DNA from: Myxococcales bacterium
GTDB lineage: Bacteria > Myxococcota > Myxococcia > Myxococcales > JAKAPL01
NCBI GenBank assembly: GCA_021783235.1
Contig: JAJXUD010000041.1
Location: 1 to 39,373, forward strand
Direction: 5' to 3'
DNA: 39,373 bases
Shown here: piece by piece, positions 1 through 39,373 of the stretch
Position numbering within the stretch: position 1 is the stretch's first letter
How the letters are laid out: each line of letters opens with the position of its first letter
Translations under genes and position numbers: made by a program
The notes under the pieces: model-generated
Databases searched by the model: none
Told to the model about the DNA's origin: nothing
What the model saw: the letters and a program-made list of their open reading frames with translations, nothing else

Positions 1-145
1 GCCCGCACGTGACGTATCGAGTTGGTCCGCTTGCTCCGCGCGGCCCGCAGCTGTCCCCCTGATGTCTCTCGGGCCGGCGAGCCGCCGGCTGCCTCGCGCT
101 CCAGTCCGACTTTGTCCGGCGCCCTGGCACGAGGCCGGCCGGGGG

Positions 146-173
146 TTGACAGCCGCGGAAACGCCAGTAGACT
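146..173 (+). promoter_or_regulatory. Probable sigma-70 promoter of rpsU
   Basis: TTGACA at 146-151 and TAGACT at 168-173 are separated by 16 bases and lie about 70 bases upstream of the rpsU start. The -35 box is a perfect match and the -10 box keeps the key first, second and last bases. This would drive rpsU and probably yqeY, dnaG and rpoD. No gene was recognised in the 145 bases before it. Confidence 0.55.
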
Positions 174-240
174 TGGCCGCTTCCATTTTTTCAGACGGGC
201 GGCCGCGGCCGCCCGAACCGTTCCGGAAGGAGGTGGGCGA

Positions 241-438
241 ATGTCAGGCGTGCGCGTCAAGGACGGCGAGTCTTTCGAGAACGCGATGAAGCGCTTCAAG
301 AAGTCGTGCGAGAAGGCGGGCATCCTCTCCGAGGTCCGCAAGCGCGAGCACTACGAGAAGCCCTCGGTCAAGCGCAAGAAGAAGGCGCTGGCGGCCAAGA
401 AGCGGGCTCTCAAGAAGATGCGGAAGGTGGTCATGTAA
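241..438 (+). CDS. rpsU: 30S ribosomal protein S21
   Basis: This is a 65-residue, strongly basic protein with the S21 pattern: a short N-terminal strand ([18 protein letters not shown]), a conserved Cys at about residue 19, the segment [20 protein letters not shown], and a lysine/arginine-rich tail. S21 binds the small ribosomal subunit near the anti-Shine-Dalgarno sequence and helps initiation. The ATG is preceded by GGAAGGAGG at good spacing, so the longer upstream open frame is not used. It heads the classical macromolecular-synthesis cluster (rpsU, yqeY, dnaG, rpoD). Confidence 0.95.
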
Positions 439-448
439 ACCCGCGGGG

Positions 449-480
449 GGGACGCGCTCGCGCGTCCCTCCTCCTTTCCG
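449..480 (+). terminator. Hairpin between rpsU and yqeY, terminator or attenuator
   Basis: GGGACGCG (449-456) pairs perfectly with CGCGTCCC (461-468) around a four-base loop. A pyrimidine-rich run with three T follows. It starts 10 bases after the rpsU stop and could partially terminate transcription, so that S21 is made in excess over primase and sigma factor. The T tract is weak, so an mRNA-processing or stabilising role is also possible. Confidence 0.45.
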
Positions 481-499
481 AAGCGCCGAAGGGTTGTCC

Positions 500-967
500 A
501 TGGGCCTCAGGCAGCGCGTCGAGGAAGAGCTGAAGGCCGCCATGAAGGCGATGGGCTCGGGTGGCGATCCCCTTCGCCTCGAGACCATCCGGCTTCTCAA
601 GTCGGCCGTCAGGTACAAGGAGATCGATGTCGGCGCCGAGTTGGACGACGCCGGCGTCGCTCAGGTCGTCTCCTCGCTCATCAAGCAGCGTCGCGACTCC
701 GCCGAGCAGTTCCGGACGGGTGGGCGCGGCGAGGCGGCGGCGAAGGAAGAGGCGGAGATCGCGATCCTCCAAGGCTTCTTGCCGGCCCAGCTCTCCTCGG
801 AGGAGCTCGCGCGACTGGTCGGCGAGGCCATCGCGGAGGCAGGGGCGAAGGGGCCTCGGGACATGGGCGCCGTCATGAAGCTCGTCAAGGCGAGGGTGCA
901 AGGGCGGGCCGACGGGAAGACGCTGAGCGACCTCGTCAAGGCACGGCTCGCGGACGTCGGCGCCTGA
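500..967 (+). CDS. yqeY: GatB/YqeY domain-containing protein
   Basis: This 155-residue protein matches the YqeY family over its full length: an N-terminal helical part (LRQRVEEELKAAMKAM...RLETIRLLKSAVRYKEI) and the C-terminal tRNA-binding-like part (IAILQGFLPAQLSSEELARLV, GPRDMGAVMKLVKARVQGRADGK). YqeY resembles the tail domain of the GatB amidotransferase subunit, but its own role is not established. The ATG at 500 is preferred to a TTG two codons earlier. It sits between rpsU and dnaG, the usual place in deltaproteobacteria, and ends 19 bases before dnaG. Confidence 0.9.
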   Translation: MGLRQRVEEELKAAMKAMGSGGDPLRLETIRLLKSAVRYKEIDVGAELDDAGVAQVVSSLIKQRRDSAEQFRTGGRGEAAAKEEAEIAILQGFLPAQLSSEELARLVGEAIAEAGAKGPRDMGAVMKLVKARVQGRADGKTLSDLVKARLADVGA

Positions 968-986
968 GGCTCCGCCGAACGCCGCC

Positions 987-2882
987 ATGTTGATTCCGGA
1001 AGAGACGGTGCAGGAGATCCTCGAGAGAACGGACATCGTCGCGCTCGTCTCGAGATCGGTCGTGCTCAAGCGGGCTGGCCGCGCCCACAAGGGCCTCTGC
1101 CCCTTCCACGGGGAGCGGACGCCGTCGTTCATGGTGTCGCCGGAGCGGCGACGCTTCAAGTGCTTCGGCTGTGGCGCCGGAGGCGACGCCATCGCGTTCG
1201 TGATGCGGCAAGAGGGAAAGGGCTTCGTCGAGGCCGTCCGCTCGCTCGCGGATCTGACCGGGGTCCGCATCGAGGCCTCGGCCGCCGACGAGAAGCTCGC
1301 CCGCGAGAAGCGCGAGCTGCGACGGGCCCACGACGTCGCGGCCCGCTTCTTCGCCGAGCGGCTCGAAGACCCGAGGGCGGGCCAGCTCGGGCGCGAGCAC
1401 CTCGAGCGACGCGGCGTCCGACCGGAGGCGTCACGCGCCTTCGGGCTCGGCTACGCGCCCGCCTCCTGGAACGAACTGACCGCGCGCTTTGTTCGCGAAG
1501 GAATGCTCGAGATTGCGCTGCGGTCGGGCCTCGTCTGCGCCCGCGACCCGAAAGCAGCGCCGGCCGGCGCCCAGCCGAGCGGCTACGACTTCTTTCGCGG
1601 CCGGCTCATGATCCCGATCCACCTCCCGGACGGCGCCACGGTCGGCTTCGGCGGACGCGCGGTCGAGGGGGGAGACGATCGCAAGTTCGTCAACTCGAGG
1701 GAGTCGCCCATCTTCAAGAAGGGCGAGCTGCTCTTCGCCATCCACGAGGCGCGCGACGCCATCCGGCGAACCGGCCAGGCCATCCTGGTCGAGGGTTACT
1801 TCGACGCCATCGTGCTCCACCAGCAGGGCATCCGGAATGCCGTCGCGCTCTGCTCCGCCTCGCTCACCACGGACCAGCTCAAGCTCCTGCGCCGCTGCGA
1901 GGCGCGCGAGGTGGTCCTCCTGCTCGACGGCGACGAAGCGGGCCGCCGCGGCGTCGCCCGCGCCGCGGGCACCCTCCTCTCCGCCGGCATGCCGGCGCGA
2001 GTCCTGACGCTTCCCTCAGGCGTCGATCCCGACGAGCAGGTGCTGCGGATCGGGGCCGAGAAGCTGCGCGACGAGATCGCGCGGGCGACTCCGCTCACCG
2101 ATCAGCTCCTCCGCTCGGCGCTGCCCGAGGGCCCCGCCGCCTCCTTCGAGGCCAAGATCCGCGCCCTGGCCGAGCTGCGCCCGATCGTCCAGGAGATCTC
2201 CGAAGGGCTCGAGCGCTCGCTCTTCCTCCAGAGCCTCTCCCGCCACCTCGGCGTCGCCGAAACGGATCTGCGGGCCCGCCTCGGCGAGCCGGCGCGCCGC
2301 CCCGCGGCCCCCCCGCCGCCGGCGCGGACGGCGCCGCGACCGGCCACGCCACCGAGGGTGCCGGCCCAGGTCTCCCTCGAAGAGCTCCTCCTCGTCGCGC
2401 ACCTCTTGGTCGCCCCAGAGCTGGCCCGGCTCCCCGAGGCCCGGGCGCTCGAGGATCTCTCCCACCCGGGGCTGCGCTCGCTCGCCGCCGAGCAGCTCGA
2501 GGCCGCCGTCGACGGCCAGGCCCGGGACGCCGACGAGATTCTAGAAGGGCTCGACCCCCTCCTCGCCCGCCGCCTCCAGGATCTGATGCGGGTGGTCCTC
2601 TCCGAGGAGGAGCCGAAGCGGCGCGAGGAGTTTCGGCAGAAGTGCCGGACCCACGCCCAGCGGCTCACCCGGCGCGAGGAGGAGCAGATCGAGCGGCAGC
2701 TCGGCGAGATCTCGCGCCGCATCGGCGAACTGCGACGGCTCGGCGGGGATTCCACCGAGCTCGCCGCCCTCGAGGAGGAGCACCTCGCTCTCGCGGGTCA
2801 AAAGAAGGAGCTCGCCCGCAGCCGCCGCGGCGGCACGGGTGAGAGCGCCGCCCGGAGCCCCGAGGCAAAGGGCGGCCCGTAG
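987..2882 (+). CDS. dnaG: DNA primase DnaG
   Basis: This 631-residue replicative primase makes RNA primers at the replication fork together with the DnaB helicase. The N-terminal CHC2 zinc finger is complete (C38, H41, C59, C62). It is followed by the catalytic RNA-polymerase core and a TOPRIM domain at about residues 262-345, with the acidic motifs VEGYFDA and LLDGDEAG visible. A Pro/Ala-rich linker (about residues 430-455) leads to the C-terminal helicase-interaction region, which ends in a charged coiled coil. The length is normal for the family. The ATG follows yqeY by 19 bases, and rpoD lies 69 bases downstream. Confidence 0.96.
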   Translation: MLIPEETVQEILERTDIVALVSRSVVLKRAGRAHKGLCPFHGERTPSFMVSPERRRFKCFGCGAGGDAIAFVMRQEGKGFVEAVRSLADLTGVRIEASAADEKLAREKRELRRAHDVAARFFAERLEDPRAGQLGREHLERRGVRPEASRAFGLGYAPASWNELTARFVREGMLEIALRSGLVCARDPKAAPAGAQPSGYDFFRGRLMIPIHLPDGATVGFGGRAVEGGDDRKFVNSRESPIFKKGELLFAIHEARDAIRRTGQAILVEGYFDAIVLHQQGIRNAVALCSASLTTDQLKLLRRCEAREVVLLLDGDEAGRRGVARAAGTLLSAGMPARVLTLPSGVDPDEQVLRIGAEKLRDEIARATPLTDQLLRSALPEGPAASFEAKIRALAELRPIVQEISEGLERSLFLQSLSRHLGVAETDLRARLGEPARRPAAPPPPARTAPRPATPPRVPAQVSLEELLLVAHLLVAPELARLPEARALEDLSHPGLRSLAAEQLEAAVDGQARDADEILEGLDPLLARRLQDLMRVVLSEEEPKRREEFRQKCRTHAQRLTRREEEQIERQLGEISRRIGELRRLGGDSTELAALEEEHLALAGQKKELARSRRGGTGESAARSPEAKGGP

Positions 2883-2951
2883 CGTCTCCGTCCGGAGGAT
2901 CCGGCCGGTCTGGTTTGTTGCAGCGTCGTCTCGTGTAAGGAGAAGAGGTCC

Positions 2952-5024
<2,073 letters not shown>

Positions 5025-5102
5025 GAAATCGTCTTCGCGCCGGTGTGCCTTTCGGTGGGAGTGTGGTAGGAGGTCGAACGGTGACTTCTGGCAAGGACGA
5101 GC

Positions 5103-5175
5103 GGGCCCGTAGCTTAGCGGTGAGAGCTGTCGGCTCATAACCGATTGGTCCCTGGTTCGAATCCAGGCGGGCCCA
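5103..5175 (+). tRNA. tRNA with CAT anticodon (Met, or Ile2)
   Basis: A full cloverleaf can be drawn: acceptor GGGCCCG/CGGGCCC, an anticodon loop CTCATAA closed by GTCGG/CCGAT, and a T arm with GGTTCGAATCC. The anticodon is CAT. The 3' CCA is not encoded. A CAT tRNA is an elongator Met unless the C is changed to lysidine, which makes it Ile2. The acceptor stem has C4-G69 and C5-G68, pairs found in Escherichia coli Ile2 but not in its elongator Met. The identity is therefore left open. Confidence 0.93.
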
Positions 5176-5206
5176 CCCGAATCGGGGGAACGGAGGAACG
5201 AAGGAG

Positions 5207-5938
5207 TTGACACCGCAATTGAAGGCGCTCGAAGCACTTCAGCAGGTCGACGCGGAGATCCTCGAGCTTTCCAAGACAGGCGAGAGTCACCCCCACCGCC
5301 TCGCCGAGCTCGACCGAGACGTGGGCCAGGCGCAGGCAGCCTGGCAACAGGAGCACGATCGGCTCCTCGAGAACGAGCGGCAGCGACGCGAGCTCGAGTC
5401 CCAGATCCAGTCCGACCGGGACAACATCAAGAAGTGGGAGGGCCGGCTCGGCGAGCTGCGCACGCCGCGCGAGTATTCGGCCCTCTCGCGCGAGATCGAC
5501 ATCGGGCGCAAGTCGGTCGAGACCATCGAGCACCAGATCCAGGAGCTCAAGCAGGTCGCCGAGGAGATCGCGCGGTCGGCGGATCAGAAGCTCGAGGCCC
5601 TGCGCGGTCGCCAGCAGGCCGTGGGCGGGGAGGCCGAGGAGATCCGCCGCAAGATGGCGGCGCTCGACCAGCGGCTCGCCGCGCTCCAGAGCCAGCGCAA
5701 CGAGGCGGCGCAGGCGGTCGACAAGCCGCTGCTCGCCCGCTACGAGACCATCCGCAAGAAGCGTGGCCTGGCGCTCGTTCCCGTGATCGCCGGGAACTGC
5801 CGCGGCTGCCACATCAACCTGCCGCCCCAGCTCTACAACCAGCTCCGGTCCGGGAAATCGCCGATCGATCAGTGCCCGAGCTGCCACCGCCTCATCTATG
5901 CCCCCGACCCCGCCCCCCCCGCCGCCGTCCAGGGGTGA
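5207..5938 (+). CDS. Coiled-coil C4-type zinc-ribbon protein
   Basis: This 243-residue protein has a long coiled coil (about residues 1-190, rich in Glu, Gln, Arg and Leu, with LRTPREYSALSREI near residue 85). A zinc ribbon follows: C-x2-C (NCRGCHINLPP) and C-x2-C (QCPSCHRLIY) at about residues 200-230. This is the family often annotated as zinc ribbon domain-containing protein (DUF164-like), found next to an RNase H-like gene in many bacteria. Its molecular role is not settled. A TTG start at 5207 fits GGAGG at 5192-5196, and a second TTG at 5219 fits AAGGAG at 5201-5206. The gene overlaps the next one by 41 bases, so the two are translationally linked. Confidence 0.85.
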   Translation: MTPQLKALEALQQVDAEILELSKTGESHPHRLAELDRDVGQAQAAWQQEHDRLLENERQRRELESQIQSDRDNIKKWEGRLGELRTPREYSALSREIDIGRKSVETIEHQIQELKQVAEEIARSADQKLEALRGRQQAVGGEAEEIRRKMAALDQRLAALQSQRNEAAQAVDKPLLARYETIRKKRGLALVPVIAGNCRGCHINLPPQLYNQLRSGKSPIDQCPSCHRLIYAPDPAPPAAVQG

Positions 5939-6533
5939 GCGGCGACCGTCCGATCGCGAGATCCTCCTCGCCGCCGCCGACGGCGAGCCGTTTCGAGCGA
6001 CTCTCGAGCGCTTTCCGGGACTGACCCGCGACGCGGTGGTCGAGTCGCTCCGCCGCGTCGCCGAGAAGCTTCCGGTGCCGCCCCCCGCCTCAGCGCCCGC
6101 CCGCGCGGAGCCGTCGCCGGGGCTCGCCCGGCTGCGCATCCACTCGGACGGCGCAGCGCGCGGCAACCCCGGGCCGGCCGGCGCCGGAGCCGTGCTGTCG
6201 ACCCCCGACGGAGCGATCGTCGCGCGGCTCGGCCGCTACCTCGGCGAGCGGACCAACAACGTCGCGGAGTACGAGGGACTCTTGCTCGGCCTGCGGGAGG
6301 CTCGCCGGCTCGGCGCACAGGAGATCTCGGTCTTCGCCGACAGCGAGCTGCTCGTCCGGCAGATCCTCGGCGTCTACCGGGTCCGCCACCCCGGCCTCAA
6401 GCCGCTCTTCGACGAGGCGCTCCGCCTGCTCCACGGCTTCCGCCACTACGAGGTGAAGCACGTGCGGCGGGAGTACAACGCCGACGCAGACGAGATGTCG
6501 AACCGGGCCATCGACGAGCGGATGGCGGACTGA
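5898..6533 (+). CDS. Ribonuclease HI family protein
   Basis: This 211-residue protein has a Pro-rich leader and a small helical region (residues 1-75), then an RNase H fold. The catalytic acids are visible: D84 in HSDGAARGNPGP, E124 in NNVAEYEG, D148 in FADSE and D198 in NADADEMSNRA. Such enzymes cut the RNA strand of RNA/DNA hybrids. The sequence is closer to the Rv2228c/YpdQ type than to classical rnhA. The ATG lies inside the end of the zinc-ribbon gene, which implies co-translation. Confidence 0.9.
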   Translation: MPPTPPPPPPSRGERRPSDREILLAAADGEPFRATLERFPGLTRDAVVESLRRVAEKLPVPPPASAPARAEPSPGLARLRIHSDGAARGNPGPAGAGAVLSTPDGAIVARLGRYLGERTNNVAEYEGLLLGLREARRLGAQEISVFADSELLVRQILGVYRVRHPGLKPLFDEALRLLHGFRHYEVKHVRREYNADADEMSNRAIDERMAD

Positions 6534-6553
6534 ACGGCCGCCTCCGCCGACTC

Positions 6554-6720
6554 AGAGCCTGTGAACCAATCCCTGGACCGAGCCCAGCGGCCGAGGCGAG
6601 TCCAGCTGCGAGGCGCGCCGACGGCTTGATACCCGCTGAGGTATCAAGCCGTCGGCGCAACGAAGCAGATGGGCCCGGATCGGTCGCTGGGCGACGGGAA
6701 GGGATTGGTTCACAGGCTCT
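6554..6720 (+). repeat. 167-bp palindromic MITE-like element
   Basis: The outer arms 6554-6574 and 6700-6720 are perfect 21-bp inverted repeats. The inner arms 6615-6633 and 6640-6658 are perfect 19-bp inverted repeats around a six-base loop. The intervening segments (6575-6614 and 6659-6699) also pair partly, for example CCCAGCG with CGCTGGG. The whole unit can fold into one long hairpin. It contains no coding capacity and lies directly after the RNase H gene. The organisation is that of a miniature inverted-repeat element or a large bacterial interspersed palindrome. No clear target duplication was seen. Confidence 0.8.
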
Positions 6721-6911
6721 CAGCTCCTCGTCGGCGGCCCGGGGCGCCTCCGCCACCCTCCCCCGAGTCCCCAGAAGAACAGCAGCACGATCACCGCGAG
6801 CGCGATCCAGGCCCACCACCACTGGCTCGGCTGGGCGCCACCCCGCCCGCCGCCCGCCGCCTGCGCCAGCAGAGGAATCAGGATTGCCCAGACCGTCGCG
6901 AGCGCGCTCAT
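6720..6911 (-). CDS. Small predicted membrane protein
   Basis: This open frame of 63 residues has an N-terminal hydrophobic stretch (ALATVWAILIPLLAQAAGG), a Gly/Gln-rich spacer, a strong membrane segment (WWAWIALAVIVLLFFWGL) and a basic tail (WRRRPGPPTRS). The topology looks like a real small membrane protein, not a chance frame. The function is unknown. Its 3' end touches the palindromic element, so the last codons may have been supplied by that insertion. Confidence 0.5.
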   Translation of the reverse strand: MSALATVWAILIPLLAQAAGGGRGGAQPSQWWWAWIALAVIVLLFFWGLGGGWRRRPGPPTRS

Positions 6912-6973
6912 GCGCTGAGCATGTGCACGACCGGACCGTCCGGCCGGCCTGGCCGAACCGGCAAGTGCGGCCT

Positions 6974-7354
6974 CACGGGAGTCGGGCTGTAAGCCGGGTT
7001 CTGTTCCCCTGACAAGGGGCGACGAACATTCATCTGGGCCGCCGGTTGCCCGGCGGCTCGAGCGAGCTTACCCGGAGGCATCGGGCGGGCCGCCCTCGAA
7101 CGCCTCCCTATTTGCTCTTGCACCGGGTGGGGTTTGCCGTGCCGCCGGAGTCACCCCCGACGCGGTGCGCTCTTACCGCACCTTTTCACCCTTACCGGCC
7201 GTCCTCACGAACGGCCGGCGGTCTGTTTTCTGTGGCACTTTCCTTCGGGTCGCCCCGACTGGCCGTTGGCCAGCACCCTGCCCTTCGGTGCCCGGACTTT
7301 CCTCGGGCGGCGCCAGCCTGCACGCCGCACGCGTTCGCCCGCCCGGCTCCCGTG
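6974..7354 (-). ncRNA. rnpB: RNase P RNA (bacterial type A)
   Basis: Read on the minus strand, the region holds the diagnostic blocks of RNase P RNA. The 5' conserved GAGGAAAGTCCGGGC lies near 7310. GGTAAGGGTGAAAAGG and AGAGCGCACCG lie in the middle, and the 3' block AACAGAACCCGGCTTACAG lies near 6990-7010. Helix P1 pairs CACGGGAG at 7354-7347 with CTCCCGTG at 6981-6974, which sets approximate ends. This ribozyme removes 5' leaders from pre-tRNAs. Its location downstream of the primase/sigma cluster agrees with related genomes. Confidence 0.95.
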
Positions 7355-7383
7355 AGAGCCGCAGCGCCTTCATAGAACAGACG

Positions 7384-7968
7384 TCAGGGAAGAGCCAGCG
7401 TCCCGGCGAGGAGCCGGTTGGCGCCGTCGTTCTGGCAGTCCTTCGGGTTCGAGATGGGCAGCCGCTCGTCCCCCTCGTAGAAGCCCGTCCAGAGGTCGAG
7501 GGCGCTGTTCGCCTGGTAAGAGGGGACGACGAACGCGAACCGGTCGGCCACGTAGTCGCCCTTCTTCCACTGGTCCGTGTGGAACTCCCCATCGACCGGC
7601 CAGTGATCGCCGTTGATCCGCTCCGCCCGCCCTCCCCGGTCATCGACGTGGACGAAGATCTCCCAGTCGCGCGTCACGTCGCGGAGCGCGTGAAAATAGA
7701 ACGTCACCGCGACCGGCCCTCCGGCCCGCGGGGTGGGCGGATCGACGTCGTAGCCGAGGTACTCGATCTCGTCGCCGAAGATCCCCTTCCCCGGCTTCGC
7801 CGGGTGGGGGGGAAGACCCGTCGCGAGGTGGGCCTTCGCGGCCGCCTCGTGAAAGACGGCGCGCCGCGCCTGGGCCTTTGGGGGACGCTGAACGAGGCAC
7901 GAGCAGCTCTGCGTGCAGCCCACGGCCGCGAGGAGTCCGCCCACCATCGCGATTCGCCAGTCGTTCAC
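7384..7968 (-). CDS. Predicted lipoprotein with a beta-sandwich-like domain
   Basis: With a GTG start at 7968 the protein has 194 residues and a short lipoprotein signal ending in LLAAVGC, so it is probably anchored to a membrane. An upstream ATG at 8016 would add a non-signal leader and is less likely. The mature part has a run of aromatic and acidic strands (GDEIEYLGYDVDPP, VAVTFYFHALRDVTRDWEIFVHVDD, GDHWPVDGEFHTDQWKKGDYVADRF, LWTGFYEGDERLPI). These recall domains found alone or behind family-39 glycosyltransferases. The role is unknown. It is divergent from ftsY, and its 3' end lies about 30 bases before the 5' end of rnpB. Confidence 0.7.
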   Translation of the reverse strand: MNDWRIAMVGGLLAAVGCTQSCSCLVQRPPKAQARRAVFHEAAAKAHLATGLPPHPAKPGKGIFGDEIEYLGYDVDPPTPRAGGPVAVTFYFHALRDVTRDWEIFVHVDDRGGRAERINGDHWPVDGEFHTDQWKKGDYVADRFAFVVPSYQANSALDLWTGFYEGDERLPISNPKDCQNDGANRLLAGTLALP

Positions 7969-8034
7969 GGCGGCGCAGTAGGTAACACGAACCGAATTGA
8001 ATTTCGAGCGGGCCATGCCTATATCGCGGGCCGC

Positions 8035-9399
8035 ATGACCCACCTTCTCCGCGGACAGAACGAGGCCGTCCTCATCGCCGTCGCGCTGCTCGTCCTCGTC
8101 GCCCTCGCGCTCGTCGTCTGGGCGCTCCTCTCGGGGCGCGAAGCGGCGCGCCCGAAGCCCCCGCCGGAGCTCCCTCCCGAGGCGCGGCCGCCTCCCCCCG
8201 AGGCCCCGAAGCCGCCGAAGCCCGCCCAGGCCGCGCCGCCGCCCGCGGCGCCCGCCCCCGAGCTCTCTGCCGAGGAGCGGCGCCGGCTGCGCGAGGAGGA
8301 GGAGGAGCGAAAGAAGGCCGCCTACCGAGCCCGCAAGGCGGAGGAGGCGCGCGAACGCGACGAGAGGCGACGCGCCGAGGAGGAGCTGCGGGCCCGCGAG
8401 GCCGAGGAGGTGGCGCGGCGCGCCGAGGAGGCCGCCCGCGCGGAGGCCGAGGCGGAGGCGGAGAGGCAGCGCCGCGTCCAGGCCGAGGCGGGCAAGACGC
8501 TCGCCCAGGGGCTCGAGAAGACCCGCAGCGGCTTTGGCGGCCGGCTCGCCTCGCTCCTCGGAGGGGAGAAGACGCTCGGGCCGGAGCTGCTCGGGCAGCT
8601 CGAGGAGGTCCTCTTCTCGGCCGACATCGGCGTCAAGACGGCCTCTCACCTGCTGGACGTCGCCCGCGACGGCCTCGCGAAGCGCGAGCTCGCGGACCCC
8701 GAGAAGATCAAGGGCGCGATGCGGTCGGAGATCGAGCGCATCGTCGATCTGCCCGTGAAGCCGATCGCGGGCGCGAACGGCGCCGGCGGGCTCGCCGTCT
8801 GGATGGTCGTCGGGGTGAACGGGGTCGGCAAGACCACCACCATCGGCAAGCTCGCGGCGCGGCTCGGAGCGAGCGGCAAGAAGGTGGTCGTGGGCGCCGC
8901 CGACACCTTCCGCGCGGCCGCGACGGAGCAGCTCGCCGTCTGGGCGGATCGCGCCAAGGCGGAGCTGGTGCGCGGGGCCGAGGGCGGCGACCCCGGCTCC
9001 GTCGCCTTCGAGGCGGTGAAGCGGGCGCTCGAGGTCGGCGCGGACGTCGCCATCGTCGACACCGCCGGCCGGCTCCACACGAAGGCCCCTCTGATGGAGG
9101 AGCTGAAGAAGGTGAAGCGGGTCCTCGGAAAGGCTCGGGAGGGGGCCCCGGACGAGGTGCTGCTCGTCCTCGACGCCACGGTCGGCCAGAACGCCATTGC
9201 GCAGGCCCGCCAGTTCCACGAGGCGCTCGGCCTCACCGGCATCGCCCTGACGAAGCTCGACGGCACCGCCAAGGGCGGCGTCGTCATCGGCATCTGCGAC
9301 GAGCTGCGCGTGCCGGTGCGCTACGTCGGACTCGGCGAGACCGCCGCCGACCTACGACCCTTCGACCCGAAGGAGTACGTTCAAGCTCTCTTCGAGTGA
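8035..9399 (+). CDS. ftsY: Signal recognition particle receptor FtsY
   Basis: This 454-residue GTPase docks SRP-ribosome complexes at the inner membrane. An N-terminal membrane segment (AVLIAVALLVLVALALVVWALL) precedes a Pro/Ala-rich stretch and a long Arg/Glu coiled coil (the A region, to about residue 155), then the N domain. The G domain has G1 GVNGVGKTTT near residue 260, DTFRAAATEQL, DTAGRLHTK near 342 and TKLDGTAKGG near 405. The true membrane anchor differs from Escherichia coli FtsY, which binds peripherally. The ATG at 8035 is the first that gives a complete protein. Confidence 0.96.
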   Translation: MTHLLRGQNEAVLIAVALLVLVALALVVWALLSGREAARPKPPPELPPEARPPPPEAPKPPKPAQAAPPPAAPAPELSAEERRRLREEEEERKKAAYRARKAEEARERDERRRAEEELRAREAEEVARRAEEAARAEAEAEAERQRRVQAEAGKTLAQGLEKTRSGFGGRLASLLGGEKTLGPELLGQLEEVLFSADIGVKTASHLLDVARDGLAKRELADPEKIKGAMRSEIERIVDLPVKPIAGANGAGGLAVWMVVGVNGVGKTTTIGKLAARLGASGKKVVVGAADTFRAAATEQLAVWADRAKAELVRGAEGGDPGSVAFEAVKRALEVGADVAIVDTAGRLHTKAPLMEELKKVKRVLGKAREGAPDEVLLVLDATVGQNAIAQARQFHEALGLTGIALTKLDGTAKGGVVIGICDELRVPVRYVGLGETAADLRPFDPKEYVQALFE

Positions 9400-9440
9400 C
9401 GAGGGGTCCCCGAAGCGGGCCTCGCGCCGAGAGCCTCCTC

Positions 9441-9480
9441 TCGAGCCCGGGGCCCGGCCCGGCTCGAAGCTCCTTTTCTT
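9441..9480 (+). terminator. Rho-independent terminator after ftsY
   Basis: TCGAGCC (9441-9447) and GGCTCGA (9461-9467) form a perfect seven-pair stem with further G-C pairing inside the loop. A T-rich run (TCCTTTTCTT) follows. It lies about 40 bases after the ftsY stop and separates ftsY from the transporter gene. Confidence 0.55.
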
Positions 9481-9525
9481 GGCGCACGTCGGGCTCACGA
9501 GCGAGAATGGGGCCACTTGGTCGGA

Positions 9526-11154
9526 ATGGATCTCATCGGCCTCCTCGGAGGTCTCGCGCTGTTCTTGCTCGGGCTCGACCTCGCCCGCGAGAGCCTCCAG
9601 CTCCTCGCGGGCGAGAAGCTTCGGAGCATCCTCTTCTCCTTGACGGGGAGCCGGCTCCTCGGCCTCTTCTCGGGCGGCCTCGCCAGCATCCTCCTCCAGT
9701 CGTCCACCGCGGCGACGGTGATGCTCGTCGGCTTCGCGGACTCCGGGCTCGTCTCGCTCGCGCAGGCGAACGCGGTCCTCCTGGGCGCCGACATCGGCAC
9801 CACGGTGGTGGTGCAGATCATCGCGCTGCGCCTCTCGGTCTACGCCCTCGTCCTCGTCGCCGCCGGCTTCTCGGTCCGCTTCGTGACGAAGCGGCGCCGG
9901 CCGCGCTACGCGGGGCAGATGCTCCTCGGCCTCGGGCTGCTCTTCTACGGGATGAAGCTGATGGGCGACGCGGCGAACCCGCTCTCCGCCTCGCCCCACT
10001 TCGGCGAGGTGGTCCGCTACCTCGGCGACAACCCGGCGGTGGCGGCGGGCGTCTCGGCGGTCATCACCGTGATCCTCCAGGGCTCGGCCCCGGTCATCGG
10101 CCTCCTGATCTCGGCCGCGCAGACGGGCGCGCTGACCCTCCACGCGGCGCTCCCCATGGTGGTCGGGGCCAACGTCGGCACGACCTTCACGCCGGTGCTG
10201 CTCGCCCTCTCCTCTGGGGCCGCCGGCAAGCGCGTGGCGGTCTCCCACTTCCTCTTCAAGATCGTCGGCGCGGCGGCCATCTTCCCCTTGCTCGGCCCCT
10301 TCGAGCGGATCGTCCTCCACACCTCGGCGGGCGCCCCGCGCCAGATCGCCAACAGCCACACCCTCTTCAACGTGGCCCTCGCGATCCTCTTCCTCCCCAC
10401 GGTCGAGATTGGCGCGCGGATGCTCGAGCGCTACTACAAGCCGCCCGAGCGCGAGCCGAAGTTCCGCCCGAAGTACCTGGACCCGCGGGCCATCGAGGCG
10501 CCGCCGCTCGCCTTCGCGAACGCGACCCGCGAGTTCCTCCGAATGGCGGACATCGTCGACGACATGTTCAAGGACTCGCTGCGGGTCTTCGCGGAGAACG
10601 ACCTCGACCTGCTCGCGGACGTCGAGGCGCGCGACGACAAGGTCGACATCTTGAATCGCGAGATCCGCTTCTACCTCGCCCGCCTCGCCCTCGAGAACAT
10701 GACCGCCGAGCAGGCCCAGCGGCAGATGACGCTCATCACGTTGACCGCCGATCTCGAGAACGCGGGCGACATCGTGAACAAGAACATCCTCTCCCTCGCG
10801 CAGAAGAAGGTCGATCACAGCCTGACCTTCAGCGAGGAGGGCTGGAAGGAGCTCGAAGGCTTCTACGAGAAGGTCTCGGAGAACTTCGACCTCGCCCTCT
10901 CGGCCTTCTCGACGGGCGACGAGGAGCTCGCGCAGAAGGTCCTGCGCCACCGCGCGAAGCTCGTCGAGATCGAGACCGAGCTGAAGCAGCGGCACATCGA
11001 GCGGCTCCACCGCGGCCTCCGCGAGTCGCTCGAGACCTCCGGGATGCACCTCGACCTCTTGGGCTACCTCCGCCGCATCAACGGCATCGTCGCCCACCTC
11101 GCCGAGGCGGTCGTCCAGCAAGCCGGCGCCGCGAAGCAGCAAGAGATGGGCTAG
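9526..11154 (+). CDS. Na/Pi cotransporter family protein with PhoU-like tail
   Basis: This 542-residue inner-membrane protein has two inverted Na_Pi-cotransporter repeats. The first has the QSSTAATVML and GADIGTTVVVQ motifs at about residues 60-100. The second has QGSAPVIGLLISAAQTG and GANVGTTFTPVL at about 180-230. Several hydrophobic helices surround them. From about residue 325 a charged all-helical PhoU-like domain follows (ADIVDDMFKDSLRVFAENDLDLL, HRAKLVEIETELKQRHIERLH). The family couples sodium to phosphate movement, and the PhoU part probably regulates it. The ATG at 9526 is chosen over a TTG at 9517. Confidence 0.9.
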   Translation: MDLIGLLGGLALFLLGLDLARESLQLLAGEKLRSILFSLTGSRLLGLFSGGLASILLQSSTAATVMLVGFADSGLVSLAQANAVLLGADIGTTVVVQIIALRLSVYALVLVAAGFSVRFVTKRRRPRYAGQMLLGLGLLFYGMKLMGDAANPLSASPHFGEVVRYLGDNPAVAAGVSAVITVILQGSAPVIGLLISAAQTGALTLHAALPMVVGANVGTTFTPVLLALSSGAAGKRVAVSHFLFKIVGAAAIFPLLGPFERIVLHTSAGAPRQIANSHTLFNVALAILFLPTVEIGARMLERYYKPPEREPKFRPKYLDPRAIEAPPLAFANATREFLRMADIVDDMFKDSLRVFAENDLDLLADVEARDDKVDILNREIRFYLARLALENMTAEQAQRQMTLITLTADLENAGDIVNKNILSLAQKKVDHSLTFSEEGWKELEGFYEKVSENFDLALSAFSTGDEELAQKVLRHRAKLVEIETELKQRHIERLHRGLRESLETSGMHLDLLGYLRRINGIVAHLAEAVVQQAGAAKQQEMG

Positions 11155-11165
11155 ACTGCGCGGCC

Positions 11166-11759
11166 ATGAGACGCCTCCCAGCGATCCTCGCCCTCGCCCT
11201 CGCCGCCGGCTGCGCCCACGAGCGCGCCGCCGCGCCTTCGACCACCGAGCGTCCCGACGCCGGCCAGGCCGCGCCGACCGCCGCCGCGCCCTCCGGCGAC
11301 GGCGGCGTCGCCTCCGATCAGACGCTGCTGCCGCCGGGCTGCGGCGCGTCCCTCGCGGGGGAGTGGCGCCACGAGGACAGCCCGAGCTACCTCTACCGGG
11401 CGACCGACGACGGCTCGACGGCGACGCTCGTCCCCTATCGACAGCTCGACGATGCGCCGCCCAGCCAGACGCCTCCGGGCGCCTCGATCGTCCTGCGCCG
11501 CGGGCCCGACGGCTTCTCGGGGCAGCTCCGGATGACCGAGGACGTGGGCGGCGGGAAGGAGTGCCCCGTCGCCTTCGACGCCCATGTGGCGGCCTGCGGG
11601 AAGGACCGCCTGACGCTTCGGATCGAGCAGTCGTACGCCGTCGACGCGAACTGCAAGCGCGTCGACACGGGAGGAACCGACGTCGCCGAGCACGTGCTCG
11701 TGCGGGCGCCCCCCCAGAGCCCCGCCGAGCCCGCCGCCGCGCCGGCGAAGGCTCGGTGA
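11166..11759 (+). CDS. Hypothetical lipoprotein
   Basis: This 197-residue protein begins MRRLPAILALALAAGC, a clear lipoprotein signal with the lipobox ALAAGC. An Ala/Pro/Thr-rich linker (to about residue 55) leads to a compact C-terminal domain with four Cys. Its strands include LAGEWRHEDSPSYLYRATDDG and RLTLRIEQSYAV, with a closing LVRAP. The GEWRHEDSPSYLYRA segment recalls small beta-barrel lipid- or ligand-binding lipoproteins, but no family was recognised. It starts 11 bases after the transporter stop and may be co-transcribed with it. Confidence 0.75.
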   Translation: MRRLPAILALALAAGCAHERAAAPSTTERPDAGQAAPTAAAPSGDGGVASDQTLLPPGCGASLAGEWRHEDSPSYLYRATDDGSTATLVPYRQLDDAPPSQTPPGASIVLRRGPDGFSGQLRMTEDVGGGKECPVAFDAHVAACGKDRLTLRIEQSYAVDANCKRVDTGGTDVAEHVLVRAPPQSPAEPAAAPAKAR

Positions 11760-11859
11760 AACCGGCCAAGCGGCCCAGGGGACCGTTGCCCGAAGGCTCG
11801 CCCGGCATGCTACATTCCGGGCGTTCGCCGGAGGGCCGTGGCAAGGCCCAGAGGTCCGC

Positions 11860-14166
11860 ATGATCGCCCACGCCCCGTCGCGACAGCTGATTCCTCTTCT
11901 CGCCGCCGCGCTCCTGCTGGGCGGGACGCTGTCGGCCTGTTGCAAGAGCCAGAAGCCGCTCACGAACCAGGACATCTGCCCCACCCTCAACGACTGGTGC
12001 AACCCCGGCGCGGACGCCGGCGAGGCCGGGACCTGCGCCGACCACACGGTCTGCAACGCCATCCGCAAGAACGACCCGGACTACGCGGCCGCGGCCGGGC
12101 AGAACTGCTCCAAGTGCTACTTCGAGCCGCGCTCCTGCACGGCCGACAAGGACTGCTGCCCGGGCCAGCACTGCGGCCAGTCGATCGGAATCTGCTTCGA
12201 CTGCTACAACGTCGACGCGACCGGCGCCTGCGGCAGCTCCGACTGCACGAGCGACGATCAGTGCGTCCAGCTCCTCGGACCGGGGCACGTCTGCTCGGGC
12301 TTCAGCCAGCCCGACGGTGGCCCGCAGATCCAGGGCGAGCAGCCGTCGCGCCGCTGCAGCTACCCCACCTGCAAGTCGAATTCGGACTGCCCCCTCGGCT
12401 CGAGCTGCTTCCCCACCGGGGCCGCGCCCTACGGCTACTGCGTCATCACGCCGCCGTGCGGCGGGGGCTGCCCCGCCGGGGCGGCCTGCGCCGTGACGGA
12501 CGATCTCTGCTCCACCGTCGACCCGACCCGCAAGGGCTGCAGCCAGAGCTGCGCCCCGGGCACCATGCTCGTCTTCCAGGATCAGTCGGTTCCGACGGGC
12601 GTCTACGACTCCTGCGATCTGCCGGCCGTGGCCTGCGCCTGCGCGACGCTGCCGCCGCTCCGATCGGACGACCTCGGCCGCTACTCCTCGCTCGGGGCGG
12701 CCGGCGGCCAGGTCTGGGTGTCCGCCTACGACGGCCAGTACGGCGACCTCGTCGCCTTCCACTATGCCCCCGACGGCGGGCTCGTCGCGCTCGAGTACGT
12801 CGACGGCGTCCCCGCGTCCGGCAAGGTGGTCGCCGACCCGAACGGCCCGCGCCACGGCATCGCCGACCCCGGCCCGAACGTGGGCGAGTTCACCTCGCTG
12901 GCGCTCGGCGGAGACGGCCAGCCGCGGATCGCTTACTACGACCTCGACCACAAGTCGCTCAAGTTCGCGCAGCGCTCGCCGAGCGGAAGCTGGACGGTCG
13001 AGTGGGTCGACGGCTGGAACGGCCAGGGGAGCTCGGACGGCTCGAGCCTGGGCGAGTACACCTCGATCGCCTTCGACCCCGCGGGGCTGCCCACCATCAG
13101 CTACTTCCAGGCCGCCGGCCCGAGTTCGGGGGACCCGCTCGCGACGGCGGTGAAGCTCGCGCACGCGAAGACGGCGAACCCGCAGTCGCCTTCGGACTGG
13201 ACCGTCACGCTGGTCGAGTCCGAGGACGCGCCGGCGCCCCCATGCGCCGCGACCCCCTGCGCCAAGGGACAGCTCTGCATCGACGACGGCTCGAACAAGG
13301 GGCTCCAGCCGAACGACGCCGGGATCTACGAGCTGCCCGACGGCGGCTGCGCGCCCTACTCGCCGCCCAACGCCGGCGGGAGCTGCTACGCGCGCGCCAC
13401 GAGCTGCGCGGGTGACGGCGGCTGCCCCAGCGGCGACCAGTGCGTCAGCGCGAACGGCAGCCCCACCTGCCTGCCAACCTTCACGACGCCGGGCTTCCAG
13501 GACCTCCCCGAGGGCGTCGGCCTCTTCACCTCGCTCGCCTTCTCGCCTTCCGGCGCGCCGCTGGTCGCCTACTACGACCGGCTCCACGGCGATCTGCACC
13601 TCGCGGTGGGCGGCGCGGGCGGCTTCTCGGTGACCACGATCGACGGCAGCGACCCCGCGACCTGCGCCGACACGGGCGACGTCGGCCAGTTCCCGAGCCT
13701 GAAGCTGAAGGGCTCGACCTTGGCCATCGCCTACCAGGACGCCACCGACGAGCAGCTCCTCTACTGGACCGGCACGGCCCCCTCGACCCTCTCGCCGGAC
13801 GAGCGAATCGTCGTGGACAACGGCACCATCCAGGCGCCCGCGCCGAACAACTCCCTCGACACGCCGATGTGGATCGGCGCCGGCGCCTCGCTCGCCTTCG
13901 GGGCCTCGGGAACGGCGTACCTCGCCTACCAGAACCAGACGGCGATCGACCTGCGGCTCTCCTCGCTCCCCGCGAGCTGCGGCACGCAGGCGCCGCAGAG
14001 CTGCCAGACGACCGTGCTGAACGAATGGAGCGCGGAGCCCGAGGGCTTCTACTCGCAGGTGGCGATCGACGGCGCGCAGGGCTACGCCTCGAGCGCGCAG
14101 ATTCAGGCGACGACCTCGGGCGTGGAGAACCAGCTCCTCTTGAACGGGCCGATGCAGCTTCCGTAG
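11860..14166 (+). CDS. Large cysteine-rich predicted lipoprotein
   Basis: This 768-residue protein has an N-terminal signal (LIPLLAAALLLGGTLSACC) with a lipobox. About 230 Cys-rich residues follow, built of short C-x-C and C-x2-C modules (CTADKDCCPGQHC, CKSNSDCPLGSSC), a style common in myxobacterial secreted proteins. The remainder looks like a beta-propeller. Repeated blades have an FTSLA / Y(T)SIAF / AYYD pattern (GEFTSLALGGDGQPRIAYYD, GEYTSIAFDPAG, GLFTSLAFSPSGAPLVAYYD, GQFPSLKLKG). A second Cys-rich insertion lies at about residues 465-540. It probably sits on the outer surface in ligand binding or adhesion. No enzyme motif was seen. Confidence 0.8.
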   Translation: MIAHAPSRQLIPLLAAALLLGGTLSACCKSQKPLTNQDICPTLNDWCNPGADAGEAGTCADHTVCNAIRKNDPDYAAAAGQNCSKCYFEPRSCTADKDCCPGQHCGQSIGICFDCYNVDATGACGSSDCTSDDQCVQLLGPGHVCSGFSQPDGGPQIQGEQPSRRCSYPTCKSNSDCPLGSSCFPTGAAPYGYCVITPPCGGGCPAGAACAVTDDLCSTVDPTRKGCSQSCAPGTMLVFQDQSVPTGVYDSCDLPAVACACATLPPLRSDDLGRYSSLGAAGGQVWVSAYDGQYGDLVAFHYAPDGGLVALEYVDGVPASGKVVADPNGPRHGIADPGPNVGEFTSLALGGDGQPRIAYYDLDHKSLKFAQRSPSGSWTVEWVDGWNGQGSSDGSSLGEYTSIAFDPAGLPTISYFQAAGPSSGDPLATAVKLAHAKTANPQSPSDWTVTLVESEDAPAPPCAATPCAKGQLCIDDGSNKGLQPNDAGIYELPDGGCAPYSPPNAGGSCYARATSCAGDGGCPSGDQCVSANGSPTCLPTFTTPGFQDLPEGVGLFTSLAFSPSGAPLVAYYDRLHGDLHLAVGGAGGFSVTTIDGSDPATCADTGDVGQFPSLKLKGSTLAIAYQDATDEQLLYWTGTAPSTLSPDERIVVDNGTIQAPAPNNSLDTPMWIGAGASLAFGASGTAYLAYQNQTAIDLRLSSLPASCGTQAPQSCQTTVLNEWSAEPEGFYSQVAIDGAQGYASSAQIQATTSGVENQLLLNGPMQLP

Positions 14167-14271
14167 CGCCCCAGCCGTCGATCGGGAGGGGGACGGCCGC
14201 ACGCGCCGCCAGGGCCTTTGCCCGCGGTCGAAGACCAGCAGGGGGCGCCGAGCGTTCGGGATCCCGCTGCT

Positions 14272-15774
14272 TCAGGCCGGATCGGCGGCGATCTGCTCGG
14301 GGACGTCTCGCCGGAACCAGCGCCGCCCCTGGAAGATCGACATCAGGCCGACGTAGAGGAAACCCACCTGGAAGAGCACGAGAAACGGCAGCGACGCCCA
14401 GACGCCGCGGTCGATGACGAACCAGACGGCGTAGGAGAGATACAGTCCGAGCCCCACCTCGATGAACGGCTGGATGCCCACCCAGCCCCCGCGGTAGCGA
14501 AGATGCGACCAGCGCCGCTTCCGCTCGACGACGCCGAGCTTCGGCGTCCGCGTGAAGCCGCTGCGGAGCCCGAGCAGCGCCTCCAGCACCGCCCGCGCGT
14601 TGTTGATGGAGAGGCCGATGCCGAGGCTCATGAGGAACGGCAGGTACTTGAGCCGCTGCCCCCAGCCCATGCCGACCTCGCGCTGCGAGGCCACGTAGAA
14701 GGTGCAGACCGAGAGCGTCGCCGCGATGAAGAAGGGGAAGTCGAGCAACAGCACGCTGTACCAGCCGTGCCGGAAGCGGATCTCCACGGCGAGCGGCATG
14801 AGCAGCGAGAGCACCACCATGAGGAGGTAGGCGAGGTTGTTCGTCAGGTGGAAGAACGCCTCGATCTTGACCGTGCGCGGCAGGTCGCTGCGGAAGATCT
14901 CCGGGAGCAGCTTCTTCGCCGTCTGGATCGAGCCCTTGGCCCAGCGGTGCTGCTGGCTCTTGAAGGCGTTCATCTCGATCGGCACCTCGGCCGGCGAGAC
15001 GACCTCGGGCAAGAAGACGAAGCGCCAACCCCGGAGCTGGGCCCGGTACGAGAGGTCCAGATCCTCCGTGAGCGTGTCGTGGGCCCAGCCGCCCGCGTCG
15101 ACGATGGCCGCGCGCCGCCAGACGCCGGCCGTGCCGTTGAAGTTGAAGAAGCGGCCCGAGCGGTTGCGCGCCGTGTGCTCGATGACGAAGTGGCCATCGA
15201 GCATGATCGACTGCGCCTGGGTGAGGACCGAGAAGCCTCGGTTCAAGTGGCCCCAGCGGACCTGCACCATGCCGACGCCCGCGTCCGCGAACTGCGGCAC
15301 CGTGCGGCGCAGGAAGTCCGGGGCCGGAACGAAGTCCGCGTCGAAGACCGCGATGAGCTCGCCCTTGGCGCTCCGGAGCCCCTCCTCGAGGGCCCCCGCC
15401 TTGAAGCCCTTTCGATGCGCCCGGTGCAGGTAGTGGATGTCTCGCCCGCGCTCGCGCCAGCGCTCCACCGCGGCGGCCGCGATGTGGCACGTCTCGTCGG
15501 TCGAATCGTCGAGCAGCTGGATCTCGAGCAGCTCCGGCGGGTACTCGATGGCGCAGACCGAATCGATGAGCCGCTCGCAGACGTACATCTCGTTGTAGAT
15601 GGGGAGCTGAATGGTGACGCGGGGCAAGGGCCCCACGAACGGCCCGGGGCGAGGGGCGTTGTACTTGTGCCGGTAGTACAGGTACGCCATGTGGTAGCGG
15701 TGCGCCCCGTACAGCGAAAGGATCGCGAGCACCGCGAAGTAGACGAGGAGGAAGCAGATCTCGACGGTGGTCAT
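14272..15774 (-). CDS. Family 2 processive glycosyltransferase
   Basis: This 500-residue membrane glycosyltransferase is of the cellulose/glucomannan-synthase-like kind. One N-terminal membrane helix precedes the GT-A domain, which has LPIYNE near residue 60, DDSTDET near 90, the metal-binding DAD at 145-147, TED at 236-238 and QQHRW at 274-278. Four or more C-terminal membrane helices follow. It would polymerise a sugar nucleotide into an exopolysaccharide and move it across the membrane. The ATG at 15774 is used because it starts directly before the first helix. It converges with the lipoprotein gene and is divergent from tRNA-Lys. The polymer is unknown. Confidence 0.9.
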   Translation of the reverse strand: MTTVEICFLLVYFAVLAILSLYGAHRYHMAYLYYRHKYNAPRPGPFVGPLPRVTIQLPIYNEMYVCERLIDSVCAIEYPPELLEIQLLDDSTDETCHIAAAAVERWRERGRDIHYLHRAHRKGFKAGALEEGLRSAKGELIAVFDADFVPAPDFLRRTVPQFADAGVGMVQVRWGHLNRGFSVLTQAQSIMLDGHFVIEHTARNRSGRFFNFNGTAGVWRRAAIVDAGGWAHDTLTEDLDLSYRAQLRGWRFVFLPEVVSPAEVPIEMNAFKSQQHRWAKGSIQTAKKLLPEIFRSDLPRTVKIEAFFHLTNNLAYLLMVVLSLLMPLAVEIRFRHGWYSVLLLDFPFFIAATLSVCTFYVASQREVGMGWGQRLKYLPFLMSLGIGLSINNARAVLEALLGLRSGFTRTPKLGVVERKRRWSHLRYRGGWVGIQPFIEVGLGLYLSYAVWFVIDRGVWASLPFLVLFQVGFLYVGLMSIFQGRRWFRRDVPEQIAADPA

Positions 15775-15935
15775 CGGAACGGCGCGCTCGCTGGCTGTGG
15801 GGGACGCACAGGCGCCCCGTCGAAGGCTAAAAGCTCCGACAGCAAGGGCACTCTCCCTCCCTCGCGGCCAAGGCAAATTAGGGGCCGAGTGGGCGACGAG
15901 TCAACGAAATTGCGGGGGATTCGGCGACGGGCGCG

Positions 15936-15965
15936 TTGACCCGCGCCGTGGGCGGATGCTACGGA
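15936..15965 (+). promoter_or_regulatory. Probable promoter of tRNA-Lys
   Basis: TTGACC at 15936-15941 and TACGGA at 15960-15965 are 18 bases apart. The -10 ends 9 bases before the mature tRNA, a short but plausible distance. The match to the -10 consensus is only partial. Confidence 0.45.
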
Positions 15966-15974
15966 ACTTCTCGG

Positions 15975-16050
15975 GAGCCGCTAGCTCAGCCGGTAGAGCA
16001 ACGGCCTTTTAAGCCGTGGGTCGTGGGTTCGAGCCCCACGCGGCTCACCA
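15975..16050 (+). tRNA. tRNA-Lys (TTT)
   Basis: A complete cloverleaf is visible: acceptor GAGCCGC/GCGGCTC, anticodon loop CTTTTAA closed by ACGGC/GCCGT, and a T loop GTTCGAGCC. The 3' CCA is encoded. The anticodon is TTT. Its 3' third, from the T loop through CCA plus two bases, is the attachment core of the adjacent integrative element. The core is reproduced at 25368-25392, and the tRNA is left intact. Confidence 0.97.
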
Positions 16051-17264
16051 CGATCTGCCTTGTGCTGCAATGTTTTCATCGGAACTGTCACACCGACTGT
16101 CACACCCGGTCGCGTCTTTTCGCCCACTTGCGCGACCCGGGGCAGGCTCAGGACCCGGCCCGTCCGGCGCTCGATCCGCAGCTTTGTCACCTCGGCGCAG
16201 AGCGCCTCCCGGGGCATCTCCGTGTAGATGTCGAGGATGCTCTTGCTCTTGCCGTGGGTCACCATCTTGAGCAGATCCGGCCGCGCCCCGTCGGCCCGCG
16301 AGAGCGAGATCATCGTCCGCCGCAGGTCGTGGAAGCGCCGGTGCCGGAGGCCGAGGAGTTCCAGGTCGGCCTGGAGGCCGTCGTAGGCAATCCCGTGGCG
16401 AAGCATGGTGCAGTTCGGTGCGGGCACGACGAAGTCGTCCGAATGGGGCCTCCTCCCGAACGCCGCGCCCCAGCCGGACAGCCTCCACTCGGCGAGCATC
16501 GCCGCGAGAGTCGGGTGGACGGGAAGGTCCCGGGCGCCCCCGGTCTTGGTTCCCCTCCGCTCGTTCGAGTTTGCGATGACGAGCTGGCCGAGGGGCTGGG
16601 CGTCGGGGTCGTAGTGGCGCCACCGCAACGCCGCGATCTCGCCTTGGCGTAAACCGCCGATGCCGCCGAGGGCGTAGAGGACACGCCGCGCCTGGGGGAG
16701 CCGCTCGTCCGAGATCAACGACTCAAGCTCGTCCCGGGTGTAGATCGCCCGGGCGCGCCACTCGGGGTCCTTGTCTTCTTTGCGGCCGAGATGCGCCTGG
16801 GTCAAGACACAGGGGTTCGCTGGGAGGAGATCCTCCAAGACCGCCGCCGCGAACATCGAACGCACGATCTCGTAGACGTGGCGGACAGTCCGGGGCGCCA
16901 GCCGGCCGCCCTCGCGGAGCCCGCGCGCGAACTCGACCAGGTGGCGTGGCCGGACCTCGGCCAGGTGGAGCTGAGCGAGGGAGCTCGAGAGGACGTGGAG
17001 CCGGACGCGCGAGTCCTCCGAGCGGTACCCAGCCAGGTGCGTCCGAGTCTGCATGAACTTTTTGGCGAACTGGCCCACCGTCAACGGCTCGACGGAGGCC
17101 CCCCAGCGCCTCGCCGCCGCGACCTGGCTCTCGACCTTCTCGAGGAGCGCCCGGGCCTTCGGCTCTTGGCCGCGGTCGAAGCCCGAGGGGGCCCAGCGCC
17201 GCTTTCCGTCTGCATCCCGGAACGCGATCCAGAGCTTCCCTCCCCGACGGTAAATCGTGCCCAT
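15981..17264 (-). CDS. int: Tyrosine-type site-specific integrase
   Basis: This 427-residue integrase has an N-terminal arm-binding-like region (GTIYRRGGKLWIAFRDADGKRRW), a SAM-like core-binding domain (about residues 60-160) and a catalytic domain. The catalytic domain has R in GLRQGEIAALRW, H-x2-R in HDLRRTMISL, the later H in THGKSKS and Y in LDIYTEM. It would integrate and excise the element at tRNA-Lys. The reading frame crosses the attachment core and ends inside the tRNA antisense, so the last 23 residues (GEPRGARTHDPRLKRPLLYRLS and before) come from the core and host DNA. In the excised circle the same frame would run on for 88 residues after codon 404. The ATG directly abuts the stop of the upstream helix-turn-helix gene. 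Confidence 0.93.
   Translation of the reverse strand: MGTIYRRGGKLWIAFRDADGKRRWAPSGFDRGQEPKARALLEKVESQVAAARRWGASVEPLTVGQFAKKFMQTRTHLAGYRSEDSRVRLHVLSSSLAQLHLAEVRPRHLVEFARGLREGGRLAPRTVRHVYEIVRSMFAAAVLEDLLPANPCVLTQAHLGRKEDKDPEWRARAIYTRDELESLISDERLPQARRVLYALGGIGGLRQGEIAALRWRHYDPDAQPLGQLVIANSNERRGTKTGGARDLPVHPTLAAMLAEWRLSGWGAAFGRRPHSDDFVVPAPNCTMLRHGIAYDGLQADLELLGLRHRRFHDLRRTMISLSRADGARPDLLKMVTHGKSKSILDIYTEMPREALCAEVTKLRIERRTGRVLSLPRVAQVGEKTRPGVTVGVTVPMKTLQHKADRGEPRGARTHDPRLKRPLLYRLS
16028..16052 (+). repeat. attL: 25-bp attachment core in the tRNA-Lys 3' end
   Basis: This stretch, from the T loop to two bases beyond the CCA of tRNA-Lys, is identical to 25368-25392 over 25 bases. Outside these bases the sequences diverge. 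Tyrosine integrases of tRNA-targeting elements use exactly this part of a tRNA gene. Confidence 0.88.
16084..16106 (-). promoter_or_regulatory. Left arm-type integrase sites (two copies)
   Basis: The 11-mer GGTGTGACAGT (minus strand) occurs twice in tandem, at 16084-16094 and 16096-16106, 12 bases apart and about 30-50 bases inside attL. The same 11-mer recurs near the other end of the element at 25229-25239. Such repeats, placed on both sides of the core, are the pattern expected of integrase N-domain arm sites. They lie within the last codons of the integrase (GVTVGVTV). Confidence 0.6.
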
Positions 17265-17633
17265 CTATCGGCCCTCCGAGCGGCCAATCCGCCCTGCGAG
17301 AATGTCCCGCGCCCTCCCGTCCAAGTCCACCTGCTCGGCCGCCCTCTCGACGCCCACGGCCATCAGCGCCTCGAGCTCGTCGCGCCGGATCCGCCACTCG
17401 CGTCCGGCGCGATGGCCTCGCAGGCGGCCGGCGGTGATCCACGCGCGAACCGTCTCTGGGCGCACCCTCGCGAGATCTGCCGCCTCGGCGGTAGAGAGGT
17501 ACGCCGACGGCGGCGTGGTCACCTGCGCGGTAGCGGCCGGCAAGAGCTCGCGGAGGGCCGCGCGGATCTCCTCCCGGAGGACCTCGCGCAGGAGCTCGCG
17601 GAGCGAGAGGTCGATGGCCGAGCCGAGACTCAC
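17265..17633 (-). CDS. Excisionase-family helix-turn-helix protein
   Basis: This is a 122-residue protein. Its N-terminal helix (SLRELLREVLREEIRAALRELLPA) may dimerise. A MerR/Xis-type helix-turn-helix follows: YLSTAEAADLARVRPETVRAWITAGRLRG then HRAGREWRIRRDELEALM (about residues 45-92). Such proteins are read as recombination directionality factors or regulators. Its stop (TAG) directly precedes the integrase ATG, so the two are co-translated. It is the best candidate for the factor that turns the integrase towards excision. Confidence 0.82.
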   Translation of the reverse strand: MSLGSAIDLSLRELLREVLREEIRAALRELLPAATAQVTTPPSAYLSTAEAADLARVRPETVRAWITAGRLRGHRAGREWRIRRDELEALMAVGVERAAEQVDLDGRARDILAGRIGRSEGR

Positions 17634-17667
17634 CGGATGGACTCCTGGAAGGCCACCTCGGGCAGCC

Positions 17668-19923
17668 TCACGACTGGACTCCGCGGTTTCGCGGAGCGAC
17701 CCGCTCAGCTATCGCCCGGACGTCGACCACCCCCTCCCCGAGGGGCGATGAGGGCGATGGAGGCGATGTCCCAGCCTCAGCTGCCTGAGGGTCGACCCCA
17801 TCCTGTGCGCGTGGATGGGCCGCAGGATCGCCCCTATCGCCCCCATCGCCCCTGACTAGCCAGAGCTTGGCCCCCCCACGCTCCCCCGCGCGGACGAACC
17901 GTAGGCCCCCGAGCACTCGCTCACGGAACCGCCGGAGACCATAGCCGACGCTCTCGGCGGTCGCGGCCCCACCGCCGCGGGGAGGACACGCGGCGTCAAG
18001 GGCTGGGCGCAGAGCCGGGTGTGCCAGCGAGAGGGCCAGCGCCTCTGTGGCAGTCATCCCGATCGCAGGCTGAGCCTCGCGCCAGGCGCGAAGCAGCGCA
18101 CCGAGCCGCTCGGACTCCGACTCCCCCTCCACCAACCCCTCGCGCGTGTCCTCCGGGGCGGCAAGGTCGAGCCAGCGGATCGCGCCGCAGACGAGGGCCT
18201 GCCACTCCTCGAATGAGCCCCAGGGTCGCACCTTGCCAATCTGCGGGCGCCCGGCGACGTGGAAGGCGCGCAAGATCGTCAGGGCGGCGGCGACCAGGCG
18301 AGGGCGCTCCGCCTGGATCCAGGGGAGTAGCGGCGAGTGCCTGAAGCCCTGCCGCTCCTCCGGGCGCTCCTCGCCGGAGTCGATCCGGCAGTGGAGGACC
18401 CGCCGCCGTGTGTCGCCGAGCAGCTCGACGTTGTTGCCCGACGCCATGAAGATCGAGTCGAGGGGCACCGTTCTCTCCTCCGAGAGCCCGAGGATACGAT
18501 CGCGGATCACGCCGGCCGTCAGCGCCATGTCCAGCGAGGGCGTGCCGAATCCTCCTCGCACGTTGTCGAGGAGGACGAGCGAGTCACCGGCCAGCGCGAT
18601 CGCGAGCAGGCGCTTGCGCATCTCCGCGTCGTCCGTAGTGTTCGCCATCTTCGCGAGCTCGCGGCCGAGGCAGATCATGCCGATCGTGTCAGCGAGGAGA
18701 GTCTTCCCGGTGCCGGCGGCCGGTGCCTCGAAGAGAGTCATCGGGACCCGTCCCGAGATGGCCTGCCGAGCGAAGAACACGAGCACCGAGGCGAGCCAGG
18801 CCGAGCGGTGGGCCTCGGAGCCGAACGGGAAGTCGACCACGACGTCCAGCAGAGCGTCGCGCGCCGCGAGGGCATCCTGGCGCGAGGGCACCTCCGGGAT
18901 CGGGTGGATGGTTCCCGTCGGCTCGAGGATCAGCCCCGTCGTTCCGTCGTAGCCCGGCGTCGCGAGCACGGTCCCGTCGCCGCGCAGGATCGGCGACTCG
19001 ATCACGCCGGCCAGCGGCCGGATACTCGCCCACTGCCCCCGTGCGCGCAGGTCGGACACCACCCAGTCCGGCGGGCGGACCCGCTCGGGTGGCTTCGCGG
19101 CGTCGAGGGGCTGTCTGAGGTAGACCGCGCTGCGCGAGCAGGCCTCCCTGCATTCCGGATGGGAGAGCTCGGCGATGTGGGGGGCTCCGGGCGCTCGTCG
19201 CAGGAACCTCTCCGATGCGAGGTCGCGCCGCACGGTCACGAGGAGGCCCGCACGCTGGTAGACAGCGGGGTCGGTCCCCAGCGCCTGCTCGGCCTGGTCG
19301 GCTATCTCGGCCTCGTCCGCCCCGAGAATGATCTCCGGGCGCGGGGAGGTCGCGACCGTCTTCGCGGTCGCAACGGTCTCCGGTACTGGCAGGGGCCGGG
19401 GTCCGGCCCGCCTCGCCATGCTGTCCCGCGCGCCCGCGAGGATTCGATCGGCGAGCGCGCCCCCGACGAGGGCGCGCCCCCCTGGCGAGCCGATCCACTC
19501 CCGCAACTCCCATGACCTGCCGCAGGCCGAACAGTGGAGTTTGCCGGTCACGAAGTAGACGATGGCAGACGGTGCCGAGTCCTGATGGATCGGGCAGAGG
19601 ATCGCGACTCCGCGCTCCCTATAGTCCCGCGCGCTGGGCGACGCGGCGAGAGCCTCGAAGAGCTGCGCCATGGGCCCCGTCGACTTCGAGGATTCGGCCG
19701 CCTCGGCCGACGGGCCGGGATCAGCCGCGGGAGGCCCGTGGGGCTGGACCCTTTTCGCCGCGGTCGCGTCAGCGGGCGCGAGGGCGGCCCACTCCTCCGC
19801 CGAGCGCAACACTCCGTCATAGGTGATCACCTCCGCGCTGCGGGGCTGCTCCTCGCCTCGCGGGTGGCTATAGGGAAGCCAGAGCATCCGCCCGAGGTCG
19901 GTCAGCACCTGCTGGTCGATCAC
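17668..19923 (-). CDS. Element primase-helicase, zinc-finger and AAA+ part
   Basis: This large frame holds a CHC2-like zinc finger (C110, H113, C131, C134 counted from the GTG at 19923) and a middle region of unknown fold. A P-loop ATPase follows with Walker A PAAGTGKT near residues 401-408 and Walker B SLVLLDN near 448-454. It then has a possible sensor (FMASGNN) and a helical tail. It would open and prime DNA for replication of the element. The true N terminus lies in another frame. Dropping one base from the seven-C run at 19960-19966 joins it to the segment upstream, giving one protein of about 908 residues. The GTG at 19923 has no known domain border, so it is unlikely to be a natural start. 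Confidence 0.85.
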   Translation of the reverse strand: MIDQQVLTDLGRMLWLPYSHPRGEEQPRSAEVITYDGVLRSAEEWAALAPADATAAKRVQPHGPPAADPGPSAEAAESSKSTGPMAQLFEALAASPSARDYRERGVAILCPIHQDSAPSAIVYFVTGKLHCSACGRSWELREWIGSPGGRALVGGALADRILAGARDSMARRAGPRPLPVPETVATAKTVATSPRPEIILGADEAEIADQAEQALGTDPAVYQRAGLLVTVRRDLASERFLRRAPGAPHIAELSHPECREACSRSAVYLRQPLDAAKPPERVRPPDWVVSDLRARGQWASIRPLAGVIESPILRGDGTVLATPGYDGTTGLILEPTGTIHPIPEVPSRQDALAARDALLDVVVDFPFGSEAHRSAWLASVLVFFARQAISGRVPMTLFEAPAAGTGKTLLADTIGMICLGRELAKMANTTDDAEMRKRLLAIALAGDSLVLLDNVRGGFGTPSLDMALTAGVIRDRILGLSEERTVPLDSIFMASGNNVELLGDTRRRVLHCRIDSGEERPEERQGFRHSPLLPWIQAERPRLVAAALTILRAFHVAGRPQIGKVRPWGSFEEWQALVCGAIRWLDLAAPEDTREGLVEGESESERLGALLRAWREAQPAIGMTATEALALSLAHPALRPALDAACPPRGGGAATAESVGYGLRRFRERVLGGLRFVRAGERGGAKLWLVRGDGGDRGDPAAHPRAQDGVDPQAAEAGTSPPSPSSPLGEGVVDVRAIAERVAPRNRGVQS

Positions 19924-20395
19924 GAGGCCGGAGCGGATGACCGAGTGTCCTGCGCCGAGCCCCCCCGAGAATCGCTGCGTCGGAGAGCGCCTGCTCGACC
20001 ATGGCGCCCACGCTCCTCGCCGCTCGCTGGTAGAGGACCCCGTCGCTCGCCGCCACGTCGAACGGGATGATGAGCCGGTGCCCGCGTGGGGTCGCGTGTC
20101 CGATCGATCTGACCCCTAGCCCCCCGACCAGGGCCGCGAGCCTATCTCGGGTGTCGATGGGCGGGGCGGAGCGGCCTCCCTCGATCGAGTAGTAGTCGAG
20201 GTCGATCGCTACGCCGACCGATTGCTCCCAGCGCTCCGTGCGGCGGTAGTCGCCGGCCCAAAGATGGGGAGACCACCACACCTCGGGGCCGGCCGCGTCG
20301 CGCAGATCCGCAGCGCGCAGGAGATCGGCGATCGTCCCGACCTCCGAGCGCCTGCCCTGCGGCTCGCGGAGCCCGCTGCCCACAGTCACGAGCAT
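19868..20395 (-). CDS. Element primase, N-terminal catalytic part (frameshifted)
   Basis: From the ATG at 20395 the frame encodes a primase-polymerase-like fold. It has a DxD motif in VAIDLDYYS (D65 and D67) and a later ATPRGHRLIIPF segment (about 101-112) that fits the second catalytic motif of archaeo-eukaryotic-type primases. After AILGG near residue 145 the frame loses protein character (RRRTLGHPLRPRDRPAG). The other frame continues naturally as LGAGHSVIRSGLVIDQQVLTD. The break is exactly at seven C (seven G in the coding strand). Either it is a real inactivating indel, a sequencing error, or slippage that makes both short and long products. The ATG overlaps the upstream gene by 10 bases. 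Confidence 0.78.
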   Translation of the reverse strand: MLVTVGSGLREPQGRRSEVGTIADLLRAADLRDAAGPEVWWSPHLWAGDYRRTERWEQSVGVAIDLDYYSIEGGRSAPPIDTRDRLAALVGGLGVRSIGHATPRGHRLIIPFDVAASDGVLYQRAARSVGAMVEQALSDAAILGGARRRTLGHPLRPRDRPAGADRPRADALASL

Positions 20396-20649
20396 CGGCG
20401 GGCCCTCCAGGCAAGGTGCCTCCGGTAGCGGCGCGCCGCATCGTCCAGAGCCTCCAGCACCCCGTGACACGCGATGGCCGCCATCCGCACTCGGAGGCTC
20501 TCCACCGAGTCGCCGGTCCACTGCCGGTCGCCGAGGGCGTCATGCGCGAGGTCGCCGATGGGATCGTCGCGTCCAACCTGCTTCGCAAGCCAATCGCGGA
20601 ATGTCGGGGGTGTGCTACTCTCCGTCTCGGGGTCGTCGATCGTGCTCAT
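20386..20649 (-). CDS. Small YozE/SAM-like domain protein
   Basis: This 87-residue protein has the segment TFRDWLAKQVGRDDPIGDLAHDALGD, which resembles the YozE SAM-like family (a short helical fold often found in phages and mobile elements). A helical, Arg-rich tail follows. It overlaps the next gene (the primase) by 10 bases and the gene before it by 35, so it is part of the replication operon. The function is unknown, and a link to the primase is inferred only from position. Confidence 0.6.
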   Translation of the reverse strand: MSTIDDPETESSTPPTFRDWLAKQVGRDDPIGDLAHDALGDRQWTGDSVESLRVRMAAIACHGVLEALDDAARRYRRHLAWRARRCS

Positions 20650-20854
20650 CGTCGATCTCCATGGACGCCGCCCCTGGCCGGGCGGCGTCGCTGTCTGGGG
20701 GTGGCGGGAGCCGCAGCCGACGAGCTGCCCGCAGGATGCGCTCTCGAGAGAGACCGCGGATCGGCCGGCCGGCATACGCCGCCCGGATCGTCCTCGGGGC
20801 GGTCGCCGCCTCTGCTGCCAGCCGGTAGATCTCGCTGCCTCTCATGCCACTCAT
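20615..20854 (-). CDS. Small helix-turn-helix DNA-binding protein (LacI-like head)
   Basis: This is a 79-residue protein. Residues 6-47 (GSEIYRLAAEAATAPRTIR ... RPIRGLSRERILRAARRLRLP) have the spacing of a LacI-type DNA-binding head with its hinge helix, but no sugar-binding domain follows. It is the first gene of the primase operon, 45 bases from a divergent gene. It may control initiation of replication or the divergent promoters. The ATG at 20854 is chosen; a second ATG three codons on is possible. Confidence 0.6.
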   Translation of the reverse strand: MSGMRGSEIYRLAAEAATAPRTIRAAYAGRPIRGLSRERILRAARRLRLPPPPDSDAARPGAASMEIDDEHDRRPRDGE

Positions 20855-20899
20855 GGTGCATGATGTGGCCAGACGGATCTCCGTACAGATTGGCCCCCG

Positions 20900-21517
20900 G
20901 TGCCCCGTTCCCCTCGACCCCGCAAGACCCCTCTCCCTCGCCTCGCCATGATCGGGCGGCGGGACATTCCAGCCTGGGTCGACGACATCGCGCATCCGTC
21001 AGACCCGCCGCTTCACGAGTTCTTCACCCGCGCTCGCTACGAGTTCACGGTGTTCCGGCGCGAGAGCCCCTGGCGGGCGTTCCTCGATCGGCTCGCGGGG
21101 CGTGGGGAAGAGGCGTTTCGTGCTGGGCGACCTGGCGAGGCTTTAGTCATCCTGGATCTCGTCCCAGGGTTCCTGGAGCCGGATTGCGAGATGTTCCAGC
21201 CGTGGGCAGCGGCGCTGCTTGCCAGGCTGTTCAGTACCCGGAACTACGTCGCGCTTCGCGACCTTCAGCGGCGCGCCGGCAAGAGGGGCTCGGATCTCGA
21301 CGCTCAGCGTTCCGCGATCTTCGACAATTTACGCACGGGCGACCTCGGGTACCAGGACGCCCTTCGCGCCGTTGCCCAGGCCGAGCTTCACCGAGAGGGT
21401 GTCGAGCACCCCTCTGAGATTGCCATCACTTCGCGATCTCGCGCCGTTGAACAGTCACGGAAGCGCGACGGGGTTCGGCGCCCCTGGCGCACGGGGGCGC
21501 GGCGCGCGAAACGATGA
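20900..21517 (+). CDS. Hypothetical protein of the integrative element
   Basis: This 205-residue protein (GTG start at 20900, or an ATG at 20948 giving 189) is not recognised. It is mostly helical: PPLHEFFTRARYEFTVFRRESPWRAF, FRAGRPGEALVILDLVPGFLEPD and FQPWAAALLARLF. The tail is very basic (RKRDGVRRPWRTGARRAKR), which suggests nucleic acid binding. It is divergent from the replication operon and convergent with the repressor gene. It could be element-specific defence or regulation, but nothing in the sequence shows this. Confidence 0.55.
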   Translation: MPRSPRPRKTPLPRLAMIGRRDIPAWVDDIAHPSDPPLHEFFTRARYEFTVFRRESPWRAFLDRLAGRGEEAFRAGRPGEALVILDLVPGFLEPDCEMFQPWAAALLARLFSTRNYVALRDLQRRAGKRGSDLDAQRSAIFDNLRTGDLGYQDALRAVAQAELHREGVEHPSEIAITSRSRAVEQSRKRDGVRRPWRTGARRAKR

Positions 21518-21694
21518 AGTTCCGCGCCGGGGCTCCTCGGTCCTCACCGGCGCGGTGATCGAGCGGCATCCGGCAGGCCGGGGTTTTGCCCCGCCGGCCT
21601 CCCATTTTGAATGATCGAACCGATCCGGCTGCGCACGAGGCCGAGGATTGCCTCGGCGTGCTCGCGCAGTTCCCGCGCAGAGAAGCGCGCTTCT

Positions 21695-22075
21695 TTACTC
21701 CTCGCCGTTCGACCGTCCCTCGAGCGCCGCCGCAACTAGGTTCAAGAGCCGCAAGGTCTTGGGCCTCGCCCGGCGGAGCCGCCGTTCGAGGCGTCGCAGC
21801 TCGGGCGAGCTCTCGGTCTTCCTCTCTTGCCTCACGCCGCCGAGCGCCCGGGCGCCAGGAACAGCAAGCCCGAGAAGGACGTCGGCGCTCGCACCCAGCG
21901 ACGCCGCGAGGCTCCGCAACGTTGGGGTGCTCGGAAGCGTACCCCCGCGCTCGATCCGCCCGAGGAATTCGAGGGAGATCCCGGCCGCCTCCGCCGCGTC
22001 GAGTTGGCTCATGCCTCTCGACTTTCGGGCGGCACGTACACCCTCTCCGATGGTCTTCGCGAGCTTGGTGTCCAT
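21695..22075 (-). CDS. Cro/CI-type (XRE) transcriptional repressor
   Basis: This 126-residue protein has a classical N-terminal XRE helix-turn-helix (IGEGVRAARKSRGMSQLDAAEAAGISLEFLGRIERGG, about residues 9-46) and the dimer-forming helices TLRSLAASLGASADVLLGLA. A basic helical tail follows. It probably keeps the element quiescent. It is divergent from the lipoprotein gene. A palindrome in the shared region (CAATCAGATTG, 22111-22121) overlaps the -35 box of the opposite promoter and could be its operator. Between its 3' end and the gene at 20900-21517 are 177 bases with nothing recognised. Confidence 0.8.
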   Translation of the reverse strand: MDTKLAKTIGEGVRAARKSRGMSQLDAAEAAGISLEFLGRIERGGTLPSTPTLRSLAASLGASADVLLGLAVPGARALGGVRQERKTESSPELRRLERRLRRARPKTLRLLNLVAAALEGRSNGEE

Positions 22076-22110
22076 GGCCGCCCATTCCGGGCAGGCACTT
22101 CACCTATGCC

Positions 22111-22148
22111 CAATCAGATTGACTTCCCAGGAACGGACCGGGTATGCA
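22111..22148 (+). promoter_or_regulatory. Promoter of the lipoprotein gene with an overlapping operator
   Basis: TTGACT (22119-22124) and TATGCA (22143-22148) are 18 bases apart and point at the lipoprotein gene. The palindrome CAATC-A-GATTG at 22111-22121 overlaps the -35 box. This is where the divergent XRE repressor would be expected to bind. Confidence 0.5.
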
Positions 22149-22207
22149 GACGCCTACTGCACACTCAGGGCGGCTTCCGCTCGGTGGTGCGAACTGGGAG
22201 GCTCACA

Positions 22208-22774
22208 ATGGGAAGAACGCTCTGGCCGGCAATTCTCGCTTCGCTCGCTCTCGTCGCCTGCGGAGGCTCGGGGGGCTCCACGTCTGGAGGAAAGACCTCC
22301 AGCGGCTCGACGTCTGGCGGCTCTACCTCTGGAGGTTCGACCTCCGGCGGCTCGACGTCCGGGGGAACGACCGGCGCAAGCCAGCCCTGCACCGTTAGCG
22401 GAACGTGGGCGATTACCGATACCCGGACGAACGATTCGGGTGGTCTCTGCGATACGTCGTCGTTCGCGGGAGGGCCCGACACGATTCAGATCCAGGTCGA
22501 CTCTTCCGGCAACCTGAGCTGGACGGAAGGAGGCCAGGCGTTCAACGGCACGATCAACACCTCGACCTGCACCGCATTGGTGACGACGACCGTTACGGCG
22601 CAGGGAACGGATGCCAACGGAAATTCCTTCACGACGACCGTCACTCTTGACCGAAACGTCACGTTCTCGGGTAACTCGCTGACGGGACCGGCGACCGCAA
22701 ACATCTCCACGAACCCCCAACAGACTGGAACGCCTTGCACTGGCGACTACACGACCACGGGGAGCCGCCAGTAG
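22208..22774 (+). CDS. Lipoprotein cargo gene of the element
   Basis: This 188-residue protein begins MGRTLWPAILASLALVACGG, with the lipobox LVAC. Twelve or so Ser/Gly/Thr-rich units (GGSTSGGSTSGG) form a flexible tether. The globular part is rich in Thr and Asn (CTVSGTWAITDTRTND, NGTINTSTCTALVTTTVTAQ, VTLDRNVTFSGNSLTGPA). It resembles small beta-barrel surface lipoproteins with paired Cys. GGGAGG precedes the ATG by six bases. As a surface protein inside a mobile element it could alter the host envelope (lysogenic conversion or superinfection exclusion), but that is inference. Confidence 0.8.
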   Translation: MGRTLWPAILASLALVACGGSGGSTSGGKTSSGSTSGGSTSGGSTSGGSTSGGTTGASQPCTVSGTWAITDTRTNDSGGLCDTSSFAGGPDTIQIQVDSSGNLSWTEGGQAFNGTINTSTCTALVTTTVTAQGTDANGNSFTTTVTLDRNVTFSGNSLTGPATANISTNPQQTGTPCTGDYTTTGSRQ

Positions 22775-22788
22775 GTCACGCCGCCCGG

Positions 22789-23367
22789 CTACCGTCCGCA
22801 AGCCCGCTCTACTGTCCGGCGAGGCACCTTTAGCGCCTGAGCGATCGACCTCCAGGAGCGGCCCGCTTCCCTCATGCGGCGGGCCGCTCCAAGGTCGAAG
22901 TCTCGGCGCGGGCGGCCGATCGCCTTCCCGCTCCTCGTCCCCTTTTCCTTCGCACGCGCCAGGCCCGAGCGAACCCGCTCGCGAATGATTTCGCGCTCGA
23001 ACTCGGCGAGCGCCCCCAGGATCGAGACTTGAAGCCGGCCGGCGGGGGTCGAGAGATCGATCCCCTCGCGGAGGGTCACGACGGCGCAGCCGGCGGCCGA
23101 GAGCTCGTCCAGGAGCAGCAGGAGATCGCGAAGCGAGCGTCCGAGACGGTCGAGCGCGTAGGCCATCACCTCTCGGACCTCACCGGCGCGGACGGCCTTC
23201 CGCAGGTCGTCCAGCGCGGGGCGGTTCGCCTTTGCACCGGAGTGGCCGAGGTCGGTGAACTCGCGGACGTCCGCCCACCCGCGCGCCTCGGCAGCTCGGT
23301 GGAGCGCGTGGAGTTGTGCCTGGCCGTCCTGATCCGAGGTCGAGGTGCGGACGTAGAGCGCCCTCAC
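22789..23367 (-). CDS. Serine resolvase/invertase family recombinase
   Basis: This 192-residue small serine recombinase has the catalytic RTSTSDQDG segment (R7, S9), the arginine motif DRLGRSLRDLL (73-83), the E-helix region EFEREIIRERVRSGLARAKEKG and a C-terminal Hin-like helix-turn-helix (SWRSIAQALKVPRRTVERA). It may resolve multimers of the excised element or invert a segment. The GTG at 23367 gives the canonical N terminus. An ATG at 23502 would add 45 atypical residues and overlap the upstream gene. Confidence 0.88.
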   Translation of the reverse strand: MRALYVRTSTSDQDGQAQLHALHRAAEARGWADVREFTDLGHSGAKANRPALDDLRKAVRAGEVREVMAYALDRLGRSLRDLLLLLDELSAAGCAVVTLREGIDLSTPAGRLQVSILGALAEFEREIIRERVRSGLARAKEKGTRSGKAIGRPRRDFDLGAARRMREAGRSWRSIAQALKVPRRTVERACGR

Positions 23368-23476
23368 GCGCGCGCCCCCGAGCGGACGGTCGGCCGTCAC
23401 CTGCCACCCCGTGCGCCCGCACTCCACCGAGTCGAGGAACTCGCCAAAGCAGCCCCGGTCGTGGTCGGCATCCTGT

Positions 23477-23716
23477 TCACTTGGCCTCGCCCAGCCGGTC
23501 AAAATAGTCCAGCCGGTCGTAGCCCCGGGGCGTGAGGTCGTACCCTGAGCCGACCGGCTGGACGAGTCCGGCCCGCCGGCATCGCTCGATCTGCTTGCGG
23601 GTCTGCCCCAAGGACCAGCCCAGGCGCTCCGCGAGCACGACGAGGGAAAGCCCCTGGGAGGCTCCCCGCAGCTCCTGCAACATGAGAAATCGCGACGGGC
23701 TCACGACCACCTCCAT
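23477..23716 (-). CDS. Small winged-helix protein
   Basis: This 79-residue protein is predicted as a winged helix: SRFLMLQELRGASQGLSLVVLAERLGWSLGQTRKQIERCRRAGLVQPVGSGYDLTPRGYDRL. The recognition helix is followed by a beta-wing, as in MarR or ArsR-like folds. It has no extra ligand domain. It sits upstream of the resolvase in the same direction and is probably a regulator of the element. Confidence 0.6.
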   Translation of the reverse strand: MEVVVSPSRFLMLQELRGASQGLSLVVLAERLGWSLGQTRKQIERCRRAGLVQPVGSGYDLTPRGYDRLDYFDRLGEAK

Positions 23717-23779
23717 CGACTGCTAGGTGTCCACCTACGCAGGCGAGAGCGGGAACTCTCCTGCCACACGCTGGAAATT

Positions 23780-23811
23780 CCGCCCGTTTCCCCATTGGGA
23801 AAATGGGGCGG
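23780..23811 (-). terminator. Strong hairpin, possible terminator or attenuator
   Basis: CCGCCC (23780-23785) pairs with GGGCGG (23806-23811), and TTTCCC (23787-23792) pairs with GGGAAA (23797-23802) inside it. This is a two-part stem of twelve pairs. It lies 20 bases downstream of the 23832 gene on its coding strand. There is no U tract after it, so transcription termination is only one possibility. Confidence 0.45.
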
Positions 23812-23831
23812 TCGATTTTCTGCGCTGCCAC

Positions 23832-24293
23832 CTACCGCGCCCGGGTTTTCCGCGCGCCGTGGGCCGAGCCGTACCCCTGGTCGAGGGCCACGCGCATCGC
23901 CTTGCGGCTCTTCTCCCTGACGGCTCCGTGGGAGTGGGAGCTGACGCCAGCCAACCGGCCGCTGCGGGTGACGGCGCAGCCGAAGGTCGGCCGTACCACC
24001 TCGCCCGCCGTCCCGCCGGATTCCCCCCGGGCCTTCGCGCCCGAGAGTTCCGCCCGGGCGGGGGCGTCCGTCGGCTCCTCCTCGCCCCTCGACTGGATCG
24101 CCGTCAGGGCGAGGGAGATCCGCTTCGCTTGCTCCTTCGTCGGCCGCCGGTCGCACTCGACGGTGAGCTTGCGACCGTGCATCTGGACACGGCACATCAG
24201 CCTCTCGGGCTTGGACGTCTCGAGCCGCTGCGCGACCGCATCGATCGCCTCGGACTCGCTCTCCTGCTTCCTGATCTTCTTGCTCTTGGCCAC
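23832..24293 (-). CDS. Hypothetical protein of the integrative element
   Basis: This is a 153-residue unrecognised protein. The N-terminal half looks structured (SESEAIDAVAQRLETSKPERLMCRVQMHGRKLTVECDRRPTKEQAKRISLALTAIQ, alternating strand and helix). The C-terminal half is low-complexity and basic (SHSHGAVREKSRKAMRVALDQG). The GTG start has an AGGAGG five bases upstream. It lies in the line of small minus-strand genes on the right side of the element. Confidence 0.6.
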   Translation of the reverse strand: MAKSKKIRKQESESEAIDAVAQRLETSKPERLMCRVQMHGRKLTVECDRRPTKEQAKRISLALTAIQSRGEEEPTDAPARAELSGAKARGESGGTAGEVVRPTFGCAVTRSGRLAGVSSHSHGAVREKSRKAMRVALDQGYGSAHGARKTRAR

Positions 24294-24368
24294 GGTGGCC
24301 TCCTCGGGGTGGAGAGGGAAAAGAGGGGCGGCGGCTTGGCGGTGAGGGAGCCGCCGCCCCCCAAGCTG

Positions 24369-24860
24369 CTACTTCGCGCGCGGCCGGCGGGCCGCCGGTC
24401 GCTCGTCCTGCTCATCCTCGTCGGCGCCGTCGAGATCCTCGCCCTCGGGCTCCTCGGGCTCGATCTCCTCGCTCTCGAACTCGCGAACGGTGATCGTCTC
24501 GCGGATGAGCTGCTTCTTCGTCTCGGCCATGTCGTCACTCCTTTCGTCCTCCTGGAGTAACCGGCCCCGGATGTGCGTCCAGTCGGCCCCGTGACCGCGT
24601 GTCCTGCGAGACCGCCTCTTCCGCATGCGATCGGCCGCGCGGTTCCGCTCCTCGGGGGAGAGAAGCAGGCCCTCGGCCTTCGCGAGGTAGTCGACCGCCT
24701 CCGCGATGGTCACGCCGCACGCCTTCGCGTCGAACAGGAGGTCATCCTGCGCCTCCCGGGCTTCGAGCCGGGCGAGTTCGGCCTCGCGTTCCTTTCGGAT
24801 CGCGTCTGCTAGGTTCGCGAGGGCCCGCTCGGCGCACCCGGGAAGTCGCGGCCGAGTCAC
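24369..24860 (-). CDS. Hypothetical helical protein with an acidic tail
   Basis: The 163-residue frame starts with a GTG that overlaps the stop of the upstream gene (GTGA). The N-terminal two thirds are helical and charged (LADAIRKEREAELARLEAREAQDD, ERNRAADRMRKRRSRRTRG). The last 53 residues (MAETKKQLIRE...) are acidic with short Glu/Asp runs and a basic end. A strong internal start with AAAGGAG seven bases upstream exists at 24530, so a 53-residue product may also be made, or may be the only real gene. No family was recognised. Confidence 0.6.
   Translation of the reverse strand: MTRPRLPGCAERALANLADAIRKEREAELARLEAREAQDDLLFDAKACGVTIAEAVDYLAKAEGLLLSPEERNRAADRMRKRRSRRTRGHGADWTHIRGRLLQEDERSDDMAETKKQLIRETITVREFESEEIEPEEPEGEDLDGADEDEQDERPAARRPRAK
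24528..24544 (-). promoter_or_regulatory. Internal ribosome-binding site and start codon
   Basis: AAAGGAG at 24544-24538 followed after seven bases by ATG at 24530-24528 is the best ribosome-binding site in the region. It lies inside the longer open frame and in the same phase. It would give a separate 53-residue acidic protein. Confidence 0.55.
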
Positions 24861-25129
24861 CGGGGCAGTCCCAGGGTGCGGAGGTTGGCCTCGACCCTCT
24901 TTATCAGCGCCTGAAGGTCGGCGAGCGTGGCGGCGAGATCGGCGCGCGCGAGGGCCCGACGTTCCCGAACGGCAGCAGCGCGGCAGGGACTCCCGCAGTA
25001 GACCTGATCGCGCCGTCGCGGCCGAAGGGGCCCTTGGCAGCGGGCGCAGCTTCCCGGGCGAGCGAGCTGCCTTGAAGCGTGCGGCAAGGCAGCGGTTTGA
25101 TCTCCGGCGGCTTCGCTCGCGGGGGTCAC
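24857..25129 (-). CDS. Small zinc-ribbon, coiled-coil protein
   Basis: This 90-residue protein carries C-x2-C (SCARCQGPL) and C-x3-C (YCGSPCRAAA) separated by about 14 residues, a treble-clef or zinc-ribbon pattern. A helical coiled coil follows (LARADLAATLADLQALIKRVEANLRTLGL). Start and stop are coupled on both sides: its GTG overlaps the stop of the frame from the attachment site, and its stop overlaps the next GTG. It may be a small DNA-binding or recombination factor. Confidence 0.62.
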   Translation of the reverse strand: MTPASEAAGDQTAALPHASRQLARPGSCARCQGPLRPRRRDQVYCGSPCRAAAVRERRALARADLAATLADLQALIKRVEANLRTLGLPR

Positions 25130-25164
25130 GGCTCGCCCCCCGCCAGCTCGGCGGCGGCCCGCCG
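25119..25164 (+). repeat. Inverted repeat, left copy (46 bp)
   Basis: The 46 bases match the reverse complement of 25505-25550 with one mismatch. The left copy lies at the end of the coding segment beside the attachment site. The right copy lies beyond attR, in the toxin-antitoxin island. The distance between the arms is about 340 bases. Confidence 0.85.
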
Positions 25165-25236
25165 GATGGCCTCACGGGCGAGATCCACGCGCCCGGAGTC
25201 CAGGAAGCCGAGCGCCTCCTCGAGGGCGACTGTCAC
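25126..25236 (-). CDS. Short coding segment reaching the attachment site
   Basis: From the GTG at 25236 this gives 36 residues (VTVALEEALGFLDSGRVDLAREAIRRAAAELAGGEP), a clean amphipathic helical peptide. Its stop overlaps the next gene's GTG. The frame is open without a stop all the way upstream through the attachment core at 25368-25392. It is in phase with the integrase frame there, so it may be the C terminus of a longer integrase in the excised circle. As a stand-alone gene it has no clear ribosome-binding site. Confidence 0.45.
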   Translation of the reverse strand: MTVALEEALGFLDSGRVDLAREAIRRAAAELAGGEP

Positions 25237-25250
25237 ACCCCTGTGACAGT
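25229..25250. promoter_or_regulatory. Right arm-type integrase sites (palindrome)
   Basis: ACTGTCACA and TGTGACAGT form a perfect nine-base inverted repeat around CCCC. Its left half (25229-25239) is the same 11-mer as in the two tandem copies near attL, in the same orientation. The right half is an inverted near-copy with nine of eleven matches. It lies about 120 bases inside attR, a usual place for arm sites. Confidence 0.6.
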
Positions 25251-25367
25251 GAGGCTCCGCAAGGCCCTCGGAGACGCCGTTCGAGGAGTCGACCGATCGC
25301 TCGGATCCCGTTGGAATGTCTGGCGAACCGCTGCCAGGCTCCGCGAGACGCTGCTCAGGGAATCGGC

Positions 25368-25392
25368 TTCGAGCCCCACGCGGCTCACCACG
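25368..25392 (+). repeat. attR of the integrative element
   Basis: This is an exact 25-base copy of 16028-16052. It marks the right end of the element. The next 50 bases (25393-25442) are identical to the end of the host hydrolase gene, which implies that the chromosome originally continued there. Confidence 0.88.
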
Positions 25393-25442
25393 CGTCAGAG
25401 GCCTCGCGTGAAGGCGACGAGCGCTTCGAGGGTCTTCTCGGG
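25373..25442 (+). repeat. 70-bp direct repeat, copy 1
   Basis: It is identical to 26471-26540 over 70 bases: 20 bases of tRNA-derived attachment core and 50 bases of the host hydrolase 3' end. It flanks the left side of the toxin-antitoxin island. Confidence 0.93.
25395..25442 (-). pseudogene. Duplicated 3' end of the alpha/beta hydrolase gene
   Basis: On the minus strand this encodes EKTLEALVAFTRGL and the stop, identical to the last codons of the hydrolase at 26493. It is only the tail. The sequence upstream of it belongs to a different segment, so no functional gene remains here. Confidence 0.8.
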
Positions 25443-25504
25443 GATCGGACGGCTGAAGTCGGCGGGCTGGGTCGTCGGCGAGGCCTGGCCCACGACCTTC
25501 GACG

Positions 25505-25550
25505 CGGCGGGCCGCCGCCGATCTGGCGGGGGGCGAGCCGTGACCCCCGC
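25505..25550 (-). repeat. Inverted repeat, right copy (46 bp)
   Basis: It is the reverse complement of 25119-25164 with one mismatch in 46. It lies just beyond the 3' end of the toxin gene, in a stretch (25443-25557) for which no gene was recognised. Confidence 0.85.
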
Positions 25551-25557
25551 CGTGGTC

Positions 25558-26079
25558 CTATCGGCGCGGTCGCAGGGCGCCTGCACGGCCTTGCTCTGCA
25601 ACGGCCGTCAGCAAGAATAGCCGGTCGGGGCGCGTTGGCAGCGGGACGAAGCCAAAGCTTTTGTAGAAGGCCTGGGCCTTCCCCGAGAGGGCGTCGACGA
25701 CGATGGCGAAGATGCCGAGGCGCTCGCGGGCGTCGAGGACGCGCCCGATGGCGTCAGCCATCAGGACCTCGCCGACGCGCTGGCCTCGGACCCGGACGTC
25801 GCGGGCCAGCCGGCCGACGAGGGCCGCGGGGATGGCGTCGTAGCGCGGGAGCTTCTTGGCCAAGTCCACAGGGAGGTCCTCGAGCTGGAGCGTGAACGCG
25901 CTCAAGCTGTAGAAGCCCACGAGCCCGGGATCGTCGTCGATGGCCACGAAGACCTGGGCGAGGTCACGCTTGGCGTCCTGGCTCGCCCGGTGCTTGAACC
26001 AGTCGTCGAGGCTCGGCTCACCGCAGCTGAAGGCGCCGCGGTCGTGGCGCTTCGCCAGGGGCTCGATGCGGATGGCCAA
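25558..26079 (-). CDS. GNAT-family toxin of a type II toxin-antitoxin system
   Basis: This 173-residue acetyltransferase is of the TacT/AtaT type. It has FSCGEPSLDDWFKHRASQ near residue 17, a central VFVAIDDDPGLVGFYSLSA, the acetyl-CoA loop RVRGQRVGEVLM (about 96-107) and the catalytic-region Tyr in AQAFYKSFGF (Y139). Such toxins acetylate the amino group of aminoacyl-tRNAs and stop translation. It follows the antitoxin gene by six bases. The ATG has a normal position. Confidence 0.88.
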   Translation of the reverse strand: MAIRIEPLAKRHDRGAFSCGEPSLDDWFKHRASQDAKRDLAQVFVAIDDDPGLVGFYSLSAFTLQLEDLPVDLAKKLPRYDAIPAALVGRLARDVRVRGQRVGEVLMADAIGRVLDARERLGIFAIVVDALSGKAQAFYKSFGFVPLPTRPDRLFLLTAVAEQGRAGALRPRR

Positions 26080-26085
26080 GCGGCC

Positions 26086-26376
26086 CTAGCGCGCGACCTT
26101 GGCCGCGTGGAGCTTGAAGGCCTCGACGAGCCTCGGGGCGGGCGCCGCCGGGTTCCGCACGGCCTCGAGGAAGGCCTCCCGGTCGGCACCGCGGAGCGTC
26201 ATGCGCTCGTGGTCCTCGAGCACCTGCTTGGCCCCCTGGAGGGCGAGGTCGGCGGCGGGCAGGCCGGAGACCGCCATGGCCCGCAGGATGACGGTCTTCG
26301 CCGACGGGGCCACGCGCAGCTCGAGCCTCTGGCTCTTCAGCTCCCGCTTCTGCTTGGTCTTCGCAAGGCGGGCCAT
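26086..26376 (-). CDS. DUF1778-type antitoxin
   Basis: This 96-residue protein has an N-terminal ribbon-helix-helix-like segment (KSQRLELRVAPSAKTVILRAMAVSGLPAADLALQGAKQVLEDHE) and a C-terminal part that ends in AFLEAVRNPAAPAPRLVEAFKLH, typical of DUF1778/TacA antitoxins that wrap the GNAT toxin. It precedes the toxin in one operon and probably represses its own promoter through the palindrome upstream. The ATG is at 26376. Confidence 0.88.
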   Translation of the reverse strand: MARLAKTKQKRELKSQRLELRVAPSAKTVILRAMAVSGLPAADLALQGAKQVLEDHERMTLRGADREAFLEAVRNPAAPAPRLVEAFKLHAAKVAR

Positions 26377-26383
26377 GGTTCTA

Positions 26384-26412
26384 AATGTACGTTGGATTGC
26401 CGTACAGCGCAA
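26384..26412 (-). promoter_or_regulatory. Promoter and operator of the toxin-antitoxin operon
   Basis: TTGCGC (26412-26407) and TACATT (26389-26384) are 17 bases apart and point to the antitoxin gene. The palindrome TGTACG-N9-CGTACA at 26386-26406 fills the spacer and overlaps the -10 box. This is the arrangement expected for autorepression by the antitoxin. Confidence 0.6.
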
Positions 26413-26470
26413 CGCCTGCATCGACTGCGAGGGTCCTTCCCCCCACTGTCCCCCGGGACTTGGCAAGGGC

Positions 26471-26540
26471 GCCCCACGCGGCTCACCACGCGTCAGAGGC
26501 CTCGCGTGAAGGCGACGAGCGCTTCGAGGGTCTTCTCGGG
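26471..26540 (+). repeat. 70-bp direct repeat, copy 2
   Basis: It is identical to 25373-25442. It holds the tRNA-derived attachment core (20 bases) and the 3' end of the intact hydrolase gene, and so marks the original host junction. Confidence 0.93.
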
Positions 26541-27260
26541 CTGGTCGCGGTGGGGCGAGTGGCCGCAGCGCTCGAGGATCAGGGCGCGTACGGGGCCGGC
26601 GCAGCCCGCCTCGATCGCCTGAAGCTGCCGCACCGTTCCGTACTCGTCGTCGGCGCCCTGGACGACGAGGACGGGCACGCGGATCCGGGGGAGAAACTCC
26701 TCCAGGTTCCAGCGGCGAAAGTCGGGATCGAGCCAGGCGCGGTTCCAGCCCCAGAAGGCGCCGTCGGGATCGTCGTGGTGGCGCGCGAGGCGGGCCCGCA
26801 GGTCGCCGCTCTCCTCGTAGCTCCGCGCGGCTCTTCGGATGCTCTCGATCGAGAGATCCTCGGCGAAGACGTGGGGGGCCAAGAGCACGACCGCGCGCAC
26901 GAGGGGGGCGGCGCCGCTGCCCGCGTGGACGATGGCGATGGAGGCGCCATCGCTGTGGCCGAAGAGGACGGCGTCGCGGACGCCGAGCGCCCCGAGTAGC
27001 TCGGGCAGCGCGACGAGCCCCTCGTCGTGCATGTAGCGAAGCGGCCGCGGCGGCGTGACGGGGTCGGAGCGACCGTAGCCCCAGCGGCTGTAGACCAGCG
27101 CGCCGAAGCCGGTCGCGGCGGCGGCACGCTCGGGGAAGTCGCGCCAGAGGCTCACCGAGCCCAGCCCCTCGTGGAGGAAGACGAGCGTCGGCGCGGCTCC
27201 GGGCGGCGGTCCGTGCCAGGCCCACTCCAGGCGGTGTCCGGCGACGACGACGGAGGGCAC
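26493..27260 (-). CDS. Alpha/beta hydrolase
   Basis: This 255-residue hydrolase has the nucleophile elbow GHSDG (S103), the oxyanion HEGLGS near residue 30, an acid around 207 (VVQGADDEYG) and the catalytic His in CGHSPHRDQ (H234). The fold resembles esterases and meta-cleavage hydrolases. It starts with a GTG five bases after the stop of the CoA ligase gene, so the two are coupled. The pair could hydrolyse and activate an aromatic compound, but the substrate is not shown. Its last 50 bases are repeated at 25393-25442. Confidence 0.88.
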   Translation of the reverse strand: MPSVVVAGHRLEWAWHGPPPGAAPTLVFLHEGLGSVSLWRDFPERAAAATGFGALVYSRWGYGRSDPVTPPRPLRYMHDEGLVALPELLGALGVRDAVLFGHSDGASIAIVHAGSGAAPLVRAVVLLAPHVFAEDLSIESIRRAARSYEESGDLRARLARHHDDPDGAFWGWNRAWLDPDFRRWNLEEFLPRIRVPVLVVQGADDEYGTVRQLQAIEAGCAGPVRALILERCGHSPHRDQPEKTLEALVAFTRGL

Positions 27261-27265
27261 CTGGG

Positions 27266-28849
27266 CTACCCGCCTCGGAGCCTGTAGCGTTGCACCTTGC
27301 CGGTCGCCGTCTTCGGCAGCTCGCGGACGAACTCGATCCAGCGCGGGTACTTGAACGGGGCGAGCCGCTCCTTCACGAACGCCTTGAGCTCGGCGGCCAG
27401 CGCCTCGGAGGCCCGGTCCGGCTCCTTCAGCACCACGAAGGCCTTGGGCTTCACGAGCCCCTCGCCGTCCGGCTGGCCGACCACCGCCGCCTCGAGCACC
27501 GAGGGGTGCGAGGCCACCGCCGACTCGACCTCGAACGGCGAGACCCAGATGCCGCCCACCTTGAGCATGTCGTCCGTGCGGCCGGCATAGGTGAAATAGC
27601 CGTCGGCGTCGCGCACGTAGGTGTCGCCGGTGCGGGTCCAGGGGCCGTGAAAGGTGGCGAGGCTCCGCTCGCGGTTGTTCCAGTACGCGGCGCAGGCGGA
27701 CGGGCCTCGCACCCAGAGCGAGCCCTCGACCCCATCGGGCACGGGCTCGCCGCTTTCGTCCACGAGCTTCACGTCGTAGCCGGGCACGGGCTTGCCGCTG
27801 GTGCCGTAGCGGACGTCGCCGGGCCGGTTCGAGATGAAGATGTGCAACAGCTCGGTGGAGCCGATGCCGTCCAGGATGTCGCTGCCGAAGCGGGCCCGCC
27901 AGCCCTCGCCGATGTGGCGCGGGAGCGCCTCCCCCGCCGAGCTGCTCGCCCGCAGCGCGGGCGCCTCGGGCGCCTCCCCCGCGGGGGTCGCGAGGATCGA
28001 CGCGAAGAGGGTGGGCACGCCGCAGAAGATCGTCGGCCGGCGCTCCTTCAGGATCCGCAGCACCGAGGCGGGCGTGGGGCGCGCCGCGGCGAGCACGGCG
28101 GTGGCGCCGACCGAGAGCGGGAACGTGAGCGAGTTGCCGAGCCCGTAAGCGAAGAAGAGCTTGGCCGCGGAGAAGACGACGTCGCTCTCGCGGATGCCCA
28201 GGATGGGCTGGGCGTAGAGGGCCGCCGTCCAGACGAGGTGCGAGTGCAGGTGCAGCGCCCCCTTGGGGCGGCCGGTCGAACCCGAGGAGTAGAGCCAGAA
28301 CGCGACGTCGTCGGCGCAGGTGGGCGCGGGCTCGAGCGGGCCCCGGTGGGCCTCGATCGCGGCGTCGAGTCGGGGCCTCCCGCCGTCGGGACCGCCGAGC
28401 GGCGAGCTGGCGACGAAGACGGCCTTCAGGAAGCGACTCTGGGCGAGGACCGGCTCGAGCTTGGGGAAGAGCGCGTCGCTCACCACGAGCAGCCGCGCCC
28501 GGCTGTCCTCGAGCAGGTACGCGTAGTCCTCCGGGGTCAGCAGGGTGTTGACCGGCACCGGGACGGCGCCCGCTTTGATGGCGCCGAGGAACGTCGCGTG
28601 GAAGTCGACCGTGTCGAGCAGGCAGAGCATCACGCGCTGCTCCGGCTCGACGCCGGCGGCGCGCAGCGCCCGGCCCACCGCGTCCGCCCGCCGCGCGAGA
28701 TCCGCGTAGCTATAGCTCGCTCGATCGTCGACGACCGCGATCCGGTCGCCGCGCCCCTCCAGCAGGTGCCGGTCCAGCAGATCCAGCGCCGCGTTGTAGC
28801 TGCGCGGCAGCCGGACGGTGCGCCCGTCGATGCGGGAGAAGTCGGCCAT
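27266..28849 (-). CDS. Benzoate-CoA-ligase-like acyl-CoA synthetase
   Basis: This 527-residue AMP-forming ligase has the P-loop YSSGSTGRPKGALH near residue 180, the aromatic-acid-type motifs FFAYGLGNSLTFPL and DGIGSTELLHIF, the hinge GRTDDMLKVGGIWVSP and the C-terminal Lys in LPKTATGKVQRYRLR. These are the features of the benzoate- and 4-hydroxybenzoate-CoA ligase group, which activates an aromatic acid with ATP and CoA. No benzoyl-CoA reductase or oxygenase genes are in the window. The ATG at 28849 is preferred over a TTG at 28861. Confidence 0.88.
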   Translation of the reverse strand: MADFSRIDGRTVRLPRSYNAALDLLDRHLLEGRGDRIAVVDDRASYSYADLARRADAVGRALRAAGVEPEQRVMLCLLDTVDFHATFLGAIKAGAVPVPVNTLLTPEDYAYLLEDSRARLLVVSDALFPKLEPVLAQSRFLKAVFVASSPLGGPDGGRPRLDAAIEAHRGPLEPAPTCADDVAFWLYSSGSTGRPKGALHLHSHLVWTAALYAQPILGIRESDVVFSAAKLFFAYGLGNSLTFPLSVGATAVLAAARPTPASVLRILKERRPTIFCGVPTLFASILATPAGEAPEAPALRASSSAGEALPRHIGEGWRARFGSDILDGIGSTELLHIFISNRPGDVRYGTSGKPVPGYDVKLVDESGEPVPDGVEGSLWVRGPSACAAYWNNRERSLATFHGPWTRTGDTYVRDADGYFTYAGRTDDMLKVGGIWVSPFEVESAVASHPSVLEAAVVGQPDGEGLVKPKAFVVLKEPDRASEALAAELKAFVKERLAPFKYPRWIEFVRELPKTATGKVQRYRLRGG

Positions 28850-28937
28850 GGCCCCGGACAATCATCGTCGAGACGGGGGCGGACGTCCATGGCGCCGGGC
28901 CACGCCGCTCCCCCGGGCAGGGCGCCCCTCTCGGAGC

Positions 28938-29309
28938 TCAGCCCGGCGGCGCCGTGCGGGCCGCCCGGTGGCCCACGGCGCGCTGCAGCCGCTCGAGCAG
29001 CGCCCTCCGCAGCCCGCGCGCGAGCTCCTCGGAGACGTCCTCGAAGGCGACGCCGAAGACCGGCCCCTCGCCAGGCCGCGGCTCCTCGCGGACGACGCGG
29101 GCGGAAAGCTCGATCGGGAGGCCCCCGCGCAGCTCGATGGCCATGCGGCCCCGCTCGCCGACCGCGTAGGGCGACAGCCCGTGGAGCAGCGCCCCGGACG
29201 ACGAGAGGTTTCGGAGCTTGAACGGCCCGAGGGTGCGGCCGGGCAGCAAGAAGACGGCGAAGCCCGAGAACTCGACCCGGGCCTCCCGGCGGCGATCGGG
29301 GACGATCAT
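28938..29309 (-). CDS. PilZ domain protein (cyclic di-GMP receptor)
   Basis: This 123-residue PilZ protein has the RxxxR-type motif (RRREARVEF, residues 6-14) and the second motif NLSSSGALLHGLSP (D/NxSxxG), then a beta-barrel ending in EGPVFGVAFEDVSEELARGLRRALLERL. PilZ proteins bind cyclic di-GMP and adjust motility, polysaccharide or transcription. The start codon has GGAGG five bases upstream, and that site is enclosed in a perfect hairpin. The gene stands alone between the CoA ligase and the carrier protein gene. Confidence 0.9.
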   Translation of the reverse strand: MIVPDRRREARVEFSGFAVFLLPGRTLGPFKLRNLSSSGALLHGLSPYAVGERGRMAIELRGGLPIELSARVVREEPRPGEGPVFGVAFEDVSEELARGLRRALLERLQRAVGHRAARTAPPG

Positions 29310-29311
29310 GT

Positions 29312-29332
29312 GAACCTCCTCACAGGAGGTCC
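29312..29332 (-). promoter_or_regulatory. Hairpin that hides the PilZ ribosome-binding site
   Basis: In the mRNA, ACCUCCU (29330-29324) pairs perfectly with AGGAGGU (29320-29314) around a three-base loop. G-U and G-C pairs extend the stem to nine. The paired 3' side is the ribosome-binding site, and the ATG follows after four more bases. The structure would reduce translation until it is opened by heat, protein or ligand. Confidence 0.65.
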
Positions 29333-29453
29333 GATGCAGTCGACATGCCAGCGCGCCGCGGACCGCAACCCCTCGCGATTCGGCCGAAAGAGGGGCCGGG
29401 GCGCTGGGTCCGGCCGGACCCGCTGGGTCTTTCGGCGAGCGCCGGCGGAGCCG

Positions 29454-29747
29454 TCAGCGCGGCCGCTCGCCGAGCCGCCGCTCGACGAAGGCGGCGATGC
29501 GCGCGATCGACTCGAAGTTCTGCGGGACGAGCTCGGCGTCCTCGATCCGCAGGCCGAACTCGACCTCGAGGAAGCCGACGATCTCGAGGAACCCGGTCGA
29601 ATCGACCACGCCCCGCCGCGACAGAGAGTCCTCGTCGGAGAGCCGCTCGGGCTCCGAGACGTAGAAGTTCTCGAGGACGAAGGACCGGACCCGCGAGGCG
29701 ATGGGTCGCCCGGGCTCCGGCAGGAGGCTGCTTTCAGTCACGCTCAT
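29454..29747 (-). CDS. Acyl carrier protein
   Basis: This 97-residue carrier protein has the 4'-phosphopantetheine serine in GVVDSTGFLEIVGFLEVEFG (S50). The four-helix pattern follows (LRIEDAELVPQNFESIARIAAFV). Its ATG overlaps the stop of the ligase gene (ATGA), a strong sign of coupled translation. It is most likely loaded by that ligase and is not the fatty-acid ACP, which usually sits in another cluster. Confidence 0.88.
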   Translation of the reverse strand: MSVTESSLLPEPGRPIASRVRSFVLENFYVSEPERLSDEDSLSRRGVVDSTGFLEIVGFLEVEFGLRIEDAELVPQNFESIARIAAFVERRLGERPR

Positions 29748-31312
29748 GCGAGCTCCGTCTTCTTGATCTTTCCCGTGCTGGTCTTCGGCAGCTCGGGCAC
29801 CACGACCACCGCCTTGGGAACCATGAACGGCTCGAGCCGCCTCTGGCACTCGAACCGGATCTCCTTCGGGCCCAGCCTCGCCCCCCGCTCGAGGACGACG
29901 AAGGCCTTGACCGCCTGCCCGAGCAGCTCGTCCGGGACGCCGACCACGGCGGCCTCGCGCACGCCGGGGATCGCGAGGAGCGCCGCCTCCACCTCCTTCG
30001 GGGCGATCTTCTCGCCGCGCGACTTGATGACGTCGTCGAGGCGAGCCACGAAATAGAGGTAGCCCTCCTCGTCCATCCGGCAGAGATCCCCGGTGAAGAG
30101 GACCTGCTCGCCGGGCAGCGGGCCGGGGCGGAGCTTCTTCGCGGTGGCCTCTGGCTTCTCCCAGTAGCCCTTCATCACCGTGGGCCCGCGCACGACGAGC
30201 TGGCCGACGACGTTGGGCCCCACGCGGCGCCCCTCCTCGTCGACGATCCAGACCTCGGTGTTCGGGATCGCGAGGCCGACGCTGTCCGGCTTCCGGTCGA
30301 GATCCTCGGGCGGGAGGTAGCTCACCCGCTTGCACTCGGTGAGGCCGTACATCGAGTAGATGCGCGCGCCCGGGAAGAGATCCTTCAGGAGCAGGATGTG
30401 CTTCGGGGCCAGCGCCGCCGCCGTGTTCGTCACGTAGCGCAGCCTCGGCAGCCTCGCCTCGCGCAGCGAGCGGAGCTCCGAGAGCATCGCGAAGAGCGTC
30501 GGCACGCCCGGAAAGCCGGTCGCCTCCTCCTCGACCATCCGCTCGACCACGCGCATCGGGAAGGCGAAGCTCCGTTCGAGCACGAGCCGGGCGCCCGCCC
30601 GGAACGCCATGATCAGCTGGTAGAGCCCGTAGTCGAACGCCATCGGCAGCGCGCTCAGGACGACGTCGTCCTCCACCGCCTCGAGGTAGGTCGAGATGGA
30701 GGTCGCCGCCGACAGCATGTTGCGGTGGGTCAGCATGACCCCCTTCGGTTCGCCGGTGCTCCCCGAGGTGTAGACGATGGCCGCGAGGTCCAGCTCCAGG
30801 CAGCGGCGCCTCGGCGGGCGATCGCTCGGCTCTCCGGCCACCGCCGTCGCGAGCCGCTCCCCACCCGGCAGGCCGAGCAGATCCTCGTCGGAGGCGCCGT
30901 CCAGCAGGACGGACTTCAACGCCGGGGCGCGGGCCGCCGCCTCGGCGAAGGTCGCGCGCAGCGGCGCCTCGCTGATCATCGCCACGGCCCGGCTGTCCTC
31001 GAGCAGGTAGGCGAGCTTGTCCGGCCTCGTCAGCGGGTTCACCAGCACCGCCACGGCGTTGGCCTTCAGGATCGCCCAGAACGCCACCGCCGGGACGACC
31101 CCGTTCTCCGCGAAGACGACGACCCGGTCGCCCCGCGCGACGCCTCGCCGCTCGAGGGCGTGGCCGAGCGAGTTGGCGCGGGCCTCGACGTCGCCGTAGG
31201 TGAGCCGGCGCTCCTCCGGCCGCCCGTCGGCGCAGACCAGGGCCACCTTGCCGCCGAGCCGCGCCGCGGAGTGGCTCAGGTAGTCGTGCAGCAGGGGAAC
31301 GGCGCCGTGCAT
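29744..31312 (-). CDS. AMP-forming acyl/aminoacyl ligase
   Basis: This 522-residue adenylation enzyme has the P-loop YTSGSTGEPKG (181-191), MYGLTECKRVSYLPP, a hinge around ARLDDVIKSRGEKIAP and K515 in PKTSTGKIKKTEL. It activates an acid as an adenylate and probably transfers it to the neighbouring carrier protein. The substrate cannot be read from the sequence. Proteins of this shape occur next to asparagine-synthase-like enzymes in exosortase-associated and amide-forming clusters. It starts three bases after the stop of the asparagine-synthase gene. Confidence 0.88.
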   Translation of the reverse strand: MHGAVPLLHDYLSHSAARLGGKVALVCADGRPEERRLTYGDVEARANSLGHALERRGVARGDRVVVFAENGVVPAVAFWAILKANAVAVLVNPLTRPDKLAYLLEDSRAVAMISEAPLRATFAEAAARAPALKSVLLDGASDEDLLGLPGGERLATAVAGEPSDRPPRRRCLELDLAAIVYTSGSTGEPKGVMLTHRNMLSAATSISTYLEAVEDDVVLSALPMAFDYGLYQLIMAFRAGARLVLERSFAFPMRVVERMVEEEATGFPGVPTLFAMLSELRSLREARLPRLRYVTNTAAALAPKHILLLKDLFPGARIYSMYGLTECKRVSYLPPEDLDRKPDSVGLAIPNTEVWIVDEEGRRVGPNVVGQLVVRGPTVMKGYWEKPEATAKKLRPGPLPGEQVLFTGDLCRMDEEGYLYFVARLDDVIKSRGEKIAPKEVEAALLAIPGVREAAVVGVPDELLGQAVKAFVVLERGARLGPKEIRFECQRRLEPFMVPKAVVVVPELPKTSTGKIKKTELA

Positions 31313-31315
31313 GGG

Positions 31316-33316
31316 TCACCTCGCGAGACGGTCGACGACGGTCTGAAACGGCCCGGCCGGCTCCCGCTCGGGCGGGCGCCGAACGAGCTCATGGTGCAGG
31401 AGCTGAGTCGACAGGACTCCCACCAGCGCCATGTCGTCGGCGTTCGAGAGACGGCTCTCGGGCGCGGCGGCGCGGCACTTGGCCCAGAGCCGCTCGACCG
31501 CCCCCGGGTCGAAGACGCTGGCCTCGGCGACCGCCGCCGGCCGGAGCAGCTCGGCGACCCAGTCGGCTGCGTTCGGGCCGGTGAAGGCCAGCGCGTTCGG
31601 GGCCCTGTACGGCTGCTTCGGCCGGGCGCGGATCCGGTCGGGGACGAGCCCCCGCGCCGCTCGCTTGAGGACGTGCTTCTCGTCGAGCCCGAGGAGCTTG
31701 TGGCGGCTCGGCAACGAGCAGGCGAGATCCACCAGCTCCCTGTCCAGGAAGGGGAAGCGCCCCTCGACCGAGTGGGCCATCAGCATCCGGTCGCCCTGCG
31801 ACGACAGCAGGTAGCCGGACAGCAGCGTCCGGATCTCGAGGTACTGGTCCTGCGCGAGCGAGGGCCAGCCGGAGAGCTCCGGGGGCAGGCTCGCGAGCAG
31901 CCGCTCGACGGCCTCGCCGCGCCCCGTCCGCCGGCGCAGCTCCGGGGAGAAGAGCCGCTGCAACGCCGCCGCCGATCGCCAGCGCGGCCCGTGCGAGAAT
32001 CCGGGGCGGCCCGCCCCGGCGAGGTCCGCGCCGAAGAACTCCCGCGCCAGCGCGCGCTGCGCCACCGGCGAGCGGGCGAGGTACGGGTAGAGCCGATCGA
32101 GCAGCAGCGGCCGGAGGCGCGAGCGGGGATCGCGCGCCCAGAAGCGTCGCACCTTGGCCTCGCGGAAGAGGTCGTAGCCGGCGAAGATCTCGTCGGCGCC
32201 CTCCCCGGTCAAAACGACCTTGGTCCCGTGCGAGGCGGCGAGTCCCGAGAGGAGGAACAGCGGCGCGGGCGCGGTCCGAAGGAGCGGCCGCTCGGCGTGG
32301 CGGACCACGTCGGGGAAGACCCGCGCGATGTCCCGCCCCGACACCAAGAGCTCGTGGTGCTCGCTCTCGAGCCGCGACGCCATCTCCCGCTGGTATTCGG
32401 TCTCGTCGTAGTCGCGGTCGGCGAAGCGGATCGAGAAGGTCGCGAATCGCCCGCCCGCGACCTTGCGGCCCAGCGCGGCGACGAGCGAGCTGTCGAGCCC
32501 GCCCGACAGATAGCTGCCGACGGGGACGTCGGAGCGGGTCACCCGCAGCCGGACCGCCCGCTCGAGGGCCGAGACCACCCGCTCGGCGGCGGCGTCCAGC
32601 GAGCCCTCGAAGCGCCCCTCGCCCTCTCCCGGAAAGGACGGACGCCAGAACTGCCGCTCGACGACGCGGCCGTCCGGCTCGTAGCGCCGCCAGTGGCCTG
32701 GCGGAAGCTCGTGGACGCCCTGGAACATCGACTGGGGCGCCACGACGGTCCAGAAGGTGAAGGTCTCCTCGAGCCCCATGGGATCGAGGGCGCGCCGGAT
32801 CCCGGGATCGCCCGCGAAGATCGCCTTGACCTCGCTCGCGAAGAAGAGCCGCCCGGAGACCTCCGCGAGGTGGAGCGGCCTCACCCCCAGCCGGTCGCGC
32901 GCCAGCACGAGGCGCGAGGCCCGCTCGTCCCAGATCGCCATCGCGAACTGACCGTTGAAGCGGCCGAAGGCCTCCTCACCCCAGGCCTCGTAGGCGTGGA
33001 CCGCCACCTCGGTGTCGCTGCGCGTCCGGAAGCGGTGGCCGAGCGCGAGGAGCTCCTCGCGCAGCTCGACGAAGTTGAAGATCTCGCCGTTGAAGGCGAT
33101 CCAGAGCCGTCCGTCCTCGGTGCAGAGCGGCTGCTGGCCGGCGGTGACGTCGACGATCGAGAGCCTCGTGTGGACGAGGCCGAGCCGCGGGTTGCGGTAG
33201 AGGCCGAGTTCGTCGGGGCCGCGGTGCCGGAGGGCGGCCGCCATCCGCCCGAGCGCCTCGAGCGAAGCGGGCTCCGCAAAGCCCCGGGTGGAGAGGATGC
33301 CGGCGAGGCCGCACAC
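31316..33316 (-). CDS. Asparagine synthase-like amidotransferase
   Basis: This is a 666-residue glutamine-hydrolysing synthetase. The GTG start gives Cys2 as the N-terminal nucleophile (MCGLAGI) of the glutaminase domain, with HRGPDE, HTRLSIVD and FNGEIFNF as family motifs. The synthetase domain has the PPi loop SYLSGGLDSSLVAALG and the later LTGEGADEIFAGYD and EGRFPFLDRELVD. It makes an amide on an unknown substrate; the family includes many biosynthetic paralogues of AsnB. One base separates its start from the stop of the NAD-synthase gene. Confidence 0.9.
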   Translation of the reverse strand: MCGLAGILSTRGFAEPASLEALGRMAAALRHRGPDELGLYRNPRLGLVHTRLSIVDVTAGQQPLCTEDGRLWIAFNGEIFNFVELREELLALGHRFRTRSDTEVAVHAYEAWGEEAFGRFNGQFAMAIWDERASRLVLARDRLGVRPLHLAEVSGRLFFASEVKAIFAGDPGIRRALDPMGLEETFTFWTVVAPQSMFQGVHELPPGHWRRYEPDGRVVERQFWRPSFPGEGEGRFEGSLDAAAERVVSALERAVRLRVTRSDVPVGSYLSGGLDSSLVAALGRKVAGGRFATFSIRFADRDYDETEYQREMASRLESEHHELLVSGRDIARVFPDVVRHAERPLLRTAPAPLFLLSGLAASHGTKVVLTGEGADEIFAGYDLFREAKVRRFWARDPRSRLRPLLLDRLYPYLARSPVAQRALAREFFGADLAGAGRPGFSHGPRWRSAAALQRLFSPELRRRTGRGEAVERLLASLPPELSGWPSLAQDQYLEIRTLLSGYLLSSQGDRMLMAHSVEGRFPFLDRELVDLACSLPSRHKLLGLDEKHVLKRAARGLVPDRIRARPKQPYRAPNALAFTGPNAADWVAELLRPAAVAEASVFDPGAVERLWAKCRAAAPESRLSNADDMALVGVLSTQLLHHELVRRPPEREPAGPFQTVVDRLAR

Positions 33317-33317
33317 G

Positions 33318-34292
33318 TCAGGCTTCTCCCGATCGCTCCACCAGCAGAGGCGCGAGGTGGAGGTAGCGGGCCGCGCGGCGCTTGGCCTCGATGTCCCGGA
33401 AGACCCGCTCCACCTGCGCCACGGTGAGCCCCACCGCGGGCGCCACCTCGGCGGCGCCGACGCCGTGATCGAGCGCGTGGAGGCAGAGATCCATCCGGTC
33501 GTAGGGCAGCGCGAAGTAGAACTCCTCCTGGGTCTGCGGCAGGGAGAAGGTGTCGGTGGTGGGCGGGCGGCTCCGGACCTCGAGCGGCAGGCCGAGCTCC
33601 TCGGCGAGCGCATAGACCTGCGACTTGTAGAGGTGGGCGATCGGCTTGAAGTCGGCGGCCCCGTCCCCCTGCTTCACGAAGAAGCCCTGGTCGAACTCGA
33701 GCCGATTGGGAGTGCCCGCCACCGCCCGGTTCAGCCGGTCGGCGTGGTAGTACTCCGTCACCTTCCGGAGCCGCTGCTTGTAGTTCGTCGCGGCGACGAG
33801 CGCGAGGTAGGCCTGGCTCGAGAGCCGCGCGGTCCGCTGCTCGCCCGTCGGCGCCTCGACGGTCAGCAGCGAGATGTTCAGCCGCTCCCCTTCGAGCGTC
33901 CCGGGCAGGGTCACCTTGCACCTCCAGCCGTCGCCGTAGTCCGGGAAGACGGTCCGGATCGCGGCCGCCTGCCGCTCGTAGCAGCCCGCGGCGGCCGCCG
34001 CCGGACCGATGGGATCGACGAGCGCCGAGATGCCGAGCCGGTCGGCCACGAGCCGCCCCAGCCGGAGCGAGTCGTCGGAGGAGTCGCGGTCCGGCATCAA
34101 GAGCCCGAGGACCCGCTCGGGGCCGAGCGCGCGCGCGCAGAGCGCGGCGACGACCGAGCTGTCGACCCCCCCCGAGAGCCCCACCACCGCGCCGCGACGC
34201 CGCAGGGTCTCGAAGACCTGCCGGCGGACGACCTCCTCGATCCGCCGAACCTCCGCCGCGGCGTCCAGCCCCAAGACGTTGCGCCCGAACAT
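33318..34292 (-). CDS. NAD synthase-like enzyme (ammonia type)
   Basis: This 324-residue N-type ATP-pyrophosphatase has the PP-loop GLSGGVDSS (38-46), LGISALVDP, the NYKQRLR and GDGAADFKPIAHLYKSQVYALAEELG segments, and PPTTDTFSLPQTQEEFYFALPYDRMD. It lacks the nitrilase-like glutaminase domain of the long NadE. NAD synthase would amidate deamido-NAD; in this operon it may instead serve an amidation step. The ATG at 34292 is favoured by GGAGAGGAG six bases upstream of it. The gene is the first of the four-gene operon. Confidence 0.85.
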   Translation of the reverse strand: MFGRNVLGLDAAAEVRRIEEVVRRQVFETLRRRGAVVGLSGGVDSSVVAALCARALGPERVLGLLMPDRDSSDDSLRLGRLVADRLGISALVDPIGPAAAAAGCYERQAAAIRTVFPDYGDGWRCKVTLPGTLEGERLNISLLTVEAPTGEQRTARLSSQAYLALVAATNYKQRLRKVTEYYHADRLNRAVAGTPNRLEFDQGFFVKQGDGAADFKPIAHLYKSQVYALAEELGLPLEVRSRPPTTDTFSLPQTQEEFYFALPYDRMDLCLHALDHGVGAAEVAPAVGLTVAQVERVFRDIEAKRRAARYLHLAPLLVERSGEA

Positions 34293-34404
34293 GGCCATCT
34301 CCTCTCCACGAACGGCAAGGTAAGGCCGCGCGGCGCCGGAGGGCGGCGGCTCGCTTGGGGTGGGGCTGTGCCCCCGACGGCCGAGCCCTAAGCTTCCGGG
34401 AGCC

Positions 34405-35094
34405 ATGGCGCGGAACGTCGCAGTCGCAGGCGAGCAGGCCGCTCCCTCTCTTCCGGAGTGGGAGGCGCTTCGGGCCGACCTCGCGAAGTACTACCGGATC
34501 GCCTACGGGACCGAGGCGCCGGCGCTCCGAGAGCGGCTTCGGCTCTGGCTCACGAGCTCCGGCTTCCACTGCGTCGCGGTCCACCGGCTCGGGGAGCTCT
34601 CCTGGCGGCTCAAGGGCGAGCGGCCCGTCGCCTGGCTCCTCTGCGGCGGGCTGTTCCACGCCCTCGATCTGGCGGTCAACCTCGTCCACCACGTCGACAT
34701 CGCGGCCCGCGTCGGCCCCGGCTTCTACATCGGCCACCCCTCGACCATCTACATCGGCGAGACCCGCATCGGCCGGAACTTCAGCGTCACCCACAACGTC
34801 ACGATCGGGCTCGGCCAATCCCGCGGCAAGGAGGGGCTCCCCGCCATCGGCGACGACGTCTGGATCGGCACCGGCTCCATCGTCTACGGCGACATCCAGG
34901 TGGGGGACGGCGCCACGATCGCGAGCGGGACGGTCCTCTCGAAGAGCGTGCCGCCGCGGGCGCTCGTGGGGGGAAACCCGGGCCGGGTCCTCGCGAGCGA
35001 CTACGACAACGGCCAGCTCCTCGCCGATCGCTCGCGCGGCCCGAGGGCCCCCGACCCCTCGCCGAACGGGGAGCCTCGGCCGACGACCCGCTGA
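34405..35094 (+). CDS. Serine O-acetyltransferase-like (CysE family) protein
   Basis: This 229-residue protein has an N-terminal helical part and a left-handed beta-helix of hexapeptide repeats: GPGFYIGHPSTIYIGETRIGRN, then THNVTIGLG with the catalytic His, and AIGDDVWIGTGSIVYGDIQVGDG. The C terminus ends in a Pro-rich tail. The fold transfers acetyl groups to an alcohol or amine; the acceptor may be serine or a sugar. It is divergent from the NAD-synthase operon across 112 bases, so the two may share regulation. Confidence 0.87.
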   Translation: MARNVAVAGEQAAPSLPEWEALRADLAKYYRIAYGTEAPALRERLRLWLTSSGFHCVAVHRLGELSWRLKGERPVAWLLCGGLFHALDLAVNLVHHVDIAARVGPGFYIGHPSTIYIGETRIGRNFSVTHNVTIGLGQSRGKEGLPAIGDDVWIGTGSIVYGDIQVGDGATIASGTVLSKSVPPRALVGGNPGRVLASDYDNGQLLADRSRGPRAPDPSPNGEPRPTTR

Positions 35095-35117
35095 ATCCCC
35101 CCCCGTCCCGCGCCGCG

Positions 35118-36965
35118 TCACCCGCCGGTCTGGGCGCGAGCCTCGGGGCGGGCCGCCGCCCGAGCCGCGCGCCGAAGCAGCCGCGCGAGCCGCTGGGAGA
35201 GCTCGCTCGGCTGGAAGGGCTTGGGCAAGAAGTCGTCAGCGCCGGCGCCGAGCGCCTCCTGTCGGAGCTGCGGATCCGCCCGCGCGGTGTAGACGAGGAT
35301 GGGGAAGCGCCGGCCGCCCGGATCGCCGCGGATCTTCCGGCAGGCCTCGAGGCCGTCCATCCCCGGGAGCATGACGTCGAAGACGCCGACGTCGAAGCTC
35401 TCGCGCTCGACGCGCGCGACCGCCTCCTCGCCGCTCGCGACCGAGGCGACCTCGTAGCTGCGCCCGAGGTAGTCGCCGAGGAGGAGCTGGGCCTCCGAGC
35501 TGTCCTCGACGAGCAGCAGCCGCGGCTTCGGGATCCCAGGCGCCGCGAGCGTCCCCGGGACCGGCGTCAGCCGGCCCCGGATCGCGCACGGGTCGCTGCC
35601 CGGCTGCCAGCGCGGCAGCCGCACGGTGAAGACGGAGCCCTCCCCGAGCACGCTCTCGACCTCCACGCGGCCCCCGTGCAGCTCGGCGAACTCCCGGACC
35701 ACCGCGAGCCCGAGGCCGGTCCCTCGCGTCCGACCGCGATCGTCCTCCCTCCCGCGGGAGAAGCGGCCGAAGATCGTCGGGAGATCCTCGGGGGCGATCC
35801 CCTCGCCGAGGTCCCGCACCGCGAGCGCGAGCGTGTCGCCCTCGGTCCAGAGCCGCGCGACCACGGCGCCGCCCTCCCGGGAGTACTTGCAGCCGTTCGA
35901 GAGCAGGTTCGAGACGATCCGCTCGAACTTGTCCACGTCGAGATCCGCCATGAGCGGCGCGCCGGGCGGGTCGAAGGCGAGGGCGAGGCCGAGGCTCGTC
36001 GCGTGCGGCACCATCGACTCGACCAGCTCGGCGACGATCGCGTCGGCGGCGACCCGGACCGGCTGGAGCCTGCCCATGCCGGAGTCGATGCGCGCGAGGT
36101 CGAGGATGTCGTTCAACATTCCTTCGAGTCTCGTCGCCCCGCGCAGGGCGACGTCGAGGTACTTGGTCCGCCTCGCCTCGTCGAGCCGCTCGGGCCCGTG
36201 GAGCAGCCGCAGCGAGCCCAGGATGAGCGTGAGCGGGCTGCGCAGGTCGTGGCTCACGTTCGCGAAGAAGCTCGTCTTCGCGACGTCGAGCTCCTGCAGC
36301 CGGCGGTTCGCCGCCTCGAGGGCGAGGCGGCTCTCGGCCTCGCGGAAGAAGATGCGGGTGGCCACCCGGTTGGCCACCGCGGCGACGAAGGCGCTCCCGA
36401 CGAGCTCGAGCAGCTCGCCCGGCGGCGCGGCGCCCCGCCACGGCCCCTGGAGTCGGCTCGCGAGGTGGCCGAGCGGCACCAGCGCCGCGGCGGCGACGGC
36501 CCACGACGAGCTGGCCGGGAAGAGGACCGCGATGCCGAAGAGGATCAGGTAGCCGGCAAAGCGCAGGGGACCCGCGTCGAGGCCGGCCGGGCCGAGCAGC
36601 GACGCCTCGGTCGAGACGCAGGCGGCGGCGAGCAGAAAGAAGGCGAGCTGGTGGCGTCGCCGAAAGGCCCCCCGGCGGAGTCCCACGAGGAGGCCGACCA
36701 CGCCGAGCTCGGCGGCGAGGGAGGGGGCCAAGGCGCCGAGGCCTGGATGGAAGGCGAGGCCCGCGACCCCGATCGCGATCGGGATCGCGCCGGCGACGAC
36801 CCACGCACAGATGTTCGTGCGCGCCAGCAGCACGCGACGGTGCTCCTCGATCAGCGGCTCCGCCGCCGCCGGCGAGAGCCAGCCGAACGGGGTCGAGGCG
36901 GCCGGAGGCGGCGCGCCGCCCGCTCGACCGGGAGCGCTCCCCTCGTGGTTCGATCCTCGCTTCAA
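35118..36965 (-). CDS. Hybrid sensor histidine kinase with a C-terminal receiver
   Basis: This 615-residue protein has about six hydrophobic membrane helices (residues 52-210) and a HisKA domain with H239 in VSHDLRSPL. The ATPase domain has N357 in NLLSNGCKY, RDLGEGIAPED, FGRFSRG and GTGLGL. A receiver domain (483-598) has E487, D488, phospho-acceptor D530 and K582. It carries out a phosphorelay in which the receiver has no output domain, so a separate phosphotransfer protein or regulator is expected. The start is a TTG preceded by GAGGGGG. Confidence 0.9.
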   Translation of the reverse strand: MKRGSNHEGSAPGRAGGAPPPAASTPFGWLSPAAAEPLIEEHRRVLLARTNICAWVVAGAIPIAIGVAGLAFHPGLGALAPSLAAELGVVGLLVGLRRGAFRRRHQLAFFLLAAACVSTEASLLGPAGLDAGPLRFAGYLILFGIAVLFPASSSWAVAAAALVPLGHLASRLQGPWRGAAPPGELLELVGSAFVAAVANRVATRIFFREAESRLALEAANRRLQELDVAKTSFFANVSHDLRSPLTLILGSLRLLHGPERLDEARRTKYLDVALRGATRLEGMLNDILDLARIDSGMGRLQPVRVAADAIVAELVESMVPHATSLGLALAFDPPGAPLMADLDVDKFERIVSNLLSNGCKYSREGGAVVARLWTEGDTLALAVRDLGEGIAPEDLPTIFGRFSRGREDDRGRTRGTGLGLAVVREFAELHGGRVEVESVLGEGSVFTVRLPRWQPGSDPCAIRGRLTPVPGTLAAPGIPKPRLLLVEDSSEAQLLLGDYLGRSYEVASVASGEEAVARVERESFDVGVFDVMLPGMDGLEACRKIRGDPGGRRFPILVYTARADPQLRQEALGAGADDFLPKPFQPSELSQRLARLLRRAARAAARPEARAQTGG

Positions 36966-37097
36966 GCGGCCACCCCCTCGTTCGGGAAGACCCGAGGGTG
37001 AGGCCGAAGCCCGCCTCTGCCCACTCCCCGGCTGGCCCGGTCACCCGAGCGGGAGGGCCCGACCGGCGATCCGCTTCGCGACCGGCCCCGCTGGGAC

Positions 37098-37556
37098 TCA
37101 GCGATCGATCGACTTGACGAGCGGGATTCGGTCGAGCGCCCGGAAGCCGAACGCACGGTAGATCGCCTGCGCCTCGACGTTGTGCCGCTCCACCTCGAGG
37201 ACGAGCGCTCGGATGCCCAGGGTCCGGCAGAGCTGCTCGAGGAAGCGGAGCGTCGCGAGGCCGTGCCCCTTCCGCCGCCAGCCGGGCTCGACGTAGAGAT
37301 CGGTCAAGAGCCCGAGGTCGCCGCCGAGCTCGAGGTCGTAGCCGAACGTGAGCAGCGCGTAGCCGGCGACCTGCCCCGCCAGCTCGAGCAGGTAGGCCCG
37401 GCCGAGCGAGGGGTGCGAGAGCAGCCGCGCGAGGCTCGGCCGCAGCTCGTCTTCGACGTAGCGAAGGCCGTCGTGCCGGTAGTAGGCCTGAAGGAGGGAC
37501 AAGAGGATCTCGAGGTCGGGCGGGCCCGCCTGCCGGTGCCGGAGCGCGTCGGTCAT
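37098..37556 (-). CDS. GNAT family N-acetyltransferase
   Basis: This is a 152-residue acetyltransferase. It has a central VAGYALLTFGYDLELGG, the LTDLYVEPGWRRKGHGLATLRFLEQ segment with the acetyl-CoA binding loop (RRKGHG) and the closing EAQAIYRAFGFRAL. It resembles the RimI/PhnO type enzymes. The substrate is unknown. The ATG at 37556 is favoured over an upstream TTG. It is divergent from the amine oxidase gene. Confidence 0.88.
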   Translation of the reverse strand: MTDALRHRQAGPPDLEILLSLLQAYYRHDGLRYVEDELRPSLARLLSHPSLGRAYLLELAGQVAGYALLTFGYDLELGGDLGLLTDLYVEPGWRRKGHGLATLRFLEQLCRTLGIRALVLEVERHNVEAQAIYRAFGFRALDRIPLVKSIDR

Positions 37557-37657
37557 GCGGCGGGAGAGTAGCGGCAAGGCGCCGCGGGCGCCATCGCCCG
37601 GATCTTCGACCAGCGGTGGGCTGGCGTTCGGGCGGCAGCGGCTCGATCATTTCGAGC

Positions 37658-38971
37658 GTGCGCGCGCTCGTCCTCGGCGGTGGGGTCGCCGGCCTCGCGG
37701 CGGCGCTGGAGCTGCGGCGCCGCCGGCCGGAGCTCGAGCTGACCCTGATCGAGGCGCGGGGCCGGCTGGGCGGGCGAGTCTGGACCGAGCGCGATCCGGA
37801 CGACGGCCTGCCGATCGAGCGCGGCGCCGAGTTCGTCCACGGCCGGCCGAAGGCGCTGCTCGCCGAGCTTCGCCGCGCCGGCATCGACGTGGCCGAAGAT
37901 CGGAGCGACTTCTGGATCGGCTCCGGCCGCCGCGCCGGGCCGGGCGGCGCGGAGACCGGACGGGCCTTCGGCGCCCTGGGGAAGGCGCTCGCCGGGCTGC
38001 TCGACCCGAAGGCCCGGGACCGGAGCATCGCCGCGCTGGCCGACGAGCCGCCGCTCTCCGAGCTGCCGCCCGAGCTGCGCGCCATCGCCCGCTCGTTCGC
38101 CGAGGGCTACTACCTCGCGAAGCCCGAGCGGGCGAGCGCGCGGGCGATCGCCCGGATGGAGGCCGCCCAGGACGCGATCGGCGGCGACGGCTCCTCGCGC
38201 CCCGCCGGCGGCTACGGACGGCTGATCGAGTGGCTCGGAGCGCGGATCGGGGCCGAGCGGATCCTCCGCGGCGCCGCGGCGAGGAGGCTCGACTGGCGCT
38301 CCGGCCACGTCCGGGTCTTGGTCGACGGCCTCGGCGGCCGGCTGCCGGAGCTCGAGGCCGACCGCGCGATCATCGCCCTCCCGCTCTCCTCGATCGCGGG
38401 CGAACGCTCGCTCGGTGGCCGGCTCGGTATCCGCCCACCCGTCCGCGAGAAGCTCGAGGCGGCTCGCTCGCTGGAGATGGGCAACGTCGTCAAGCTCCAG
38501 CTGCGGCTGCGGGGCCGGCTCGGCGGCGGCAGCTTCTCGCTCGCCCCGGGCCAGCCGGTGCCGACCTGGTGGCACGCCTCGCCCCCGGGCTCGCCGTGGG
38601 TGGTCGGCTGGGCCGGCGGGCCCGCCGCGGACGCGCTCGATCCGCTCGACGATGACCTTCTGCGGGACGTCGCCCTGGCGTCGCTCGCGGTCGCCTGGGG
38701 GGAGCCGCGCCGGTCGCTGGCCCGGCGGCTCGAGGCCTTCCTCGCGACCCGCTGGGGCCGCGACCCGCTCTCGTTCGGCGGCTACGCCTGGGTGCCGCTC
38801 GGGGCCGACGGCGCCATGGAGGCGCTCGCCGCCCCCGTGGCGGAGACGCTCTTCTTCGCGGGGGAGGCCACCGAGCCGGGCCACGCGGGCACCGTCCACG
38901 GCGCCTACGAGAGCGGCGTGCGGGCGGCGGGAGAGCTCATCGCGACCCTCCCGAAGCGACGGCGCCGCTGA
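37658..38971 (+). CDS. Flavin-containing amine oxidase family protein
   Basis: This 437-residue FAD enzyme has the N-terminal dinucleotide motif VLGGGVAGLAAALELRRR, the GRLGGRVWTE second motif and the GAEFVHGR segment typical of monoamine and polyamine oxidases. The C-terminal FAD motif is LFFAGEATEPGHAGTVHGAYESG. It oxidises an amine (or related substrate) with release of hydrogen peroxide. The GTG at 37658 directly precedes the nucleotide-binding strand and is the preferred start; an upstream GTG at 37616 would add a Ser/Gly-rich leader. Confidence 0.85.
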   Translation: MRALVLGGGVAGLAAALELRRRRPELELTLIEARGRLGGRVWTERDPDDGLPIERGAEFVHGRPKALLAELRRAGIDVAEDRSDFWIGSGRRAGPGGAETGRAFGALGKALAGLLDPKARDRSIAALADEPPLSELPPELRAIARSFAEGYYLAKPERASARAIARMEAAQDAIGGDGSSRPAGGYGRLIEWLGARIGAERILRGAAARRLDWRSGHVRVLVDGLGGRLPELEADRAIIALPLSSIAGERSLGGRLGIRPPVREKLEAARSLEMGNVVKLQLRLRGRLGGGSFSLAPGQPVPTWWHASPPGSPWVVGWAGGPAADALDPLDDDLLRDVALASLAVAWGEPRRSLARRLEAFLATRWGRDPLSFGGYAWVPLGADGAMEALAAPVAETLFFAGEATEPGHAGTVHGAYESGVRAAGELIATLPKRRRR

Positions 38972-39047
38972 TCCGGCGCACCGAGGGCGTTGGGACGCAA
39001 GCCGTTCGCTCGTCATGGGGGTGGGGTTCTCGCAATGGCTCCGCGGC

Positions 39048-39077
39048 TTGCCAGCCGCCCCGCCGCCGGCGTAGCTT
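39048..39077 (+). promoter_or_regulatory. Probable promoter of tRNA-Glu
   Basis: TTGCCA (39048-39053) and TAGCTT (39072-39077) are 18 bases apart and end 17 bases before the tRNA. Confidence 0.45.
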
Positions 39078-39094
39078 CCCGACCTCGCGGCGCT

Positions 39095-39170
39095 GTCCCC
39101 ATCGTCTAGAGGCCCAGGACACGGCCCTTTCAAGGCTGTAACGGGGGTTCGAATCCCCCTGGGGACGCCA
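39095..39170 (+). tRNA. tRNA-Glu (TTC)
   Basis: A full cloverleaf is visible: acceptor GTCCCCA/TGGGGAC, anticodon loop CTTTCAA with anticodon TTC, and a T loop GTTCGAATC. CCA is encoded at the 3' end. tRNA-Glu genes are common integration targets. The open frames that run through it in the opposite direction are artefacts. Confidence 0.96.
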
Positions 39171-39178
39171 GAGCGTCC

Positions 39179-39262
39179 GTCTTCGATGGCTCGCGCGTGA
39201 AATTGGATGATTCGCCGCCGATCTTCGATGAGTCGCCCGCGATCTTCGATGGGTGCAAGTCT
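39179..39262 (+). repeat. Degenerate 21-bp tandem repeat next to tRNA-Glu
   Basis: Four units of 20-22 bases follow each other (39179-39200, 39201-39220, 39221-39241, 39242-39262) with the consensus ATCTTCGATGAGTCGCCCGCG. The second and fourth are the most diverged. The 21-base period equals two DNA turns, so protein binding on one face is possible. Confidence 0.6.
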
Positions 39263-39309
39263 GAAACTGATTGCATCGAAGCCCTCCCTGGCAGAGCGCG
39301 ACGTCCGCA

Positions 39310-39373
39310 TTACGCGGCCTCTGCAAAGCCTGGCTGCTCGTAACACTTGAGGCCACGATGCGTGGTCACCACG
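39310..39373 (-). CDS. C-terminal end of an unidentified protein (partial)
   Basis: Read from the window edge, the frame gives VVTTHRGLKCYEQPGFAEAA and a TAA stop. The composition is that of a real protein end, not antisense GC-rich noise. The family cannot be assigned from 20 residues. It could be an integrase or other gene of an element next to the tRNA, but this is not supported further. Confidence 0.3.
   Translation of the reverse strand, partial: VVTTHRGLKCYEQPGFAEAA

Follow-up and report, generated by a model that had tools for sequence, protein, structure and literature searches.

The window, by which the whole stretch of 39,373 nucleotides analysed here is meant, is contig C128 of a 4.58-Mb draft genome (97% complete, 133 contigs), and it carries a small element inserted at a tRNA gene. 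The integration target is a tRNA-Lys (TTT) gene on the plus strand (15975..16050; ARAGORN) that is intact in the integrated state. Two exact plus-strand copies of a 25-bp att core (TTCGAGCCCCACGCGGCTCACCACG) were identified, a proximal one at 16028..16052, which lies within both the tRNA 3' end and codons 405-413 of the integrase (int) frame, and a distal one at 25368..25392. The copies match at 25/25 positions, or 27/28 over 28 nt, and the core consists of the last 23 nt of tRNA-Lys and 2 further nt. The segment that they bound measures 9,340 bp (16028-25367) and has the composition of a tRNA-targeted genomic island, with an intact tRNA at one end, a displaced tRNA fragment at the other and an integrase between them. 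All recognised island genes are on the minus strand. Besides int, they include an excisionase-like HTH_17 gene directly before it (17265..17633; Pfam HTH_17, 1e-13; NCBIfam excise, 1e-12), a primase/polymerase-like replication gene (17668..19923; PHROG DNA polymerase/primase, 2e-31), a serine resolvase (22789..23502; Pfam Resolvase, 7e-44), and genes for an HTH_3 protein and a winged-HTH protein. No virion family was recognised among the scanned island proteins, several of the island ORFs being without assignment. A plus-strand island ORF contains a 15-bp tandem repeat (22268-22387) encoding a Gly/Ser/Thr-rich stretch, and its product resembles a secreted lipoprotein. A plasmid collection yielded neither DNA nor protein matches, no circular junction of the island was found in IMG/VR, and a search for the empty site via both flanking genes in two genomes of the same family returned no orthologous locus.

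The integrase gene is situated at the tRNA end of the island. In the integrated state it is a tyrosine integrase frame of 427 codons on the minus strand (15981..17264; PHROG integrase, E = 7e-38) that terminates within the tRNA antisense. The first-pass annotation had proposed that this frame crosses the 25-bp core in phase, so that the C terminus changes upon excision, and its coordinates and codon counts (427, 404 and 492) were all reproduced on recomputation. When the two cores were joined in silico, the core came in phase after codon 404 and led into a stop-free continuation (25367..25126), giving a protein of 492 aa that ends in AAAELAGGEP, with the stop codon TGA at 25128-25126. This remainder of the circular-state gene (25126..25367, minus strand; about 80 codons plus the stop) would encode a linker and a predicted helical hairpin, as judged from homology and AlphaFold2 modelling. 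In the reconstruction, integration swaps about 80 C-terminal residues for about 15 from the tRNA antisense. The catalytic residues R206, K240, H312, R315, H337 and Y347, which are invariant in nine relatives, all precede the core, which starts 58 residues past Y347; integration thus leaves the catalytic domain complete and exchanges an accessory tail. An int gene spanning attP is confirmed for the window.

Putative arm-type repeats were found on both sides of the core. Two copies of GGTGTGACAGT (a motif also written GTGTGACAGT), 12 bp apart and coding for GVTVGVTV, are located on the minus strand at 16085..16107, at -54 and -42 from the core, and on the other arm an inverted (+117) and a direct (+128) copy fall within the tail codons (25228..25251, minus strand). 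Arm-type sites would be expected to be laid out in this way and, with one pair of repeats in linker codons and the other in tail codons, the whole attP appears to be coding. A second element of the same genome (G000:C6), an element of genome G096 and phage Mx8 have repeats of their own in a matching arrangement and at similar distances from the core; the second G034 element and G055 have only part of this arrangement.

Taken by itself, the window does not exceed chance expectation: from base composition, a frame open at least as far as the 79 codons observed past the core is expected with P = 0.27, and about 26% of comparable stops are overlapped by 4 nt by an ORF of 60 aa or more. Such figures would suit an open frame that is merely a by-product of GC-rich DNA, with the integrase ending near the core and the tail being a non-coding attP arm; the frequency of GTGA overlaps by chance, and a GC3 that is lower in the tail than in the int body of the window (0.76 vs 0.88), point the same way. 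The catalytic region was therefore searched for in 145 genomes of the order, 32 of which matched at E <= 1e-30. Most of the integrase copies examined adjoin a tRNA or tmRNA gene, and circles were rebuilt where the contig was long enough for the second core to be located. Eleven clean elements resulted (the window, G000:C6, G054, G042, two from G034, G022, G013, G096, G125 and G113), ranging from 8.7 to 53 kb and targeting tRNA-Lys, Glu, Asp, Val, SeC and tmRNA; G055:C217, with 38 in-frame codons past the core, was excluded from this set. A scan of the genome contigs with the window protein detected one close relative. In all eleven clean elements, the window included, the int frame remains open for 73-117 codons beyond the core, as against a median of 15 codons for the two alternative frames (Mann-Whitney p = 7e-5), and the chance that all eleven would be open for at least 73 codons from composition alone is 2e-6. 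These p-values are indicative, as the elements are related, and the branches between them are long in the tree. The conserved tRNA T-loop is read in different frames by different elements, which means that the open frame is not imposed by the tRNA sequence. Once relatives are included, the extension of int across attP is clearly non-random. Stops between core and tail in related elements had been named in the first-pass annotation as an observation that would speak against its proposal, and none of the eleven has one.

The tail itself appears to be a real protein segment. Those of the window and of its paralogue at tRNA-Glu (G000:C6) have 33/69 residues in common (z ~16) despite the different target tRNAs. 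The window tail further gave a match to the tail of the viral contig L131 (z = 8.7) and a weaker one to that of L117 (z = 4.6). The tails of G054, G042 and Mx8 match mutually, as do those of G125 and G113; beyond such close pairs, most tails have diverged too far to resemble that of the window significantly in pairwise comparison. Tail pN/pS is 0.64-0.84, compared with about 0.5 for most catalytic bodies, which indicates a constraint that is relaxed, yet still that of coding sequence. AlphaFold2 predicted a disordered linker followed by two helices at tail residues 42-76 (pLDDT ~95), and this hairpin, located beyond the distal arm repeats, is the best-conserved part of the tail. Comparison with the attP of related free elements provides natural rather than reconstructed evidence for the long form: the IMG/VR contigs L120, L127, L128 and L131 and phage Mx8 possess an uninterrupted int with a T-loop fragment inside it and without a complete tRNA. 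In other IMG/VR contigs, int ends in tRNA or tmRNA antisense peptides, as it does in integrated copies. No viral contig matched when the window integrase was the sole query; those contigs were found with the family alignment. The proposal that the two states encode different C termini is thus borne out, with relatives and free viral genomes keeping the arrangement. Given homologous tails behind open frames in 11/11 clean elements, uninterrupted genes in free viral genomes and conservation of the hairpin, a compositional by-product is highly improbable. Very probably, the window contains a 9.34-kb tRNA-Lys island with an Mx8-type integrase gene that holds its own attP, has a long tail in the circle and is cut by integration.

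A second integrase subfamily, similar to that of phage Mx9, was identified at E <= 1e-40 in 59 of the 145 genomes, among them the source genome of the window (contig C71; G000:C71:51394-64368, loci L167-L169; further elements at L189-L224). Integrases of this abundant subfamily are 27% identical to that of the window. Integrases of other subfamilies in the same genomes had been intended as a negative control for entry into the tRNA, a use that was dropped because 4/9 of those beside a tRNA do enter it; as long tails were reconstructed in these intended controls too, they extend the finding. In 11 of 12 reconstructed second-subfamily elements, the circular form adds 84-148 codons that reach a C-terminal HTH_17 domain, which is frameshifted in one of the eleven (G079); in the twelfth (G048), int stops ahead of the tRNA. 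The domain was identified by Pfam in the C71 tail (E = 5e-11) and by motif in the remaining tails. The integrase of the free phage Mx9 has HTH_17 at residues 489-537 (E = 3.5e-11), and therefore an Int-HTH_17 fusion does occur naturally. The presence of a DNA-binding domain in the circular form alone suggests that these tails may act at attP or at control sites nearby. In addition, an integrase outside the Mx8-type matches (G013:C1:3806374-3806925, minus strand; loci L173-L175), associated with a 17.1-kb element at tRNA-Leu, has 108 open codons past the core with a similar hairpin-like tail at the end (AAWDALEAARVALAAGDRRRARRLLLEALGAL), which suggests that subfamilies have the tail module in common.

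Two other accounts of the open frame have to be considered alongside these tails. The frame might be open because the gene has to overlap the arm-type sites of attP for compactness, the tail peptide being tolerated rather than functional. Arm sites in frame at both sides of the core and the relaxed constraint on the tail would agree with this, but the hairpin, which is the best conserved, is situated past the distal arm sites, and the second subfamily has a recognisable HTH_17 domain at the analogous position, so that compactness as the whole explanation seems unlikely. It is less plausible still that the tail serves mainly as a separate small protein in the integrated state, started from the in-frame GTG at 25236 before the hairpin, with fusion to the integrase being secondary. 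In several second-subfamily tails, a Met occurs just ahead of the HTH domain, which would fit this reading; however, the C71 tail has no in-frame ATG, GTG or TTG ahead of its domain, and a stand-alone peptide would not need a frame open back to int in every element.

For the genes behind the integrase, the first-pass annotation had described two successive overlaps, and both were confirmed at 4 nt. The GTG (25129-25127) of a zinc-ribbon-like ORF with weak PHROG matches (24857..25129, minus strand) overlaps the stop codon of circular-state int, and the TGA of this ORF (24859-24857) is overlapped by the GTG (24860-24858) of the next ORF (24369..24860, minus strand). As a matter of anatomy, the circle does place the right-end genes directly after int, as had been claimed, and overlaps of this kind are enriched in relatives and free phages: an ORF starts at -8 to 0 from the int stop in 13/19 elements or free phages, against 32% expected (p = 0.0014), and at exactly -4 in 9/19 (p = 0.036). 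The overlaps support co-translation of int with the following gene in the circle. The main function of the arrangement could be that of a two-state operon switch, in which integration would cut the right-end genes off from the int promoter; their position directly behind int in the circle, the enrichment of overlaps and the 4-nt overlap of Mx9 int with its next gene would all be in keeping with it. However, the gene after int differs among elements and, when the island is integrated, the right-end genes are downstream of minus-strand flanking genes that could read into them, so silencing upon integration is not assured. A scan for sigma-70 promoters found nothing. As a main function, the switch is rather doubtful; operon coupling between int and the right-end genes is plausible but unproven, and the least certain proposition, hypothetical in kind, is that these genes might be transcribed from int solely in the circle.

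Among phages, the nearest relative of the window integrase is that of Mx8 (42% identity over 90% of the query, E = 1e-67), and the two were placed in a shared tree. According to reviews, attP of Mx8 lies within int, integration swaps 112 C-terminal residues for 13, and the integrase altered by integration is less active (PMC6070905, PMC4701971, covering Tojo 1996 and Magrini 1999); the Mx8 record likewise has 112 residues past the core. The window element has the features of the Mx8 type, namely a homologous catalytic region, a core in a tRNA gene and in frame, attP in int with arm repeats inside the frame, a long C-terminal tail traded for a short one by integration, and, where Mx8 has uoi, an excisionase-like HTH gene immediately before int. 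The window integrase is therefore of the Mx8 kind and the principle is already known. Unlike Mx8, however, the window element is a 9.3-kb island with no recognised virion genes and with tRNA-Lys rather than tRNA-Asp as target, its tail is shorter (about 80 vs 112 residues) and of other sequence, and its next gene overlaps the int stop, whereas that of Mx8 begins 47 nt downstream. What is new is that such an integrase occurs on a small island, that the tail recurs and that the arrangement extends so widely across the order. The Mx9 integrase (AY247757) is likewise long and has an accessory module at its C terminus, and the gene that follows overlaps its stop codon by 4 nt; it belongs to the other subfamily, however, and has the HTH_17 DNA-binding domain as its module. 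In SSV-type archaeal integrases, the att site is also within int and integration alters the gene, but the outcome is a split gene whose catalytic domain is severed from the rest and whose pieces are inactive (PMC8371274), while the catalytic domain of the window integrase stays intact; a 2021 review regarded gene-disrupting recombinases as exclusive to archaea (PMC8371274). State-dependent products are also found in rumA-integrated streptococcal ICEs, which have a serine integrase and an att site within an element gene (PMC4701971), and in mycobacteriophage BPs, where integration-dependent immunity results from att in the repressor gene (PMC4557955), the repressor rather than the integrase being affected.

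The direction of recombination in phages and islands is normally ascribed to a separate excisionase, and the attP-spanning integrase has so far been seen as peculiar to Mx8 and a few other elements. In the mechanism that we propose, int of the excised circle would be one gene of 492 codons, running from the catalytic domain through a linker with arm sites and core to the helical hairpin. Integration would cut it at the core, with the catalytic domain remaining whole and the hairpin and the right-end genes ending up at the opposite end of the island. By analogy with Mx8, the 492-aa integrase would act on attP x attB, and the 427-aa form, being less active, would carry out excision jointly with the HTH_17 protein. 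More broadly, the chances appear about even that two subfamilies in this order keep a far-arm module, hairpin or HTH_17, joined to the integrase only in the circle, so that DNA topology sets the form of the integrase (integration-proficient in the circle) and ties neighbouring genes to the circle. An integrase that loses a C-terminal module by integration would represent a second, DNA-encoded signal of the state of the element. The arrangement looks standard for small tRNA islands and prophages across the whole bacterial order, and the integrated integrases annotated in its genomes would represent the truncated state.

Two repeats were additionally observed at the right flank of the island. 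The first is a 46-bp inverted repeat, 98% complementary (25119-25164 and 25505-25550), in which the junction between the end of the int tail and the zinc-ribbon start is copied in inverted orientation just outside the distal core; it may be either a remnant or an artefact of the assembly. The second is an exact 70-bp direct repeat (25373-25442 and 26471-26540) that comprises 20 bp of the att core and flanking sequence that includes the final codons of a hydrolase gene. As the 1.1 kb between its copies encodes a GNAT/TacA-like toxin-antitoxin pair, the right flank may be a second cassette or an assembly feature. The third, partial att site present in the outer copy (26471-26490) would fuse int in frame to the antitoxin.
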